Positions 1 to 64,000 of a DNA stretch of 64,000 bases are shown here, piece by piece. The position numbers were made by a program, and so were the translations under genes. The notes beneath the pieces were generated by a model. It searched no databases, had not been told where the DNA came from, and saw nothing but the letters and a program-made list of their open reading frames with translations. Source of the stretch: an uncultured Spirochaetaceae bacterium (GTDB taxonomy: Bacteria; Spirochaetota; Spirochaetia; Sphaerochaetales; Sphaerochaetaceae); assembly GCA_900315435.1 (NCBI GenBank), contig OMYY01000007.1, forward strand, positions 1 through 64,000, in the 5' to 3' direction. Within the stretch, counting starts at the first letter, position 1. Each line of letters begins with the position of its first letter.

Positions 1-221
1 ATGTCGTAGCGGATGCTGCCGTGCTCCCTGTCCGAGCGCTCCCTGTCGCCCCGGTTGACGCCGAACGACAGGGGGTCCTCCAGGTAGGGCAGGACCTGCC
101 TCCATCCCATCGTGGCGAAATCGTCGACGAACTGGCTGGCGATGTAGGCGAGGATCTCCTTGCTCATCAGCCGGTGCTTCAGTTCATCGTCGACGAGGGT
201 GTCGTCTTTTGCAAAATCCAT
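1..221 (-). CDS. Rpn-family PD-(D/E)XK nuclease/putative transposase, N-terminus only
   Basis: The minus strand reads open from an ATG at 221 to the window edge (73 codons), beginning MDFAKDDTLVDDELKHRL and ending at GSIRYD. A strong AGGAGG lies 6 nt before the ATG. The N-terminal pattern (LVDDELKHRLMSKEI, then IASQFVDDF, then an IRYD strand) fits the Rpn / PD-(D/E)XK transposase families, where the IRYD segment carries the first acidic residue of the nuclease core. Such proteins are recombination-promoting DNA nucleases that spread in many copies. Only the N-terminal quarter is visible, so intactness cannot be judged. Three further Rpn-type or related remnants lie in this window, all broken. 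Confidence 0.7.
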   Translation of the reverse strand, partial: MDFAKDDTLVDDELKHRLMSKEILAYIASQFVDDFATMGWRQVLPYLEDPLSFGVNRGDRERSDREHGSIRYD

Positions 222-595
222 ATGCAACCTCCTACCCTATACATACGGACGTCCTTGGAGGTTTGTGCCAAAGAAACGGAAAATGTTTTGATCGATGACA
301 CAACATGTTGCAGGAAAAGGAAATAAATTTTCAGATTGCATGCGGGTTTTGCGGGATGATTTTTCCTTCAAACGATATGTGGATTCCTCTGGTATCCCCG
401 AAACCTTGATTTGGGAAAAAGCCTTGCTTTTGAAAGTGCGCCGAACTTGAACTTGGACATGCTCTCCCATTTGGAATCTTTCTGTCGAGCCGGGAATCAA
501 ATCATTGCTGGCTGTTGATGGTGCATGTGGTGAACATCAGCTTGGGTCTTGATAAGTTTGCTTTGCTCGTGTTCGGAAAGGATTGTAAAAAATCC
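222..595. other. Intergenic region without a recognisable gene
   Basis: This relatively AT-rich stretch lies between the Rpn gene start and the ISL3 remnant. Short open frames exist but none has a ribosome-binding site or a protein-like composition. It presumably holds the promoter of the minus-strand Rpn gene; I could not pick a convincing -35/-10 pair. Confidence 0.5.
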
Positions 596-611
596 GGCTC
601 TTCACGTTTTC
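596..611 (-). repeat. Candidate ISL3-type terminal inverted repeat (one end)
   Basis: GGCTCTTCACGTTTTC begins 6 nt outside the transposase stop codon. ISL3-family elements typically end in GGCTCTT-like repeats close to the transposase C-terminus, so this is probably the surviving end. The opposite end was not found, as expected for a truncated copy. Confidence 0.4.
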
Positions 612-1005
612 TTGGGGGATAGGGAGCCGAGATCGGGGATGGGAATGGAACGGATTGTGGTGAAGAAGGAATCGTCGTCCCGGTAGCCGTAGCCGATCCG
701 TTTCGCCACCTGTATCCGGTTGTTGACCCCCTCGAGCTTGCCGGTGCTGATGCCGTGCCTCGCGTGGTTGGCTAGGGCGGGTATCCCGCCCGCCTCGGCC
801 GATTCGAACCATCTCTTCCATGCCGCCACCACCCCCCCCGGATCCTGAAGAGTTCCGACAGCTCCTCCTTCAAGGTAGGGCAGGTGGCGATGTCTCTGTG
901 TTTCTCGAGGATGGCCACCAATGCATTCTTGGCATTCTCCGTAAGGAACAGCTCCTTGCAGGTTTGCGTCGTTTGCTACCAGCGCTCTCCCATGATAGTC
1001 TTGGA
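602..1005 (-). pseudogene. ISL3-family transposase remnant, frameshifted
   Basis: The C-terminal part reads VAAWKRWFE, then GKLEGVNNRIQVAKRIGYGYRD, then FFTTIRSI. That is the terminal signature of ISL3-family DDE transposases (EGxNNxIxxxKRxxyGyr). Upstream, the matching frame (ALVAILEKH, TLKEELSELFRIRG) is offset and contains a TAG, with the shift falling at a run of eight C at 832-839. The N-terminal catalytic region is missing and the neighbouring AAA-ATPase-like remnant starts at 1008 on the other strand. It cannot make an active transposase. The family call is fairly sure; the exact 5' boundary of the remnant is not. Confidence 0.75.
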
Positions 1006-1007
1006 GT

Positions 1008-2088
1008 ATGGACAAAAAACTACCACCAATTATCACGTCGAACAGCTCGTTCGAGGTCATTCGGCAAGGGGGGTGCGTGTACGTGGACAAGACATCCTAT
1101 CTGGCTTCAATGGTCATGGGAATGGACAAGCTGTATTTCCTCTCCTGTCCACGTCGCTTCGGAAGGACATTGACCATATCCACCTTGGAGGCGATCTTCC
1201 GGGGGAGGAGGAATCTGTTCAAAGGTCTTTCCATCGACTCCCTGGACTACGACTGGAAGACCTCCCCTATCATCCACATCGACTTCGGGAACTGCGGAAG
1301 GAACACTGCGGAGGACTTGGAGGCATGGCTGAAGAAAGCCATGAGGCAAGTCGCCTTGTCCTACGGGATTGCGGCACCCGATCTGTCCCAGCATGCCGAC
1401 GACGTGTTCTCAGACCTGATTGACGGACTGTCCTGCCTGGGGAAAGTGGTCGTGCTGGTCGACGAGTACGACAAGGTGCTGCTGGACAACGCTTTCTCCC
1501 CTGAAGTCGAGGAATTGCGGCGGCAGCTTGGCGGCTTCTACCAGGTGGTGACGAGATATGCGATGGTGAATGAGTTCTCCGGCCTGAACAACCTGAAGCA
1601 TCTGAGCATGTCGCCTGTGTATGGGACGATGCTGGGCTACACGCAGAAGGAGCTGGAAGAGAACTTTGCCGGCTTTATCGAGCAAGGGATCAAGGATACA
1701 GGAATGAGCCGCGAGGCATACCTCGCGAAGGTGAGGGAGATGTACGGCGGTTACCGTTTCTCCCCTGGGAGCGAGATGGTGTACAACCCGGTGTCGGTAC
1801 TACTGGATCGAGACGGGCCTCATGAAGCTGATGTGGGACGTGAAGCAGGCAATGAGCCTTGACGTGCGTGACGACCTTGTCCGCGGGATGGGTGCCTCAG
1901 CTCTGAAGACATTCGATGTGGCGGATGTGCGCCAGTATGCGGGACATCCGGGGAGGCTGCAGGCGTTGCTGCTGCAGACGGGATACCTGACCATCGATAG
2001 CTACGACGAAGCATGCTCGCTGTACTACCTGCGCTTCCCGAACGAGGAGGTGCAACAGGCATATAAATGGAAATTCACGCGGAAATGA
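1008..2088 (+). pseudogene. AAA-ATPase-like / PD-(D/E)XK mobile gene, decayed
   Basis: The N-terminus (MDKKLPPI, VYVDKTSYL, CPRRFGRTL, TLEAIF) matches AAA-ATPase-like proteins (PF09820) normally followed by a PD-(D/E)XK nuclease domain (PF08011). Several defects are visible. The P-loop, usually RPRRFGKS, reads CPRRFGRT, losing the lysine. About 20 residues between FYQVV and the FSGLNNL segment are missing. After VYNPVS near 1797 the frame breaks, and homology (YYWIETGLMKLM) resumes in another frame. The nuclease domain ends early at 2088 after only about 90 residues. The first frame alone would stop at 1862. This is a relic, probably from the same wave of mobile genes as the Rpn copies. Confidence 0.8.
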
Positions 2089-2188
2089 CGGGAAGCCGGT
2101 CCACTTGCCTCTATGGATAGCGGTACGTTCCTTGTTGTGCACATTGCGGAAACAAAGTAAAGTAAACCAAAAGAAGGATGAGTTCGCC

Positions 2189-2497
2189 ATGGAAGAGAAA
2201 CTTCAGAATCAGGACCAGTCCGGCTCCAAGCCGACGGTCCTCAATACCATATTGTTCATGATCTGCGGGACCCTGCTGAACCTAGTCCTGATGGTGGTCC
2301 TGTTCATCGTTTGTTTTGTCCTGATTGCCAAATTCGTACCGGCGGACAGTCCCGCCGCACCAATTGCGGCATTGTTCGGCTTCATCATCTCCATTGCCGG
2401 CAGTTTCTTCCTCTACAGCGTGATTGTGAAGAAGGTCACCGCCAAATTCCATCTGGAGTCCAAGATGGCTCCGCTCTTCAAGCGTCGGAAACGATAA
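2189..2497 (+). CDS. Small two-helix membrane protein
   Basis: A 102-residue protein. A short hydrophilic N-terminus (MEEKLQNQDQSGSK) precedes two hydrophobic segments at about residues 20-48 and 55-78 and a basic tail ending FKRRKR, so it is probably an inner-membrane protein with a cytoplasmic tail. The start at 2189 is preferred over one at 2105 because an AAGGA-type ribosome-binding site precedes it and the upstream residues look non-coding. It resembles small spirochaetal proteins that I recall being labelled 'leader peptide processing enzyme', but I see no catalytic motif and would not trust that name. The next gene starts directly after its stop codon, so the two are likely co-transcribed. 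Confidence 0.65.
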   Translation: MEEKLQNQDQSGSKPTVLNTILFMICGTLLNLVLMVVLFIVCFVLIAKFVPADSPAAPIAALFGFIISIAGSFFLYSVIVKKVTAKFHLESKMAPLFKRRKR

Positions 2498-3394
2498 ATG
2501 ACGATCGGTGAGCTAGCCAGAGCCGCATGGTTTCCCTTCAGTGACGAGCCGGTACTCAAGAAGCGATGGTACCTGCCCCGTCTGGGAAGTCCGAGCGTGC
2601 TTTCCCCCGGCTCCTCGCCTGACGGCAAGTGGCATCTGTTTTGCCAGAGCTGGATTGGCATCCAGCACTTCCTTTCTTCCAATGGCATCGCCTGGCATGC
2701 GGCAGGCCGGTTGAGCGTCATGGGCACGGATCCCTGCGTGGTTCCCGATATGGGAAGGTGGTACCTTTTCACCGCAAGGGACGGCAGACGGCTGTGCGTC
2801 CATGCGTCCGAGGACCTGCGTAGCTGGGGTTCCGCCACGGTGGTCTTGGAAGGGGAGCGGAACCAGGTGGTCGGGCATCCCCAGCCCTGCAAGGTCGGAT
2901 GCCAGTGGCGGCTCTACTTTTCCCTGGGGGAGAACGAGCTGGAAGGGGGACGGACGATTCCCCTTTCGGTCGCTGTAGCCTCGGCCCCTGCGGTCGACGG
3001 TCCCTACCGGAATCCCCAGATGGTGATTGCCGCCGACGCCGACGACCCGGCCATCAACATGGGCGTCGGTCCCTGCTCGGTACTGCCCTGCCAGGACGGT
3101 TTCGGCCTGATCGCCTCGTCCGCCCATTGGAACCGCAGCAAGGTGGGAAGCGGGAGTTCCTTGGTGCTTTTCCTTAGCCAGGACGGCATCCATTTCGGAC
3201 AGCCCAGGCAACTGTTGTCCAATCCGGAATCCGGATGGGCTTCAGGTTTCTTTACCGGGACCAGCTGCATTTGCAAAGGAGACGAACGCTCCTGGTACTG
3301 CTATTACGCCGCTATCGACCGGGCTCCCATCCCTTCGGGCTCCATCGGACTTTTCTTGGGAAGGGACGTCCAGAATCCGTTGCTGATGGACTAG
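2498..3394 (+). CDS. Beta-propeller glycosyl hydrolase-like protein (GH43/GH32 type)
   Basis: A 298-residue protein built of repeats such as GSPSVL..PDGKWHLFCQSW, GTDPCVVPDMGRWYLFTARDG and WRLYFSLGEN. This is the blade pattern of five-bladed propeller glycosidases of the GH32/43/68 type, with possible acidic catalytic positions in TDPCVV and in the DDPAINMGVGP segment. No signal peptide is seen, so it is probably cytoplasmic. It would trim a plant- or host-derived oligosaccharide, but the substrate cannot be told. The ATG abuts the stop of the upstream membrane protein. Its stop overlaps the stop of the convergent thioesterase within a shared CTAG at 3391-3394. The fold call is fair and the enzymatic call weaker. 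Confidence 0.6.
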   Translation: MTIGELARAAWFPFSDEPVLKKRWYLPRLGSPSVLSPGSSPDGKWHLFCQSWIGIQHFLSSNGIAWHAAGRLSVMGTDPCVVPDMGRWYLFTARDGRRLCVHASEDLRSWGSATVVLEGERNQVVGHPQPCKVGCQWRLYFSLGENELEGGRTIPLSVAVASAPAVDGPYRNPQMVIAADADDPAINMGVGPCSVLPCQDGFGLIASSAHWNRSKVGSGSSLVLFLSQDGIHFGQPRQLLSNPESGWASGFFTGTSCICKGDERSWYCYYAAIDRAPIPSGSIGLFLGRDVQNPLLMD

Positions 3395-4248
3395 ACGACG
3401 TACAGGCCGTCGCGCGTCAGCTTTTCACGCTTCTCCCACTGGGAGTAGCCTTCGAAGACGATGGTCTGGCTCCCGTCCTTCTCGTGCCTCACGATCTTGA
3501 AGAAGAGTTCCGGCTGCTCCTGATGGAATGGATCCTCCTGCACGCTGCCGGCATGGACGGTGATCCGGTCGTCCAGATAGGTCTGCTTGATCCAAGAGAC
3601 GTCGATATCGCGCACCTTGTACGCCATAAGGAAGGAATGGGGCAGCACGTTCAGCGACCAGGAGACATAGGAGAGGTTGTTCACATGGTGGTTTCCGTCG
3701 GTATCGGTCAGGTTGATCACGGGGGAGCCGCTGCAAAGCTCGCGCGGGTCGCTGGTCCCCCACATCGGCGCCCGATGGGGCAACTCGAAGGGGTAGACAT
3801 GTCTGGTATCGGTCTCCAGCGGGGCGGGAAAGTCGTCAATCACCTCGCCTGGCCTGATGGGCCGCTGGTTGGCCACATCCAGGTAGGCCCAGGTGCTGAT
3901 TCCTTCGAAGAGGGTCTTGTCGTCCTCGTCCAGACCCCGGATGCAACGCATGAAATGGAGCCCTTTGGGTGGCTCGATCCACGTCTCTCCCATCACATCC
4001 TCGGCCCAGTTGGTGTAGCGGTTGACATGGATCCTGGTCCGCAGGACCACCCAGGTCTTGCCCATGCGCAGCGTCTCGGGGAGCGAGAGTCTGGCCCAGG
4101 CCGAGTGCAGTCCCGCCAGTTCTTGGGCGATAGCGAAATAGAAGCCCAGGCGAGCTTGGAAATGGGGGTCCGTCTCCGTCGCGGTGGTGCTGAAGCGGGT
4201 TCGGAAAATATGGTCGGGACCGACCAGGTTGCGTTGCACTACTTGCAT
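3391..4248 (-). CDS. Acyl-ACP thioesterase
   Basis: A 285-residue protein of the acyl-ACP thioesterase family (PF01643), which hydrolyses acyl chains from acyl carrier protein and so releases free fatty acids in the cytoplasm. It has two hot-dog repeats. The first begins HIFRTRFSTTATETDPHFQA. The second holds the signature DTDGNHHVNNLSYVSW, whose Asn and His are the catalytic pair in this family. The ATG at 4248 is chosen over a TTG at 4260 because GGAGG sits 5 nt upstream of it. The gene lies 71 nt downstream of sbcC on the same strand and may be its last operon member, though the functional link is not obvious. Confidence 0.88.
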   Translation of the reverse strand: MQVVQRNLVGPDHIFRTRFSTTATETDPHFQARLGFYFAIAQELAGLHSAWARLSLPETLRMGKTWVVLRTRIHVNRYTNWAEDVMGETWIEPPKGLHFMRCIRGLDEDDKTLFEGISTWAYLDVANQRPIRPGEVIDDFPAPLETDTRHVYPFELPHRAPMWGTSDPRELCSGSPVINLTDTDGNHHVNNLSYVSWSLNVLPHSFLMAYKVRDIDVSWIKQTYLDDRITVHAGSVQEDPFHQEQPELFFKIVRHEKDGSQTIVFEGYSQWEKREKLTRDGLYVV

Positions 4249-4319
4249 ATGGGCCTCCAATCTTCACGGGCCGAAGGGAATAGTATGTGTGTACTATATC
4301 CGGAAAACGGCCGGTATGG

Positions 4320-7300
4320 CTAGGGACATCGCACTCCAGGACCGGACAGCCTGCTGTGTCCCGTCTCGTCTTTCGACACCTCGATGTGGATGGGCAGTTC
4401 TTCCCGCAGTTGTCCGACGTGGCTGATGATGCCGATTTGCTTGCCTTCGTGGTGGAGACTGGCGAGCGCCCGCATGGCCACGCCCAGCGTTTCCTGGTCC
4501 AGAGTTCCAAAGCCTTCGTCCAGGAAAAGGGACTCGATAGGGGACTTGCCGGGCGAGAAGGCAGCCAGTCCGAGGGCAAGCGCCAGGCTGACCAGGAAAC
4601 TCTCTCCTCCCGAGAGGTTCGAGGCGGTCCGCTCGGTTCCTTGCGAGGCATCGTAGACAGAGACCGTCAACGGATTGTCGTCCGAGGCACGGAGCTGGTA
4701 GCGGTTGTCCAGCCGTTCCAGCTGCTGGTTGGCGTATCCGACCAACACCTTGAAGGAGATGTTCTGGGCGAATTTCTGGAACTTGCTGCCCTCGGCATCC
4801 CCGATCAGGTCGTTCAGCTGTTTCCACTCCAGGAATGCGGCATGGATGGTCCCGTATTCGGCCTCCAACTCCTTCCTGCGGCTGCTGTTCCCATCGTCAC
4901 TGCGGAGCTTTTCCTCAATCTCTCCGCGCTTCTTGTCCGTTTCCTGGGTCTGGATCTGGAGTCCGTCCTGTTCGTTTCTCAGCGCATCCCGCGTGGTCGC
5001 AGGTTGCACTCGCAGCGGTTCGGGCAACTGGTTCCGATATCCTTGGAGCTCCTGTCGCTTGGAGACCAGGATCTTGGCCTGTTCCACGGCAAGTTGGCGT
5101 TGCTGGGGTGTGAGGATGCGGGAATCGAACTCCTCCTCGCGGGAAATGCCCAGCGGGGCTACCTTCTCCAGTAGCTCCTGCAGCAGGGATCGTGCCTGTC
5201 GGAGTGCCTGTTCCTGCTGGTCCTGCAACGTGGCGATGGTGGAGGCGAGGTTCTTGACCTTGCTTTGCGCCTCGACAAACGTGTCGGTTGCCGCCTGGAG
5301 CGACTTCTGGAGCCGGTCCTCGTCCTCGTGGATGCGGAGGGCGAAGTCCTCGATGGAGGCGCCCCCTAGCAGGTCGGCGATCTGCTGTTCCTTCTCTTCC
5401 AGTTTCGCTTGGGCAGACGCGACTGCCTGATCCTCTCCGCTTGCCGAAAGGGCCTCTACCTTTTGCCGCTGTTCCCGGGTCTGCTGTTCCAGGAATGCCT
5501 TCCGCTGTTCGCCGTCGTCCCGAATCCTGACGTTGTCCTCCCACGCCGTTTTGCGCTGGAGAAGGGTATCCTTGGCCTTCGCGTCCCATGCGTGCAATCC
5601 ATAGGGGGCGAGCAATTCCTGATAGCGTGCCTCAAGCTCGTCAATCTTTCCTTTTTCTTGCTGGTAGCAGGCCTTCGCTTCTCTGAGGGTTTGCGCCTGC
5701 CTCTCGCGTACGCCGGCAAGCTGGGCGAGCGTCTCCTTGGCAAGCTTCTGGTCCTTGGCATTGCCCGTCAGATGGGTCTCGAGTTCCTGTAGTTCTTTCT
5801 CGATGCCCTGGAGCGCTGGAATCATCTGCTCCAACACCCGGATCGCCTGGTCGTTGCCACCCGGCAGCGGCTGGCCTTCGGCGTAGGGGTGATGTCTGGA
5901 ACCGCAAAGCGGGCAGGGGGAATCGGGGATGAGGTGCCTTCGCTGTTCCTCCATGCTCATGACCAGCTTTGCCAGGGCATTGGCCTCTTTCAGCTTGTCC
6001 CGTTCCGCCAGGAGCTCCTCGCTCCGCTTTCCCCGGTAGACGTCGGCCACCAAGGCGGTAAGCTCCGAGTGACGGGCTGTCAGCTGGTGTTCCTGGTCCT
6101 GGAGCTGGCTGATGGTGGTCTGGGTGACGGTGATGTGGCTTCCGGTCTCCTCCAGCTGCCGCATTGCCGAGTCGAGAGTCTTCCCCGTCTGGTCGACAAG
6201 GGCACGCTGGCTTTGCAATGTCTCCTCTCCGCTCTCCAGCTTGGGGAGGCTTTCGGAGATATGGGAGTCGGCCAAGTGGGTCTGGAGATAGGCGCATGCC
6301 AGCTCGAGTTCTTTTTGCAGGTGCGCTTCGGATTGCCGTAACTGACGGTAGCGTTCCGTTTCTTGGGAGATTTCCGCTTGTTTGCTCGCAAGTTGCTTCC
6401 GAGCGTTCTCCAGGTTGTCCTGGAGCGGGCCAAGCTGGGCCTGGGATTCCTTGGCTTGTCCCAGCGTGGAGCGTTGCCGCTCCAGGGTGCGGGTACCTTC
6501 CTCGACCATTTGCCGTGCCTGTTGGAGTCCCTGTTGTGCCTGCGCTTCCCGTTCCTTGGCCTGGTCGAGCTTCCTTTGGTGGATGGCGAGTTCGTCGCCG
6601 AGCTTTGCCGCGCGGACACGTTCGTTTTGCAGGCTGGTCTTCAGGGGAAGGAAGGGAAGAAGCGCTTCGCTTTTCCTGTAGGCTTCCTGCAATGCGTTTC
6701 CCTCCCGGGCCAGCTGAGCCACCTGCCTTTCCGTCTCGGCGATGGTTTGCAGCAACGCCTGCTGGCTGTCATAGGCTTCCCAGTCGGCAAGGAGTCCGGT
6801 GCACATCTTTCCCCGGGCTGCCAGCTCTTGTCGTCGTTTTTCGAGCTCCTGGAGCGTGAGCTCCAAGGTTGTGCGCTCTTCTTGCTTCAAGACATGGATC
6901 TCGCTCTTGCGGGTGTCGATTTCCTTCTGCTGGTCATCCAGTTCCTTGTATTTCTGATAGACGGCCTTGCCGATTCTCTGGTAGATGTCCATCTTGGTCA
7001 GCTGGGTCAGCATGGCTCCCTTGTCTTTGGGCTCGGCGGCGAGAAAGGAATTGAATCCCCCCTGCGCCAGAAGGACAGCCTGGGTGAACTGGTTGAAGCC
7101 CATTCCCAAAATCGAGGTGATCTGGCGGTCTACATCTTTCAGCCCGTCTGCCAGCAGTTCGCCATTCTTCTTCAGGGATCTCTTGGGAGCTTCCAGGCTT
7201 CCTTCCGCCTCGCCCTTGCGGGATTTGCGTCGCCTTTGGCTCCAGGAGACCTCGTACTGGTCGCCTCCCTCTTCGAAGACGACCGTGCTGTGGCAACTGT

Positions 7301-7520
7301 TCTCTCCCTTGGTCATCACCTCGTTGCTGCCGCTGGTGATCGCTCCCTGCCTGCTGGTCTGGCCGAAGAGGGCCAAGGTGATCGCATCCAGGATCGTGCT
7401 CTTCCCGCTGCCGGTCGGACCGGTGATCAGGAACAGGCCGGAGCCGATTGCGTCGAAGTCGATGGTGCAGGGCACCAGGATGGAGTTCAGATGCTCGAAG
7501 GACACCCGCTTGATTTTCAT
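4320..7520 (-). CDS. sbcC: Exonuclease subunit SbcC (Rad50-like ATPase)
   Basis: A 1066-residue SMC-like ATPase that partners SbcD to cut hairpins and process DNA ends. The N-terminal P-loop GPTGSGKST is near residue 35. Two long coiled-coil arms follow, joined by a zinc hook CPLC near residue 537. The C-terminal half has the ABC signature NLSGGESFLVSLALALGLA and a Walker B LFLDEGFGTLD. All key motifs are present and the length is typical. Its ATG overlaps the sbcD stop by 4 nt (ATGA), so the subunits are translationally coupled. The order rsmD-sbcD-sbcC suggests one transcript started at the leaderless-type promoter before rsmD. Confidence 0.96.
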   Translation of the reverse strand: MKIKRVSFEHLNSILVPCTIDFDAIGSGLFLITGPTGSGKSTILDAITLALFGQTSRQGAITSGSNEVMTKGENSCHSTVVFEEGGDQYEVSWSQRRRKSRKGEAEGSLEAPKRSLKKNGELLADGLKDVDRQITSILGMGFNQFTQAVLLAQGGFNSFLAAEPKDKGAMLTQLTKMDIYQRIGKAVYQKYKELDDQQKEIDTRKSEIHVLKQEERTTLELTLQELEKRRQELAARGKMCTGLLADWEAYDSQQALLQTIAETERQVAQLAREGNALQEAYRKSEALLPFLPLKTSLQNERVRAAKLGDELAIHQRKLDQAKEREAQAQQGLQQARQMVEEGTRTLERQRSTLGQAKESQAQLGPLQDNLENARKQLASKQAEISQETERYRQLRQSEAHLQKELELACAYLQTHLADSHISESLPKLESGEETLQSQRALVDQTGKTLDSAMRQLEETGSHITVTQTTISQLQDQEHQLTARHSELTALVADVYRGKRSEELLAERDKLKEANALAKLVMSMEEQRRHLIPDSPCPLCGSRHHPYAEGQPLPGGNDQAIRVLEQMIPALQGIEKELQELETHLTGNAKDQKLAKETLAQLAGVRERQAQTLREAKACYQQEKGKIDELEARYQELLAPYGLHAWDAKAKDTLLQRKTAWEDNVRIRDDGEQRKAFLEQQTREQRQKVEALSASGEDQAVASAQAKLEEKEQQIADLLGGASIEDFALRIHEDEDRLQKSLQAATDTFVEAQSKVKNLASTIATLQDQQEQALRQARSLLQELLEKVAPLGISREEEFDSRILTPQQRQLAVEQAKILVSKRQELQGYRNQLPEPLRVQPATTRDALRNEQDGLQIQTQETDKKRGEIEEKLRSDDGNSSRRKELEAEYGTIHAAFLEWKQLNDLIGDAEGSKFQKFAQNISFKVLVGYANQQLERLDNRYQLRASDDNPLTVSVYDASQGTERTASNLSGGESFLVSLALALGLAAFSPGKSPIESLFLDEGFGTLDQETLGVAMRALASLHHEGKQIGIISHVGQLREELPIHIEVSKDETGHSRLSGPGVRCP

Positions 7521-8698
7521 TCGTTGTCCTCCGGATGGGTCACGGTGCGGAGCACCTCCTCGAAGCGGGAGCGGAGCATCCGGATCGTCTGTCCATCGAA
7601 GTGCTCGCCCTCCAGCCTGCGTTCGAAGACCTGGGAGGGGGTCAGTGTCTTCAGGTCCACCACCTCTTCTCGGGAGGAACGGCCGTGCCAGACCTGCATG
7701 TCCAGCACTTGCATCAAATGGACGTTGGTTCCGGCAACCCGTTCGAGCAGGAGCTTATGCAACTCCACTACCGGATGGTCGCCCGTATAGGTGGCCGACA
7801 CCCAGACGGGGCCGGACGAGCTGGCTATCCGGTCCAAGGAGTCCTCCAACTCGGAAAGGTCACCGCTGATTCTCTGGAGTCTGGCGTAGGTCGGCAGGTC
7901 GAGCGGGGTGATCGTCCAGGGGTCGGTGTCGACCAGCACCACCTGCTTGGTCTGCCCGGACTCGCCGAAATCGACTGGCATCGGAGAGCCGGAGTATCGG
8001 ATCGGCATCGTCCCCCGCACCACCTGTGGTTTGTGGATGTGTCCTAAGGCGACGTAGTCCACCTCTGGCGGGAAGACCGAGGAGGGAAGCGGAGGCAGGC
8101 TGCCCACATAATCGATTTCCTTCCTGCCGTCATCCACCGCGCTGCCGACGAGGAACTGGTGCGCCATCACCACTTGCCGGCGTCCTGGATACCGGCGCCT
8201 TGCCACGGAAGAAAGGCCGGCAAGGTATTCCCGCACCATCTGGATGAAATTGGCCGACCGCTCCGCCTCGCTTGTGCCGGGGATGGTCCCCAGCGAGCCA
8301 TCCCGAAGATAGGGGACGGCCAGGACCACCGTGTCGGTTCCCACCGGAACCAGGGAAGAATCGGTTCCCGTCCCGCTGACCACGTGGATCCCGAGTCTGC
8401 CCAGCGGTGCGGCTGGTGCTGCCAGGAATCTGGCCGAGTCGTGGTTTCCGCTGATGATGACGACCTCGCTGCAGGGGGTGTCCTTCAGCCTGGCGAGAAA
8501 ATCGAAGTACTGGTTCTGCGCGGAGACCGGGGGGCTGGAGACGTCAAACACGTCCCCTGCGACCAGAAGGCAGGTCACCTTCCGCTCGCATATGAGCTTG
8601 AGCAGTCCTTCCAGCATGGTCTGGAAATGGTCGGTGCGCACCTCTCCCGCCAAGGGGGCTCCGAGATGCCAGTCGCTGGTATGGAGAAGCCTGCTCAC
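7517..8698 (-). CDS. sbcD: Exonuclease subunit SbcD (Mre11-like nuclease)
   Basis: A 393-residue metallophosphoesterase, the nuclease subunit of SbcCD. The ordered metal-binding motifs are visible: DWHLG (residues 8-12), GDVFD, SGNHD, AHQF and GHIHKPQ. A C-terminal region binds SbcC. It overlaps rsmD upstream by 4 nt and sbcC downstream by 4 nt, a tight coupling expected for a stoichiometric complex. Confidence 0.96.
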   Translation of the reverse strand: MSRLLHTSDWHLGAPLAGEVRTDHFQTMLEGLLKLICERKVTCLLVAGDVFDVSSPPVSAQNQYFDFLARLKDTPCSEVVIISGNHDSARFLAAPAAPLGRLGIHVVSGTGTDSSLVPVGTDTVVLAVPYLRDGSLGTIPGTSEAERSANFIQMVREYLAGLSSVARRRYPGRRQVVMAHQFLVGSAVDDGRKEIDYVGSLPPLPSSVFPPEVDYVALGHIHKPQVVRGTMPIRYSGSPMPVDFGESGQTKQVVLVDTDPWTITPLDLPTYARLQRISGDLSELEDSLDRIASSSGPVWVSATYTGDHPVVELHKLLLERVAGTNVHLMQVLDMQVWHGRSSREEVVDLKTLTPSQVFERRLEGEHFDGQTIRMLRSRFEEVLRTVTHPEDNE

Positions 8699-9246
8699 GC
8701 CTGTTCGTCCTCCTTGTTGCGGAAGAAACGGAGCATGCTGCGTCCGTACTTGCGCTCGTCGATGGTGACCAGGTTGCCGATGCGCTCCGGCCAGGTGTTT
8801 TTTTCTTCTTTCGGGTAGTGGATGATATACAGGCCGCCGTTACGGACCAGATGGTTGTCGTTGACCAACTGGGACAGCTTGACCTTGTCCTCCATCTTGA
8901 ACGGAGGGTCGGCGTAGACATAGTGGTAGCGGATCTTGCAGGTGGGGATGAAGGACCAGACGTCTGCCAGGAAGAGACGGATGTCGCTTTCGACAAAGCT
9001 GATGTTCTTCAGGATGGTCTCCTTCTTTCCCCGGTCCATCTCGACGAGGTGCACAGGGCTGGCACCACGGCTGGCCGCCTCAATCCCGACACAGCCACTG
9101 CCGGTGAACAGGTCGAGCCAAGAGCGCTCGGAGAGGTCCCCGAGCATGTCGAACAACGATTCCCTCATCATGTCCATGGCCGGACGGATCACGCCCGGGG
9201 GACACGCCACCGTTCTGCCACGATACAGTCCGCCAGTAATACGCAT
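8695..9246 (-). CDS. rsmD: 16S rRNA (guanine-966 N2) methyltransferase RsmD
   Basis: A 183-residue SAM-dependent methyltransferase. The N-terminus MRITGGLYRGR is typical of RsmD. The SAM loop is LDLFTGSGCVGIEA and the catalytic motif IV is YADPPF, the [DN]PP[FY] form used for exocyclic amine methylation. It modifies G966 of 16S rRNA during 30S assembly. No Shine-Dalgarno precedes the ATG; instead TAGGAT ends exactly 6 nt before it, suggesting a leaderless transcript. It heads the rsmD-sbcD-sbcC run and diverges from the gene at 9300. Confidence 0.93.
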   Translation of the reverse strand: MRITGGLYRGRTVACPPGVIRPAMDMMRESLFDMLGDLSERSWLDLFTGSGCVGIEAASRGASPVHLVEMDRGKKETILKNISFVESDIRLFLADVWSFIPTCKIRYHYVYADPPFKMEDKVKLSQLVNDNHLVRNGGLYIIHYPKEEKNTWPERIGNLVTIDERKYGRSMLRFFRNKEDEQA

Positions 9247-9252
9247 GTCTCT

Positions 9253-9258
9253 ATCCTA
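9253..9258 (-). promoter_or_regulatory. -10 hexamer of leaderless-type promoter, rsmD
   Basis: TAGGAT on the minus strand, then 6 nt (AGAGAC), then the rsmD ATG. The -35 is weak. It is one of eight such arrangements in the window. Confidence 0.55.
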
Positions 9259-9287
9259 ATCCACCGTTGGGGTCGTCGGAAAGGGGT

Positions 9288-9293
9288 TAGGAT
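9288..9293 (+). promoter_or_regulatory. -10 hexamer of leaderless-type promoter, gene at 9300
   Basis: TAGGAT, then 6 nt (ATGGCT), then ATG at 9300. Its distance supports 9300 rather than 9294 as the start. It lies back to back with the rsmD promoter, so both are fired from a region of about 40 nt. Confidence 0.5.
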
Positions 9294-9299
9294 ATGGCT

Positions 9300-9668
9300 A
9301 TGGAATGGAAGTTGGTACGCCTTGCCACAAAGGTCTGGCTGGTAGAGAAGGCAAAGGCGGAGGGGATGGCCAAGGTGGCCGGGCAACTGGGTTCTCCAAA
9401 GAAGCAGGGAAGGTACACCAACCTGCTTTCCATCGACGGAAAGAACTGGTTCCTGGACGCGGAACTTCTGGGAACGCTGGAGGAAATGACGCTCGGGGCG
9501 GTCCCGCTTGGGGGAGCGCAGGTGGCAAAGTTCCTCGCCTTGGACACGCAGGAACAGGACAAGCGGGCGGAACAGCTGCTTGCCAGGAGCGCCAATCCTT
9601 GGCGCTTTATCGACGTGGCGTTGACCCTCAGCCTGGTCACGCTCGCCGGATGCCTCTTGTTGCGATAG
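9300..9668 (+). CDS. Hypothetical protein with C-terminal membrane anchor
   Basis: A 122-residue protein that I do not recognise. The N-terminal two-thirds is soluble (MEWKLVRLATKVWLVEKAK, then KKQGRYTNLLSIDGKNWFLDAELL). The last 20 residues form one hydrophobic helix ending AGCLLLR, so it may be a tail-anchored membrane protein. An in-frame ATG at 9294 is possible, but TAGGAT spaced exactly 6 nt from 9300 favours the shorter form. It diverges from rsmD and converges on recG with only 2 nt between stops. A small adaptor or regulatory role is possible but unsupported. Confidence 0.55.
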   Translation: MEWKLVRLATKVWLVEKAKAEGMAKVAGQLGSPKKQGRYTNLLSIDGKNWFLDAELLGTLEEMTLGAVPLGGAQVAKFLALDTQEQDKRAEQLLARSANPWRFIDVALTLSLVTLAGCLLLR

Positions 9669-9670
9669 CT

Positions 9671-11749
9671 TCAGGCGATGCTGTCCCGGAACATCGGGCT
9701 TTCGGCGATGGTCTGGCGGATGACCGCATGTTCCGGTCTGAGCAACCCCGGGTCTTCCTTCAGAATCCGGGTGACTGCCTGGCTTGCCTGCTGGAGCAGG
9801 TCCAGGTCGTCGGTCAGCGAAGCGAACTGCAGGTTGAGGAAACCGCTCTGCTTCAGACCGACGATATCGCCGGGCCCGCGGATCAACAGGTCCTGTTCGG
9901 CAAGATAGAACCCGTCGTTGGACTCCTTCATGGCCCTGAGCCGCTGCTTGCCCAGGTCGGTCAGGTCGTTGCCGAAGACCAGGAAGCAGTAGGACTGCAG
10001 GACACTGCGCCCGACACGGCCACGAAGCTGGTGCAGCGCCGCCAGGCCAAAACGCTCGGCGTGCTCGATGACCATGCAGGTGGCATTGGGGATGTCGATG
10101 CCGACCTCGACGACACTGGTGGAGACCAGGTAGGTGATCCGCCCCGCCTTGAACTCCTCGAGGATCCGCATCTTCTCCTCTTCTTCCAGTTTGGAGTGCA
10201 TCAGCGCGCTGGGGATTCCCGGATACTCCTTTTTCAAATACTCGTACATGCTCGTCACGTCCCTGAGGTCGCTTTCTCCGGTGTCGTCGATTCTCGGGTA
10301 GACGAAGTAGGCCTGGTGCCCCCGCTCGAACTCGGTGGCGATCGCCCGGTACATCCGCTCCCGGCTCGCCTCGCTGACGGTCAGCGTCTTGACCGGCTTG
10401 CGCCCCGGGGGCATGGTCTTCAGGGTGGAGACGTTCAGGTCTCCGAAGACCGTAAGGGCCAGGGTGCGGGGAATCGGGGTTGCCGTCATCAACAGCAAAT
10501 CGGGTACCTCGGCCTTCGAGGTCAGTGCGTAGCGCTGCTCCACGCCGAAACGGTGCTGTTCGTCGATGATCACGTACCCAAGGTTCTTGAAGACGACCTC
10601 TTTCCCAAAAAGGGCATGGGTGCCGATGACGATGTCGACGTTGCCTTCGGCAATCTGGCCGAGCAGGAGCGTCCGCTCCTTGCCCTTGACCGCCCCGGTC
10701 AGGTAGGCGAGCCGTACCCCGAAGGGAGCAAGCAATCTGGCTGCCCCGTCAGCGTGCTGTCGGGCAAGCAATTCGGTCGGAGCCATGAAGGCCACCTGCT
10801 TGCCTTGGCTGACCACGTGCAGGGCGCTGACCCAGGCGACCAGCGTCTTGCCGCTTCCGACGTCCCCTTGCAGCAGCCGGTTCATCGGCCGGCTTGAGTC
10901 CAGGTCCCCACGGATTTCCTTCAGGCTGGACATCTGGTCGGGAGTGAGGCTGAAGGGGAGCGAGGCGATCAGCCTCAGTTCCAGCGGGTAGGGAGCCGAC
11001 TCCCGGCGGATTTCAGGCCTGGTCGAGCCTTCGTGCCGGCGGGTGAAGAGCTGCATGTACAGGAACTCGCCGAAGGCAAGCGTGCGCCGGGCATCCTCCT
11101 CCGCTTCCATGGAAGCAGGTTGATGCAGCTGCCGGATCGCCTTGTCGGTGGGAAGGAGATGGTACTGTTCCCGCAGATAGTCGGGAATCTCTTCCCGGAA
11201 GAGCGCCACCGAGGAAAGGACGGTCGCCTCGTCGCGGCGGATGATGCGCTGGCTGAGAGAGCCGCGTAGCGGGTAGATGGGAAGCACCTTGCCGAACTGG
11301 GGCGGCATTCCCTCGACAGGTGCCGGATGGAGCTCGAACTTCGAGCATTGCACCTGTCCCTTGTAGCGGGATACCTGTCCGTACAGATAGTAGAGCCCCC
11401 CCACCTCGATGGAACGCTCAAGGAAGTTTCGTCCGAAGCAAAGCAGCTGGAGCTTCGCTCCCGAGCCCTCGCAGTCCTGGACCTGGATTTTCAAGATCCG
11501 GTCACGCCAGGAATGGCCTCCGAAGTAGGAATGGCCGGTGACCAGCACCTTGGTGTTGACGAACTGTCCGTCCTGGGTCGCGTCGATGGGGTGGATGCGG
11601 GAGCGGTCCTCGAAGGCGCGTGGGCGCATCTGCAGCAGGTCGCTCTGGGTGACGATCCCCAGGTCCCGGTAGCTCTGGGCTGCCGCGGGTCCGACCCCCT
11701 TGAGCTTGGTCATCGGTTCGGGCAGGTTGCGGTAGTAGGTTCCTTCCAT
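9671..11749 (-). CDS. recG: ATP-dependent DNA helicase RecG
   Basis: A 692-residue protein that remodels stalled replication forks and branched recombination intermediates. It begins MEGTYYRNLPEPMTKLKGVG, followed by the OB-fold wedge region (about residues 50-180). The superfamily 2 motor comes next, with Walker A LQGDVGSGKT, motif II IIDEQHRFGVEQR and motif III TATPIPRTLAL. The C-terminal helicase half has HQLRGRVGR and the FLNLQFASLTDD tail. The ATG at 11749 is chosen over one at 11833 because it overlaps the upstream stop (TGATG), consistent with coupling to the YggT-family gene. It is the last gene of the chain that includes dnaE. Confidence 0.95.
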   Translation of the reverse strand: MEGTYYRNLPEPMTKLKGVGPAAAQSYRDLGIVTQSDLLQMRPRAFEDRSRIHPIDATQDGQFVNTKVLVTGHSYFGGHSWRDRILKIQVQDCEGSGAKLQLLCFGRNFLERSIEVGGLYYLYGQVSRYKGQVQCSKFELHPAPVEGMPPQFGKVLPIYPLRGSLSQRIIRRDEATVLSSVALFREEIPDYLREQYHLLPTDKAIRQLHQPASMEAEEDARRTLAFGEFLYMQLFTRRHEGSTRPEIRRESAPYPLELRLIASLPFSLTPDQMSSLKEIRGDLDSSRPMNRLLQGDVGSGKTLVAWVSALHVVSQGKQVAFMAPTELLARQHADGAARLLAPFGVRLAYLTGAVKGKERTLLLGQIAEGNVDIVIGTHALFGKEVVFKNLGYVIIDEQHRFGVEQRYALTSKAEVPDLLLMTATPIPRTLALTVFGDLNVSTLKTMPPGRKPVKTLTVSEASRERMYRAIATEFERGHQAYFVYPRIDDTGESDLRDVTSMYEYLKKEYPGIPSALMHSKLEEEEKMRILEEFKAGRITYLVSTSVVEVGIDIPNATCMVIEHAERFGLAALHQLRGRVGRSVLQSYCFLVFGNDLTDLGKQRLRAMKESNDGFYLAEQDLLIRGPGDIVGLKQSGFLNLQFASLTDDLDLLQQASQAVTRILKEDPGLLRPEHAVIRQTIAESPMFRDSIA

Positions 11750-12354
11750 CACAGTCGGATCAAATAGGAAGCCAGCCGGCTCGTGCCCAGGCGCAGGAGG
11801 AAATACAGGACCAGATAGAAGGTGAAGCTCCACCAGGCCAGACGACGCATGCTCACCAGCCGGTGCCCGAAGAACAGGCGCTGGACGAAGTCAAGGAATC
11901 CCCGGGACATTCCTTCCAGCGCCATCAGCAACGGGCTGTTCCTTCCGTCCCGGCGATAGGTGAGGAAAACCTGGATGCCGACAAGCAGCAAGGCGAACCA
12001 GCACAGCGGGGCGAGCATATAGTTCCAGCATGCCTGGATGACCAGGGCGGCCACCATCGGTGGCGTGACCCTTCCGTAGGCGCCGAACAGGCTGAAGATG
12101 CTCTGCAGGATGGAGAGCACCATCAGCGCCACCACCGGGCTGAAGTCGATGCGGCCGCGCCGTGCCCACCGGATATGGCGGAACATGTCCAGATAGGGGT
12201 CGACAAGGGCGGAAAGGACGCGGAGCAGCGGAGAGCTTTGAAAATAGGGGCCGGGAATCTGCACCCAGGTGAGCATCACCCGGATCCAGATCAGGAGCGT
12301 GTAGATCGAGATCGCTACCGCGACGAAGCGGCTGGCTGCCATGGCGTATTCCAT
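11749..12354 (-). CDS. YggT-family membrane protein
   Basis: A 201-residue integral membrane protein. The first half has the YggT pattern: hydrophobic helix SIYTLLIWIRVMLTWV, then LVDPYLDMFRHIRWARRGRIDFSPVVALMVL. A second hydrophobic repeat follows, with further helices around residues 100-130 and 175-195. YggT proteins are poorly understood and have been linked to cell division and osmotic stress. The start at 12354 follows a strong GGAGGTGA 11 nt after the dnaE stop; an upstream start at 12528 would lie inside dnaE. It is cotranscribed with dnaE and recG. Confidence 0.8.
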   Translation of the reverse strand: MEYAMAASRFVAVAISIYTLLIWIRVMLTWVQIPGPYFQSSPLLRVLSALVDPYLDMFRHIRWARRGRIDFSPVVALMVLSILQSIFSLFGAYGRVTPPMVAALVIQACWNYMLAPLCWFALLLVGIQVFLTYRRDGRNSPLLMALEGMSRGFLDFVQRLFFGHRLVSMRRLAWWSFTFYLVLYFLLRLGTSRLASYLIRL

Positions 12355-12365
12355 CGGTTCACCTC

Positions 12366-15300
12366 CTAATCGAACCAGATGCCCTCGATCGGCACCTGCT
12401 CCTTTACCATTCTCGTGAAGTTGTCGGTGTAGGAGACATTGAAGGCTCGGCCACAGGCGATTGTCGTCTTTTTGTCGTCCTCCAGCACGACCAGCCTGAG
12501 CGAGATTGGTCCTCCGTTCTCCAGGCAAAGGTCATGGAGCTTGCTCAGGTTGTCCTGGGTGCAGGCCTCTTTGCGGATGCGGATATGGCAGGTGGTCACG
12601 TTGATCGGCTGCAGGTCGTCGGGGTTCTGCAACACCTGGTCGACGACGAAGGATGGCTTGTCGTTGCGTTGCTCGAACTTGCCGATGAAGCCGTAGATCT
12701 GGTCATTCGCGAGGATGGCCTTGTACTGCTCGTAGGCTTTGGGAAAGAGGGTCGCGTCGAAGCTTCCGTTCTTGTCGGTCAGCGTCAGGAAGGCCATGGT
12801 CGTCCCCTTTTTCGTCGTGTAGGGACGTAGCGTGGTGATCGCGGCGACCTCGTTGGTCTCCTTGCCGTAGGGAATCTCCTCGGGTTTGGCGACATTGACC
12901 CGCACGCACTCCTTGATGGTCTTGGCGTACTGGTCCAGCGGGTGTCCGCTCACATAGAAGCCCAAGAGCGCTTTCTCGCTCTCCAGTTTCTCGGCCGGGG
13001 TCCAGTCCTCGTGAGGCTCCATGACGAACTCCTCGGAGGAGGAACTCGGCGAGCTGTCGAACAGGGAAATCTGTCCGTAGGCGTTCTCTTCCTTGCGCTT
13101 CTCGACGAACTTGACCGCGGCTTCCATGTTGGCCAGCAGGGTGGCCCGGTTGGTCTTCAGGCTGTCGAAGGCTCCCGCCTTGATCAGGCTTTCCAGGATC
13201 TTCGAGTTGTACCAGCGGCTTCCCATCCGCATCAGGTAGTCGAGGAAGCTCTTGAAGGGACCGTTCTTTTCCCGCTCGGCGACCAGGGCGGTTACCGGTT
13301 CCTCGCCGACGTTCTTGATGCCGGCCAGTCCATAGACCACCTTGCCGTCGACGACGCTGAAGGAGACGCCGCTCTTGTTGATGTCCGGGGCGAGCACGTC
13401 GATATGCATCTCCTTGCTGAGCTCCAGATACTCGTTGAACTTGTCCGGGCTGCCCGACTCGTTGGTCAGGTTGGCCGCGAGGAATTCGGCGGGGTAGTGG
13501 CATTTCAGGTAGGCGGTCTGGTAGGCGACCACCGAGTAGGCCACCGCGTGGCTCTTGTTGAAGCCGTAGCCGGCAAACGGCTTGAGCATCTCGAAGATCG
13601 CCTTGGCGTGCTTTTCGTCCCGTCCCTTCTCCTTGCTCATCTTGAGAAACCTGAGCTCCTCCTTGGCCAGCTTCTCCACCTGCTTCTTGCCCATGATGCG
13701 GCGCAGGATGTCGGCCTGGCCGAGCGTGTAGCCGGCGAAGACCTGGGCCACCTGCATGACCTGCTCCTGGTAGACGATAACGCCGTAGGTGCCCTTCAGG
13801 ATGTCGACGAAGTCGGGGTCCGGATACTCGATCGTCTGTGGATTGGCCTTCCATTTGATGTAGTTCGGGATGAACTGCATGGGGCCGGGCCGGTAGAGGG
13901 CGTTCAGGGCGACCAGGTCCTCGATGTTGTTCGGGTGGGCCTGGCGCAGGATGTCCTGCATGCCGCTGGACTCGAACTGGAACACCATCATCGAGTCGCC
14001 GGCCTGCAGCATCCGGAAGGTGTCCTTGTCCTCGAGGCTGATCCTGTCCATGTCGAACGCGGGGTCCTTCTTGTGGATCAGGTCGACGCAGTGGCGGATC
14101 AGCGTCAGCGTCTTCAGTCCCAGGAAGTCCATCTTCACCAGACCGCAGTCCTCGATGTAGTGCTTGTCGTACTGGGTGGTCTGCCGCCCGGTCTTCGGAT
14201 CGACGAACAGCGGGACGTAGTCGACCAGCTTGGTCTGCCCGATCACCAGGCCGCAGGCATGGGTGCCGGTGTTGCGGATCATCCCCTGCAGCTTGCGGGC
14301 GATGGGGAAGAGCATGGCCTCGTAGCCGCCCCGTGCGGTCAGGTCCTCCTCCACCTTCGCCAGCTCCGGGTTCATGCTGAAGGCCTGCTCGAGGGTCTTC
14401 AGCTTCGGGTCGTCGCTGATGAGTTTGGCGATCTGGTTGGACTCGTCATAGGGGATGTCCAGCACCCGGGCCACGTCCTTGACCGCGGCCTTGGGCTTCA
14501 GGGTGCCGAACGTGGCGATCTGCGCCACGTGGTCCTTGCCGTAGTGCTCGGTGACGTAGTCGATGACGTTCTGCCGGAACTCGAAGTCGAAGTCCACGTC
14601 GAAGTCCGGCATGGAGACGCGCTCGGGGTTGAGGAACCGCTCGAACAGCAGCGCGTACTCCATCGGGTCGACGTTGGTGATGTCGATGCAGTAGGCGACG
14701 ATCGAGCCGGCGCCCGAGCCGCGTCCAGGCCCCACCGGGATGCCGTGGGTCTTGGCCCAGTAGATGTAGTCGCGCACGATCAGGAAATAGCCCTGGAAGT
14801 CCATCTTGATGATGACGCCCAGCTCGTGGTTCATGCGGGCCCGGTATTCCTTGGCCTTCTCCTCGCCATAGCGGCGGACCAGGCCCTGGTAGGAGAGCAG
14901 GATCAGGTAGTCGGCCTGCAGGCGGCTCTGCGGGTTCATCTTCTCGTCCACCTCGGGCGAGACGAACTTACGGTATTCCTCCGAGTTCTGGACCAGGTCC
15001 ATGAACTCCTGGTAGCGGGGCTCTTGGCGGAAATCCTTCGGCGGCTGGAAGATCGGCAAGAGCGGCCCGGGGAACCTGATCTCCAGGTTGCAGCGCTCGG
15101 CCACCTTGCGGGTGTTCTCGATCGCCTCGGGACACCAGGAGAACAGCTCCTTCATCTGCTGCGGGGTCTTGAAGTAGAACTCCTGGCAGGGGAAGCGGAA
15201 GTGGCCCTCTTCCTTCAGCTTCGAGCCGGTGCCGATGCACAGGAGCACCTCCTGCGCCTGGGCGTCCGCCTGCTCGATGTAGTGGATGTCGTTGGTGCAC

Positions 15301-16112
15301 ACCAGCGGCACGCCGCACTCATGGGCCAGCCTGGCCAGCAGCGGGTTGGTCCGCTTCTGCTCCTCAAGGCCATGGTCCTGCAGCTCCAGGTAGTAGCGGT
15401 CGCCGAAGACCGACTTGAACCAGAGGACCCTGCGCCTGGCCTCCTCGTAGCGGTTGTCCAGCAGGTTCTGCAGGATCTCGCCGGCCAGACAGGCCGAGAG
15501 GCAGATGACCCCCTCGCTGTGCTCCTGGATCAGCTTGTCGTCGATGCGGGGACGGTAGTACTGGCCCTCCACCCAGGCGATGGAGTTGAGCTCCATCAGG
15601 TTGTGGTAGCCCTTGTCGTTCATGGCCAGCAGGATCAGGTGGTACCGGTGGCCCCGGTCGCTCTCGCCCATTTCCTTGTTGGGGCGGTAGGTGTGACTCT
15701 CCGGGTTGACGTAGAACTCGCAGCCGATGATCGGCTTGATGCCGGCCTCCTTGCAGGCCTGGTAGAAGTCGATGGCCCCGAACATGTTGCCGTGGTCGGT
15801 GATGGCCAGCGCCCGCATGCCCGTCGCCAGCGCCTTCTTCACGTAGTCCTTGATCTTGGCGGCGCCGTCGAGCAGCGAGTAGTCGGTGTGGTTGTGCAGG
15901 TGGACGAAGCCCGGGTCGGGAATGCCCCCGAACGGATCGGGCACGGCTTTCTCGGCCGCCTGTTTCTTGGCGGCCTCCTCTTTCGCCTTCCGTTCCTCTG
16001 CGGCTTTGGCTTCCGCTTCGGCCTCTTCCTCTTCCTGCTCCTCGAGCAGTTCCTCGTCGCTTTGCCCGGCGGGGATTTCCTGCATGTCTTCTTTCTTGGG
16101 TTCTTCGCTCAT
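12366..16112 (-). CDS. dnaE: DNA polymerase III alpha subunit DnaE
   Basis: A 1248-residue replicative polymerase. A charged Glu/Lys/Ala-rich extension (about residues 1-66) precedes the PHP domain, which starts at FVHLHNHTDYS. The palm carries GPGRGSGAGS and the catalytic acidic motif PDFDVDFDF near residue 502. Thumb and fingers follow, then a helix-hairpin-helix region, and an OB-fold near residues 1050-1130 (IPYGKETNEVAAITTL). The ATG at 16112 overlaps the stop of the upstream FAD-subunit gene (TGATG). Sequence further upstream in the same frame lies inside that gene and is not coding here. The coupling to a molybdenum-hydroxylase-like operon is unusual for an essential replication gene. 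Confidence 0.96.
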   Translation of the reverse strand: MSEEPKKEDMQEIPAGQSDEELLEEQEEEEAEAEAKAAEERKAKEEAAKKQAAEKAVPDPFGGIPDPGFVHLHNHTDYSLLDGAAKIKDYVKKALATGMRALAITDHGNMFGAIDFYQACKEAGIKPIIGCEFYVNPESHTYRPNKEMGESDRGHRYHLILLAMNDKGYHNLMELNSIAWVEGQYYRPRIDDKLIQEHSEGVICLSACLAGEILQNLLDNRYEEARRRVLWFKSVFGDRYYLELQDHGLEEQKRTNPLLARLAHECGVPLVCTNDIHYIEQADAQAQEVLLCIGTGSKLKEEGHFRFPCQEFYFKTPQQMKELFSWCPEAIENTRKVAERCNLEIRFPGPLLPIFQPPKDFRQEPRYQEFMDLVQNSEEYRKFVSPEVDEKMNPQSRLQADYLILLSYQGLVRRYGEEKAKEYRARMNHELGVIIKMDFQGYFLIVRDYIYWAKTHGIPVGPGRGSGAGSIVAYCIDITNVDPMEYALLFERFLNPERVSMPDFDVDFDFEFRQNVIDYVTEHYGKDHVAQIATFGTLKPKAAVKDVARVLDIPYDESNQIAKLISDDPKLKTLEQAFSMNPELAKVEEDLTARGGYEAMLFPIARKLQGMIRNTGTHACGLVIGQTKLVDYVPLFVDPKTGRQTTQYDKHYIEDCGLVKMDFLGLKTLTLIRHCVDLIHKKDPAFDMDRISLEDKDTFRMLQAGDSMMVFQFESSGMQDILRQAHPNNIEDLVALNALYRPGPMQFIPNYIKWKANPQTIEYPDPDFVDILKGTYGVIVYQEQVMQVAQVFAGYTLGQADILRRIMGKKQVEKLAKEELRFLKMSKEKGRDEKHAKAIFEMLKPFAGYGFNKSHAVAYSVVAYQTAYLKCHYPAEFLAANLTNESGSPDKFNEYLELSKEMHIDVLAPDINKSGVSFSVVDGKVVYGLAGIKNVGEEPVTALVAEREKNGPFKSFLDYLMRMGSRWYNSKILESLIKAGAFDSLKTNRATLLANMEAAVKFVEKRKEENAYGQISLFDSSPSSSSEEFVMEPHEDWTPAEKLESEKALLGFYVSGHPLDQYAKTIKECVRVNVAKPEEIPYGKETNEVAAITTLRPYTTKKGTTMAFLTLTDKNGSFDATLFPKAYEQYKAILANDQIYGFIGKFEQRNDKPSFVVDQVLQNPDDLQPINVTTCHIRIRKEACTQDNLSKLHDLCLENGGPISLRLVVLEDDKKTTIACGRAFNVSYTDNFTRMVKEQVPIEGIWFD

Positions 16113-17005
16113 CAGCTTTGCAAATAAAGGGTATTGATATCGTAGAGAATCGACTCGAACATCCGCAGCGCGCGTGCCAGCTGGAGCGGGCCGATATTGG
16201 GATAGGCTTTCTGGAGCTCGCTTTTCAGCGTTCCTGTGACCTGTCGTATCTGCAGGGGCATGATGGGCAGGCTGATGCCGGTCAACTGCCCGATGACCTC
16301 CTTGTTGATGAAAAAGGCCATGTTGGGAAAGGTGATGGTCATCTGCACCTTGCCCAGGGACGAGGTGTTCCGCTCCGCCTGGAATGCGATGATCACCGTC
16401 TCGGCCGGCTTGTGCATCGGTTCTCCGGCAATCAGGAACTTCTGGTAGTTGCTGTACTCCAGTCCCACCCTGATATGGGTCAGGATGAAACGCCCCTCCT
16501 GGTTGACCAGTTTGCCTTCCTTGTCGTACAGACGGCTGATCGGGACCCACTTCGTGCTGCTGCGCCCGCTTTTCAGGTAGAGGCGCATCTCCGCCATCGT
16601 ATCCAGCACGGAAAGGGCGGTGGGGATGGCGAGACGGTAGTCGGGAATACACAGGCAACCGCCAATGGTGATCTGCCTGCGGATCACCGTGCTGCCGATG
16701 GAAAGCAGCGCTTCCAGCAGCAGCGGGGGCAGGATCAGGCGTCCGGTGTCCGCCAGCTGGGCGGCGTTGATCATCGAGCCGATGTCGACGAAGCGGTCGG
16801 TACGGGTGATTCTCTGCAGTTCGGACATTTTGGAGAGGTCGATGATGTCGACCATCTCGTCGGTGGGATAGAAATTGGGCCTGCTCATCAGATAGGTGCC
16901 GCCGGCCCAGAGGACTGCCTCGGGATTCTTGGAGATGACCGAGCCGAACTCAGCCAGCGTGGTCGGGGTGTGGATCGGGTTGGACCTAAGCTCTGCGTAT
17001 GACAT
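16112..17005 (-). CDS. FAD-binding subunit, xanthine dehydrogenase-like
   Basis: A 297-residue protein of the molybdopterin dehydrogenase FAD-binding family. The N-terminal segment TLAEFGSVISKNPEAVLWAGGTYLM corresponds to the first FAD-binding stretch, where the family usually has AGGTdL. The region STVIRRQITIGGCLCIPDYRL corresponds to the second (family consensus QIRNxATIGGNL), here diverged. It would pass electrons from the Fe-S subunit to a soluble acceptor. It overlaps the Fe-S subunit gene by 20 nt and dnaE by 1 nt. Function and substrate are unknown because the catalytic subunit is atypical. Confidence 0.78.
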   Translation of the reverse strand: MSYAELRSNPIHTPTTLAEFGSVISKNPEAVLWAGGTYLMSRPNFYPTDEMVDIIDLSKMSELQRITRTDRFVDIGSMINAAQLADTGRLILPPLLLEALLSIGSTVIRRQITIGGCLCIPDYRLAIPTALSVLDTMAEMRLYLKSGRSSTKWVPISRLYDKEGKLVNQEGRFILTHIRVGLEYSNYQKFLIAGEPMHKPAETVIIAFQAERNTSSLGKVQMTITFPNMAFFINKEVIGQLTGISLPIMPLQIRQVTGTLKSELQKAYPNIGPLQLARALRMFESILYDINTLYLQS

Positions 17006-17534
17006 TCTTGCGGCTCCTGTAGGAAAGGGCGAGCTCCACGATCTGGAGCAATTCTCCGGTATCCATGCACTGGCAGGTGTTCAGGCTGAGTTCCTTGACG
17101 ATGGTCTTCTCATCCAGCTTGTTGCTTTCCCCGATGACGCTGCCACGCGGCATCGGATTCTCCTTGTCCGCATGGTGCGCCCCGGTCAGGCTCTGCAGGA
17201 TTGATTCGATCAGCAGAGTCCTGCTGGCGTAGCAGTTGGGACAAGGGCGGTTGCCGGTCGCCTGGTAGGCGCGTTCGATATCCCGGTACTGGCGGGTCTT
17301 GGAGAAGCTCTCGAAAGTCTGGATGTCGGCATCCTTCAGGCGGAAGGCAGGGACCATGCAGCTGAGCACGGCATAGCCGTTGACCAGCACCAGGCAGTTC
17401 CCGCACCCGTCTCCATGGCAGTTCGAGGTGAGCGTATTGTTGTCCACATCCTCGCTGAGGATCTGGAGCAGCGGTTTGCTGGAGTTGACGGAGAGCGAAA
17501 GCATCTTGCCGTCAATCGTGCAGTCGAGGGTCAT
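16986..17534 (-). CDS. [2Fe-2S] subunit, xanthine dehydrogenase-like
   Basis: A 182-residue iron-sulphur protein. The plant-type ferredoxin domain has Cys39-x4-Cys44-x2-Cys47-x11-Cys59, exactly the spacing of the family. The second, helical domain has Cys98-x2-Cys101 and Cys154-x-Cys156, but the 52 residues between the two pairs exceed the usual 31 or so, implying an insertion. It would relay electrons between the molybdenum site and FAD. The gene overlaps the large-subunit gene by 4 nt (ATGA) and the FAD gene by 20 nt. Confidence 0.8.
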   Translation of the reverse strand: MTLDCTIDGKMLSLSVNSSKPLLQILSEDVDNNTLTSNCHGDGCGNCLVLVNGYAVLSCMVPAFRLKDADIQTFESFSKTRQYRDIERAYQATGNRPCPNCYASRTLLIESILQSLTGAHHADKENPMPRGSVIGESNKLDEKTIVKELSLNTCQCMDTGELLQIVELALSYRSRKNVIRRA

Positions 17535-19495
17535 TTCGTCCTCCTTTGCGTCATGGCTTCCATGATCGTGCTGCTGGTGATCGGGAGTGTCACGCTCTTG
17601 GTTCCCAGAGCCTGCGCCAGCGATGCGGCGAAGGTGGAAAGCACCAGCGCCTTGACCGCGCTGGTCACCGAACTGGTGATTCCGTCATCGACCTGCTTGG
17701 TCAGCACCTCGATGGTCAGCTCCTTGCCGTCGGCCAATGTCGCGCCGTTCTCCCGTAGCGTGGCGACCACCGTATGGCGGATCTTCTCCCGGTAGGCCTG
17801 CTCGTCGAAGAGCCTGCCGACCAGGACTTCCACCCAGACGTTGCGGACTTTCGGGATGAAGGTGACGGTGTCGACGACCACCTCAAGGACCATCGACGCC
17901 CAGCCGGTGCTGGAAAAGAGCTCATGTCCCTCGTGGCTGTCGGTGACATTCTCCACCAATGGCAACGGGTTGACGAAACGCTTTTCGCGGATCAGGTCGC
18001 AGGCGCGGGCGACCAACAGGGGCATGCGGCCGCTGTTGCTGGAAAGGACCGAGGGCCCGGAGTCGACCATGTCCTGGCCGTCCTGGGTGCATTCGATGGA
18101 GTTTTCCGGAATACCGAGCTTTTCGGAGATGATCTGCCTCCACAGCATGCCGCTGTTGCCGGTGCCGTAGAAGCTGGTGTTGATGGTCACCTTGTCGCCC
18201 GGGTCGAGCTGCAACTGGACCTGCAGAGGGGAGACCGCCCTACGCTCGCTGTTGCTGAAGCCTGCGATGCCGACGCCAGAGGCGAGGGCGATGCCGCGCG
18301 AGTAGCCGAAGAAGGGGGAATAGCGGTTTGGCAGGGTTCCCCGCTTGTTCCGGATTCCCATCATCTGGTAGGCGTTGAATTTCCTGCTGAAATCACTGCG
18401 CTCGCACAGCTCCGTCAGCGCGGTCTTCAGGTCGGTCGCATGGCTGGTGTGGATCAGCTCGTCGTGCACGCCGGCGGCCGAGGCGAACTGGATGCGCCAG
18501 ACGTCCGGGTTGAGCCCGCACTGCAACGCGACCTGGTTGTACTGTTCCTCGGTGGTGGCAAGCGCCTCGCTGTAGCCGAGGTCGCCAAAGAAATTGGCCG
18601 GTGCCTGCTCGCTTTCCTTGAAGGTGACCGAAAGGCGGGCGGCTTTCAGGTCGCAGGCGGGGACGAAGCCGGCGAACATCTGGTTCGCCATCTCCCCGCT
18701 GAAAAGGGAATAGGCCCCTTGGTCGACCGTAGCGTGGACCTCTTCCGCCAGCGGCTTGCCATCCGGCAGGAAGAAGCTCTTGCGCTCGATATGCATGGCA
18801 GGCCGGTAGACCGGAGTGGAGTCTTGGATTTCAACCGGATACCCGCCCTTGACGCAGGCCAGGGCGGCTATGGCGGCAAGAATCGATGGTTGCAGCAGCA
18901 TCTCGTCGTGGGGGGCGTAGAAGGGCTGGCGGTGGATCACGATCTGCTTCTTGGGAATCTTGGTGATGTCGCTGATCGTCTCGCGCATATGCAGCGGCCA
19001 CTGGGTCGGGGCGATCACGTGGAGCACACCCTCGGCCATGCCGACCGAGATGCGGGTGATGTTCCAGTTGGGGCTGGAAAGGCGGGCGAAATCGTAGTTC
19101 TGGCTGTAGGCCTTGATGCCGCTTTGGTTGATGATGCTCTCAAAGTCCCCGAAGTCGCGGGTGATCGGTGCATGGGTATTCTCGGTGGCGGTGCTGTCTG
19201 CCAGACGGTAGCTGATGTCTGCTTCCTGGGATTTCAGCACCACGCTCTCGATATCGGGGCCAAAAAGGGCGATGATCGGCTGTCCCTTGTAGGAAATCTG
19301 GTTGGAGGATAGCAACGGAATCGAGTCTCCCGCGATCCGTACGCGGTTGTCGCCACGGATGTCCCTGGCCTCGACCGTCAGGAAACGGCCCCCCAGCGGG
19401 GGCATCTTGATCGTATCGATGATGCCGCTGTCCACGGTGGACCGGATGACCATTCCGCTGAGAACCGTCTGCCGGGAAAAATAGACCTTTGCCAT
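17531..19495 (-). CDS. Molybdopterin-binding large subunit, xanthine dehydrogenase-like, divergent
   Basis: A 654-residue protein with the overall layout of the molybdenum-hydroxylase large subunit: GMVIRSTVDSG near the N-terminus, KGQPIIALFGPDIESV, a central IAPTQWPLHMRE and HDEMLLQPS region, and the C-terminal SSVTSAVKALVLSTFAASLAQAL. The catalytic glutamate normally seen in a VGE motif at that C-terminal position is replaced by DDGITSS, so it may not be a classical hydroxylase. The start at 19495 is inferred from the protein N-terminus and a promoter just upstream; a longer frame reaching 20062 has non-protein-like composition and lies antisense to other genes. It heads the chain through dnaE to recG. 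Confidence 0.72.
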   Translation of the reverse strand: MAKVYFSRQTVLSGMVIRSTVDSGIIDTIKMPPLGGRFLTVEARDIRGDNRVRIAGDSIPLLSSNQISYKGQPIIALFGPDIESVVLKSQEADISYRLADSTATENTHAPITRDFGDFESIINQSGIKAYSQNYDFARLSSPNWNITRISVGMAEGVLHVIAPTQWPLHMRETISDITKIPKKQIVIHRQPFYAPHDEMLLQPSILAAIAALACVKGGYPVEIQDSTPVYRPAMHIERKSFFLPDGKPLAEEVHATVDQGAYSLFSGEMANQMFAGFVPACDLKAARLSVTFKESEQAPANFFGDLGYSEALATTEEQYNQVALQCGLNPDVWRIQFASAAGVHDELIHTSHATDLKTALTELCERSDFSRKFNAYQMMGIRNKRGTLPNRYSPFFGYSRGIALASGVGIAGFSNSERRAVSPLQVQLQLDPGDKVTINTSFYGTGNSGMLWRQIISEKLGIPENSIECTQDGQDMVDSGPSVLSSNSGRMPLLVARACDLIREKRFVNPLPLVENVTDSHEGHELFSSTGWASMVLEVVVDTVTFIPKVRNVWVEVLVGRLFDEQAYREKIRHTVVATLRENGATLADGKELTIEVLTKQVDDGITSSVTSAVKALVLSTFAASLAQALGTKSVTLPITSSTIMEAMTQRRTK

Positions 19496-19504
19496 AGTAC
19501 CCAA

Positions 19505-19533
19505 AAGATACTGCAAAAGAGAGGGGGAAGCAA
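19505..19533 (-). promoter_or_regulatory. Candidate promoter of the XDH-like/dnaE operon
   Basis: On the minus strand TTGCTT (19533-19528), a 17-nt spacer and TATCTT (19510-19505) precede the ATG at 19495 by 9 nt. The 5' leader would be only a few nucleotides, matching the absence of a ribosome-binding site. Confidence 0.45.
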
Positions 19534-19609
19534 CAAGCGTCGGCGTGGCGTTCCCTCCTCCAGACGGGAAAGATACGTGGATGGCTGGATTTCCTATGGC
19601 GGACCGGGT

Positions 19610-19615
19610 TAGACT
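19610..19615 (+). promoter_or_regulatory. -10 hexamer of leaderless-type promoter, ACT gene
   Basis: TAGACT, then 6 nt (TTGCCT), then ATG at 19622. The spacing argues for the ATG rather than the in-frame TTG at 19616. Confidence 0.5.
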
Positions 19616-19621
19616 TTGCCT

Positions 19622-20005
19622 ATGGAAATCGAAGTGATTGACGGTGCGTTCAGCGTTTGCAAGATTGCCGATGCGCGTCTGGTGGATATGCGTCGTCCCT
19701 TTACCTTTCTCTCCGTGACCGACCAGGAGTCGAGTCTGGTCTGTCCTGCCGCGCTGGTGCCTGAGGATGCTCTGGCAAGAGAAGACGGGTGGGCTTTGCT
19801 CCGTATTGCGGGGCCGTTGGATTTTTCCCTCATCGGCATCCTCGCCCGGATCTCGGCCGTTCTCGCCGATGCGGGTATCAGCATGTTCGCGATCTCCACC
19901 TTCGATACCGATTATCTCATGGTAAAACGCGATATGCTGCAAGCAGCTGAAGCCGCGTTGCAAGCCCATGGGTATGTGCTTCATGGACAAACGGGAAAGG
20001 GGTGA
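19622..20005 (+). CDS. ACT-domain protein
   Basis: A 127-residue protein. An N-terminal half (FSVCKIADARLVDM, FTFLSVTDQESSLVCP) precedes an ACT_7-like domain with LRIAGPLDFSLIGILARIS, LADAGISMFAISTFDTDYLMVKRD and a final helix. ACT_7 proteins bind amino acids or other small ligands and act as sensors; CASTOR-type sensors share the fold. No DNA-binding or catalytic part is seen. It diverges from the XDH-like operon and is followed 10 nt later by two small membrane protein genes, so the three may form one unit. Confidence 0.8.
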   Translation: MEIEVIDGAFSVCKIADARLVDMRRPFTFLSVTDQESSLVCPAALVPEDALAREDGWALLRIAGPLDFSLIGILARISAVLADAGISMFAISTFDTDYLMVKRDMLQAAEAALQAHGYVLHGQTGKG

Positions 20006-20015
20006 TGTCGGAGAT

Positions 20016-20489
20016 ATGGAATGGAAGACCACGCATTTCACTGACCGTGGCGTGAGGGTCAAGGACTACGAGCCGCTGCCCGAGCATCTTGGCACCGCAC
20101 GTATCCTGCTGGTGTTCGCGCTCGTCGCGCTTCTTTGCGGGTGGGTGGCCTATGGCTCCTTTGTCGCTCCCTACCTGTTGGGCGTTGCCTTGGGGGGTGC
20201 CCTGTTCTGGTGCCGTTGTGACGATTTCAACCGGAGCGAGATCGCGATGAACAGGCCGTTGCAGGGCAAGGAAGCCGCCATGAGACGACGTTCCTGGCGG
20301 TTGCTCCTGGAAGGAGTGGTTGTCACGCTGCTGTGGCTGGCGGAAGTGCTGCTTGCCTGCCGGTTCCAGCTCTCCCTGTTGCAGTACGTGCTGGCGGGTC
20401 TTTCGCTTGTGGCCTTTTTCGCCACCAGGTTGTATCCTGCCTTCCTCGTATGGGCGGTCGTTCTTGCCGTGTCGGGGACCGTTGCGTGA
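20016..20489 (+). CDS. Small integral membrane protein
   Basis: A 157-residue protein with about four or five hydrophobic helices: ARILLVFALVALLCGWVAYG, the adjacent VAPYLLGVALGGALFW, LLLEGVVVTLLWLAEVLLAC, YVLAGLSLVAFFATRLY and a C-terminal segment. I do not recognise the family. The start at 20016 follows GGAG closely. The downstream gene begins with a GTG overlapping this stop (GTGA), so the two are translationally coupled and may form a membrane complex. Confidence 0.6.
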   Translation: MEWKTTHFTDRGVRVKDYEPLPEHLGTARILLVFALVALLCGWVAYGSFVAPYLLGVALGGALFWCRCDDFNRSEIAMNRPLQGKEAAMRRRSWRLLLEGVVVTLLWLAEVLLACRFQLSLLQYVLAGLSLVAFFATRLYPAFLVWAVVLAVSGTVA

Positions 20490-20995
20490 GGGGGTTCTGG
20501 AGACAAAGAAGCTTTTTGGAAAGGGGGCAGCTTCTCTTCCAACTGTGCTTTGCCGCCTGTATCGTCTTGTATGTCTTTTTCCGGGACATCCGTCTGATCG
20601 AGGCTTCCCTTGGGTTCCTCGTCATATTCCAGCGCCTTGATGTCGCCAGAATCCGCATGCCGGATGTCTTGTGCTGGATGCTTGCGAAGCGGAACATGCT
20701 GGACGACCAGGCGTTGCTTGCCTTCCATGGGCCGAGAATCGCCCGTCTGCTGTGCTTCAGGGCTTTTGTGGAAACAACCGGGATTGGCGCCAGCTATGCC
20801 TTTTGCACCCACGTCCTGCTCTACGGGACGACGGTCCAGGTGCTTGCCATGGTCGCCATCGCCATGGGCCAGGCGTTCTACCTGCTCTGGACCGCGGATG
20901 AAGGCAAGGACAAATGGCTGAACGATACTGCCGCGTTGAAGACGGCCCTCCTGGTCTTCCTGTTTCTCTGGGTCCGCCTGCAGTCCGGTGTCTGA
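20486..20995 (+). CDS. Small integral membrane protein, coupled to upstream gene
   Basis: A 169-residue protein if started at the GTG at 20486, whose TG is shared with the preceding TGA. Hydrophobic segments include LLFQLCFAACIVLYVFF, IGASYAFCTHVLLYG, TVQVLAMVAIAMGQAFYLLW and TALLVFLFLWVRL. The family is not recognised. The frame stays open upstream into the previous gene, but that part is out of phase with a real protein. A basic start (VRGFWRQRSFLERG) would orient the N-terminus to the cytoplasm. Confidence 0.5.
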   Translation: MRGFWRQRSFLERGQLLFQLCFAACIVLYVFFRDIRLIEASLGFLVIFQRLDVARIRMPDVLCWMLAKRNMLDDQALLAFHGPRIARLLCFRAFVETTGIGASYAFCTHVLLYGTTVQVLAMVAIAMGQAFYLLWTADEGKDKWLNDTAALKTALLVFLFLWVRLQSGV

Positions 20996-21043
20996 GACAG
21001 CATTTTCACCTTGATGTGACTGCCCTTTTTTCCCTGTTTCGGG

Positions 21044-21049
21044 TAGTAT
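21044..21049 (+). promoter_or_regulatory. -10 hexamer of leaderless-type promoter, ligA
   Basis: TAGTAT, then 6 nt (GGATAC), then the ligA ATG at 21056. There is no Shine-Dalgarno sequence and the -35 is weak. Confidence 0.5.
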
Positions 21050-21055
21050 GGATAC

Positions 21056-23152
21056 ATGGAACTGAAAGAACGGGTGGCGGAACTCTCCGATTTGCTGAGG
21101 CGCTACCAGAAAGCCTATTATGTGGACTCCCGGCCGCTGGTCAGCGACTTGGAGTATGACAAGCTGTTTGACGAGCTGGTCCGGATCGAGAACGAGCACC
21201 CTGAGCTGAAATCCCCGGATTCCCCGACGGCCAGGGTCGGCAGCGACCTGACCAGTGATTTCCCCGAGGTGGAGCATACCATTCCGGTACTCAGCCTGGA
21301 CAAAGCCTATTCCGCGCAAGAGATCCTTTCCTGGATCGTCCGGGCTGAGAAGCGGATGGGGGAGGACCTGTCCTTTGTCATCGAGGAGAAGATCGATGGT
21401 TGCTCGATGGTCCTCTACTACGAGGATGGCCGCCTGGCCAGGGGGGTGACTCGGGGCAACGGCGTGGTCGGGAACGACGTGACGGGCAATATCAAGACGA
21501 TTCCCTCCATTCCCCTGAAGCTGGACGGGTCGGAGTCGCTTGCGGTGCGCGGCGAGGTCTACCTGCCCAAGGAGGCCTTCGAACGGATCAACCAGACGAT
21601 GGACCCGCCCTATGCCAATCCCCGCAACCTGGCAAGCGGCTCCATCCGCCGCATCCATTCCAGCGAGACGGCGAAAATCCCTCTGGACATATTCTGCTAC
21701 GAGGGCTTCTGGGAGGCGGAGCGTCCTTTCGACGACCACATCCAGATCCTCGAGGAGCTGAAGCGGCTCGGCTTTCGTACCAATCCCCATATCGGCTATT
21801 TTTGCAAGACCAAGGAAGAGGCCCGGCGGCGTTTGCAGAAGGCGGGTCTGGAGGGGGTGCCCGGCAGTTTCAGCGACATCCCGGCCTATATCGAGATGAA
21901 GACCAAGGGGCGCAAGGACCTGCCCTACGAGATTGACGGCCTGGTGGTGAAGATCAACGAGATCAGTGTCCGGGAACTGTTCGGCTATACGGGACACCAC
22001 CCCCGTTGGGCGATCGCCTACAAGTTCGAGGCCCCGCAGGCGGAGACTGTCGTCGAAGGTATCGACGTCCAGGTCGGGCGGACGGGAAGGATCACTCCCG
22101 TGGCGCGTGTGAAAGCCACCGAGGTAGGTGGCTCGACCGTGAGCAACATCACCCTGCACAACCAGGACTACGTGAACCAGCTTGAGCTTGCCGTCGGCGA
22201 TACGGTGGAGATCAGCAAGCGCGGGGACGTCATTCCTGCCGTGGAGCGGGTGATCGAGAAGAACGAAGCGGGAAATCCGACCTGGGAGATGCCGAAGGAA
22301 TGTCCCTGCTGCCATACTCCGCTTGTCGTCCGCGGCGCCCACCATTTCTGCCCCAACCCGCTTTGCCCGGACCAGATCCGTGGCCGGGTGGAGTTCTTTC
22401 TGGGAAAGGACCAGATGGATATCGAGAGTTTCGGTCCGGAGACAGCGGGTGTGCTGATCGACAAGGGTGTGCTGAAGGATATCCAGGACATCTACACGAT
22501 CGACTATGCCAGGACGCTGTCGGGAACTCCAGGCTTCGGCGAGAAGAAAATCGTCTCCATCGTGAAAGCGGTCGAGGAAAGCAAGAGGCAGCCTTTCCAT
22601 CGGGTGCTTGTCTCGCTCGGAATTCCCGAGATTGGCAAGAAGGCGGTGGAGTTGCTGGTCAAGGACGGGCTTGTCTCCATGGACCAGTTGCTCGAGCTGG
22701 CGTCGAAGCATGACGTGGACCGGCTGATCGGCATCAAGCAGATGGGACCGAAGACGGTCAAATCGCTCTTTGATGGATTGAACGACCCGGCCAACCGGGT
22801 GCGGATCGAGGCGCTCAGGGCTGCCGGCCTGCAAATGGAGGAGAGGATGGAACGGAACGACGTTCCCCAGACCATGGCGGGACAGGTGTGGTGCGTGACG
22901 GGAAGTTTCGTCCATTTCAACCCTCGTTCCAAAGCCATGGAAGAGGTGGAGAAGAGGGGTGGGCGCAGCGTCGGGTCGGTATCCCGCAAGACCACCTATC
23001 TCCTGGTGGGGACGGGTGGTGGCAGCAAGGAAGCCGTAGCCCGTTCTCTCGGGGTGAAGATCGTGCATGAGGATGAGTTCATCGCCATGCTTGGCATGGG
23101 CGACGAAAAGGCGGCTGGGGATCAGGAAAAAGCACAAGGTACTCTTTTCTGA
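21056..23152 (+). CDS. ligA: NAD-dependent DNA ligase LigA
   Basis: A 698-residue ligase that seals nicks during replication and repair using NAD. Domain Ia carries the NAD-binding YYVDSRPLVSDLEYD. The adenylation domain has the nucleophile Lys112 in EEKIDG, then RGEVYLP, and VVKIN further on. The OB fold is followed by a Zn finger (CPCCHTPL and FCPNPLCPDQIRGR, about residues 417-445), HhH repeats, and a C-terminal BRCT domain from about 610 (AGQVWCVTGSF). Length and motif order are standard. The start is supported by the TAGTAT element rather than by a ribosome-binding site. Confidence 0.96.
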   Translation: MELKERVAELSDLLRRYQKAYYVDSRPLVSDLEYDKLFDELVRIENEHPELKSPDSPTARVGSDLTSDFPEVEHTIPVLSLDKAYSAQEILSWIVRAEKRMGEDLSFVIEEKIDGCSMVLYYEDGRLARGVTRGNGVVGNDVTGNIKTIPSIPLKLDGSESLAVRGEVYLPKEAFERINQTMDPPYANPRNLASGSIRRIHSSETAKIPLDIFCYEGFWEAERPFDDHIQILEELKRLGFRTNPHIGYFCKTKEEARRRLQKAGLEGVPGSFSDIPAYIEMKTKGRKDLPYEIDGLVVKINEISVRELFGYTGHHPRWAIAYKFEAPQAETVVEGIDVQVGRTGRITPVARVKATEVGGSTVSNITLHNQDYVNQLELAVGDTVEISKRGDVIPAVERVIEKNEAGNPTWEMPKECPCCHTPLVVRGAHHFCPNPLCPDQIRGRVEFFLGKDQMDIESFGPETAGVLIDKGVLKDIQDIYTIDYARTLSGTPGFGEKKIVSIVKAVEESKRQPFHRVLVSLGIPEIGKKAVELLVKDGLVSMDQLLELASKHDVDRLIGIKQMGPKTVKSLFDGLNDPANRVRIEALRAAGLQMEERMERNDVPQTMAGQVWCVTGSFVHFNPRSKAMEEVEKRGGRSVGSVSRKTTYLLVGTGGGSKEAVARSLGVKIVHEDEFIAMLGMGDEKAAGDQEKAQGTLF

Positions 23153-23194
23153 CGCACAAAAAAAGGTGATACTTGCAAAGTCAGGAGCAAAACA

Positions 23195-24493
23195 ATGAAT
23201 GAGCTTGCAGTACAGTTGAACGAGACGTTGAAGGGGACCGTCGCCGAGGCATTGATGAGTGGCGTCGGCCGGCGCATGTACTTTCCCAAGGGTATCGTGG
23301 CCCAGAGCGCCGAGGCGAAGACCTTGGCGACGAAGTACAACGCCACCATCGGCATGGCTGTCAAGGATGGGCAGCCCATGTATCTCTCCGACATCTACTC
23401 CCAGTTCGTGCCGGGTTCCTTCAAGCCTGCCGATATCTTCAGCTATGCCCCGGGTGGCGGTGTCAAGGAGCTGCGTGAGCTGTGGAAGAAGGAGATGCTG
23501 GAGAAGAATCCCTCGCTGAAGGGCAAGCTGACCAGCAACCCGATTGTCACCAGCGGCCTGACCCATTCGATTTCCACCATCTGCCAGCTCTTCGCAGGCC
23601 CGGGAGACACCTTGGTGATTCCCGACCTGGCCTGGGACAACTACGAGTTGATGTTCAGCGCGTTGAACGACTGCAAGGTCAAGACCTTCAAGATGTACGA
23701 CGAGGCGATGGGGTACAATGTCGCCGGTCTCGTCGAGGCTGTGCGCGGCATCCCCGACAAGAAGGCCCGCCTGATTCTGAACTTCCCCAACAACCCGACC
23801 GGATATACCCCGAGCGAGGCGGAGATGGGGTTGCTCGCCGATGCCTTGAAGGGGCTTGCCGATGACGGGTACAAGCTCCTGGTCATCAGCGACGATGCCT
23901 ACTTCGGGCTCTTTTACGAGAAAGAGACAGCCCGGGAGAGTTTGTTCTCCAAGCTCTGCGACCTTTCGCCGAACATTCTCGCCGTCAAGGGCGACGCAGC
24001 CACCAAGGAGGCGATGGTGTGGGGCTTCCGGATCGCCTTCGTCACCTTTGGCTGCAAGGGTTTCACCCAAGCGCAGTACGACGCTTTGGAAAAGAAGATG
24101 ATGGGTATCATCCGCGCCACCGTCAGCAACTGCGACCATCCGGGACAGAGCCTTCTGGTTCACGCCATGAAGAGTGCCAGCTACCAGAGCGACAAGCGCA
24201 AGGTGCTGGAGGAGATGCAGGGACGCTACGAGGTCTTCCATGAGGTGCTGAAGCAGTTCGAGTCCCAGTACGGCCTGCTGCGCCCCTATCCGTTCAACAG
24301 CGGCTACTTCATGGCCTTCGCCACGAAGGGGGACGCCGAGGAGCTTCGCAAGCGGCTGCTTGATGTCTACCATATCGGTTGCATCAATATCGCCGGGAAG
24401 GTACTCCGGGTGGCCTACTGTTCGGTCGAGAAGAAGGACATTCCCGATTTGATCGGCCAGCTCTACAAGGCGGCGGGTGAGGTATGGAGTTAA
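23195..24493 (+). CDS. PLP-dependent class I/II aminotransferase
   Basis: A 432-residue fold-type I aminotransferase. Recognisable pieces are TSGLTHSISTICQLFAGPGD, LNFPNNPTGYTPSEAEM, the PLP-phosphate strand ISDDAYFGLFYE, the Schiff-base lysine region AVKGDAATKEAMVWGFR, and RVAYCSVEK at the end. It moves amino groups between an amino acid and a 2-oxo acid; the substrate is not evident. An AGGAG ribosome-binding site precedes the ATG. The next gene, a ModE-like HTH protein, overlaps by 10 nt, which hints at local regulation. Confidence 0.85.
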   Translation: MNELAVQLNETLKGTVAEALMSGVGRRMYFPKGIVAQSAEAKTLATKYNATIGMAVKDGQPMYLSDIYSQFVPGSFKPADIFSYAPGGGVKELRELWKKEMLEKNPSLKGKLTSNPIVTSGLTHSISTICQLFAGPGDTLVIPDLAWDNYELMFSALNDCKVKTFKMYDEAMGYNVAGLVEAVRGIPDKKARLILNFPNNPTGYTPSEAEMGLLADALKGLADDGYKLLVISDDAYFGLFYEKETARESLFSKLCDLSPNILAVKGDAATKEAMVWGFRIAFVTFGCKGFTQAQYDALEKKMMGIIRATVSNCDHPGQSLLVHAMKSASYQSDKRKVLEEMQGRYEVFHEVLKQFESQYGLLRPYPFNSGYFMAFATKGDAEELRKRLLDVYHIGCINIAGKVLRVAYCSVEKKDIPDLIGQLYKAAGEVWS

Positions 24494-24864
24494 AGGCGAA
24501 GCTGTATCTCGTCGACGAAGAGGGCGAGAAATACATGGGTATCGGGGTGCTCTGGCTGCTCGACGCAGTTGCGAAAAAGGGCAGCTTGCGCGCCGGGGCG
24601 CAAAGTCTTGGCATCAGTTACTCCAAGGCGTTTGGCATGGTCAAGCACCTGGAGGACGAGCTCGGGCGATCCGTGTTGGAACGGAAGCGGGGTGGCAGCG
24701 ACCGGCAGGGTGCATCGCTGACACCGTTTGGCAAATCATTCATGGCGTGCTACGATAGCTTCCAGCGCGAGGCGAAGGCGGCCATGCAGGAACCATATGC
24801 ACGCTTTCAGAAGCAGGTAAACGAGCTGCTTCGTGCAACAGAAGGAGCACAAAGTGGGAACTAA
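24484..24864 (+). CDS. ModE/LysR-type N-terminal HTH protein
   Basis: A 126-residue protein with the winged helix of ModE/LysR regulators: LLDAVAKKGSLRAGAQSLGISYSKAFGMVKHLEDELGR, then the wing LERKRGGSDRQGASLTPFGK. No molybdate-binding (TOBE) domain follows; a short helical tail probably dimerises. ModE-type regulators respond to molybdenum supply in bacteria that use molybdoenzymes, and a molybdenum-hydroxylase-like operon lies 5 kb upstream, but a link is only a guess. It overlaps the aminotransferase by 10 nt and the phosphofructokinase by 11 nt. Confidence 0.8.
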   Translation: MELKAKLYLVDEEGEKYMGIGVLWLLDAVAKKGSLRAGAQSLGISYSKAFGMVKHLEDELGRSVLERKRGGSDRQGASLTPFGKSFMACYDSFQREAKAAMQEPYARFQKQVNELLRATEGAQSGN

Positions 24865-26185
24865 GAAAGTTGATTTCACCATTCAGAATCTGGGCGAGGC
24901 GAAAATCCCCAGCCCGATTGCCATGAGCTTGAACCGGGGTGACGGGAGAGCCGATTACGTCGACGACAACGACCGGATCATCTATACGCTTGACCGCCGG
25001 ATCGTGAAAGGGAAGGTCGAGGGCGAAGAGGAGGACTTGCTCGAGGTCGCCGGTCCGAGGCAGAAGATCTACTTCAACCCGAGTCATGTCCATGCCGCCA
25101 TTTGTACCTGCGGCGGTATCTGTCCGGGTCTGAACAACGTCATCAGGGCGGTTGTCCGTTGTTTCTGGTACCGCTACGGCGTGCGTCGTATCAGCGGCAT
25201 CCAGTACGGCTACCAGGGTCTTCTCGAGAATGCCCCGTGGCCTCTGGTCGACCTGACTCCGCACGTGGTGGACAAGATTCAGGAAAAGGGCGGCTCGATT
25301 CTGGGCAACGCCCGTGGTGGCGGCAAGCAGATCGACGAGATTGTCGATTCGCTGGAGCGGCTGAACATCAACATCCTGATCACCATCGGTGGTGACGGCA
25401 CGCTCAGGGGTGCCAGCGACATCGCTGACGAAATCGGTCGCCGTGGCCTGAAGATCGCCGTGGTCGGTGTGCCCAAGACCATCGACAACGACCTGCTGTA
25501 TGTGCAGTCCTCTTTTGGTGTGGACACTGCGGTCGCCCAGGCGGTGCCGGCCATCCGATGCGCCCATGCCGAGGCGGAGGGTTCGATCAATGGTATCGGT
25601 ATCGTCAAGGTCATGGGACGCGAGAGCGGTTTCATCGCCGCCCAGGCTTCCCTGGCCCAGAGCGACGTCAACTTCTGCCTGATTCCCGAGAACCCGTTCG
25701 ACATGGACGGGCCCAATGGTTTGCTGAACCACCTGAAGGCCCGCATCCTTGCCCGCCACCATGCGGTGATCCTGGTCGCCGAGGGCGCGGGGCAGGAGCT
25801 GCTGCCTCCTTCCACCGAGCATGACGCTTCCGGAAACGTGAAGTTCCATGATATCGGCCTGTATCTCAAGGACCAGATCAAGACCTACTTCCAGAAAGAA
25901 GGCATCGTCTGCAACATCAAGTACATCGACCCGTCCTACATCATCCGCAGTGTCGCGGCGGACAGCTACGATTCGATCTACTGCGCCAGACTGGGAGCCC
26001 ACGCCGTCCACGCCGCCATGGCAGGCAAGACGAAGATGCTGATCAGCGAGTGCAACAACCGCTTCGTCCACATCCCCATCGCCGCCTGTGTCGCCAGCCG
26101 GAACCATGTCGACCTCGAGGGTCCGCTATGGAGAGACGTCCTGGAGAACACCCGGCAGCCTGTCAGCATGAAGAATACGCTGTAA
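24854..26185 (+). CDS. ATP-type 6-phosphofructokinase (long family)
   Basis: A 443-residue phosphofructokinase of the group that includes plant PPi-type and spirochaetal enzymes, phosphorylating fructose 6-phosphate in glycolysis. Motifs include CGGICPGLNNVIRA, GYQGL, GGDGTLRGA near residue 180 (Gly after GGD points to ATP rather than PPi), the catalytic PKTIDND near 208 and MGRESGFIAA. The start is taken as the GTG at 24854 because AAGGAG lies 7 nt upstream; the GTG at 24833 has no such site. It overlaps the HTH gene by 11 nt and is followed by a clear terminator. Confidence 0.9.
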   Translation: MGTKKVDFTIQNLGEAKIPSPIAMSLNRGDGRADYVDDNDRIIYTLDRRIVKGKVEGEEEDLLEVAGPRQKIYFNPSHVHAAICTCGGICPGLNNVIRAVVRCFWYRYGVRRISGIQYGYQGLLENAPWPLVDLTPHVVDKIQEKGGSILGNARGGGKQIDEIVDSLERLNINILITIGGDGTLRGASDIADEIGRRGLKIAVVGVPKTIDNDLLYVQSSFGVDTAVAQAVPAIRCAHAEAEGSINGIGIVKVMGRESGFIAAQASLAQSDVNFCLIPENPFDMDGPNGLLNHLKARILARHHAVILVAEGAGQELLPPSTEHDASGNVKFHDIGLYLKDQIKTYFQKEGIVCNIKYIDPSYIIRSVAADSYDSIYCARLGAHAVHAAMAGKTKMLISECNNRFVHIPIAACVASRNHVDLEGPLWRDVLENTRQPVSMKNTL

Positions 26186-26800
26186 GGAAGACAGAACAGG
26201 AGACAGAGAGGGGAGGGCGAGTGCCCTCCCGCTCTTTCATGCATTTCATTGGCGTGTTTTTTTGCATCTCATTGATCAAGGAAAGAAGTTCTTCCCGCTC
26301 CGAGCGAGGAACCTTCAGCAGGTCCATGGCTTGCTCCAAAGGCACATGCAGAGAGACCGAGAGCGTAAGGATTGCCTTTGCAAAGTTCCTCCTGCCTCTG
26401 AGGAGTTCTTCCTTGCTGCCTTCCTGGATACCGGATTGCTCTGCCTCGTTCCACAGATCCATGCCGGAACCCTCGAACATCGCCATCTCCTCCTCGTCCT
26501 CTTTCGAGAACCTCAGGTCCCAATCCCGCTCGATCCGCCGGACCTTCTCCCTGGTCCCGATCTTCCGCGACAGGTAGATCCCCAGCAGCCCCGCCATGGT
26601 CCATTCCATGATCCTTCCCTGGTCCCACCGGGGATTGTTCAGGATCAGCCACACCGACACCACCGGGGAGAGCGACCCATAGTCGTCGCCCCCGAACACC
26701 TTCCCCTTCCGGGACACCACCAGACGGGCGAGGTAGTAGCACATGCGCTTTTTCAGCAGGAATGCAGGATGGCGGCGTTTTCAGTTTTGGTTTTAGCCAT
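26163..26800 (-). pseudogene. Rpn-family nuclease remnant with internal deletion
   Basis: An intact GGAGG and ATG at 26800 begin MAKTKTENAAILHSC and then hit a stop. In another frame the middle and C-terminal part of an Rpn / PD-(D/E)XK transposase resumes: MCYYLARLVVSRKGKVFGGDDYGSLSPVVSVW, GRIMEWTMAG, FSKEDEEEMAMFE. The whole nuclease core between is deleted. The C-terminal frame reads on into the terminator and the phosphofructokinase end (antisense) before stopping at 26163, so its natural stop is lost. It is a dead copy. Confidence 0.75.
26211..26237 (+). terminator. Rho-independent terminator after phosphofructokinase
   Basis: An 8-bp GC stem GGGAGGGC / GCCCTCCC with loop GAGT, followed by GCTCTTTC. 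It closes the plus-strand gene group and lies inside the 3' end of the opposing Rpn remnant. Confidence 0.7.
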
Positions 26801-26947
26801 ATGAAATCCTCCATCCTAATAAACCGCACTTTTGGGGAAATCCATCCCAAGGGAGGATCAATTTTTCAATCTTGACCTATTGATACTTGGAACAGGGATT
26901 TGATGAGCGTTGAAAAAACATACAATTTTTTTCTTGCAGGTTTAATG

Positions 26948-26959
26948 CTAGCATGCTAG
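26948..26959. promoter_or_regulatory. Candidate operator palindrome upstream of the LarA-like operon
   Basis: CTAGCATGCTAG is a perfect 12-bp palindrome 23 nt before the ATG at 26983, preceded by T-rich sequence with promoter-like TTGCAG at about 26933. Its position suits repression by the GntR regulator encoded within the operon (gene at 30881), but the sequence differs from the common GntR consensus. Confidence 0.45.
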
Positions 26960-26982
26960 GATGCTTTTATCTGGGGAACGCA

Positions 26983-28287
26983 ATGAAGAATCCTGTGTAC
27001 GAAGAAATTTTGAAACCAGTCGTTTTGCCTCGCATGTACCGAGTCCGGCAGTTGTTTGATACAACCAAGATCGAAGACGTTGCAGGCACTGTCCGCAAAG
27101 AGGTGCTGGCATTTCCTGAAATCGACAAAGTGAAGGGAAAGACGGTGGCGGTCGGCGTTGGCAGCCGAGGCATTGCCAATCTTCCCGTAATCGTGAAAAC
27201 CCTGATCGATTGCCTGAAAGAGAAGGGGGCCAACGTCTTCATCGTTCCTTCCATGGGAAGCCATGGGGGTGCCGTTGCGCAAAACCAGACCAAGATGCTG
27301 GAACATCTGGGAATCTCGGAGGCAACCGTCGGAGCACCGATTCGCTCCAGCATGGAGACGGTGACGATCGGGGATACCGAGGACGGGATTCCCGTACAGA
27401 TGGACAAGAATGCGGCCAGCGCGGATTACACGGTCACGGTCGCACGCATCAAGCCGCATTGTTCCTTCCATGGCAAGTACGAGAGCGGCATGACGAAGAT
27501 GTGCGTCATCGGGCTTGGCAAGCAGCATGGTGCGGATTTTTGCCACGCACGTGGCATGGCACACATGCCGGAGAACCTTGAGAAGATCGGCAAAGTCTTC
27601 ATGAGCTCTTCCAACTTGCTCTTTTCATTGGGTTTGATCGAGAACAGCCTGGATGAGACCTGTTTCATCCACCCGTATGGACGGGATACGTTGATGAAGG
27701 AAGAACCTGCCTTGCTGGAAAAGGCCAAGGCGTTGTTTCCTCGCATCCCGTTTACCGATTTTGATGTCTTGATCGTCGACGAGTTCGGCAAGAACATCAC
27801 GGGAACTGGCATGGATTGCAATGTCATTCAACGATTCACCAGCGAGCATATGGTTCCCCAACCCTTCTACAAACGGTTGGTGGTCCTCAATTTGACGGAT
27901 GAATCCGATGGCAATGCCGCAGGATTCGGACTGGCGGACGTCTCCACGCAGAAAACATTCCTGAAGATGGACCGGGCCAAGACCTATCCCAATTTCCTGA
28001 CTGCCCGCACGGTCATCGGAGGCAGGATTCCGATGATCATGGATGATGATTACGATGCGATCCGGACGGGCATCAAGACCGCACCGGATTCCGATCTCCA
28101 CCATCTGAGGGTGGTGCACATCAAGAATACGTTGTTGCTTGACCGCATGGAAATCTCCGAGGCGATGTTGGAAGACGCCCGACGCAATCCCCATGTCGAG
28201 GTGGTTGCAAGCGAAGGACACGAAATGCAGTTCGATGCAGAAGGAAATTTGATTACCGATTGGAGGGATATGAGGAATGAGGACTGA
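26983..28287 (+). CDS. LarA-like (DUF2088) hydroxyacid racemase-domain protein
   Basis: A 434-residue protein of the LarA N-terminal domain family (PF09861). Motifs are VAVGVGSRG, VPSMGSHGG near residue 95, and IKPHCSFHGKYESGMTKM near 155 followed by VIGLGKQHGA. LarA enzymes racemise or epimerise 2-hydroxy acids with a nickel pincer cofactor bound to a lysine; His and Lys residues suitable for this are present here, but family members with this ESGxTKM variant are not well characterised. The cofactor genes larBCE are not in the window. The ATG at 26983 follows GGGGAA and is preferred to 26953. It is the first gene of an operon with a glycerate kinase and an enolase-like gene. Confidence 0.75.
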   Translation: MKNPVYEEILKPVVLPRMYRVRQLFDTTKIEDVAGTVRKEVLAFPEIDKVKGKTVAVGVGSRGIANLPVIVKTLIDCLKEKGANVFIVPSMGSHGGAVAQNQTKMLEHLGISEATVGAPIRSSMETVTIGDTEDGIPVQMDKNAASADYTVTVARIKPHCSFHGKYESGMTKMCVIGLGKQHGADFCHARGMAHMPENLEKIGKVFMSSSNLLFSLGLIENSLDETCFIHPYGRDTLMKEEPALLEKAKALFPRIPFTDFDVLIVDEFGKNITGTGMDCNVIQRFTSEHMVPQPFYKRLVVLNLTDESDGNAAGFGLADVSTQKTFLKMDRAKTYPNFLTARTVIGGRIPMIMDDDYDAIRTGIKTAPDSDLHHLRVVHIKNTLLLDRMEISEAMLEDARRNPHVEVVASEGHEMQFDAEGNLITDWRDMRNED

Positions 28288-29662
28288 TACACTGTACGAC
28301 AATTTTGAGCAATTGACCGACCATGGCAACATCAAGGAGCGCAAGGATGCGCTCTTGATTGCCGAGGCAGGAATCAAGAGCGTCATTCCTTATACGAAAA
28401 CGAAGGAGTATTTCCGCATCGACGGAGATGCGCTCCACATCGCCGACCAGTGTTTCTTCTTCAGCAAGCTGAAGCACATCTATGTCGTCGGTGTGGGAAA
28501 GGGCTCGTACCCGATTGCCCAGGCTTTCGATGAACTGTTGGGCGATCGGATTACCGAAGGCGTGCTGGTGGTCAAGGAGGGAGAAAAACGTCGTCTTCCT
28601 CATGTGCGATGTCTGGAGTCCAGCCATCCCTTCCCTGATGAGCGGAGCGTAGTGGGGGCGAAAGCCATCCTGAAGGTCGTTGATAAGGCGCAGGAGGGAG
28701 ATTTGGTGCTTGCCGCCGTCACGGGAGGCTCTTCCGCATTGGTCAATTTGCCCGCCGACGGCGTCTCGATTGCCGACATGCAGATCACCAGCAAGCTTTT
28801 GCTGCAGAGCGGTGCCGATATCGTCAAGATGAATGCGGTCCGCAAGCACCTGTGCAACATCAAGGGCGGACGGCTGGTGCAGCATGCCCAACCGGCGATG
28901 ATCATCACCTTCACCCTGGATACGAACACGCCGGGAATGCCGTGGCCCGATCTCTCGCTGCCTGATCCTTCGACCTTCCAGGACGCCGTGGATGTCCTTC
29001 ATGAGTTCGATTTGTGGGAGAAGGTGCCGCAATCCGTACGGAACCGGCTGACCTATGGCCTCACACACCCTGAGCTGGAGACGTTGAAGACCCTGGAAGG
29101 AATGCACCAGGCGCTCTACAGCGTCGGAAATCAGCGGATTGCCTGTACCGAGGCGGCCAGGAAGGCAAAAGAGCTTGGCTATCACCCGGTAGTGCTTTCT
29201 TCCTGCATCGACGGAGAGGCGAAGGACGTGGGCATCTTTTTGGCAGGCATGACCAATGCGCTGCTTGCCCATGAGCAGGATACGCTTCCGCTTCCTTGTG
29301 CGCTGATCAGCGGGGGGGAAACCACCATCTCCATCATCGGGAACCCCGAGATGGGAGGACCCAACCAGGAGAGTGTCTTTGGATTCTCCAAGAAACTCCG
29401 GCAAAAGGAACACATGGCATTTGTCTGCATCGATACCGATGGCACCGACGGCCCGACCGACATGGCAGGCGGCATCGCTGACGGATATTCCAAAGAATGC
29501 ATGAAGAAGTTGGGCATCGATTATCAGGACATCTTCACCAAGCACGGGACCTATGAGGCGCTGAACAAGCTGGGAGATGGCATCTATACCGGCAACACCG
29601 GAACGAACGTGATGAACTTGCGGGTCGTGGTCGTTACCGACCACAAGGAGGACAACAAATGA
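28277..29662 (+). CDS. Glycerate 2-kinase, MOFRL family
   Basis: A 461-residue kinase that phosphorylates glycerate, in this family at position 2. The N-terminal domain carries YVVGVGKGSYPIAQAF, SSHPFPDERSV, AAVTGGSSALVNLP and VRKHLCNIKGGRL. The C-terminal MOFRL domain has LISGGETTISIIG, GGPNQE, AFVCIDTDGTDGPTDMAGG and GNTGTNVMNL. All the conserved glycine- and acid-rich motifs are intact. It overlaps the LarA-like gene by 11 nt and the enolase-like gene by 4 nt, so one polypeptide set is likely made together. The product, 2-phosphoglycerate, would be the substrate of the next enzyme. Confidence 0.9.
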   Translation: MRTDTLYDNFEQLTDHGNIKERKDALLIAEAGIKSVIPYTKTKEYFRIDGDALHIADQCFFFSKLKHIYVVGVGKGSYPIAQAFDELLGDRITEGVLVVKEGEKRRLPHVRCLESSHPFPDERSVVGAKAILKVVDKAQEGDLVLAAVTGGSSALVNLPADGVSIADMQITSKLLLQSGADIVKMNAVRKHLCNIKGGRLVQHAQPAMIITFTLDTNTPGMPWPDLSLPDPSTFQDAVDVLHEFDLWEKVPQSVRNRLTYGLTHPELETLKTLEGMHQALYSVGNQRIACTEAARKAKELGYHPVVLSSCIDGEAKDVGIFLAGMTNALLAHEQDTLPLPCALISGGETTISIIGNPEMGGPNQESVFGFSKKLRQKEHMAFVCIDTDGTDGPTDMAGGIADGYSKECMKKLGIDYQDIFTKHGTYEALNKLGDGIYTGNTGTNVMNLRVVVVTDHKEDNK

Positions 29663-30879
29663 CGGACACCATCAAGCGGATTACCGGAAGGGAAATCCTG
29701 AATGCGAAGGGCAACCCTACGGTAGAAGCCCAGGTCGAGACCGCAAGCGGATATGTCGCGGTTGCCTCCGTACCCAGCGGGACCTCCACAGGGTCCTATG
29801 AGGCAAAAGCCCTGTTTGATGGCGGCAAGCGCTACGGCGGAAAAGGCTGCTTGCAGGCCGCCAGCCACGTAAGCAACGAGATCAATGAGGCGCTTGCCGG
29901 AAAGTCGCTCGAGTCCCAGTCCGCACTTGATCAAGTAATGATTGAGCTTGATGGGACCCAAGACAAGTCACGCCTGGGAGCGAATGCCATCCTAGCCGCA
30001 TCGGTCGCCATAGCCAAAGCGCGTGCGCTTTCCTTGCACAAGCAGACGTACGAGACCCTCACCGAAGCAAAAAGCTACAAGATTCCCGACGTGATCGCCA
30101 CCATGGTCGCCGGCGGTGTCTTTGGAGTTTCCGGTTTGGAGTTCGAGGATTATCTCTATATCTTCCATGGCTTCGAGAAATTCTCCGACCAGCTCGAGGC
30201 AATCGTCACGTTGCGCAAGCAGCTGGAAAAGAACCTGATTAAGACCTACGGGTCGTTCCCGGAAGACGGGGGAGCCCTTGCGCCGCCGCTGAAATCGACC
30301 GGGGAAGCCTTTGAGGTCATGCTCGAGACCGCCCGGCAATGTGGATACGAGGATCATGTCACCCTGGGAATCGATGCGGCCATCTCCGAACAGTACGATA
30401 AGAAGACGGGCCTGTATGCGGTGAAGCAGGGCATGGACCGCGCACAGCTTTGCGCATACTACGTCGAGTTGGCGAAGAAGTACCCGCTGACCTACCTGGA
30501 AGACTGTTTCGATGAAGACGACATCGAAGGATTCCGCATGCTGAAAGAAGCGCTTCCCTCGGTGCAGAACGTAGGGGACGACCTGTTCACCAGCAACATC
30601 AAGCGGCTGGAGGCATACCATGAGGCGGCCAACGGTCTGCTCTTGAAAGTGAATCAGATCGGCACGGTCAGCGAGGCGATCCTGGCAGCCCAATATGCCC
30701 AGACCCACGGGATGGACGTCACGGTTTCCTTGCGTTCGGGCGAGACGACGGACGATTTCATCGCCGATCTCTCCGTGGCGCTCTCCACCAAGCAAATCAA
30801 ACTCGGTTCTCCTGTACGGGCAGAAAGGAATGTGAAGTATAATAGGCTCCAATACATTGCAACTGTATTAGGAGTCTGA
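29659..30879 (+). CDS. Enolase-like protein, divergent
   Basis: A 406-residue enolase paralogue. It keeps the metal ligands and base: GIDAAISE near residue 236, YLEDCFDEDD near 281, VGDDLFTSN near 306 and the catalytic-lysine strand LLKVNQIGT near 329. It differs from housekeeping enolase at other active-site loops: the usual GGxHA..QEFM loop is GGVFGVSGLEFEDY, EGGFAP is DGGALAP, and SHRSGET is SLRSGET (His lost). It may dehydrate 2-phosphoglycerate made by the upstream kinase, or a related phospho-acid. It overlaps that kinase by 4 nt, and the GntR gene starts 1 nt after its stop. Confidence 0.82.
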   Translation: MTDTIKRITGREILNAKGNPTVEAQVETASGYVAVASVPSGTSTGSYEAKALFDGGKRYGGKGCLQAASHVSNEINEALAGKSLESQSALDQVMIELDGTQDKSRLGANAILAASVAIAKARALSLHKQTYETLTEAKSYKIPDVIATMVAGGVFGVSGLEFEDYLYIFHGFEKFSDQLEAIVTLRKQLEKNLIKTYGSFPEDGGALAPPLKSTGEAFEVMLETARQCGYEDHVTLGIDAAISEQYDKKTGLYAVKQGMDRAQLCAYYVELAKKYPLTYLEDCFDEDDIEGFRMLKEALPSVQNVGDDLFTSNIKRLEAYHEAANGLLLKVNQIGTVSEAILAAQYAQTHGMDVTVSLRSGETTDDFIADLSVALSTKQIKLGSPVRAERNVKYNRLQYIATVLGV

Positions 30880-30880
30880 A

Positions 30881-31546
30881 ATGGAAGAAATCGTAAACCT
30901 GGAGCGCAGGACTGTCACCGACGCGGTGTACGAGCAGCTGAGGAAAGACATCATCGAGATGTTTTATCAACCCGGAGAACGTCTTTCCGAACAGAAAATC
31001 GCTCAGCGGTATGGCGTGAGCAGGGATCCGGTGCGTAAAGCCGTTTCCCGCTTGGTGCAGGAGAATTTGCTGATCAGCAAGCCGCAATGCGGAACGTTCG
31101 TGAGCGAGCTTTCGATCAAGCAAGGAAGAGAGGTTTGCGAGATTCGGCTCTTGCTGGAAGCGCATGCGGTGCGCACCGCGTGCGCTCATATCCCGCAAGA
31201 GGAGTTGGACCAGCTGGTTTCCGATCTCGAGAAGACGAGACGGATTGCAGAAGAGGAAGACGAGGAGGAAGCGAGACAGTACATCTATCGTCTGGACGAA
31301 CAGATGCACAGGATAATCTGGAAGTACTGCGGCAATGAGATGATCGGGAGCATCATTCGTTCCTATGACTTCATCGTAAAGCGGATCCAGATTTCCAACA
31401 TGCAGTACCATCGCCGCAAGAGCGGAACGCTCTTGGAGATGGGAAAGATCATTCTCGCACTCGCAAATAAGGATGTGGATGCGGCGGTGAAAGCCATGGA
31501 GATCCACATCGGCAACATTAAGAAAACATTGGTGGAATCCCAATGA
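30881..31546 (+). CDS. GntR-family regulator, FadR/FCD subfamily
   Basis: A 221-residue regulator. The N-terminal winged helix (LRKDIIEMFYQPGERLSEQKIAQRYGVSRDPVRKAVSRL) is followed by an all-helical FCD ligand domain (CEIRLLLEAHAVRTA, DEQMHRIIWKYCGN, AMEIHIGNIKKTL). FCD regulators commonly respond to organic acids. Encoded between the enzymes and the transporter, it probably senses the imported acid or a product and controls the operon, perhaps through the palindrome at 26948-26959. A ribosome-binding site GGAG lies 6 nt before the ATG. Confidence 0.92.
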   Translation: MEEIVNLERRTVTDAVYEQLRKDIIEMFYQPGERLSEQKIAQRYGVSRDPVRKAVSRLVQENLLISKPQCGTFVSELSIKQGREVCEIRLLLEAHAVRTACAHIPQEELDQLVSDLEKTRRIAEEEDEEEARQYIYRLDEQMHRIIWKYCGNEMIGSIIRSYDFIVKRIQISNMQYHRRKSGTLLEMGKIILALANKDVDAAVKAMEIHIGNIKKTLVESQ

Positions 31547-31570
31547 TTTGAATTAAAGAGGAGCAAGAAA

Positions 31571-32569
31571 ATGAAAAAGACAGTTGCAATGGTCTTCGCG
31601 CTCGCCCTGTCGGCCGGCTTGGCATTTGCCAATGGCCAGGAAGAGACAGGTGCATCAAAGAATGCGGCGAGTTCTTTCCCGAAAAAGGAAATCACCGTAA
31701 TCGTACCTTGGAATCCCGGTGGGACGAACGACTTGATGGCTCGTGCGATGCAGCCGGTCTTCAAGGACAAGTACAACGTGAACCTTGTGGTGAAGAACGT
31801 GCCCGGCGGTGGAAGTGCGGTCGGTATCGGCGAAGTTCTGACGGCAAAGAATGACGGATATACCGTAGGTCTTGCTTCCAGCTCCTATCTGGCCCTCATG
31901 GCTCAGGGAAGAGTTCCGACGAAAATGGAAGACATGACGATCGTCAACAACGTGGCCAGCGAGCCGGTCGTGTTGACCGTCAAGAAGGGTGGCAAGTTTG
32001 CGACGGCACAGGAACTCCTCGCCGCGGCAAAGAGTGCGCCCAAGGCCGTTTCTTGCGGCATCCCCGGTTCGAACAACGTCAACCAGGCGTACGCCACCTT
32101 GTTGGGCGAAGCGGCAAAGGTCGAGTTCAACTTCATGCCCTTTGATGGCGGCAGCCGCGTGATTGCCGAGCTGATCGGCGGCCATGTCGATTGTGGTATC
32201 TTGAAGCCGAGCGAAGTCATCGCCCAGGTGCGGGCTGGCGAGCTGGCCATCCTTGCGGTATGCAACAAGGAAGGTCTTGGTGCCCTGGCCCCCGAAGTCC
32301 CGACGGCTGAGAAGCTGGGCTACGACCTGTTCCGGCTTGGCAACATCCAGCAGACCTCGTTCATGATGGCGCCAAAGGGAGTGGATCCCGCCGTGACGGC
32401 CAAGCTTGCCGAGATGTTCAAGGTGGTGCTTGAGTCCGAAGAATACAAGAAGTTCGCTGATGGTGTCGGTATCATGCCCACTCCTCTGACGGGAGATGCA
32501 TGCAAGAGCTTCATCGACGAGGTGTATGCCGGCCTTGAGAAGGCAAGCGCCGAAATCTTTACCAAATAA
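31571..32569 (+). CDS. tctC: Tripartite tricarboxylate transporter substrate-binding protein (TctC)
   Basis: A 332-residue periplasmic binding protein. The signal peptide MKKTVAMVFALALSAGLAFA is followed by the TctC fold: ITVIVPWNPGGTNDLMARA, VVKNVPGGGSAVGIGEV, and FDGGSRVIAELIGGHVD. It captures a carboxylate in the periplasm and delivers it to TctAB. The usual binding loop residues around PGGTND and the GG-containing second loop are present. A GAGGAGC ribosome-binding site precedes the ATG. With the catabolic genes upstream, the ligand may be a small hydroxy acid such as glycerate, tartronate or lactate; this is inference. Confidence 0.92.
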   Translation: MKKTVAMVFALALSAGLAFANGQEETGASKNAASSFPKKEITVIVPWNPGGTNDLMARAMQPVFKDKYNVNLVVKNVPGGGSAVGIGEVLTAKNDGYTVGLASSSYLALMAQGRVPTKMEDMTIVNNVASEPVVLTVKKGGKFATAQELLAAAKSAPKAVSCGIPGSNNVNQAYATLLGEAAKVEFNFMPFDGGSRVIAELIGGHVDCGILKPSEVIAQVRAGELAILAVCNKEGLGALAPEVPTAEKLGYDLFRLGNIQQTSFMMAPKGVDPAVTAKLAEMFKVVLESEEYKKFADGVGIMPTPLTGDACKSFIDEVYAGLEKASAEIFTK

Positions 32570-32586
32570 CTACTTAAGTTGTATCC

Positions 32587-32604
32587 CGGCTACCGAAAGG
32601 TAGC
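32587..32604 (+). promoter_or_regulatory. Intercistronic hairpin between tctC and tctB
   Basis: GGCTACC / GGTAGCC form a perfect 7-bp stem with loop GAAA, followed by GGATTGAGGGG rather than a T-run. This suits an mRNA stabiliser or partial attenuator separating the abundant binding protein from the membrane subunits. Confidence 0.5.
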
Positions 32605-32621
32605 CGGATTGAGGGGAAATC

Positions 32622-33140
32622 ATGTCTCTACGAACTCGTTTTCGAAAAACAGAGAACATCGTGCTCGTGCTGCTCGCTGCTTTCTTTTCCTTTTTGTTTT
32701 ATGTAGCCTCCACCAGCGAGTCGTACAACTTCGACGGCATCGCTTCGATGACCTTCCCGAAATGGATTATCGGTTTCACCATCTTCCTGAGCGTCTTGAA
32801 GCTCGGTATGAATCTGTGTGCGAAGTCCGACCCGTCCGAAGAAAGTAAAGTCGAAAAAGCACCCGAGCTTGTCGATGGGCTTTCCCATCAAGCAAGCAAC
32901 CGGAAGAAACTGATTTCTCTCGTGGGAATCATTATCTACGCCTTCCTTTGGAATTTTCTTGGCTTTGGGTTGAGCACGGTGCTTTTCGTCACGCTTGAAT
33001 CGCATTACCTCAGGCCGAAAACCCCGTTCCTCAAATGCCTCCTGGTGGGTGTTGGAGCGACGCTCGTGCTGTATTTCGTGTTTGGTTTCTTATTCAATGT
33101 CGACTTCCCGGAGCCGATTTTGGAACTGATCTTGGACTAG
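32622..33140 (+). CDS. tctB: Tripartite tricarboxylate transporter small membrane subunit (TctB)
   Basis: A 172-residue membrane protein with four hydrophobic helices (IVLVLLAAFFSFLFYVAS, IIGFTIFLSVLKLGMNL, LISLVGIIIYAFLWNFLGFG, LLVGVGATLVLYFVFGFLF), the TctB layout. It is the small subunit of the transporter and lies 10 nt upstream of tctA. A hairpin-like GGCTACCGAAAGGTAGCC at 32587-32604 between tctC and tctB may tune expression so that the binding protein is made in excess. Confidence 0.85.
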   Translation: MSLRTRFRKTENIVLVLLAAFFSFLFYVASTSESYNFDGIASMTFPKWIIGFTIFLSVLKLGMNLCAKSDPSEESKVEKAPELVDGLSHQASNRKKLISLVGIIIYAFLWNFLGFGLSTVLFVTLESHYLRPKTPFLKCLLVGVGATLVLYFVFGFLFNVDFPEPILELILD

Positions 33141-33150
33141 GAGGGCATCT

Positions 33151-34644
33151 ATGACGTTTACTACCATTGTTTCTGGTTTCTTGGCCACTCTTACGAGTCC
33201 AATGACCTTGTTTTGTACCTTGCTGGGTACTTTTGTCGGTCTGGTATTTGGTTCGCTTCCTGGACTTTCCGCGACCATGGGAGTGGCGCTGCTGATTCCC
33301 ATGACCTTCACGCTGACGCCCACCAATGCTATTGGAATGCTGCTTGGCGTCTACATCGGAGGCATCGCCGGAGGTGCGGTTTCGGCAATCTTGTTGAATA
33401 TCCCCGGAACCCCTTCCTCGGTGGTCACGACCATCGACGGATATCCCATGACGCAAAAGGGACATGCCGCACGTGCTCTTGGATGGGCGGCGTTCTCTTC
33501 CGGATGGGGCAGCATCATCAGCTGGTTGTTGCTGATCACCATCTCTCCTGTCCTGGCGAGGCTGTGCACGAGTTTCGGATCTCCCGAGTATGCCGCATTG
33601 GCGTTCTTCGGTCTTTCCATCATCGCAGCGGTTTCTGGCGAATCCATCATCAAAGGACTGGTTGCCGGTCTTTTGGGCGTGTCCCTTTCTTTTGTGGGAA
33701 TCGACCCGATTTGGGGTGATCTCCGCTTCACGTTCGGGAACATCAACCTGATGGGTGGCATCAGTACCATCGCCGCACTGATCGGCTTGTACTCGATTCC
33801 CCAGATTCTGGACAGTTGTCTGAGCCCGGACAACAAGAAGGTGTCCGGCAAGGAGCTCTCCATCAAGGAGATTGTACCTCCTTTGAAGGAGCAGGCCGCT
33901 CATGCCATGGACATCCTTCGCTCCTCGTTGATTGGTACGATAATCGGCATCATTCCTGCTACCGGAGGAAACATTGCTGCATTCATCGCCTATGACCAAG
34001 CGAAGCGGTTCAGCAAGAACCCGGATAACTTCGGCAAGGGAGAACCCGCCGGCATCATCGCCAGCGAGGCTTCGAACAACGGCGTGTGTGGTGGTGCCTT
34101 GATTCCCATGATGACGCTCGGCATTCCGGGCGACAGCGTCACCGCTGTCCTGATGGGTGGCTTGATGATCCATGGCTTGCAACCGGGACCGGCGCTTTTT
34201 ACCGATCATGCTCCGGAAGTGGTGGGTATCTTCACGACTGTGCTGATTGCGACGATCTTCATGGTCGCCCTCCAGGTCTTTGGCATCAAGATTTTCGTGA
34301 AGACCTTGAATGTACCGATCAACTATCTGGATGCCGTCTTGGTCGTCCTCTCCTTGGTCGGCTCCTATGCCATCCGTGGAAACATGTTCGACGTTTACCT
34401 GACGCTCTTCTTCGGTGTGGGGGGATACCTGCTGAAGAAAGGAGGGTTCCCCATGGCGCCCGTAGTCTTGGGTCTTGTCTTGGGCAGCATGTTCGAAGGG
34501 GAATTCCGACGAGGCATGAAGCTTGGCGGCGGCAACATCGCGATCTTCTTTACCCGCCCGGTTTCCTTGCTGTTCATCTTGATCACCATGGCGGTCATCA
34601 TCTCGACAGCAATTCGGGCCCACTCCCGGAAACAGAAAAAGTGA
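33151..34644 (+). CDS. tctA: Tripartite tricarboxylate transporter large permease (TctA)
   Basis: A 497-residue polytopic permease. It has the conserved TctA signatures GLVFGSLPGLSATMGVALLIPMTF, LNIPGTPSSVVTTIDGYPM, IIGIIPATGGNIAAFIAYDQAKR and PMMTLGIPGDSVTAVLMGGLMIHGLQPGP, with about ten to twelve membrane helices. It forms the channel driven by an ion gradient. It is the last gene of the operon and is followed by a terminator 24 nt later. Confidence 0.95.
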   Translation: MTFTTIVSGFLATLTSPMTLFCTLLGTFVGLVFGSLPGLSATMGVALLIPMTFTLTPTNAIGMLLGVYIGGIAGGAVSAILLNIPGTPSSVVTTIDGYPMTQKGHAARALGWAAFSSGWGSIISWLLLITISPVLARLCTSFGSPEYAALAFFGLSIIAAVSGESIIKGLVAGLLGVSLSFVGIDPIWGDLRFTFGNINLMGGISTIAALIGLYSIPQILDSCLSPDNKKVSGKELSIKEIVPPLKEQAAHAMDILRSSLIGTIIGIIPATGGNIAAFIAYDQAKRFSKNPDNFGKGEPAGIIASEASNNGVCGGALIPMMTLGIPGDSVTAVLMGGLMIHGLQPGPALFTDHAPEVVGIFTTVLIATIFMVALQVFGIKIFVKTLNVPINYLDAVLVVLSLVGSYAIRGNMFDVYLTLFFGVGGYLLKKGGFPMAPVVLGLVLGSMFEGEFRRGMKLGGGNIAIFFTRPVSLLFILITMAVIISTAIRAHSRKQKK

Positions 34645-34668
34645 TTTCTGGCAAAAAGCTTTTCATCG

Positions 34669-34702
34669 GAGGGACGCTCTCAAAAAGAGGGTGTCCCTCT
34701 TT
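34669..34702 (+). terminator. Terminator of the lar-glycerate-tct operon
   Basis: GAGGGACGCTCTC and GAGGGTGTCCCTC pair over 13 bp with two G-U wobbles around an AAAAA loop, followed by TTT. It lies 24 nt after the tctA stop. Confidence 0.75.
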
Positions 34703-34715
34703 CGCATCCCTGGCA

Positions 34716-35423
34716 TCAGCTGTCCACGGGAAGGGAAGGAGACGATTCGTCATTTCTTTTGGTTTTGGGATAATCAAGCTTTGCCTGGAGTCGGCGACGT
34801 TCTTTCGGGGAAATGCACAAGACCTCCATAGCTTGCACATTTGACAGGTTGAGATGTGCGGAAAGATTTCGGATGCTTTCGAGGAAGGCTTCATCTCTGC
34901 CTTCCAGTCTGCCTTCTTTCCACAAGGAACGTCCTGCTCCTTCAAACATGCTCGAATCCTCCTTTGCCGAAGAGGGAAGATCGACATCCCAGTCTTTCTT
35001 CAGCATTTCATTCCTCTCTCCGGTCGGAAGCAGTGCATCCAAGCATACGCCCAGCATGCCTGCTACTGTATGAGATTGTACATGCTTGAGATCGGGGACG
35101 CAAACTGCCACTACTTTCAACCCTCGTAGGGGGTCTTCCCATGTGGGGGAGGTCCCTTCCAGGGATGTGAGCTTTCTGCTGGTCATGCTCCATTCCACCA
35201 CCCGTCCCTGGTTCTTCTTTGCCGGTTTCAAGAACAGCCAGACTGACACCACCGCCGCAAGGTCTCCGTAATGGTCGTTCGTGAAGATGTCCTCCTTCTG
35301 CTCGCTGACCAGCCGGCAGGGGTCATAGGATGCGCCACTTGAAAGACGCTGTCCTGTCCAACGCCAGTACCAATTGGAAACGTATTCCTTATGCAGATAT
35401 CTCATGCAGTTTGCTGCCTGCAT
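34716..35423 (-). pseudogene. Rpn-family nuclease/transposase, 5'-truncated
   Basis: About 235 residues of open frame resemble the middle and C-terminal part of an Rpn / PD-(D/E)XK transposase: CRLVSEQKEDIFTNDHYGDLAAVVSVWLFLKPAKKNQGRVVEW, a central helical part, then MFEGAGRSLWKEGRLEGRDE. The N-terminal third with the nuclease acidic residues is missing and no ribosome-binding site is seen. It resembles the copy at 26163-26800 (VVSVWLxL and GRxxEW motifs), so both derive from the same expanded family. Probably inactive. Confidence 0.65.
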
Positions 35424-35460
35424 GACAAGCTTGATGGTACCAACAACATATGCAAGGCGA

Positions 35461-35949
35461 CTAAGAGAACTTTATTTGGCCCAAACCATTCCACAGTTCC
35501 TCCTTGATTTCCCAATGGCCATGAGAACCACGCCCGATAAAATGCACATGTTTCATGTCTTTGATTCTGCGTTTGATTGTTTTTGCACTTACGCCGAGTT
35601 TCATGGCCATTGTTTCGGTACTGATGTTCCTGTCCTTTCGAATAAGCTCACCAATGAACGCATTCAGGTCTGTCTGATGAAATTCTTGGGGGACATCGTC
35701 CCTCTCGTAATTCAAATTTGGGAGGACCACAGTGCATTCATATCTATTCGACCAAAACTTCGGATGTGTATTTTCGGTAAAATTGACCTGAGAAGTATAA
35801 CCGTTAACCACTACCTTTTCGTTCCATATATCCAAGTCGATTGAAGACATCAGCCAGTACAGGATTCCTTCTTGTGGAAGGAACCGTAAGCGGGTCTCGG
35901 TCCTGGATTGCAGATCCATCTGGCATTCCCCCGGGTGAGTAGATTTCAA
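35461..35949 (-). pseudogene. Fragment with C-terminal winged helix, possibly of an AlbA_2/Schlafen-type ATP-binding protein
   Basis: A 162-residue frame. The last 60 residues form a winged helix, FIGELIRKDRNISTETMAMKLGVSAKTIKRRIKDM followed by GRGSHGHWEI. That is the usual C-terminal end of AlbA_2 (Schlafen-like) putative DNA-binding or ATP-binding proteins, and the preceding ENTHPKFWSNRYECTVVLP resembles the strand before it. The N-terminal two-thirds of that family is absent. It could instead be a small free-standing regulator, but the first 30 residues look non-coding and no ribosome-binding site is clear. Confidence 0.45.
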
Positions 35950-36250
35950 GATTGATACGGGTGCTTCCCTTTGTATGGTACCTGTATCACCTCCAAACTA
36001 CCATACCAGCGTTCTGGGGATTTGATTCTTGAAGGAGGAGAACGTGCTTGATCGGGTACAGAAGGGACCAACCGGAATCGGAAAACGGGGTTCAGTTACG
36101 GCTTTGCCATGGTAGTGCAAAAAGAAGTCTCTGAAGTGCAATAAATGAATATAACGATACATTGTAAATAAATAACCATTGTTGCTCTTGTGGTTTACAA
36201 GAAAAATGGTACCTAATTTCAATTTTTTCATAAATTTTCTCAAATTCGTG
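35950..36250. other. AT-rich region without a supported gene
   Basis: Only short frames of poor composition occur. The last 60 nt (around 36200-36250) are very A+T-rich and may act as an UP element for the promoter at 36251. Confidence 0.5.
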
Positions 36251-36280
36251 TTGACACTGCTTGCCAAATCTTATTATATT
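36251..36280 (+). promoter_or_regulatory. Strong sigma-70-type promoter of a candidate small RNA
   Basis: A consensus TTGACA (36251-36256) and TATATT (36275-36280) are separated by 18 nt; TTATAT at 17 nt is an alternative. An A+T-rich stretch precedes the -35. Transcription would start near 36287. No open frame with a ribosome-binding site follows. Confidence 0.75.
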
Positions 36281-36348
36281 CCGTGTCAAGAAAAGATAAC
36301 GACATGCGAGAGTTCTTTTGAACTTAAAGCAAACAACGGGATTTTTTC

Positions 36349-36389
36349 TAACCTCCTTTTGTGACCGACCTTGGGTTTAACCTCCTTTT
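36349..36389 (+). repeat. Direct repeat of a 12-nt anti-Shine-Dalgarno-like motif
   Basis: TAACCTCCTTTT occurs identically at 36349-36360 and 36378-36389, 17 nt apart. The copies sit just before and inside the terminator hairpin of the candidate small RNA. Exact duplication of an ACCTCCTTT motif in a non-coding transcript suggests selection. Confidence 0.7.
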
Positions 36390-36405
36390 CCCGGGTCGGT
36401 TTTTT
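36364..36405 (+). terminator. Rho-independent terminator of the candidate small RNA
   Basis: ACCGACC (36364-36370) pairs with GGTCGGT (36394-36400), possibly extended by GGG/CCC inside, followed by six T. The large loop displays the second TAACCTCCTTTT copy. Confidence 0.75.
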
Positions 36406-36407
36406 AT

Positions 36408-36738
36408 TTCTATATAGTGCAACTGGATAATGGCTTGCTCAATTGGGCGAAATACAAGAATCCGCATACAGGAAGGCAGGAATTCATTTGCAAGTACATG
36501 TGAACCGAGTCACATGTATCTGCATATCTGTAGCAATATCTGCAAGACGAGGATTTTGCGCATGGCATGGGCCAGCTCCGCTGCACACAGATATGCAACC
36601 TTCTTCATCATTCTCCACGGTCCTGCCCTTTGCTTCTTCGGGGATTTCAGGGTAAGGTAGAAATGCACCGGGGGAAGATTCCAGCCCGCTCTTCCACTCT
36701 CCATCCCGATGTCCTAGGGCGATTGCAACGACAAGAAG
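36408..36738. other. Region without a supported gene
   Basis: Short frames exist on both strands but none has a start signal or a recognisable family. A minus-strand frame containing LLVVAIALGHRDGEW faintly resembles a nitroreductase tail, too little to call. Confidence 0.45.
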
Positions 36739-36776
36739 AGGCACTTTCTCGAACTTCAATCGGGAAAGTGCCTTTT
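36739..36776 (-). terminator. Terminator downstream of the PHP phosphatase gene
   Basis: A perfect 10-bp stem AGGCACTTTC / GAAAGTGCCT lies 23 nt beyond the minus-strand stop at 36799. Plus-strand reading gives TTTTCT after the stem and minus-strand reading CTTCTT, so it may work in both directions. Confidence 0.65.
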
Positions 36777-36798
36777 CTATGTACATCCAGCGTGTTCC

Positions 36799-37548
36799 TC
36801 AGTGGTATTTCCGGTCGATTCCCTTTTCTTTCTTCCTTCGTTCGATATAGGAATCGATCCGGTTGAAATCAGCGTTGAGAATCAGCTCGGGCGGGAACTG
36901 TTCATCCTCAAGGATGTCCAGGGCTGCCTTGACATTGCCGACGGCCCACATGTTGTGGGCGTCACTGTCCACACAGACCGGCACGTCGTACTGCCTGCAC
37001 AACCGCATCAGGTCTCTGCAGTTGGGTTCGGATCCGGGCCTGATGGCAAATGAGTTGGCGTTGATTTCCAATGCCTTGCCTGTATCTCTCAAGGCCTTGA
37101 CCACCGCCACGTGGTCGAACGGGTAGGCGGGGTTGCCGGGATGGCCAAGCAGATCGACCCACTGGTTGGCGATCGCGCTCAGCCAGCCTTCCGTATTCTG
37201 CCCGACGGTTCCTGGTTCAATAGCCTCGACATGGTAGCTGGCGATCACCCATTCCAGACGGCCAAGGACCCGGTCGTCCAGATCCAGTCTGCCGCTGAAG
37301 GATTTGATGTTTGCCTCACAGCCACGGTAGAGCCTGATGCCCTCGGGGTTCTTGGGAAGGCCTGTCATGCAGAAGAAGTGGTGGCGGATGGCACCGTCCA
37401 TCATCTCCGGTCCATGGTCGGTGATGGCAAGGGCGACTAGGCCCTGCCGCTTTGCGGCGACAAGGTTTTCGTAGATGGTGCTGTAGGCATGTTGGCTTGC
37501 GATGGTATGGGTATGGAAATCCCCGATGATGCGATATGCGTTGTTCAT
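36799..37548 (-). CDS. PHP-family phosphatase, YcdX type
   Basis: A 249-residue PHP-domain metal phosphoesterase. Metal-binding motifs are DFHTHTIASQHAYSTI near the N-terminus, LAITDHGPEM, the Glu of GCEANI, ASYHVEAI, LLGHPGN, and VDSDAHNMWAVGNV at the C-terminal side. This matches YcdX-like phosphatases, which bind a trinuclear zinc centre; the natural substrate is unknown. It is transcribed divergently from the MutT-like gene, and both have leaderless-type promoters in the 47-nt gap. Confidence 0.9.
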   Translation of the reverse strand: MNNAYRIIGDFHTHTIASQHAYSTIYENLVAAKRQGLVALAITDHGPEMMDGAIRHHFFCMTGLPKNPEGIRLYRGCEANIKSFSGRLDLDDRVLGRLEWVIASYHVEAIEPGTVGQNTEGWLSAIANQWVDLLGHPGNPAYPFDHVAVVKALRDTGKALEINANSFAIRPGSEPNCRDLMRLCRQYDVPVCVDSDAHNMWAVGNVKAALDILEDEQFPPELILNADFNRIDSYIERRKKEKGIDRKYH

Positions 37549-37554
37549 GGCTCT

Positions 37555-37560
37555 ACTGTA
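37555..37560 (-). promoter_or_regulatory. -10 hexamer of leaderless-type promoter, PHP gene
   Basis: TACAGT on the minus strand, 6 nt (AGAGCC), then ATG at 37548. There is no Shine-Dalgarno sequence. Confidence 0.55.
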
Positions 37561-37583
37561 GTGAAAAGGGAAAAGAAAAGGAA

Positions 37584-37589
37584 TAAAGT
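37584..37589 (+). promoter_or_regulatory. -10 hexamer of leaderless-type promoter, MutT-like gene
   Basis: TAAAGT, 6 nt (AGAACC), then ATG at 37596. GTGAAA at 37561-37566 is a possible -35 with a 17-nt spacer, and it abuts the divergent TACAGT, so the two promoters should compete. Confidence 0.55.
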
Positions 37590-37595
37590 AGAACC

Positions 37596-37994
37596 ATGCG
37601 AGTGGTCCAAGTCGTAGCGGCGGTCATAACCGACAAGGGTCGGATCTTCTGCGCCCAGCGCCATAGGGGAGGGGATGCAGGAGCAAAGTGGGAATTTCCC
37701 GGTGGGAAAGTGGAACCAGGCGAAACGGAACCCCAGGCTTTGCAAAGGGAGATACGGGAAGAGCTCCAGCTCGACATCGAAGTCGGGCGCCATATCGCTT
37801 CCGTTCGCCACACCTATCCGGACCTGACCATCGACCTGCATGTCTATCAGGCGCGTCTGCTGAGACCCCAAACCCCGACGCTGACCGAACACCTTGCCTA
37901 TGCTTGGAAGACCCTTGAAGAGCTTGATGATGTGGATTGGGCTGATGCGGACAGGGAAGTCTATCCGGTGGTGCGGAAGTCGTTAAGCGAATAA
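37596..37994 (+). CDS. MutT-like Nudix (deoxy)nucleoside triphosphate pyrophosphohydrolase
   Basis: A 132-residue Nudix hydrolase, full length for the MutT group. The Nudix box is complete: GGKVEPGETEPQALQREIREEL, with the REIREEL metal-binding helix. The N-terminus VVQVVAAVITDKGRIFCAQR is the typical first strand and substrate edge. It would remove damaged or non-canonical nucleotides such as 8-oxo-dGTP or 5-methyl-dCTP. The start rests on the TAAAGT-N6-ATG promoter. Confidence 0.92.
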   Translation: MRVVQVVAAVITDKGRIFCAQRHRGGDAGAKWEFPGGKVEPGETEPQALQREIREELQLDIEVGRHIASVRHTYPDLTIDLHVYQARLLRPQTPTLTEHLAYAWKTLEELDDVDWADADREVYPVVRKSLSE

Positions 37995-38379
37995 ATTAAA
38001 TCATTCTCGGTTGATGGATTCCGGAGACTATTTTCTCTAATCCAATGTGTACACGAAGTCGGGACGAGTTGTTCTTCTTGATGGGAATTTCTTGCTTTCT
38101 GGATAAGTCTATTCAGGTCGGCAAAGGCGATCATGGACTTGTTTCAGGTGGACCATTATGACATGGAACTGGTTCCTAGGAACAAGAAAAACATTGCCCA
38201 TAACTCAATCTTAACGGACTACTACCAAAAGACATGTTCATCTTAACAAGTTACAATCAATTCATATGCTCAAATGTCTCTTGATGGAAAAGAGGAGGGG
38301 CGAAATTTCTGAATTATCAACAAAAGTCTTTCATTTTTCACAAGAGGCACATATTCTAAAAAGGAGAAGGACTTTTACT
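37995..38379. other. Intergenic region at the left edge of the defence island
   Basis: Base composition becomes visibly AT-rich here. A perfect 12-bp palindrome GTTCCTAGGAAC lies at 38172-38183, about 200 nt upstream of the GHKL gene. A short frame from 38133 (MDLFQVDHYDMELVPRNKKN) has no start signal and may be a gene fragment. No integrase or attachment repeat was found. Confidence 0.5.
38172..38183. promoter_or_regulatory. Palindrome upstream of the MORC-Z1 operon
   Basis: GTTCCTAGGAAC is a perfect 12-bp inverted repeat about 200 nt before the GHKL start. It could be an operator for the island, but no promoter is clearly associated with it. Confidence 0.3.
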
Positions 38380-39849
38380 ATGCCAGAAACTCGGCAGGCA
38401 ATCCCGTCTGCTTACAATACTATTAATTCCAATCGATGTGTTGGATACGAGATGGGAACAGCATTGGCGGATATCGTTGACAACAGCATTTCTGCCCATG
38501 CAACCAAGGTCGATATCTTTGCTTTTCCAAATCCTCTTTCCATTGCGATTTGTGATAACGGAACAGGAATGGATCAGGAAGGCTTAGACAATGCCATGAC
38601 CTTTGGGGGGAAGGGAAACACTTTTCAGAGATCGCCGGAGGATTTAGGGCGATTCGGCTTAGGCCTTAAAACTGCGTCATTGTCCCAATGCAGGCAACTG
38701 ACTGTTATCACCAAAAAAGATGGTGTTGTTCTCGGCGGACGTTGGGACATGGATTATTTGGAAAACCACAACGAATGGAACTATCTTATTGTTCCTGAGG
38801 AGGAATGCCGGCAAGAAGTATCCCGGTCTCCATTGAGTAATTATGCATCAGGCACCCTCGTTATCTGGAAGAAATTTGATACTCTTGAAGATTCGGCCAC
38901 AAACGTCCAAGCCTCCTTTGCAAAACAAACAGAATTAGCTCGGAAACATCTTGAGTTGGTCTTTCACCGTTACCTCTCCGGCGAGGAAAACCTCTCCAAA
39001 ATAAGTATGGCATGGAATAAGCGTTTGCTTGAGCCTAACGATCCATTCTTGACGGGAAAGGTTGGAGAAGTATCTCCTCCTATACCACTCCATTATAATA
39101 ATTCCACAATTATTGTTATTCCACATAAATTGCCTTATCCATCACAGGCAAAGAAAGAAACGAAAAGCCGTGAACTGGCGGATTTGGCTCTGGGTAAAAC
39201 CTTGTTAGAGACCCAAGGCTTTTACATATACCGGAATAAACGGCTAATCAGCTGGGGGTCTTGGTTCAGGTTGGCGCCCAAACTCGATCGAACGAAACTT
39301 CTTCGGATTCAGGTAGATATCCCAAATTCGCTTGATTCGTATTGGCACTTGGATATCAAGAAATCGACAGCTTTTCCTCCAGATGCAATCAGGCAGCAGT
39401 TGAAGAACATCTTGGACCATCACGAGGAGTTTAGTGTCCGGACATTCAAGAGACGAATTTCCCAACAAACAAAATCACAAGTTCCCTATTGGAACAGAGT
39501 AACAAGTCCGGACGGTGCTGTTGAGTATACAATCAATAAGATGCACCCTCTTGTCCAAGAGTTGTCCTCGGCTTTGCCAGATAATAAGAAATGGATTGTT
39601 TCCTCATTGCTTGATGATTTGTCGACCTTTTTCCCTGTTGCTTCGTTGCAAGCAGATCTTCAAGGTGACGCGTCAATCAAAAATGAGGATACGGTGGACT
39701 CGTATCAGGAAGAAGCTATCTGGAAGAAAATCGACATTTATTTGTCTCTTGGATATGACTTGGACAAAATAAAAGAGATTTCTCCAATCAGCGATTATCT
39801 GGAATATTTTGAAACATACATGCTACAGAAAGGGCAAACAAATGGATGA
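38380..39849 (+). CDS. GHKL ATPase of the MORC/MutL-like restriction-system type
   Basis: A 489-residue protein. The Bergerat ATP-binding fold fills the N-terminal 200 residues: N-box ALADIVDNSISA (28-39), G1 motif DNGTGM (59-64) and G2 motif GRFGLGLKTAS (90-100). A transducer-like region (YIYRNKRLISWG, DIPNSLDSYWHLDIKKS) and a helical C-terminus follow. This matches the MutL-related ATPases described in restriction-modification contexts as relatives of eukaryotic MORC proteins. It probably works as an ATP-gated DNA clamp. The ATG at 38380 follows AAGGA; an upstream ATG at 38266 has no such site. It overlaps the Z1 gene by 8 nt. Confidence 0.85.
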   Translation: MPETRQAIPSAYNTINSNRCVGYEMGTALADIVDNSISAHATKVDIFAFPNPLSIAICDNGTGMDQEGLDNAMTFGGKGNTFQRSPEDLGRFGLGLKTASLSQCRQLTVITKKDGVVLGGRWDMDYLENHNEWNYLIVPEEECRQEVSRSPLSNYASGTLVIWKKFDTLEDSATNVQASFAKQTELARKHLELVFHRYLSGEENLSKISMAWNKRLLEPNDPFLTGKVGEVSPPIPLHYNNSTIIVIPHKLPYPSQAKKETKSRELADLALGKTLLETQGFYIYRNKRLISWGSWFRLAPKLDRTKLLRIQVDIPNSLDSYWHLDIKKSTAFPPDAIRQQLKNILDHHEEFSVRTFKRRISQQTKSQVPYWNRVTSPDGAVEYTINKMHPLVQELSSALPDNKKWIVSSLLDDLSTFFPVASLQADLQGDASIKNEDTVDSYQEEAIWKKIDIYLSLGYDLDKIKEISPISDYLEYFETYMLQKGQTNG

Positions 39850-42661
39850 TAATGAAATCTTGAATAGTGTGAGTGAGGGACTAGTCAACTATATCAGAGA
39901 TCGACAAGAAAAATGCTCTCTTAGCACAAAGGAGAGCTTTGTCCAATATGCCAATCGCTGGATAAATCAAGCGCCTGATCTTTACGATGGATTTCAAGTC
40001 TCTGATGGTGCCAAACAATTCCTGTTAAAGGAAATGTTTGAGAAAGTATATATTTCCCATAGTATGGAAACCGGAGTAGGCATTCATGCAGAGGATTTTA
40101 CCTCATGGCTTTTCGATAAAAAAGACGAAATAAATTTTCGGTTTTGGAATCGATTTGTTGCATATCTCAAAAACAAACCAGGATGGACCGACGAATCCAT
40201 CGAAAAACTGGATGAGGATTCTGACAAGGTGTTGGATTTTGCGGGAGATCCCACACGCAATGGTGAGTGGCACCGGCGAGGACTAATGATTGGAGACATT
40301 CAGGCAGGGAAAACAGCTAACTATACTGCAGTCATCAACAAAGCTGCCGATGTTGGATACAAAATCATTATTGTCCTGACGGGAATGACAGAAAACTTAC
40401 GAATCCAGACGCAAAATCGCTTCGACACGGACTTTGTGGGCATTGTTAACAATAAACCAGCTGGTGTTGGTCTCTTTGACCATAGCAAGGGATTCCCTAC
40501 TCCTTTTGAACGTACAACGGCCAAAGAAGACTTCAATGTACGTACTGCAAACTCTCAAAATTATCCTCTTGGGCAGAAAGTCTCTTTATTTGTGTTAAAG
40601 AAGAATCAAGCCATTCTCAACCGCTTGCTTTCTTGGCTGGCAGAGTTCTCTCAAAAAACCAATATGGGGAAAATTCCCATTCCTGTATTATTCGTGGATG
40701 ATGAGTGTGACTACGCCTCAGTTAATACGCAAGACAACGACCTGAACCCAACTGCCATCAATACGGCAATTAGGGCAATTCTAAAGAAATTTTCTAGAAC
40801 TTCATATTTGGCGGTTTCCGCCACGCCTTTTGCCAATATCTTTATCGACTCGGAGACGGAAAATGAAGCCCTTGGAGACGACCTTTTCCCTGCAGATTAT
40901 ATTTATCTTCTTCGGGCAGCGGAAAAGAATCCTAACTATCTTGGTTCAACAAAACTATTCGTTGATTTCCCCACGCCTCCATATAACCGGGTATTGGTGG
41001 ACCTTGATCCAGAGGAGGTGGAACAGTATCTTCCAATCAAACACAAGAAGGATCTGTATGAAAAGATTAACGGGATTGCCGATCTTCCCCCTTCTTTGAT
41101 TGATGCTCTCAGATATTTCTTGCTTGTTCAAGGCGTTATGGATTGTTTCCCTTCGGTGAAAGGAAAGCATCGAAGTATGCTCATCAATGTTTCTCGTTTT
41201 ACAAAAGTGCAATCACGGATAAAAAAAGCTATTCAGGATTGGTTGGATGATGATGTCCTTCCTTCAGTCAATCAATATGCGCAAGTGCCTGAAATGCTTT
41301 CGCAACTGGGGGGAACCGAGTACTACAACCTGTATCTTGTCTGGAAGACATATCATTTGGCAGAAATAACTCATATGGATTGGGCCACCTATAGTTGCAA
41401 GTATCTTTCCCAAACCATCAATCAAGTGAAAGTGTGTGAGGTCAACCAGAGCAAGGAAGCAGAGGAACTGGATTTTGATGCTCATAAAGGAAAAGGTATT
41501 CGCATTATTGCTGTGGGAGGTCTTAGCCTATCCCGTGGATTGACACTCGAAGGATTGGTCGTAAGTTACTTCTATCGGAATACCAAATCCTATGACACGC
41601 TCATGCAGATGGGGCGATGGTTTGGATATCGAGGTAGCTATATTAAGTTGTTCAAAATCTGGATGACGCAAGAGGCCCAAAGTGACTACCAGTCTATCAA
41701 TGAAGCCGTTTTAGACTTGAAAGTGCAAATCGAACGAATGAACGAGTTGAAGCAAAGGCCACAGGATTTTGGGTTGATGGTACGGCGGAATAGTTATACT
41801 CAGTTGATTATTACTAGCCGGAACAAGATGCGTCATGCAAATATGACCGAGAAAATCCCCATTGCTATTGCAGGACATTGTATTGAGACGCCAAGACTTT
41901 GTTTCAATTCTCAAATTTTGGAAGAGAATTCTGAGCTTGTGCATTCGTTTGTGAAAGAGGTAAGTAGAATTGGTGTAAAAGCTGCCCCTTCGGAACATCT
42001 TATCCAAGAGAAGGACGCTCTTTGGCACAGGATTCCTAAAAAGACAGTCGCCCAGTTCGTTCGAAACTTCAAAACAGATAAATTTAGCTTGAATTATCAA
42101 GCGGAACCATTAGCCGATTATATTGAAAACGATTTGAGTGTTTCCGATTGGGATGTTGGGTTTTCCGTGCTTACCAATGAATCTGTTTGTGGTCGTGACA
42201 CGTTCGAGGTCGCATATGGAACAATAAGTGTTCCAATAATTGGGCGTGGAGCGAAAAGGGAGGGGGACATTCTGAAAGTCGGGGACCATTCTGTACGTAT
42301 CGGATCTAGTATTGCCTGCCGTTTAGGAATGACGGAAGAAGAGTATGCCCGGCGAAGGGCTAAAAATAACAAAGACCATGGGAGTGGTTCGCTCGTAGAT
42401 AGTAATCTTCTCTTTGACCGGAAAACTCCTATCTTAATCCTTTACTCTATTAGTGTTTATGAGTCTTCCAACAAGGGTTCTAAGCCAAAAGAACCTTTTC
42501 CTGACGTCAAATCGCCGATATATGGCATTGGATTAGGATTTGCATCCTCTTCGAAAGAACGTCCGACAGGCCAGTCGTTTGTATATTTTGAAAATACTGT
42601 TGCGCAACGGCAAAACCAAGAAATTGAAGAATTTGCGGAGGATGATGCGGATGAAGAGTAA
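39842..42661 (+). CDS. Z1-domain superfamily 2 helicase-like protein
   Basis: A 939-residue protein. A helical N-terminus (1-140) precedes a P-loop GDIQAGKTAN near residue 150 and motif II FVDDECDYAS near 286, followed by SATPFANIF. The Z1 domain (PF10593) covers the middle: RGLTLEGLVVSYFYRNTKSYDTLMQMGRWFGYR, where the MQMGRWFGYR segment is the helicase motif VI equivalent. Z1 proteins accompany MORC-like ATPases in restriction systems and probably translocate or remodel DNA. It starts 8 nt inside the GHKL gene and overlaps the next gene by 11 nt. Confidence 0.88.
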   Translation: MDDNEILNSVSEGLVNYIRDRQEKCSLSTKESFVQYANRWINQAPDLYDGFQVSDGAKQFLLKEMFEKVYISHSMETGVGIHAEDFTSWLFDKKDEINFRFWNRFVAYLKNKPGWTDESIEKLDEDSDKVLDFAGDPTRNGEWHRRGLMIGDIQAGKTANYTAVINKAADVGYKIIIVLTGMTENLRIQTQNRFDTDFVGIVNNKPAGVGLFDHSKGFPTPFERTTAKEDFNVRTANSQNYPLGQKVSLFVLKKNQAILNRLLSWLAEFSQKTNMGKIPIPVLFVDDECDYASVNTQDNDLNPTAINTAIRAILKKFSRTSYLAVSATPFANIFIDSETENEALGDDLFPADYIYLLRAAEKNPNYLGSTKLFVDFPTPPYNRVLVDLDPEEVEQYLPIKHKKDLYEKINGIADLPPSLIDALRYFLLVQGVMDCFPSVKGKHRSMLINVSRFTKVQSRIKKAIQDWLDDDVLPSVNQYAQVPEMLSQLGGTEYYNLYLVWKTYHLAEITHMDWATYSCKYLSQTINQVKVCEVNQSKEAEELDFDAHKGKGIRIIAVGGLSLSRGLTLEGLVVSYFYRNTKSYDTLMQMGRWFGYRGSYIKLFKIWMTQEAQSDYQSINEAVLDLKVQIERMNELKQRPQDFGLMVRRNSYTQLIITSRNKMRHANMTEKIPIAIAGHCIETPRLCFNSQILEENSELVHSFVKEVSRIGVKAAPSEHLIQEKDALWHRIPKKTVAQFVRNFKTDKFSLNYQAEPLADYIENDLSVSDWDVGFSVLTNESVCGRDTFEVAYGTISVPIIGRGAKREGDILKVGDHSVRIGSSIACRLGMTEEEYARRRAKNNKDHGSGSLVDSNLLFDRKTPILILYSISVYESSNKGSKPKEPFPDVKSPIYGIGLGFASSSKERPTGQSFVYFENTVAQRQNQEIEEFAEDDADEE

Positions 42662-43625
42662 ATTTGATAAAACAGAAGACGAAATCATCAATGAGCTGAC
42701 GAGATTGTGGGGAGAGGATCTTTCTCTTTCTCATCTTGATACAAGCAGGTTCCTTTTTGGTGAGGCGCATCCCTATGACTGGAGAATCGGTCTCGATAAG
42801 GAAGGCCACCGGCAACTTATTTTTGAATCAGGAGTTTCTGCTCGGCTGAAAGGGAAAGGGTTTTCTTCCCAATTGGTCCGGTGCGATGAGAAACCAATTC
42901 CTTCCAACAAAGTGTATGATCTCCGATTTACGTTGTTGAAAGAGGATGTTCTGGATGTTTTCTTGGTTCTTTGTAAGGACCTGATTCAGCTTTCTGCGCG
43001 ATGTGATAGTCCTCGTGATGCAGTACACGAGATAATCAATCGTTTCCGGCTGTGGAAGCTCATGATGGGACGTGGACAGAGTCATGAGGAAGTTGTGAAG
43101 GGCTTGATGGGCGAGTTCCTGATGATTCAGCAATTAAAGCAGCTCGGCTATATGCCGGGAGAGGTTGTTCAAGCTTGGACTGGCCCAGAATATACGGATC
43201 AGGATTTTGTCTTTCCTGCGAAATGGTTTGAGGTGAAGACGTGCAATTCCTCATCGTCCAAAATCACCATCAGTTCTGCGGACCAACTTGATCGGGAGGG
43301 TGAAGGCTGGCTTTATGTGTTCAAGTTGGATCGGGCGGACCGAAGTGAAAAGGGCGCGATTTCTCTGAGCATTGTGGCGGCAGATCTCTTGAATAGCTTT
43401 TTCCAGTCTGATCCGGAAGCGACCCAGAAATTTCAAGAGAAGCTGATGAATACTGGACTGGACGTTCTAGTAGGGGATGATTCCTGTTGGTTCCTTCGGA
43501 AAGGGTTTACGCGGTTCGCTATCGAAAGAGACTTTCCTCGACTCACTCATACAATAAAGAAACCAGAAATCGATTCCATTCGGTATGAACTCCTGTTGGG
43601 GCATTTGGACAAATGGAGAAAGTGA
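42651..43625 (+). CDS. PD-(D/E)XK motif protein (DUF4420 type)
   Basis: A 324-residue predicted nuclease. The PD-(D/E)XK core is visible: Glu in GLMGEFLM near residue 148, Asp in YTDQDFVFPAK near 183 and FEVKTC near 192, where the E-x-K supplies the metal site. The N-terminal half (YDWRIGLDKEGHRQLIF, DLRFTLL) matches DUF4420 proteins. It is likely the DNA-cutting subunit of the MORC-Z1 system. The ATG at 42651, 9 nt after GGAGG, is preferred over the one at 42645. It overlaps Z1 by 11 nt, and the AIPR gene begins 2 nt after its stop. Confidence 0.82.
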   Translation: MKSKFDKTEDEIINELTRLWGEDLSLSHLDTSRFLFGEAHPYDWRIGLDKEGHRQLIFESGVSARLKGKGFSSQLVRCDEKPIPSNKVYDLRFTLLKEDVLDVFLVLCKDLIQLSARCDSPRDAVHEIINRFRLWKLMMGRGQSHEEVVKGLMGEFLMIQQLKQLGYMPGEVVQAWTGPEYTDQDFVFPAKWFEVKTCNSSSSKITISSADQLDREGEGWLYVFKLDRADRSEKGAISLSIVAADLLNSFFQSDPEATQKFQEKLMNTGLDVLVGDDSCWFLRKGFTRFAIERDFPRLTHTIKKPEIDSIRYELLLGHLDKWRK

Positions 43626-43627
43626 CA

Positions 43628-45799
43628 ATGGATAATGAACATGCTTTGAAAGATTTCTTTGTGTCAGAAATGAGTTCGACACAGAATCGTGCAACCGACG
43701 AGGGGATTGCTCTATCTCTTGCATATATCAACTTGGTGCTTGACCAAGTGAGGGATACGAATGTCTATTTCGATCCGAAGGTGTTCTATTGGGCAGGAAA
43801 GACGTCTTCTCGAGGTGATATCGTTTTCTATGGGTACGATTATGATGAAACAAGTCACACCTTTTCTTTGTTCTCAAGTGATTTTGATGCCGATTTTGAG
43901 AATGGACCGCACGTAGTCGGGAAAACGCTATTGATGGATCTCGCAGAGAAAGCAAGTCGATTTGTGACAGAGACCTTTGGGAAGGATTCTTCTATTTTCA
44001 AATCCAAGTTGGACAATGATGCGCTCGACTTGTATGAGTTGCTTGTTGCTCAAATGCGGACCCCTGAGGGAATCAATAAGATCAATTTGACCATCTTCAC
44101 CAATGGGCAACTCTCCAGTCGCATGAAAGAACTTCCCCAAAAAAGTCCGTTCAGTGGTATAGACTTAGCTGTTCAAGTGTGGGATATCGAACGCATTTTT
44201 GCCTTAAGTGAATCTTCTCAAGATCATGAGTCAAAGGTGATTTGTGCAGAAGACTATCCGGAATTGAACGGTGGTATTCCCTGTGTCGAAATTCCTCAGG
44301 ACCCGAGCAACCATTTCAAATGTTACCTCGGCTATGTTCCGGGACTGTTTCTTGCAAATATCTATCGAAAGTATGGTTCGACTATCTTGGAAGGCAATGT
44401 GCGGTCCTTCTTGTCAACCACTACATCCGTCAATAAGAATATTCAGAGTACCATCAACAAAGAACCGGCAAAGTTTTTTGTATATAACAACGGTATCGCG
44501 GTAACCTCTTCGGAGGTTGTATTATCGCCAGACCGAATGCGGATTGTATCAGTCAGAAACTTTCAGATAATTAATGGAGGACAGACTACTGCTTCTTTAG
44601 CGTATGCGGCGCTGAAAACGAAATCGGATCTTTCAAAAATTTCTGTCCAGATGAAATTGACGGAAATTGGTGACGACAACCAAGATGAATACAATAATAC
44701 AATTCAAGCAATTTCCCATTCCTCCAATAGCCAGAATAAAGTCTCGGAAGCGGATTTTTTTGCCAACCATCCATTCCACGTCGAAATGGAAAAAATCGCA
44801 ATGAGGACTCCGGCTACCAATCCTTCCGACAGGCACTTGACATATTGGTTTTATGAGCGTTCCAAAGGAAGCTACAAACAAAAGCTTATTTTCCAGTGTC
44901 AGACTACAGCTCAAAAAAACGATTTCAAGATGAAGTACTCAAAGGATCGTCTTGTCACAAAGCTTGATTTCGCAAAGTACTATAACACTTGGAAAGAGTT
45001 TCCAGATCAAGTCAGTAAAGGTGCAAATACTAATTTTATCCATTTGGCGAAACAGATAATTGATACGTGGGATACCAGTGCTGCAAAATACAATGCCTAC
45101 TTCTTTAAAGAAGTAATTGCGGTTGCAATCATGTTCCGGTGGCTTGAGAAGCATATTAACGTAAACAACCCTGATACCGATTGGTACAATGGTGGCTATC
45201 GTGCAAATATCATCACTTACGCACTATCCAGTCTTTTTTATTTGATTCGCACGAAGAAGGACGGGATGGTGTTGGACTTGGTTCGTATTTGGAATGAGCA
45301 GGATGTTCCTACCTGCCTCGCCAGAGTTTTGTTATGTCTTTCCCGTCAGGTGTTCGATATCATCACTGGAGACCGTGATGTCGAGAACGTAACTCAGTGG
45401 TGTAAACGTAGCAAATGCTGGCAAACTGTTAAGGAGAGAATCGCGTCTTTCAGCATGCTTTCGTTCATTAACCCGTATTTGATTGACAGCACTGAAGCGG
45501 AAGAAGCATCAGCTGAAGCAACAATGGATCAAAAACAGATAATTAAGGATTCAACCCTTATCAGTGTTTTCGATGCGAATCATCCCATCGAAGCATGGCA
45601 GTCGTTGCTAGACTTCTGTAATGATTCTGCGAATCAAAGGGTACTTCGGATTAGCGAGGAGAGTCCCTATTTAAAATCGGTTCATCAGGTTGTGAGGTAC
45701 TCGCAACATCTCGTTTTTAATCTGACAAGTGTTGAACAGAAGCGGGCGCTTCTCCTTTGGAAAAGTGCTGAGGACTTTGGATGGAAGCCAGACAACTGA
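43628..45799 (+). CDS. AIPR-family protein (abortive infection phage resistance)
   Basis: A 723-residue protein with the AIPR domain (PF10592) in the middle: KFFVYNNGIAVTSSEV, VRNFQIINGGQTTASLAYA near residue 316, and AISHSSNSQNKVSEADFFAN. The family was first seen in lactococcal abortive-infection proteins and occurs in MORC-Z1 clusters; its biochemical role is not established. The N-terminal 150 residues (YWAGKTSSRGDIVFYGYDYD) may form another nuclease-like fold. The start at 43628 follows GGAGAAAGTGACA; an ATG at 43613 lies inside the preceding gene. Last gene of the four-gene operon. Confidence 0.85.
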   Translation: MDNEHALKDFFVSEMSSTQNRATDEGIALSLAYINLVLDQVRDTNVYFDPKVFYWAGKTSSRGDIVFYGYDYDETSHTFSLFSSDFDADFENGPHVVGKTLLMDLAEKASRFVTETFGKDSSIFKSKLDNDALDLYELLVAQMRTPEGINKINLTIFTNGQLSSRMKELPQKSPFSGIDLAVQVWDIERIFALSESSQDHESKVICAEDYPELNGGIPCVEIPQDPSNHFKCYLGYVPGLFLANIYRKYGSTILEGNVRSFLSTTTSVNKNIQSTINKEPAKFFVYNNGIAVTSSEVVLSPDRMRIVSVRNFQIINGGQTTASLAYAALKTKSDLSKISVQMKLTEIGDDNQDEYNNTIQAISHSSNSQNKVSEADFFANHPFHVEMEKIAMRTPATNPSDRHLTYWFYERSKGSYKQKLIFQCQTTAQKNDFKMKYSKDRLVTKLDFAKYYNTWKEFPDQVSKGANTNFIHLAKQIIDTWDTSAAKYNAYFFKEVIAVAIMFRWLEKHINVNNPDTDWYNGGYRANIITYALSSLFYLIRTKKDGMVLDLVRIWNEQDVPTCLARVLLCLSRQVFDIITGDRDVENVTQWCKRSKCWQTVKERIASFSMLSFINPYLIDSTEAEEASAEATMDQKQIIKDSTLISVFDANHPIEAWQSLLDFCNDSANQRVLRISEESPYLKSVHQVVRYSQHLVFNLTSVEQKRALLLWKSAEDFGWKPDN

Positions 45800-45810
45800 T
45801 TTTTCAGTTG
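45793..45810. terminator. Shared hairpin formed by two convergent stop codons
   Basis: CAACTGA (45793-45799) and TCAGTTG (45804-45810) form a perfect 7-bp stem with loop TTTT. Each arm encodes the last codons AAC-TGA of one of the two converging genes. It could end transcription from both sides, but it lacks a T-run. Confidence 0.5.
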
Positions 45811-46853
45811 AGACTTGCTGGTACGGAAGGGTAGGGACTATGCATGAAGGTCTTGAGTACAGCTTCCACAATGATTTGTGCCCCGACAGGAGGAACCGCC
45901 ATGCCTATTTGCTTTCGCACTTCTGTGATGCTACCCATAAATTCATAATCATCAGGGAAGGTTTGGAGTCGCGCTCGTTCTCTGTTGGAAAGTGATCTGT
46001 TTTCGCTCCAATGATACATACGAGTTCCGCCACCACCCGAACCAGTAACTGTATATGCGGGGAGCTCTGGGTCCAGTCGTTTATAAATGTTGCTGAGTTT
46101 TGCGCCTTTCACATGAAGAGCCAATTCTGGAGGAATCGGTGAATTGAATGCATTCATTCCTGGCTTGATGTATTTCAATCTTTCGATTACACGTGCTGAA
46201 TCTCGACCAATTTCATTATTGGGGACATTATCCGGGATGTCCATGAGTGCTTTGCTACTAGAGACGTGGGCATTGATAAAATTTGGTTTGGGTACCTTGA
46301 ATTCAAGCGCAAGGTTATTTCTGATTCCAACAATGATTACCCTGTGCCTTGTTTGTGGTATGCCGTAATCTTCAAACTTATAGAGATTTGCGCATAAACG
46401 GTATCCGCTATCTTCAAGAGCATCTAAGATTATTTTGAATGCTTTTCCCTTATTAGATGACCGAATTCCTCCTACATTTTCGGCGATGAACCAATCTGGT
46501 TTGAATATATGGAGTACCTTGACGCCATATTGGTATAGGCCTCCATATTTTCCATCTAAACCTTTATGTTCTCCCACGATAGAGAAATCGTTACAGGGAA
46601 AGCCGAAGGCGAACGCATTGATTTTAGGAAGCTTGGCGAAGTCCAAGGTCCGTACGTCTTGGCATATGACCGAAGAAGGCTTGTCAGGACAGATGTTCCT
46701 TGTATAGGTCAGACAAGTGCTTTTGTCATAATCCGAAGACCATTTATGAACCACTTTTGCGCCTTGCACATGAGCATGAGTGGCTCCCCAGGCAAGCCCT
46801 CCAGGTCCACAGAACAATTCACCTAATTGGAATACAATTTTTTCTGAAAACAT
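45804..46853 (-). CDS. DNA (cytosine-5) methyltransferase, second copy
   Basis: A 349-residue C5-cytosine methyltransferase. Motif I is ELFCGPGGLAWG, motif IV GFPCNDFS (catalytic Cys at 87), motif VI ENVGG, motif VIII QTRHRVIIVG, and motif X near VGAQIIVEAV. The catalytic loop reads PCNDFS rather than PCQPFS, and the target domain is short. It lies 69 nt downstream of the Dcm-like gene on the same strand, so the two may be cotranscribed. It may protect a second site or belong to the MORC-Z1 set. The ATG at 46853 is chosen; a GTG at 46922 would give 23 more residues but has no ribosome-binding site. Confidence 0.88.
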   Translation of the reverse strand: MFSEKIVFQLGELFCGPGGLAWGATHAHVQGAKVVHKWSSDYDKSTCLTYTRNICPDKPSSVICQDVRTLDFAKLPKINAFAFGFPCNDFSIVGEHKGLDGKYGGLYQYGVKVLHIFKPDWFIAENVGGIRSSNKGKAFKIILDALEDSGYRLCANLYKFEDYGIPQTRHRVIIVGIRNNLALEFKVPKPNFINAHVSSSKALMDIPDNVPNNEIGRDSARVIERLKYIKPGMNAFNSPIPPELALHVKGAKLSNIYKRLDPELPAYTVTGSGGGGTRMYHWSENRSLSNRERARLQTFPDDYEFMGSITEVRKQIGMAVPPVGAQIIVEAVLKTFMHSPYPSVPASLN

Positions 46854-46922
46854 AAAATTCCAGTATACCTTACCAAAAAGCAAAACAAAATGGCAGCCCC
46901 TTTTGGGGGGTAATAGATGCAC

Positions 46923-48101
46923 TTAATAATCGTATGGGAATGTTTTCGGCTTTTCCAAATTTTCTGTAGGCCTTGTTCTTAAGTCTAAGGAACCAAGGCT
47001 TTTCAGCTTCTGTACTACGAGATGGGCTACGGATGTCATCAACGGCACTACCACAGAATTGCCGAACTGTTTGTATGCTTGAGTATCACATACAACGATC
47101 TTAAAAGAGTCGGGAAAGCCTTGCAGCCGAGCACATTCGCGTGGAGTCAAACGTCTTGGAGTTTGGCCTTCTCCTCTCCTAATTAGTATTTCAGACCCAT
47201 CCTTGTAATATCGAGCGCTCAAAGTCCGAGATATTCCAGAAAGATCTGGCAAACCATACCCGAACCCGTTTCCTGCAGCCTTGTGTTTGGCGGCATACTG
47301 TTGAAGGTAAGCCCAGAGATGGTCGGTCAAAATGTATTTTGGGTCAGGATCTTTCTCGAGTATATCCTTGAGTTGTGGTTGGGGTTTTACCGGTTTGACA
47401 TCAAAATTGAACTCCACGTTTTTCCCATAGCGTTTCCTATCAAATCCAATGATAAGAACTCGTTCTCTGTGTTGGGGTACGAACATTTGGCCATCAAGAA
47501 TCTGGGTATGCACATCATAATCTAGTTCCTCCAATGACTCCATGATGACTTTCCATGTATTTCCATGGTCATGACTTCGGAGATTTTTCACATTTTCCAG
47601 CATGAAGGCTTTGGGCCTTTTTTCTGCAATAATCCGGCACACATCAAAAAACAAAGTGCCTTGTGTCTTGTCCTTGAATCCGGTGGCGCGACCAAGACTA
47701 TTTTTTTTGGATACCCCGGCGATAGAGAAGGGTTGACAAGGAAACCCAGCCACAAGGATATCATGATTCGGAATATCTTTCTCATTGATATGCGTGATAT
47801 CGCCATAAGGAATGACTCCAAAATTGGCGTAGTAAGTTTTTTGGCACTGCTTGTCCCATTCGCTTGAGAATACACAAGTGCCTCCACATGATTCGTATGC
47901 TATCCGCATGCCTCCAATTCCGGCAAAGAGGTCAATGAAGGTAAAATCTCCAGTTCCTGGTTTCTCACGTTCGAACTTGTTAACATAGGCAATCAACGCG
48001 TCTTGTATTACTTTCTGAGGAGTGGTGTTCAGTATGTTCGCAAGTTTTTCAGCTTGCTCAACGATATTATCGTCAAAGCGGCAATGGAATTGTTTAGACA
48101 T
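46923..48101 (-). CDS. DNA (cytosine-5) methyltransferase, Dcm/M.EcoRII-like with N-terminal ribbon-helix-helix-like region
   Basis: A 392-residue methyltransferase. Residues 3-44 ([21 protein letters not shown], then [13 protein letters not shown]) read as a strand and two helices, like a CopG/MetJ ribbon-helix-helix DNA-binding unit. The catalytic domain follows: [11 protein letters not shown] (55-65), PCQPFS (121-126), [17 protein letters not shown] and QFGNSVVVP. With an EcoRII-type endonuclease divergently encoded, CCWGG or a close variant is the likely target. AGGAG lies 5 nt before the ATG. The N-terminal region may repress the divergent promoter, as M.EcoRII is known to do to its own promoter. 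Confidence 0.9.
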
Positions 48102-48119
48102 GGAAGCTCCTGGGAATGG

Positions 48120-48131
48120 TTTGGTACCAAA
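48120..48131. promoter_or_regulatory. Candidate operator between methyltransferase and endonuclease genes
   Basis: TTTGGTACCAAA is a perfect 12-bp palindrome in the 114-nt divergent gap. It lies just downstream of the methyltransferase -10 and at or within the spacer of the endonuclease-side promoter, so one bound repressor could control both. The ribbon-helix-helix-like part of the methyltransferase is the obvious candidate repressor. Confidence 0.5.
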
Positions 48132-48139
48132 TTGTTCCC

Positions 48140-48145
48140 TATAAT
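48140..48145 (+). promoter_or_regulatory. -10 element of endonuclease-side promoter
   Basis: A perfect TATAAT, with only a weak -35 (TGGTTT at 48117-48122, 17-nt spacer) overlapping the palindrome. It lies 70 nt before the endonuclease start at 48216. Confidence 0.45.
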
Positions 48146-48169
48146 ACCACCTAGCCTAAGAATAAACAA
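48141..48169 (-). promoter_or_regulatory. Promoter of the Dcm-like methyltransferase gene
   Basis: On the minus strand TTGTTT (48169-48164), a 17-nt spacer and TATTAT (48146-48141). The element overlaps the plus-strand TATAAT, so the two promoters compete for polymerase. Confidence 0.6.
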
Positions 48170-48215
48170 TAAAAATGCATCACGAAATATTAGATCCTGT
48201 GCTACTTTTATTCAT

Positions 48216-49388
48216 ATGAGTGGCGAAAGAGATTTGATCGTACAAGATGTGATTCGTTTCATAAGCGAATGCAAGTTTTCGTTCTTCAAATATATTACAG
48301 CTAATGAGACAGGGGAAAACGGTTCCCACCAGGCAGGCATTTTCATTCCAAAGAAAATTGCTAGGGCAATGTTTGGGCTGAACTGTTTGAAAGGGTCGAA
48401 CGAGGATCGATTTGTACACATCCGTTGGGAACCCTATGATGTTGATACAACCAGTCGGATTGTTTATTACGGACAAGGCTCAAGGGATGAAGCACGCCTG
48501 ACCCGTTTTGGAAAAGGGTTCTTCCTTAGTAACGACAGCAATCTGATTGGTAGCATGCTGGTAATGGGAACTACTGAAGATTCTACCGAATTTAAAGCAT
48601 TTGTTATCCAGACAGATGAAGGAGAGGAAACTTTCCTCAATGCATTTGGTTTTTCTCCTGTGAATGCCTGTATGCTGATTGAAGCCGGGCAATTAAAGGA
48701 AGAAAGGGACACAATAATTGAAAACTATCTCTCTCAAATTGGGGACAAGTTCCCAGAATCCGCCCAAATATCCGCTTGGAGTGAGATTGTATGCAGTGGT
48801 TCAGTTCCATACGGCAAGAGCTATGATACGCTTCTTCTTGAATATACGCAGACAGAATATGCTCTGTTCCGGAAAATCGAGGAAAAGCTTTATTTGCCGA
48901 TAATTAAGAGAGGCTTCTCCTCCATGAAAGATTTCTTGGATCTTTCTCTTGCCTTGCAGAATAGACGAAAGAGTAGAGCAGGAAAATCTCTCGAACATCA
49001 TCTTGCATTCTTGTTCAGAATGGCAAAACTTCGGTTTGAAGAACAAGTAATAACAGAAGACAAGAAAAAGCCTGACTTCGTTTTCCCGGGAGGAAAAGAA
49101 TATCATGATCCGAATTTTCCTGCAAATAAGCTAGTTGTATTAGGAGCAAAAACTACTTGTAAGGATCGATGGAGACAGGTGGTAACCGAAGCAGACAGGG
49201 TAACAACAAAATACCTTTGCACTTTGCAGCAGGGTAATTCGCCAGCACAAATGAAAGAAATGGCTGATTCCCATGTGAAACTCGTGGTGCCAAAGGCATA
49301 CATTAAAGCATACCCTAAGGAATGGCAGAGCTCGCTTTTGAGTCTTGATAGTTTTATTCAGTTTGTAAAAGAGACAAGCATACGATAA
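48216..49388 (+). CDS. EcoRII-type (type IIE) restriction endonuclease
   Basis: A 390-residue protein with both EcoRII domains; R.EcoRII itself is 404 residues. The N-terminal effector-binding, B3-like domain has FFKYITANETGENGSHQAGIFIPK (residues 23-46). The C-terminal PD-(D/E)XK catalytic domain has KKPDFVFPGG with Asp near 287 and LGAKTTCKDRWRQV with Lys near 312, 25 residues apart as in EcoRII (Asp299, Lys324). Type IIE enzymes need two sites, one as effector. The ATG at 48216 has no ribosome-binding site, but the upstream frame overlaps the divergent gene. Partner of the Dcm-like methyltransferase. Confidence 0.88.
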   Translation: MSGERDLIVQDVIRFISECKFSFFKYITANETGENGSHQAGIFIPKKIARAMFGLNCLKGSNEDRFVHIRWEPYDVDTTSRIVYYGQGSRDEARLTRFGKGFFLSNDSNLIGSMLVMGTTEDSTEFKAFVIQTDEGEETFLNAFGFSPVNACMLIEAGQLKEERDTIIENYLSQIGDKFPESAQISAWSEIVCSGSVPYGKSYDTLLLEYTQTEYALFRKIEEKLYLPIIKRGFSSMKDFLDLSLALQNRRKSRAGKSLEHHLAFLFRMAKLRFEEQVITEDKKKPDFVFPGGKEYHDPNFPANKLVVLGAKTTCKDRWRQVVTEADRVTTKYLCTLQQGNSPAQMKEMADSHVKLVVPKAYIKAYPKEWQSSLLSLDSFIQFVKETSIR

Positions 49389-49490
49389 TCGGGAAAAGCG
49401 AAGGTTCGAAACATAAAGTTGACACTGCGGCAAAACAACCGGAAGCGAATATGTTTTTTGTAGACTGAAATCATTAAAACCAAATTAATT

Positions 49491-49527
49491 TTGCCCCCTC
49501 TTGAACTGTTTTTCCAAGAGGGGGCAA
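49491..49527. terminator. Perfect 13-bp hairpin between convergent genes
   Basis: TTGCCCCCTCTTG and CAAGAGGGGGCAA pair without mismatch around an 11-nt loop. It sits between the endonuclease stop (49388) and the convergent GIY-YIG stop (49566). A T-run is lacking on both sides, but the stability and place suggest a two-way terminator. Confidence 0.6.
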
Positions 49528-49565
49528 TGCGGGTGATGGCATTTCCATCTTTCTGGTTATGATGT

Positions 49566-50438
49566 TCAGTATTTTTCGTTGCAATACTTATAGCTAGTAA
49601 GGTTGATTCCGCTCAATCTTTCGATGAGAGTTGAGAGGTTGATGTGCATGTCGAGTGCCCCGGTGTCCTTTCTGATGGCGAAACCCGTTGTGTTCATCTC
49701 TTTGACTTTGAATGTTCCATGAGGAATATACAGAACGACTAGGGTTCTTGCCTTCGTGTTGTTCAGAATAATGTACCAATCCTTGGCAAGGCATTCTTTT
49801 GGGGGGTTCAGCCAGCACTCGTCCTTGTCCAGACCCCTTGTCGCATAACTGAATAAGGCACCGTCATTGAATTGCCACCCATTATCTTTCAGGTATGTAA
49901 TAGCTGGCATTCTCTGCTTCGTACCAAATTTGAGTCTGGAGCTGATATCATCTCGTCTGGTTTTCAGCTTTGTGAGGTTGAGCAGATTGATGATGTCGAT
50001 AGCTTCCTCCAAAAAAGGTTGCAGATCAGCCTTTTGCATGTCGTCGATTTTCACCTTGTTTCCTAGGTTTTTATTCTCACACTTCAGGCTCTTTTCTTCC
50101 TTTGCAATGGCGATCAGGGAGGTCTCGAGGAAGTTGATGCCTGTCTGGGTCAAGGAATCGTCAGTCTTGGTGATCAAAACAACATTAGTCCACCACGGCT
50201 TTGACTTGTCGTGTTGCATGATGCGATTCATGAGGTCCGACGCCTCTCCAACGTATATCTGGCTTTCGGAAAGGAGGAGATAGACTCCGAACTGCTTGAG
50301 TTCCTTTAGTTTCGCAAGTTCCTTGATGCCTTCTCTGGGGGCGACATACATCACGCCTTGCCATCCTGTCGCAGTGACCCTCATCAGGCTGTGATAGTTT
50401 CCATTTTCGAAAAATAGGTTGACTCCTTTGCCGGACAT
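49566..50438 (-). CDS. GIY-YIG nuclease-family protein with DUF4357-like tail
   Basis: A 290-residue protein. The GIY-YIG core is FGVYLLLSESQIYVGEASDLMNRIMQH (about residues 50-76), with Tyr, Arg and later Glu (NFLETSLIA) in the expected order. The C-terminal half (AITYLKDNGWQFNDGALFSYATRGLD) resembles DUF4357-type modules found in such proteins. They are common in defence islands and probably bind or nick DNA. The ATG at 50438 lies 5 nt after GGAGG; an ATG at 50450 overlaps that site. It closes the AT-rich part of the island. Confidence 0.8.
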   Translation of the reverse strand: MSGKGVNLFFENGNYHSLMRVTATGWQGVMYVAPREGIKELAKLKELKQFGVYLLLSESQIYVGEASDLMNRIMQHDKSKPWWTNVVLITKTDDSLTQTGINFLETSLIAIAKEEKSLKCENKNLGNKVKIDDMQKADLQPFLEEAIDIINLLNLTKLKTRRDDISSRLKFGTKQRMPAITYLKDNGWQFNDGALFSYATRGLDKDECWLNPPKECLAKDWYIILNNTKARTLVVLYIPHGTFKVKEMNTTGFAIRKDTGALDMHINLSTLIERLSGINLTSYKYCNEKY

Positions 50439-50802
50439 GGCCACCTCCATAGAGGATTAGATCATGTGCAATCACGAAGATCAAGAGAAGTTTTTGCAAC
50501 GGGCAGAAAGATCAACGAACGAGAAAGGCGGTATCAAATGAACATATTTTATGAAGACTGAAATAGCGTGGAACGTTTATCAATGGATCTGAAGAATTTG
50601 TCCTCTATTTGATTAATACAATCATTCGATATGCATTAGTAAGAGATTTTGGATCAAAGGGCATGACTTTCTAAATTTCTTGAATGCTTCAGATTTAGAC
50701 TTTCTCTTTATTATCCTGACACTCTCTGCATTTCTGTATTGTTAAGAGTCCTGCGTTTGGTTCTGTCTTCCTTCGCTACCATGCAGTCAAGGGGGCACGA
50801 CG
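50439..50802. other. AT-rich intergenic region
   Basis: Upstream of both the GIY-YIG gene (minus) and the FHGTD protein (plus). I see no gene and no convincing promoter pair. It marks the change back to GC-rich sequence. Confidence 0.5.
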
Positions 50803-51666
50803 ATGTGCATGAAGGAAGAAGCAGAAACAACTTTGGCTTTGACATTAGACTTGGCCGATAGGAAACATGGAACTGTCTACAAGTGTGGAGAAGGGGGAAG
50901 CGGGTTGCTGCCCGGTCAGCTTCGGGAGTATCTGTCGAGGCAGTTTCCGTCAGACGAGACGATGGTACCGGTACCGGTGTTCCATGGTACGGACCGCAAT
51001 GTGCTGGAAATAGAACAGGAAGATATCCCCATGTTCCGGGATAATCTCTGGTTTGCCGCAAAGGAACTCTACCACATGCTCAGGGAAAGTCCATGGAAGT
51101 ACAGTGCCGTCCTGTACCCGCATGAGAAAGATTCTTGGGATTTGCTTGGCAGGTACACGGATCTCGACCAGGAAGACCTGCGTGAGGTCATGGAGTGGAT
51201 CATGCCGGAGCTGTTTGCCCATGGAGGTGCAGAGACCCCGGCGCTCTATGTCTCGTCGCTGGATGACGCGCTCGTCTATGCGCCAATGGCCTCCCATTTC
51301 GGCATCATCGGCCACTGTGCCCACACACTGGCGACTGCCGCGCGGACCTTGTTTGACGCGTCCACATTCACTCCGGAATTGAAGAAGGCCCTTGCGTTCG
51401 TCGATGTGTTCGATGCCACCGAGTCACGCCCGGTGGTGCTGATGTTCTGCAAGTTGGCCCGGTCCTCGATGGTGCACGCGGATGGAAGGGCGGTTGAGCC
51501 TTGCGAATACCTTGAGCCCATGACCAAGAAGGAGTGTGACTGGAAGTACACCAAGCCGCTTTCCCTTTCCGACGGGGTGGAGCTGAAGATCACCCAGTCG
51601 GACTTGGAGGAGTTCCGGCAGGTACTGGCTGAGTTCTTCGGGGAACCGGATGTGCCAGGAGCGTGA
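50803..51666 (+). CDS. FHGTD-motif protein 1, possible ADP-ribosyltransferase fold
   Basis: A 287-residue protein of unknown family. It shares three blocks with the protein at 57651: VPVPVFHGTDRNVLEI (55-70), ALYVSSLDDALVYA with HFGIIGHCAHTLATAAR (147-181), and RPVVLMFCKL (209-218). A hydrophobic strand ending in HGT, then a strand with Y-V-S followed by A-x-x-Y-A, is the order seen in H-Y-E ADP-ribosyltransferases (His of HGT for NAD, Tyr of the second strand). A later CEYLEP could give the Glu. This fold call is only inference. A GGGGG ribosome-binding site precedes the ATG. It lies upstream of the giant helicase and is separated from it by a terminator. Confidence 0.4.
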   Translation: MCMKEEAETTLALTLDLADRKHGTVYKCGEGGSGLLPGQLREYLSRQFPSDETMVPVPVFHGTDRNVLEIEQEDIPMFRDNLWFAAKELYHMLRESPWKYSAVLYPHEKDSWDLLGRYTDLDQEDLREVMEWIMPELFAHGGAETPALYVSSLDDALVYAPMASHFGIIGHCAHTLATAARTLFDASTFTPELKKALAFVDVFDATESRPVVLMFCKLARSSMVHADGRAVEPCEYLEPMTKKECDWKYTKPLSLSDGVELKITQSDLEEFRQVLAEFFGEPDVPGA

Positions 51667-51694
51667 ATCCACCTGACGCACTGCGTGCTTTCGG

Positions 51695-51728
51695 GAACCT
51701 TATGGAATGACCCCATGAGGTTCTCTTT
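51695..51728 (+). terminator. Terminator-like hairpin after FHGTD protein 1
   Basis: GAACCTTATGG and CCATGAGGTTC pair over 11 bp (one T-G wobble) around a 7-nt loop, followed by TCTTTC. It would isolate or attenuate transcription into the helicase gene. Confidence 0.55.
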
Positions 51729-51791
51729 CATTCCAAAGGGCTGTAATCGATACCTTCTTCTGGTTGTTTTGATAAGAAAGAGGGTTCAGCC

Positions 51792-54700
51792 ATGATGGAT
51801 ATGATGGAAAAGATGGTTCGGCTCGACGTGGACGTCAGCCCGAATGAGTTGAGCTACGCCGCGCTCCGTGGGGATCTCAGGCTTGTGGTGGAAATAGAAG
51901 TCTCTAACGAGACGGATTTTCCTCTCCGGGCCTCCAAACTGGTCATCTCCTCCTCATCGCCGTTGCTTGCGGCCGTCGCTTTGAAGATCCCCGTCCCTGC
52001 GGTGCCTGATGTATCTTCAGCCTCGAACACCTATAAGGCCAAAAGGTCCTTCAAGCTGGATCCCTCGTTGTTGCGGGATATTCCATCCCCCCTGTCATTG
52101 CCGCTCGTGGTGTCGCTGGTCGATGATGAGGGGCATGCCTTCGCCACTAGGAGCCGCTCGATATCCGTGCATCCCTCCACCTGGTGGAACGGGGATCCCA
52201 AAGTCCTTTCCGTGTTCATCCAGCCCCATCACTCCCTTGTGAAGCAGATGGTAGGACCGATAGGGGAGCCCTCCGATCCTGTGGCGGCTGTCTATTCCCT
52301 GCTTTCCGGTTACCGGCTCCTGGATGCTCCCGCGCATGAGGAGCGGGGAGAGGCGATCCGGCCGTTGGGGGATATCGTTTCCTCCAAGTCCGGTACGCCG
52401 CTGGAGCTTTCCCTGCTTTTCGCGTCGATTGCCGAAGGCATGGGGTTGCACCCTATCGTGTGCCTGTCTCCCGCCATCATCTTCCCCGGGGTGGTGCTTG
52501 ACGAGAAGCGTTCGTTCGATTGCGTGGTCCATGACGATCCCTCGGATATCACCCAGGATGCCGGCAAGCATATCGTTGTCGTCGCCCTTGGCGAGAACCA
52601 GCCCTTCGCCACCGCATGTGAATCCGCCCTGCAGAAGGCCCGCCAGGCCGAGAGCCTGCTGATTGTTGATGTGAAGTTCGCCCGTCTGGTGGGACTCCAT
52701 CCCCTGCCGGAACGCGTGGTCTCTCCTACGGGAGAGGTCTCGTTCGTCGAAGATGCCTTCTTTGAGACAGCCGCCTACCGTCCGCGCCTGAAGGACACGA
52801 TGGAAGAGGTGGACCTGGCAGGGCAGAAGGTCGCCGACAACACTCCGAAGGGCAGGATCGAGCAATGGCAGCGCCGCCTGCTGGATTTTTCCTACAGGAA
52901 TCCACTGATGAACATGCGTTCCGGGTACTCGATCGTGCAGATCCTGTGTCCGGATATGTCCTCTTTCGTCTCCGCGCTCTCCAAGGGAACCTCGTTTGTT
53001 GTGCGTCCTGATTTCGATGCCCTGTCCGCTTCGCCTGATTTTTCGGAAGCCGCCGTTGAGTCCAAACGGGGAAATCCGGCTTTCCTGGAACTGCTTTCCA
53101 AGAAACAGGTGGTCGTCTCGGAGAATGCCAGTACCTTGACCCTGAAGCTCGGCAGCATCTACTGGCGTACCCAGAAAAACCTCAGCGAGTCCGGCGTCTA
53201 CACGCTCTACCTGACCCTTGGCCATATCGAGTACTATGACGGGGAACAGATGTTCCGTGCCCCGATATTGCTGTATCCGGTGGAACTCTCCCGTCAGAAC
53301 GGCACCTATCAGATCAAGTTGCGCGATGACGAGGACCCCCAACTGAATTTCAGCGTCTTCGAGAAGTTCCGGATGGAGTACGGATACGAAACCCATCTCG
53401 ACTATTCCCACCTGCCGTTGCAGGGGGAGAACATCAACGTCCAGCATGTCTTTGCGACACTTCGTTCCGAGCTCAGCCAGATTCCTCGCTGGAAACTGGT
53501 CGAGTCGGTCTCGGTGGGCATCTACTCGTTCGACCAGTTCGTCATGTACAACGAGCTGAAGGAACACTCGGCGGCGCTGATGAAGAACAAGGTGGTCAAG
53601 AGCCTGGTCAAGAAGAAGCTCTGCTTCAAGCAGGAACCCCTGCCAGAGGTAAAGGACTCGGATTTCATCGACCAGGTGGTCCCCATGGAGTGTGACGAGA
53701 GCCAGCTTCGCGCGGTCAAAGCTGCGGTCTGTGGCTACAGCTTCATCCTGCAGGGTCCGCCGGGCACCGGCAAGTCCCAGACCATCACCTCCATCATCGT
53801 CAATGCGATGGTCCAAGGGAAGAAGGTGCTGTTCGTCGCCGAGAAGATGGCCGCCTTGCAGGTGGTCTACCGGAACCTGCACCAGGTCGGTATCAGCAAC
53901 CATCTCCTGGAATTGCACTCCATCAAGGCCTCGAAGGCCCATTTCCTCGACCAGATTTCCGCCGCTTTGGAGCAGAGTGGGGAAACCGTTGCACGCAACG
54001 CGGCGAACGAGGAACAGATCAAACGGATCAGCGGGGAGTTGAAGAAGTACGTCCGCGAACTCCATAAGACCCGCCCCTGCGGCATGAGCCTCTACCAGCT
54101 GATCAACCTGTACGAGGCGCACCGCGAGGTTCCGGTCACCCAGCTTCGCTACTCCCTGATCAAGAAGGTTGGCAAGAAGGAACTTGATGCCTGCGCCACG
54201 AAACTTGGGGAAATATCCCTGAATCTCGCCCGGTTCCGGCCCTTGGAGAAGTCTCCGTTCCAGGGCCTGGGAATCACGAGCTATGGTGACGATGTCAGGG
54301 AACAGGTGTCCAGCCTGGCAGGCAAGCTGGTCAGCCACCTTTCCCATATCGCGCTTCTTGAGGCGGAAATCCAGAAGGAGATGCCGGATGGATGCAAGTG
54401 GAACTGCACCACCACGACCGGAGAAAAGGTGAAGGGGGTGATCGACGCGCTCTCCCGGCTGAAGGAACAGGAAATCGAACCCGGTATCCTCGCGATGGAC
54501 CGAAGTGCGCTGGGTGATGGCCTGGAGGTCTTGAAGCGTTACTCCAACCTGAAGCTCGCCAGCGGCGTTTCCAGCGACTGGAGCCCTGAGATCTTCCATG
54601 AAAGCATTCCCGGCCTGGTCCAGCAGTGGGACGGTTGCAAGAGCGGGTTCTTCAAGGGAAAGGAACGGAAACGGCTTCTTTCCAAGGTGAATTCCATGGC

Positions 54701-57512
54701 TCCAAGCGGCTTGGTGATTACCCAGGACAACATCGTGGACGAGTTGAAGAAACTCAACTCGTTTGTCGCACGGAGCGCACGCCTGAAGCGGGAAGAGGCG
54801 AAAATCCCTGAAGAGTTCCGCTTCCTGGTCGGACGGGACTACGAAGCTGCTGAGCATGTCGTGGATCTGGTGGCTGCCTACCGCAAAGAGGTGGCGACCC
54901 TGCTGGAGGCGATGAAGTGCAAGCACACGGAACCCTTTGTCCTGTCCGTGGCTTCCGCCTGGTACGGGGACGAGCATCTGATCCGGACCCTCGATGAATT
55001 CAGCAAGGTGCAGAAGTCGATAGCCAGTGGCTGGAAAGAGCTTTCCCAGGTAGTGGAGGCTGACGCTTCCTTGTCCGACCTTTCCTATGCCGAGTTGCAG
55101 ACCCGCCTCGAAGCTTGGATTCAGAGAACGGTGGACATGGAAGGATGGGCCCACTGCAACAGCCTGCTTTCCTGGTTCGATACCAAGCCGTATGCTGATC
55201 CCTTCGTGCGCATGATGATAGGGGGAATGGAGGCGAAAGAGGTGGCGCTTTTGTTGCAGGCGTCGTTCGAGAAGTCCTATATCGACGAGATCTTCCAGCA
55301 GTGCGCGCCGCTGTTCCAATATGCGCAGGCTGGCTTCGATGAGAATATCCGGACACTGATGCAAGCCCAAGAGGAGTATCGGGCCTACGTGAAGAGCGCG
55401 TTGCCTGGCATGCTGGACGCCCGGGTGCCTTCCGATGACCGGGTACGCCATGTCCTGTCGCGCTTTGTGGCGACCAAAGGCAAGAAACAGTCGGTCCGGG
55501 AATTCCTCTCCGGGGGAATCGACGCCGTGCTTGCCTATTTCCCCTGCTTCCTGATGAGTCCCATGTCGGTCGCCCAGTTCCTGGATCCGGAACGGCAGCC
55601 GTTCGATTTGGTGGTCTTTGACGAGGCGTCGCAGATCCCCACCTGCCAGGCAATCGGTCCGATTGCCCGTGGCAAGGACCTGATCGTCGTCGGTGACGCG
55701 AAGCAGATGCCTCCGACCAGCTTCTTCCAGAAAACCGCGACCAGCGACGATGAGGAACGGGATCCTTTTGACGGGGACTTGGACAGCATCCTTGCCGACT
55801 GCAATGATATCGGGCTTCCCCAGACCAGCCTGAACTGGCACTATCGGAGCACCAATGAAAGCCTGATCGCCTTCAGCAACGCGCATTATTACCATCGCAG
55901 GCTGAAAACCTATCCGTCGGTGGATTCCTTGCATTCCCGGGTGTCGCTACGCCACGTCGAGGGGTACTATCAGTCGGGAAGCAAAGAGCCGAATCCTGCC
56001 GAGGCCGATGCCATCGTCATGGAAATCAAGCGCCGTCTCGAGGATCCCGTCTTGTGCGGCGATTCCATCGGTGTCATCACCTTTGGCGAGAAACAGCAGG
56101 CGTTGATCCAGGACAAGCTGGAAGACCTGTTCAGCCGCAAGCACAACCTTGCCAAGCTGGCGAAATGGGACCAGAGCGAGATCGACTGTCCGGACCGGCT
56201 GATCGTGAAGAATCTGGAGAACATCCAGGGAGACGAAAGGGATGTGATCCTGCTCTCGGTCACCTACGGCAAGAACAAGGCCGGGAGGTTCTCCACCAAC
56301 TTCGGACCGATCAGCAGCATTGGCGGAGAGAACCGCCTGAACGTCGCCTTCAGCCGGGCAAAGAAAGAGATGGTGGTCTTCACCATCATCGACCTTGCCG
56401 ACTTCGCGGGCAAGCAGATTCCCTCGAAGGGGGGAAACGACCTTCGCAGTTTCCTGCAGTTCGCCAGCCAGGCGGGGGTGGACGAGGGAGTGCGCTCGAA
56501 GCGGGAGCAGAGCCTGATGGCCCAGGAGATTCTGGAGATGCTCAGAGAACATGGCTATGAAGGAGCGCTCAACGTGGGATTGTCCGATTTCCAGGTGGAT
56601 ATCGCGCTTTCCCACCCCAAGGATCCCGGTACCTTCTTCTGCGGCATCCTGCTTGACGGAAGCGGCATGCTCCTTTCCTCGTTGACCAACGACCGGTTCA
56701 TCCTGCGCGAGCAGGTGTTGAAGGCAAGGGGATGGAACGTGATTCTGGTCAGAACCATCGATTGGTTCAATGATCGGGAAAAGGAGACCAGGTACATCCT
56801 CTCTCTTGTCGGGAAATATCGTTCCCTCCTGAAGAAGAGCGAGGCGGTGGCCGCCATTCCGGCTGAGGAGGAGAAACCTCATGAGGAAAGCAGCACGTTC
56901 CGCATCGGAATCGACTACCAGGGTTTCGAGTTCAACGAGACGGATACCATGTCCGTGGCCGAGGTGAAGCATCTGAAGCCAGAGCAATTCGTCGCCCGCT
57001 TCCGCAGCGTGATCGAGGGAGAAGGACCGATTGCCGAAGAGTTGCTTGAGCTCAAGGTGCTCCGCTCCTTCGGGCCGAAGAAGAAAAGTCCCTCCCTCAA
57101 GCCGGTGCTTGACGAGCACCTGCGTTCCGCGGGGTTCATCACCACCGAAGAACTGGATGGCGAGGGGAACAGGCAGTTCGTCTACTGGCCGGAGAAGTGG
57201 AGAGGGACGGAAGATATCGAATCCGCCTATACCCAGTACCGCCGTAACGGAGAGCAGGAGGGAGAGAAACGCCAGGTGGGGGATATCCCTCGGATCGAGA
57301 TGCTCAACGCCATGTATGCGGTCCTCCAGAGCAAGGGTACGCTGATGAAAGAGGATTTGTTGAAAGAGACCTCTCTCGCCCTTGGATTCAAAGGGCGGAG
57401 TGCTTCTGTACAAAAAGCTTTGGAATCCACCATCGAGCAAGGGCTGGCTTCCGCACGCCTTGCCGTCATGGACGAGTTCGGGCGCATCGGAATCGGGCAG
57501 GCCCAGATGTGA
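51792..57512 (+). CDS. DUF4011-SF1 helicase-MTES/Vsr-like nuclease-DUF3320 protein (Hhe-like)
   Basis: A 1906-residue multidomain defence protein. The N-terminal third contains a transglutaminase-like part (about 150-300) and DUF4011 (from about 355, RIEQWQRRLLDFSYRNPLMNM). The SF1 helicase has Walker A LQGPPGTGKSQTITSII near 653, motif II VVFDEASQIP near 1275, GDAKQMPPTSFF, and a final NVAFSRAKKEMVVF near 1515. Residues 1599-1665 resemble the Vsr-like MTES_1575 nuclease (VDIALSHPKDPGTFFCGILLDG, LKARGWNVILVRTIDWF), though the usual CDG is LDG. DUF3320 ends the chain (PRIEMLNAMYAVLQSKG). The order matches, as I recall, the single-gene anti-phage system called Hhe. GAGGG precedes the ATG. Confidence 0.85.
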   Translation: MMDMMEKMVRLDVDVSPNELSYAALRGDLRLVVEIEVSNETDFPLRASKLVISSSSPLLAAVALKIPVPAVPDVSSASNTYKAKRSFKLDPSLLRDIPSPLSLPLVVSLVDDEGHAFATRSRSISVHPSTWWNGDPKVLSVFIQPHHSLVKQMVGPIGEPSDPVAAVYSLLSGYRLLDAPAHEERGEAIRPLGDIVSSKSGTPLELSLLFASIAEGMGLHPIVCLSPAIIFPGVVLDEKRSFDCVVHDDPSDITQDAGKHIVVVALGENQPFATACESALQKARQAESLLIVDVKFARLVGLHPLPERVVSPTGEVSFVEDAFFETAAYRPRLKDTMEEVDLAGQKVADNTPKGRIEQWQRRLLDFSYRNPLMNMRSGYSIVQILCPDMSSFVSALSKGTSFVVRPDFDALSASPDFSEAAVESKRGNPAFLELLSKKQVVVSENASTLTLKLGSIYWRTQKNLSESGVYTLYLTLGHIEYYDGEQMFRAPILLYPVELSRQNGTYQIKLRDDEDPQLNFSVFEKFRMEYGYETHLDYSHLPLQGENINVQHVFATLRSELSQIPRWKLVESVSVGIYSFDQFVMYNELKEHSAALMKNKVVKSLVKKKLCFKQEPLPEVKDSDFIDQVVPMECDESQLRAVKAAVCGYSFILQGPPGTGKSQTITSIIVNAMVQGKKVLFVAEKMAALQVVYRNLHQVGISNHLLELHSIKASKAHFLDQISAALEQSGETVARNAANEEQIKRISGELKKYVRELHKTRPCGMSLYQLINLYEAHREVPVTQLRYSLIKKVGKKELDACATKLGEISLNLARFRPLEKSPFQGLGITSYGDDVREQVSSLAGKLVSHLSHIALLEAEIQKEMPDGCKWNCTTTTGEKVKGVIDALSRLKEQEIEPGILAMDRSALGDGLEVLKRYSNLKLASGVSSDWSPEIFHESIPGLVQQWDGCKSGFFKGKERKRLLSKVNSMAPSGLVITQDNIVDELKKLNSFVARSARLKREEAKIPEEFRFLVGRDYEAAEHVVDLVAAYRKEVATLLEAMKCKHTEPFVLSVASAWYGDEHLIRTLDEFSKVQKSIASGWKELSQVVEADASLSDLSYAELQTRLEAWIQRTVDMEGWAHCNSLLSWFDTKPYADPFVRMMIGGMEAKEVALLLQASFEKSYIDEIFQQCAPLFQYAQAGFDENIRTLMQAQEEYRAYVKSALPGMLDARVPSDDRVRHVLSRFVATKGKKQSVREFLSGGIDAVLAYFPCFLMSPMSVAQFLDPERQPFDLVVFDEASQIPTCQAIGPIARGKDLIVVGDAKQMPPTSFFQKTATSDDEERDPFDGDLDSILADCNDIGLPQTSLNWHYRSTNESLIAFSNAHYYHRRLKTYPSVDSLHSRVSLRHVEGYYQSGSKEPNPAEADAIVMEIKRRLEDPVLCGDSIGVITFGEKQQALIQDKLEDLFSRKHNLAKLAKWDQSEIDCPDRLIVKNLENIQGDERDVILLSVTYGKNKAGRFSTNFGPISSIGGENRLNVAFSRAKKEMVVFTIIDLADFAGKQIPSKGGNDLRSFLQFASQAGVDEGVRSKREQSLMAQEILEMLREHGYEGALNVGLSDFQVDIALSHPKDPGTFFCGILLDGSGMLLSSLTNDRFILREQVLKARGWNVILVRTIDWFNDREKETRYILSLVGKYRSLLKKSEAVAAIPAEEEKPHEESSTFRIGIDYQGFEFNETDTMSVAEVKHLKPEQFVARFRSVIEGEGPIAEELLELKVLRSFGPKKKSPSLKPVLDEHLRSAGFITTEELDGEGNRQFVYWPEKWRGTEDIESAYTQYRRNGEQEGEKRQVGDIPRIEMLNAMYAVLQSKGTLMKEDLLKETSLALGFKGRSASVQKALESTIEQGLASARLAVMDEFGRIGIGQAQM

Positions 57513-57532
57513 CCAGACCGGAATTGCGTGTT

Positions 57533-57565
57533 GCCAGCAGTATTTCCTTGGCGGATACTGCTGGC
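57533..57565 (+). terminator. Hairpin after the giant helicase gene
   Basis: GCCAGCAGTAT and ATACTGCTGGC form a perfect 11-bp stem with an 11-nt loop, 21 nt after the stop. No T-run follows, so it may protect the mRNA 3' end rather than terminate strongly. Confidence 0.5.
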
Positions 57566-57650
57566 GTGCTATGCTGATTGTCGTGTTCCTCGCGTTTTCG
57601 TGACCGTTGGGGGCATCAATTCTCCCGTATGCTTGGCTTGGAGGCAAAGT

Positions 57651-58478
57651 ATGGAAGAATACCTGTGTTCTCCACAGGACTTTTGTGGTGTGCGTATCGG
57701 AAAGGGGACGATGGAACACTTTGACTATCACGCATTCAAGTCATATGTGAAGCGCCGGATAGTGCCCCAGATCCCTTTGCGTCGCCTTGAGGGCAAGGTG
57801 CCGTTTCCGATGTTCCATGGGACTGACGAGATGGTGCTGGAAATGAGTGATGGACAGCGGAAGGAAACTGATCGTCTGCTCAGGCGCTATGTGCTCTATC
57901 TGCACCACCGGGTTCCCCATGATTTCTGGGGTTGGGAAGAGCGCTATGGCATGCAGGGGCGTGATATGGCTCTAGTCATGACCCAGGAGCTTCCGAAGAT
58001 GCTCGGAGAGCGGAGATGGTGGTCCTCTGCATCCCTTTCGGTCTGTGGACTTGGGTTTGCCTGCCAGTATGCGGTCCGTGCCCAGTACTTCGGCATGGTG
58101 GGAAGGGCGGCCCATTTCCTGGCCTTGGCCGAGCGCAAGGCGGTGCAGACCGGCAAGATTCCGGAGGCGCCCCTTGTCGGAGATCTTGCGAAAGCCAAAG
58201 GACTGGTTGAGCGATTCTGGGACAACCATCCCCGCCCGGTGGTGTTGATGGTGGAAGGCCTTGACGATGTGTCTGCTTTCCTGACCGAGGACGGAAGACC
58301 TGCGCTGGAGCGTAAGAAAGGGAGGGAGCGGACCAGCTGTCTGCGCTACATTACCGATGGGTTCCGGTACACACAGCCGGTAGACCTTTGCCATGCGACG
58401 CGGATAGGGGTGACTCCAGATAGCTATGCACAGTTTGTCCATGCCTACAACCTTCCCTTTGCCTGCATGACGGTCTAA
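57651..58478 (+). CDS. FHGTD-motif protein 2, paralogue of the gene at 50803
   Basis: A 275-residue protein. It shares VPFPMFHGTDEMVLEM (50-65), ASLSV with FACQYAVRAQYFGMVGRAAHFLALAER (127-162) and RPVVLMVEGL (195-204) with protein 1 in the same order and similar spacing, so the two are paralogues. At the place where protein 1 has Tyr-Val-Ser, this copy has Leu-Ser-Val, so if the ADP-ribosyltransferase reading is right, this one may use different residues or be inactive. GGAGG lies 6 nt before the ATG. The pair brackets the helicase gene. Confidence 0.4.
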   Translation: MEEYLCSPQDFCGVRIGKGTMEHFDYHAFKSYVKRRIVPQIPLRRLEGKVPFPMFHGTDEMVLEMSDGQRKETDRLLRRYVLYLHHRVPHDFWGWEERYGMQGRDMALVMTQELPKMLGERRWWSSASLSVCGLGFACQYAVRAQYFGMVGRAAHFLALAERKAVQTGKIPEAPLVGDLAKAKGLVERFWDNHPRPVVLMVEGLDDVSAFLTEDGRPALERKKGRERTSCLRYITDGFRYTQPVDLCHATRIGVTPDSYAQFVHAYNLPFACMTV

Positions 58479-58506
58479 TGTGAAGCGACGGGCAAGAGGT
58501 TTGTAG

Positions 58507-58534
58507 TTGTATACAGGTTTTTCACAAGTATAAA
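58507..58534 (+). promoter_or_regulatory. Promoter and palindrome before the tandem-HTH gene
   Basis: TTGTAT (58507-58512), a 16-nt spacer and TATAAA (58529-58534). The -35 overlaps the palindrome TGTATACA (58508-58515), a form often bound by regulators. The HTH protein downstream may control itself here. An alternative start-proximal TAGATT lies 7 nt before the ATG. Confidence 0.4.
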
Positions 58535-58577
58535 AAAGCAGTTTCGCAATGTCATATCCTGTGGTAGATTTCTCCTT

Positions 58578-59450
58578 ATGGGAATGGCAACGAAACTGGA
58601 AGTGGAGCGGTATACGGCGCTCTGGAGAAACCATGGGCGCTTGAAATTGGTGGCGCGGGAGGCGAAGACGACGACGGTAAAGGTCCGCAAGCTTCTGATC
58701 ACTGCCGGTATCTATACCAATGCCCAACATCTGCGTATCACCAAGCTTGTTCGCCATGGCATGCGGACTCGGGAAATCGCCCGGGTGACCGGACTCGGAC
58801 CAAAAGTTGTGGACAGTTACCGCCCTTACCGGGATGGACCTTTCGCGCAGGCGGGCTGGGGGCTGAAGAAGCCGGAGAAGCTGCACAGTCTTCCTATCAT
58901 CTCCAGTAGCGGCCGTTGCGATATGCAACCATGGCTCAAAGACCGTAGCGAGACCTTGATCCAAGCCTTCCTTTCCCTTGCGCTCCATGTCGATATCAAC
59001 CATACCGACCTGATCAGCCAGATGCTCCCGCTCGCCAGCCAGTACGTCCCGGCTCTCCGTTCCCTTGCCTGCATGGTACTCGGTCTTGTCCCGGCAGAAC
59101 CGGTTCCTTTGGACTACGGGAACTTGACGCTGGTGGATATGATGGTGGCATACCAGCTCGGCCGCTGGCTGATGGAGCCGTGGAACGGGGGAGGGGAAGT
59201 GCTGCATCTGGCACCTTCGGAGAATGTCTTCGCTTTGGAGCAGGGCGGGATGGATATCCATTCCCAGCTCTTGCACGACGTCATGGCCCTTGGCGTAGCC
59301 TACGACATGCTCAGCGAACTTTTTGCCGGTTGTCGGGACGAGGTAGTCGATACCCTGCTGAAAAGGGTCAGGGACAACTTGGTGGCGCTCTTTTCCTATC
59401 TTCGGTCGCCTCGTCTCAAGAGAATGCCACGTGTTTTTCTCACGCATTGA
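58578..59450 (+). CDS. Tandem helix-turn-helix protein of unknown function
   Basis: A 290-residue protein. The N-terminal 80 residues contain two HTH units, YTALWRNHGRLKLVAREAKTTTVKVRKLLITAGIY and ITKLVRHGMRTREIARVTGLGPKVVDSYRPYRDG. The pattern 'V-x-K-xLITAG-Y ... EIA-x-x-TGL ... V-x-SY-x-PY' recurs in Firmicutes and phage DNA-binding proteins I have seen, without a clear name. The rest (about 100-290) is helical and unrecognised. It may regulate the FHGTD/NADAR region. Starts at 58578 or 58584 are both possible, and no Shine-Dalgarno is visible. Confidence 0.55.
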   Translation: MGMATKLEVERYTALWRNHGRLKLVAREAKTTTVKVRKLLITAGIYTNAQHLRITKLVRHGMRTREIARVTGLGPKVVDSYRPYRDGPFAQAGWGLKKPEKLHSLPIISSSGRCDMQPWLKDRSETLIQAFLSLALHVDINHTDLISQMLPLASQYVPALRSLACMVLGLVPAEPVPLDYGNLTLVDMMVAYQLGRWLMEPWNGGGEVLHLAPSENVFALEQGGMDIHSQLLHDVMALGVAYDMLSELFAGCRDEVVDTLLKRVRDNLVALFSYLRSPRLKRMPRVFLTH

Positions 59451-59887
59451 ATTGTTAAAAACTGTATATTTTCTTGCGCGTTTTATTTGCTTGGTTGCCA
59501 GACTGAGCACCATACTTGCCAATTACCTGATTCCCTCTGTCTTGTGGGTTGGTCTTCTCGTAATCCAACAAGGTGTCGATTGATATCAATTCTTTAGCAT
59601 ATAAATAGTTATACGCATATTCGTACCCTGTTGCATAGGCAATAATCCATGACAGGATAACGCATTATCTCCTGGTGCCTTTGGTGACGGGAGAAAGGCG
59701 GTTTCCTTGGCGATCTCTATCGTTTTCTATAATTGTGATTAATTTATCATAGCATGGTGTGATGGTCTTCTGAATCAATTATTGTATATACAATGGATTA
59801 TATCTCGATTTATGAAAAGTGCATGAAATAGCTTTCTGATTTTGTACAAGAGGGTGTAGTGTGTAATTGTTGTAGATAATTGCTCTT
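59451..59887. other. AT-rich intergenic region
   Basis: No supported gene. It is the AT-richest spot in the right half of the island and presumably holds the promoter for the coupled small frame, helical protein and NADAR genes. GATAAT at 59875-59880 is a possible -10, 7 nt before the ATG at 59888. Confidence 0.45.
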
Positions 59888-59995
59888 ATGGGAGATGAGA
59901 TGGGGAAGCTTGGTCCGTGGATGTCGTACAAGGGCATCCTATCCGTTATGAGAAATGAGGTGTTGGTTCGTCACCAAGGGAAGGCGAAACAATGA
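59888..59995 (+). CDS. Small coupled reading frame (35 residues or fewer)
   Basis: Reads MGDEMGKLGPWMSYKGILSV and on to GKAKQ. Its TGA overlaps the ATG of the next gene (ATGA), the same 4-nt coupling used by the next pair. An internal ATG at 59900 has a GGGAG 5 nt before it and could be the real start. It may be a leader peptide or a small partner protein; the family is unknown. Only the junctions support it. Confidence 0.35.
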   Translation: MGDEMGKLGPWMSYKGILSVMRNEVLVRHQGKAKQ

Positions 59996-60780
59996 TAAAC
60001 TACACGAAGTTCCGTTCCGACCTCTATTCCTACAAGTACTGTGTGGACTTCCTGCGCAAGAGGAGGAACCTGAGCCTGACACGCCGGATAGACCTGGTGA
60101 CACGGACAAGGTATCCTTGGACGGAACTGCAAAGCGACGAGGAGCGGTTCATGACCAGCGCCTCCGGGGTGAGCGATGACGAGGCGGTGGTGTTCTTCCG
60201 GAGAAAGCTGCAGACCCTCTACAAGTTGGAGTTGGAGAGGAATTTCCCGAGCACCGGCTCGATCCGGGAGTTCTGGGCCCTGCTGGATGGACTGTGGCAT
60301 CAACGGGAGCTGTCGTTCATGGAAACCGGGCAGTCCTTTCTTTCCTTCTGGAAGCGGCAGGGGATGTCCCCGAACCGGCATGATGCGGGGATGATCGCGC
60401 TTTCAAGCAAGTTCCTGAACCTGATGGAGCCGAATCGTTGGCCGATCTGGGATATCAGGCGGGATAGCCGGTTCTTCCTGTTGACCGATAGTGAACTGCG
60501 TGACTATCCCGAGGCATGTTATCGGCGGCTCTGCCGGCTGGTGGCCAGGATTCGGTCAAATGGCCATATGCATCTGTACCGCGGCTTCATGGACCACCTG
60601 TTGGAGCTTCATACGGCTGCGCTCCCGCCTGTCACGCCGCTTCCCGCGCCATTGGTCATCCATCTGCTTACCAAACGTCAGGAGGCGATGAGGATCCTGG
60701 CCGTGAACCCGGCGCTTGCCATGGAATGGGAGACGGTGAAGCGCCATCTGCGGGCGGACATGGAAAGGGGAAGAAGATGA
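59992..60780 (+). CDS. Helical protein of unknown function, coupled to NADAR
   Basis: A 262-residue, mostly helical, basic protein that I do not recognise. Segments of note are RSDLYSYKYCVDFLRKRRNLSL, FWALLDGLWHQRELSFMETGQS and LSSKFLNLMEPNRWPIWDIRRDSR. The 'FLNLMEPNRWPIWD' piece recalls helical DNA-binding proteins with an 'LNPxxFPxWD' motif, too weakly to name. It shares a 4-nt ATGA overlap with both the small frame before it and the NADAR gene after it, so it probably works with NADAR, perhaps as target recogniser or toxin. Confidence 0.55.
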   Translation: MINYTKFRSDLYSYKYCVDFLRKRRNLSLTRRIDLVTRTRYPWTELQSDEERFMTSASGVSDDEAVVFFRRKLQTLYKLELERNFPSTGSIREFWALLDGLWHQRELSFMETGQSFLSFWKRQGMSPNRHDAGMIALSSKFLNLMEPNRWPIWDIRRDSRFFLLTDSELRDYPEACYRRLCRLVARIRSNGHMHLYRGFMDHLLELHTAALPPVTPLPAPLVIHLLTKRQEAMRILAVNPALAMEWETVKRHLRADMERGRR

Positions 60781-61610
60781 AGACGCTTACGATGTTTACA
60801 GGGGAGACCAATTCCTACTGCGAGTTCCTCAATTCCGCATGCACGCCCTTTACCTATGCGGGCAGGAACTATCACTCCGTCGAGCACTATCTGCTGGTCC
60901 AGAAGGCCTTCTACCTCAACAACGCCGAACTGGCGGGGAAGATGCTGGAGGTCCCTTCTCCTGAGGATGCCCGGTATCTGGCCGCCATGCTGTACGGGAG
61001 CAGGGAACGGTTGTGGAATACCGTGATGCCACATGTGGCCCACTGTGGCATTCGTGCGAAGTTCCAGCAACATCCGAAGCTGTACAAACTGTTGCGGGCA
61101 ACGGCGGGGCGGATGCTGGTCTATGCGGAAAGGCGCGATCCTTTCTGGGGAACCGGGTGCGAGATTGGAGGGGATGTGCTGGATGGGCAATGCGACGGGA
61201 ACCTGTTGGGAAGGGTGCTCATGCAGGTGCGGGTCGAACTCAAGGAATGGGAAAAGCGAGGAGCGCTGGGCTATGACGATGTGGGTGACCATCCGGAGTT
61301 CGTCAGGAACCGGGTGATGCGCTACGAGTTCGACCAGTTGCTGGACAATGTCTACACCCGCCAGGCAGTCTGGCCCTATGTGATGGTCATGGCATTTCCT
61401 GGCGAGGCCCAGGTGCGCAACAAACTTTCCAGTGGCGTCATCGAGCCCTTCATTCCCCTGACGACCGCCAACTTGCCAGCAAAGGGGCACAACAACTACA
61501 CCAATACTTCTCCCAGCAGCCTTGCTCTCGACAAACGGAGACCTGAGGCAGGCTACAGGGAAATGACGCAGGAGCTGTACGACCTGTATCGGCTTCAATT
61601 TGTGAGGTAG
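60777..61610 (+). CDS. NADAR-domain protein
   Basis: A 277-residue protein. Residues 1-155 form a NADAR/YbiA-like domain: FLNSACTPFTYAGRNYHSVEHYLLVQKA (17-44), LWNTVMPHVAHCGIRAKFQQHPKL (79-102), DPFWGTGC (121-128) and NLLGRVLMQVR (142-152). NADAR domains act on ADP-ribose derivatives, and members are reported to remove ADP-ribose from guanine in nucleic acid, serving as antidotes to DarT1-type toxins. A C-terminal extension of about 115 residues (residues 163-277, with RNRVMRYEFDQLLDNVYT) is unrecognised. It overlaps the helical-protein gene by 4 nt. Confidence 0.88.
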   Translation: MKTLTMFTGETNSYCEFLNSACTPFTYAGRNYHSVEHYLLVQKAFYLNNAELAGKMLEVPSPEDARYLAAMLYGSRERLWNTVMPHVAHCGIRAKFQQHPKLYKLLRATAGRMLVYAERRDPFWGTGCEIGGDVLDGQCDGNLLGRVLMQVRVELKEWEKRGALGYDDVGDHPEFVRNRVMRYEFDQLLDNVYTRQAVWPYVMVMAFPGEAQVRNKLSSGVIEPFIPLTTANLPAKGHNNYTNTSPSSLALDKRRPEAGYREMTQELYDLYRLQFVR

Positions 61611-61616
61611 TCTTGC

Positions 61617-61622
61617 TATAGT
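61617..61622 (+). promoter_or_regulatory. -10 hexamer of leaderless-type promoter, metallo-hydrolase gene
   Basis: TATAGT, 6 nt (GGTTTC), then ATG at 61629. TTCAAT at 61594-61599 is a possible -35 with a 17-nt spacer. The gene therefore has its own promoter despite lying 18 nt after NADAR. Confidence 0.55.
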
Positions 61623-61628
61623 GGTTTC

Positions 61629-62402
61629 ATGCGTATCGATTGGAATTGTGACCAGGAGACTTTGCGTGGGACGATCGTACGTCCAAGTCCGCACAAGCTG
61701 AGGATTGTTTGCATGGGACAATGCGGCTTCATCTTGACCTATGGGGGGAGGACCGTATCGGCCGACGTGGTCTACAGCGACCTGTACTACCAGGGGACCC
61801 GGCAGTCCCGGCGCCAGATACCGCCGCCGTTTCCGAAGGAGCAAGTCCCATGGATCGACCTGTTTCTCGTCAGCCATGACCATGCCGACCATGAGGACAA
61901 GGAGTTTCTCCGCTGGAGAATGGAAGACGAGCGAGCCCGGATGATCGCCCCTGATTGTGTGCTTTCCCACTATGGCAGGCGCTATGAGCCGGTTGAGGGA
62001 ATCACTCCCATCGAGGTGGCCCATGAGGAATATCGGTACGATGCGCAAGGAAAGCCCGAATGCTACGGGTATGTGGTGGATACTCCTGCAGGAGCGATTT
62101 TCCATGCAGGAGACGCGGTCCTTACGGAGAAGCTGGCCAATGATTTGCTCGGACTGCACAAGCATTTCAAGATGCTGATGTTGCCGATCAACGGCCGGGG
62201 AAGGCCTGGAATCATCGGCAACATGAATATCGACGAGGCAATCAGCCTTGCCCTGAACATCCAGCCAGACTATCTCGTTCCCACTCATTGGGACCTGTTC
62301 AAGGAAAACGGAGCCGACATCAGCCTCTTCGTCGACAAGGCCAATGCGGCGGGGCTTTCCTATCTGATTCCCCGTCCGGGCGAGGTGTGGTGCTTCGACT
62401 GA
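61629..62402 (+). CDS. Metallo-beta-lactamase-fold hydrolase, UlaG-like
   Basis: A 257-residue hydrolase. The zinc motif is SHDHADHED (HxHxDH), followed by IFHAGD and VPTHWDLF. The layout with GQCGFILTYGGRTVSADVVYSD resembles UlaG-type L-ascorbate-6-phosphate lactonases, which open lactones. With a LacI-type regulator and a carbohydrate-binding protein nearby, a sugar role is plausible; the substrate is unknown. Its own TATAGT promoter separates it from the NADAR unit. Confidence 0.85.
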   Translation: MRIDWNCDQETLRGTIVRPSPHKLRIVCMGQCGFILTYGGRTVSADVVYSDLYYQGTRQSRRQIPPPFPKEQVPWIDLFLVSHDHADHEDKEFLRWRMEDERARMIAPDCVLSHYGRRYEPVEGITPIEVAHEEYRYDAQGKPECYGYVVDTPAGAIFHAGDAVLTEKLANDLLGLHKHFKMLMLPINGRGRPGIIGNMNIDEAISLALNIQPDYLVPTHWDLFKENGADISLFVDKANAAGLSYLIPRPGEVWCFD

Positions 62403-62412
62403 ACTGAAGTCC

Positions 62413-63192
62413 TTACGCTTCCGTTCCCCAAGCCTCGATTTGGGTCAGGGCGGGGAAGGGAGAGGGATCGTCGGCCTTGACCAGGTTGCTGACGGTCAGG
62501 GTTCTGGTCGTGGCCGGTTTCTCGAGCTTGAACCGCTGGGCGCTGTCGGTCTTCGCCAGCTTGATGGTGGTGGTTCCCTCGTCGGTGTTCAGGTCCGCCT
62601 GGACCCACCAAGCGTCATGCGGGAAATCGGCGCGGGTGTATACGACTACCTCGCTGATTTTGACTTGTCTTCCGAAATCAATGGTCAGGGTAGCTTTCGG
62701 ATCCCTGTTGATACCCCAGCTGGAATAAGGCCAGTGGCCATGTCCGTGGTTGGCTTTGATGCCGTCGATGGCATTGCGGGCCTCGAACGAGGCTTCGCCC
62801 CGTGTCTCGACATTCGCGTAGGCGTGGGGAAAAAGCGCTTTGTTGGCATGACAGTCCATGGGATTCAATGCGAGATTGTGGTAGCTCTCCTTTTCTGCAG
62901 GAAGGGCGTCACGGACCGTCAGGTAGTGGATGTTTCCTTGAAATGCGTTTGGGTCATAGCAGACTCGTCTTTCGTTGAAAGGAATTGGCAGTGTATAAGT
63001 GCCGTCCAGATAGAGCAGCGTAGGAGCGAGCGTCCCGTCCATCGTGCAGACGACGAAACCTGAATGGTCTGCCTTGAGGGTGATCGTATCGCCTTCCTCA
63101 TAGGGATTCTGGTAGACAAGCACCACTTCGTCGGCACCTGACGCAACTGCTTTCGTCGTTTCCTGATTGGTAATGGATAATGTGTAGTTCAT
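62413..63192 (-). CDS. Discoidin-like carbohydrate-binding protein
   Basis: A 259-residue protein. The N-terminal half is beta-rich (YTLSITNQETTKAVASGADEVVLV, DTITLKADHSGFVVCTMDG). The C-terminal half looks like an F5/8 type C (discoidin, galactose-binding) domain: NAIDGIKANHGHGHWPYSSWGINRD, LTIDFGRQVKISEVVVYTRADF, and TQIEAWG. No signal peptide is present, so it is probably cytoplasmic. The start at 63192 is preferred over 63210 because TATGAT ends exactly 6 nt before it. It converges on the metallo-hydrolase gene with 10 nt between stops. Confidence 0.7.
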   Translation of the reverse strand: MNYTLSITNQETTKAVASGADEVVLVYQNPYEEGDTITLKADHSGFVVCTMDGTLAPTLLYLDGTYTLPIPFNERRVCYDPNAFQGNIHYLTVRDALPAEKESYHNLALNPMDCHANKALFPHAYANVETRGEASFEARNAIDGIKANHGHGHWPYSSWGINRDPKATLTIDFGRQVKISEVVVYTRADFPHDAWWVQADLNTDEGTTTIKLAKTDSAQRFKLEKPATTRTLTVSNLVKADDPSPFPALTQIEAWGTEA

Positions 63193-63198
63193 GCGGTA

Positions 63199-63204
63199 AT
63201 CATA
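63199..63204 (-). promoter_or_regulatory. -10 hexamer of leaderless-type promoter, carbohydrate-binding gene
   Basis: TATGAT on the minus strand, 6 nt (TACCGC), then ATG at 63192. TTGCGC at 63226-63221 is a fair -35 with a 16-nt spacer. Confidence 0.55.
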
Positions 63205-63310
63205 GAACATTTGGTAGTATGCGCAAAAGGGTGCTGGAATGAGGAACGGTGGGGATTGCCGAGTTCTCTTGTTCGCTTGGAAATGGAGTCCTTGTCATAC
63301 GACCCTCATG

Positions 63311-64000
63311 TTACTTGGTAGCGTCGGGGCGATTTGGTTTCCGTGTTTTTTGATCCTTCAAAAACTCCTTGTCGAGATAATGCAAAAGGGATTGTGCGTC
63401 ATCAAGTGGTAACGAAGGCACATTGTTCCGAAGATACAGATTATCTCCAATGGTTTCGAGTGTTGGCACTTTGGCGTCTTTCGCAAGTACTTGAAAGGCC
63501 GTGGATATGGCGTCGTATGCCTGTTTATAGGCGCCTTGGTCGATAATCGCGTCAAGATACCCCGCTCCAAGGGCTTCTTTTGACTGCTTGAACAACTCGC
63601 TTCCCACAACAATGAGTTGGCGATCTTTCTTGTATGCATGAACTAAAGATACGACCTTGATGGTTGTACGCGCGTTATTGGCATAAATGCCTTTGATGTC
63701 CGGCAATTTCTCCAGCAAGTCTTCCAATGTCTCGAACAGCTTTTCCGGATATTGCTTTGATTCATACAATTCGATGATTTGTAGCTGAGGATTGACCGAG
63801 TCGAGTTCATCATAGAATCCGCGCACGACCAAACCATGGTTTGCGCTATCACGTTTGGTGCCGATGATTACCACATGGGCAGGTCCATTGACGACAGAGC
63901 CCAGGTATTCGGCTGCAAGTCTTCCTGTCTTATAAGCGTCTGCCATGATGCAGGCGGTGCGGCCGCTATGGGGAGCATCCGCAGAGACCGTGAACAGCTG
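63311..64000 (-). CDS. LacI-family or periplasmic-binding-type sugar sensor, partial
   Basis: The minus strand reads in frame from the window edge (QLFTVSADAPHSGRTACIMAD) to the stop at 63311. Features fit the C-terminal ligand domain of LacI-type regulators or type 1 sugar-binding proteins: GRLAAEYLGSVV, HVVIIGTKRDSANHGLVVRGFYDEL, IKGIYANNARTTIKVVSLV and LDAIIDQGAYKQAYDAIST. The N-terminus lies outside the window, so an HTH cannot be confirmed. The product probably senses a sugar and may control the adjacent carbohydrate genes. Confidence 0.8.
   Translation of the reverse strand, partial: QLFTVSADAPHSGRTACIMADAYKTGRLAAEYLGSVVNGPAHVVIIGTKRDSANHGLVVRGFYDELDSVNPQLQIIELYESKQYPEKLFETLEDLLEKLPDIKGIYANNARTTIKVVSLVHAYKKDRQLIVVGSELFKQSKEALGAGYLDAIIDQGAYKQAYDAISTAFQVLAKDAKVPTLETIGDNLYLRNNVPSLPLDDAQSLLHYLDKEFLKDQKTRKPNRPDATK

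Follow-up and report, generated by a model that had tools for sequence, protein, structure and literature searches.

The window analysed here is a 64-kb stretch of DNA from a genome of 2.8 Mb, and the best promoter match found when the whole of it was scanned is a sigma70-type element on the plus strand at 36251–36280, with TTGACA at −35 (36251–36256), an 18-nt spacer and TATATT at −10 (36275–36280), giving 11 of 12 matches. It is followed, also on the plus strand, by a predicted small RNA (sRNA) of about 119 nt (36287–36405), which has homologues and no conserved ORF, and whose start was placed from the −10 element. Three parts follow one another in the predicted fold: a 5′ hairpin (36289–36349) in which the purine-rich 5′ end pairs with a U-rich stretch preceding the first motif, a free linker carrying the first copy of an anti-Shine-Dalgarno (anti-SD) motif, TAACCTCCTTTT (36349–36360), and a terminator hairpin (36365–36399) carrying the second copy in its loop (36378–36389). 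The terminator, recognized from fold and covariation, has the form CCGACCTTGGG-loop-CCCGGGTCGG followed by TTTTTT (36365–36405), with a G+C-rich hairpin and a U-tract that can be read directly as a run of six Ts (36400–36405); an automatic terminator scan did not call it because loops of 3–8 nt are allowed and this one has 14 nt. The folding energy of the RNA is −36.5 kcal/mol (z=−3.6), and none of 200 shuffled sequences was equally stable.

The 12-mer TAACCTCCTTTT occurs three times in the genome, two of these being the pair in the window. The third (L001) has no hairpin or terminator context and scores 8.7 bits with an early covariance model, R1, whose RNAalifold structure was poor because MAFFT had misaligned the stems. 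Comparison with relatives revealed no conserved reading frame on either strand of the sRNA locus, and a 61-aa ORF that overlaps the region (36179–36364) is not conserved. A sequence-only reading of this DNA had proposed an sRNA of about 120 nt between a promoter and a terminator, free of coding frames and bearing two identical motif copies, one free and the other in the terminator loop; each of these features can be read at the positions given above, and the proposal is borne out.

The sRNA gene is free-standing, and of 68 called ORFs downstream of it in the various genomes, 40 are convergent. In many relatives (among the loci L021–L063) it lies between a 6-phosphofructokinase gene, upstream on the same strand, and a convergent gene that we take to be pgi, and a second neighbourhood (L185, L191 and L197) places it between what are presumably a CorC-like gene and leuS, these three names being our own assignments from the ends of the sequences. 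The locus in the window has lost the conserved neighbourhood; a convergent PHP-domain gene lies downstream. Elsewhere in the window, 38266–46922 is an Mza-type anti-phage defence island, encoding an MzaB-like GHKL ATPase (38266–39849), an MzaC-like Z1 protein (39809–42661), an MzaE-like protein (43613–45799) and a C5 cytosine methyltransferase (45804–46922). The translations from 31571–34644 suggest a tripartite tricarboxylate transporter, with its binding protein and both its small and its large membrane subunit, and an apparent GntR-type regulator (30881–31546) accompanies this candidate set.

Conservation and architecture of the RNA

The 3′ half of the sRNA is present across relatives (loci L005–L033), and their alignment shows little or no change in either copy of ACCTCCTTT, against free variation in the terminator stem. 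A second covariance model (R2), made from a 58-nt core with the stem set by hand, matches 215 of 395 Spirochaetia genomes; in the family to which the window belongs, the Sphaerochaetaceae, the figure is 84 of 92. Members of the phylum beyond Spirochaetia gave only weak matches, with E-values of 3×10−5 or worse, so that matches within the class weaker than about 10−5 are not individually trustworthy. When 80 named genome contigs with an exact double motif were scanned, 30 fell below an E-value of 10−6, all of them from spirochaetes, and the sole further match was a weak archaeal one; the double-motif sequences of other phyla do not form the terminator hairpin. Chance duplication of the 12-mer was considered and is ruled out by the conservation of the sRNA in relatives.

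Covariation was evaluated on 65 distinct sequences aligned to the model. Each of the ten pairs of the terminator stem shows changes on both sides and 99.2 % of cells are paired, which none of 500 shuffles equalled, although the alignment is fitted to the structure being tested and this flatters the result; when the structure is slid along the alignment, pairing falls to 70 % at best. The terminator loop, CCTCCTTT, hardly varies while the stem covaries. Since every stem pair has changed on both sides and the loop is nearly fixed, selection maintains a hairpin with a fixed loop rather than any particular stem sequence.

The architecture is not uniform across the class. Within the window's family both motif copies are unpaired in most folds, and single-sequence folding gives most members a 5′ hairpin similar to that in the window, whereas in other families copy 1 can lie within a small CAUC/GAUG hairpin. 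At L182 and L190–L193 the upstream motif is missing or degenerate, and at L185 and L196 there are two consecutive hairpins, each with ACCTCCTTTC in its loop; these two-hairpin variants closely resemble the cuckoo RNAs of alphaproteobacteria. The constant part across all variants is the motif copy in the terminator loop. We note also that a U-run and CAU precede copy 1 in some sequences (L034, L032 and L013, for example), giving complementarity to an SD, a start codon and AAA codons.

The sequence-only reading had made conservation of the motif copies in relatives a point on which it would stand or fall. It is not refuted on this point: the pair is kept by most members of the window's family and by the families with the ECF-type promoter described below, and some other lineages have the terminator-loop copy alone or place each copy in the loop of a hairpin. 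Strong support for an sRNA with anti-SD motifs comes from its promoter and terminator together with conservation and covariation, the class-wide spread and the covarying stem being findings beyond the sequence-only reading, and comparison of sequences confirms that the window holds a real sRNA gene, one of a family spread over much of the spirochaete class. No Rfam family reaches its threshold with the spirochaete RNAs, and identity with a known Rfam family is rejected on this ground; nor did we find a spirochaete RNA family of this kind described in the text of the open-access literature.

Promoters and a conserved ECF sigma factor

Promoters of two types precede the sRNA. Most members of the window's family have a sigma70-like element some 95–100 nt ahead of copy 1, while outside this family the sequence TGTAAC-N15-18-KGTT is seen in 30 of 75 model matches, mostly 58–72 nt before copy 1. 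Searched for in a stricter form, the TGTAAC element occurs 27 times in eight genomes, compared to five occurrences of the reversed pattern, and the sRNA is among its locations in all eight. In two of these genomes a further occurrence lies 6 nt upstream of the start codon (ATG) of an ECF sigma factor gene, relatives of which are present in 56 of 61 genomes; wherever the upstream region is readable, TGTAAC-N-GTT lies a few bases before the ECF sigma start, and this includes the window's own genome. The gene there (L320; G000:C45:46581-47084) and its relatives (L290–L327) usually follow the end of a cysS-like frame, and the promoter, TGTAAC-N16-GTT, is only a few bases from the ATG, so the ECF sigma mRNA is probably leaderless. 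In the window's own genome the next gene encodes a zf-HC2 protein, a probable zinc anti-sigma factor.

Within the shared genome set, all 45 genomes positive for the sRNA have the ECF sigma gene and five of the 12 negative ones lack it, with no instance of the sRNA in a genome without the ECF sigma gene. A Fisher test computed by hand gives a value of about 2×10−4 for this association, a figure that ignores kinship and counts as positive a few weak model matches. The copy in the window has a sigma70-type promoter without the ECF element, although its genome retains the ECF gene and relatives outside the family do match the element. Gene, structure, conservation, promoter types and co-occurrence with the ECF gene are all computational observations. 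The shared promoter and the co-occurrence suggest that the sRNA was probably an original member of the ECF regulon or joined it early, the window's family probably having switched promoter, and what is understood of ECF factors and zinc anti-sigma proteins would point to envelope or redox stress as the inducer.

Pairing potential and candidate targets

The segment ACCTCCTTT is identical to the 16S rRNA 3′ tail of seven relatives, and the motif ACCUCCUUU likewise corresponds to this tail in the relatives read; the flanking bases differ from 16S rRNA and extend the potential pairing to AAAAGGAGGU(U/C). All 61 genomes searched for Hfq gave a negative result, with control genomes positive. The sRNA is predicted to be an independent RNA with an exposed and conserved anti-SD seed, as trans-acting anti-SD sRNAs are.

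The sequence-only reading went on to suppose that such an RNA would selectively silence genes with an SD leader, and in this form the idea finds no support. The pattern AAAGGAGGT-N2-8-ATG has just 10 sites in the genome, a number equalled by its reversed control, and so shows no enrichment, and SD matches of at least 5 nt are found for 14 of 43 genes in the window versus 7 of 43 in a within-gene control, with the matches being weak. With equal site counts, and judged by this pattern alone, the silencing of all leadered genes is unlikely, and the target set is likely to be a small group of mRNAs with strong SDs.

Pattern searches in a few genomes of the window's family, in which many perfect-SD sites were internal or trivial, found such sites at genes for solute-binding proteins, permeases and GntP. 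A family search identifies L245 as a solute-binding protein (SBP_bac_8, E-value 4×10−35), as it does L335 and, weakly, L347, and L334 and L355 are solute-binding proteins by appearance. The predicted duplexes of the sRNA with five such leaders have energies of −16 to −22 kcal/mol, compared to a median of −8.7 kcal/mol for a 15-nt motif on the leaders of ORFs in the window, where the query lengths were slightly different; in the window's own genome the strong-SD leaders of a solute-binding protein and of a GntP permease would pair at about −16 kcal/mol or better. These searches established no conserved target, and a shared site, AAAGGAGGTCGATG, was rejected as one because it precedes reading frames of just 1–42 aa. 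From their leader sequences, the mRNAs of solute-binding proteins and transporters are the leading target candidates, to be taken as a lead only; genes for solute-binding proteins may in any case often carry strong SDs. The predicted pairing of the sRNA with these leaders is comparable in strength to that of the 16S tail, and the sRNA would therefore have to be abundant.

Known anti-SD RNAs and a proposed mechanism

Among Rfam families the best scores are to LhrC (RF00616) of Listeria monocytogenes, at 35.1 bits for L004, 34.9 for L016 and 32.4 for L007, all below the gathering cut-off of 110. LhrC has seeds in loop A, the linker and the terminator loop that pair at the SD, does not need Hfq for its action on lapB, and is induced by cell-envelope stress (PMC4132741). 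The likeness lies in the succession of 5′ stem-loop, single-stranded stretch and terminator, and in CU-rich anti-SD seeds that occur both in this stretch and in the terminator loop, the two places where the window RNA has its own. It lacks the third seed that LhrC carries in loop A of its 5′ hairpin, the 12-mer being present only twice, and there are further differences: the LhrC seed is CUCCC..UUUU rather than ACCUCCUUU, LhrC is present in five copies per genome under LisRK whereas spirochaetes usually have one, and the phyla are different.

The alphaproteobacterial cuckoo RNAs, among them NfeR1/alpha-r14 and CcsR, offer other parallels. NfeR1 is independent of Hfq and uses anti-SD loops to repress the mRNAs of ABC-transporter binding proteins (PMC10746234), a kind of target that resembles the spirochaete candidates; the cuckoo and alpha-r14 RNAs present fixed CCUCCUCCC loops on variable stems (PMC3927594, PMC10746234); and the CcsR RNAs are transcribed behind an RpoHI/RpoHII promoter (PMC10253847). 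Shared with the spirochaete RNA are the fixed anti-SD loop, the freely changing stems and the redundant copies, together with, for CcsR, the position behind a stress sigma factor promoter. Cuckoo, alpha-r14 and CcsR RNAs have CCUCCUCCC in three or four hairpin loops, whereas the window RNA has ACCUCCUUU, with one copy free and one in the terminator loop, and CcsR matures by processing of an operon transcript that it shares with a DUF1127 gene. The csRNAs of Streptococcus pneumoniae, present in several copies and driven by CiaRH, have a stretch complementary to both SD and AUG between two stem-loops, and resemble the spirochaete sRNA through this SD-complementary stretch and the link to a stress-response regulator. 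The plan itself has been proven functional in LhrC (PMC4132741) and in NfeR1 (PMC10746234). By analogy, the best reading is that the spirochaete RNA is built like LhrC and NfeR1, which does not imply homology. As far as the evidence goes it would act as they do, but it lacks the sequence features by which LhrC and the cuckoo RNAs are recognized, and a new family of anti-SD sRNAs is the most fitting description.

We therefore favour, with a probability of about three in four, a trans-acting and Hfq-independent sRNA that occludes strong SDs and belongs, in much of the class, to an ECF regulon. The 5′ hairpin and the terminator hairpin would display two redundant CCUCCUUU seeds, the linker offering one and the terminator loop the other; by pairing with the strong SDs (AAAAGGAGGU) of mRNAs, these seeds would keep 30S subunits away. 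In much of the class the sRNA would be in the regulon of the conserved ECF sigma factor, which probably reads its own promoter and is paired with a probable zinc anti-sigma factor, and in the window's family the same RNA would be driven by the sigma70-type promoter. Its probable effect would be to lower the synthesis of selected proteins, with exported solute-binding proteins and transporters as candidates, under stress of the envelope or redox type. We infer transcription of the gene, occlusion of SDs, the identity of the targets and the nature of the inducing stress.

Four other explanations deserve comment. We consider it unlikely that the sRNA is a translation governor for the whole class, an ECF-controlled copy of the 16S tail made under stress that competes with ribosomes at all strong SDs; if it were, mRNAs with weak SDs or without leaders, the ECF sigma factor's own among them, would gain in translation at the expense of the rest. 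It is improbable, too, that the RNA silences no mRNA and is instead a decoy of the 16S 3′ end that binds a protein (a ribosomal protein such as bS1 or bS21, or a 16S-maturation factor) or a G-rich RNA, as might be argued from the nine nucleotides that match the 16S tail, nearly fixed across the class, and from the rarity of long complementary SDs; the extended pairing provided by the flanking bases argues against this, as do the failure to copy the GAUCA upstream of the 16S tail and the action of known RNAs of similar shape on mRNAs. Comparable doubt attaches to an antisense regulator devoted to a single mRNA or a handful of specific ones, recognizing the start codon through U-rich-CAU together with the SD. 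CAT directly precedes copy 1 in 16 of 38 distinct copy-1 sequences (8 % expected), and the reverse reading, AAAAGGAGGTNNATGAAAA, is an SD with a start codon, but neither the window's clade nor the Treponema-like copies have this CAT, the small CAUC/GAUG hairpin can also account for it, and two equal, redundant seeds suggest several targets. Very improbable indeed is that the element is not a free RNA, being either a leader or attenuator, for which one group's position before leuS on the same strand might speak but which is rejected for the mixed and often convergent orientation of the downstream genes, or else a set of ribosome-binding sites serving a small gene of the minus strand, on which some copies do read AAAAGGAGGTNNATGAAAA but ORFs are absent or of unrelated lengths (2–55 aa) with none conserved, and T-tract and promoters alike are on the plus strand.

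The spirochaetes have here an sRNA family of deep conservation, whose structure can be computed, whose seed is fixed and which is probably part of a sigma factor circuit. It repeats, apparently independently, the design of LhrC in Listeria and of NfeR1 in rhizobia, and this makes it possible to ask by experiment, in culturable laboratory strains of Sphaerochaeta and Sediminispirochaeta, why stress responses with no relation to one another have arrived at anti-SD loops.
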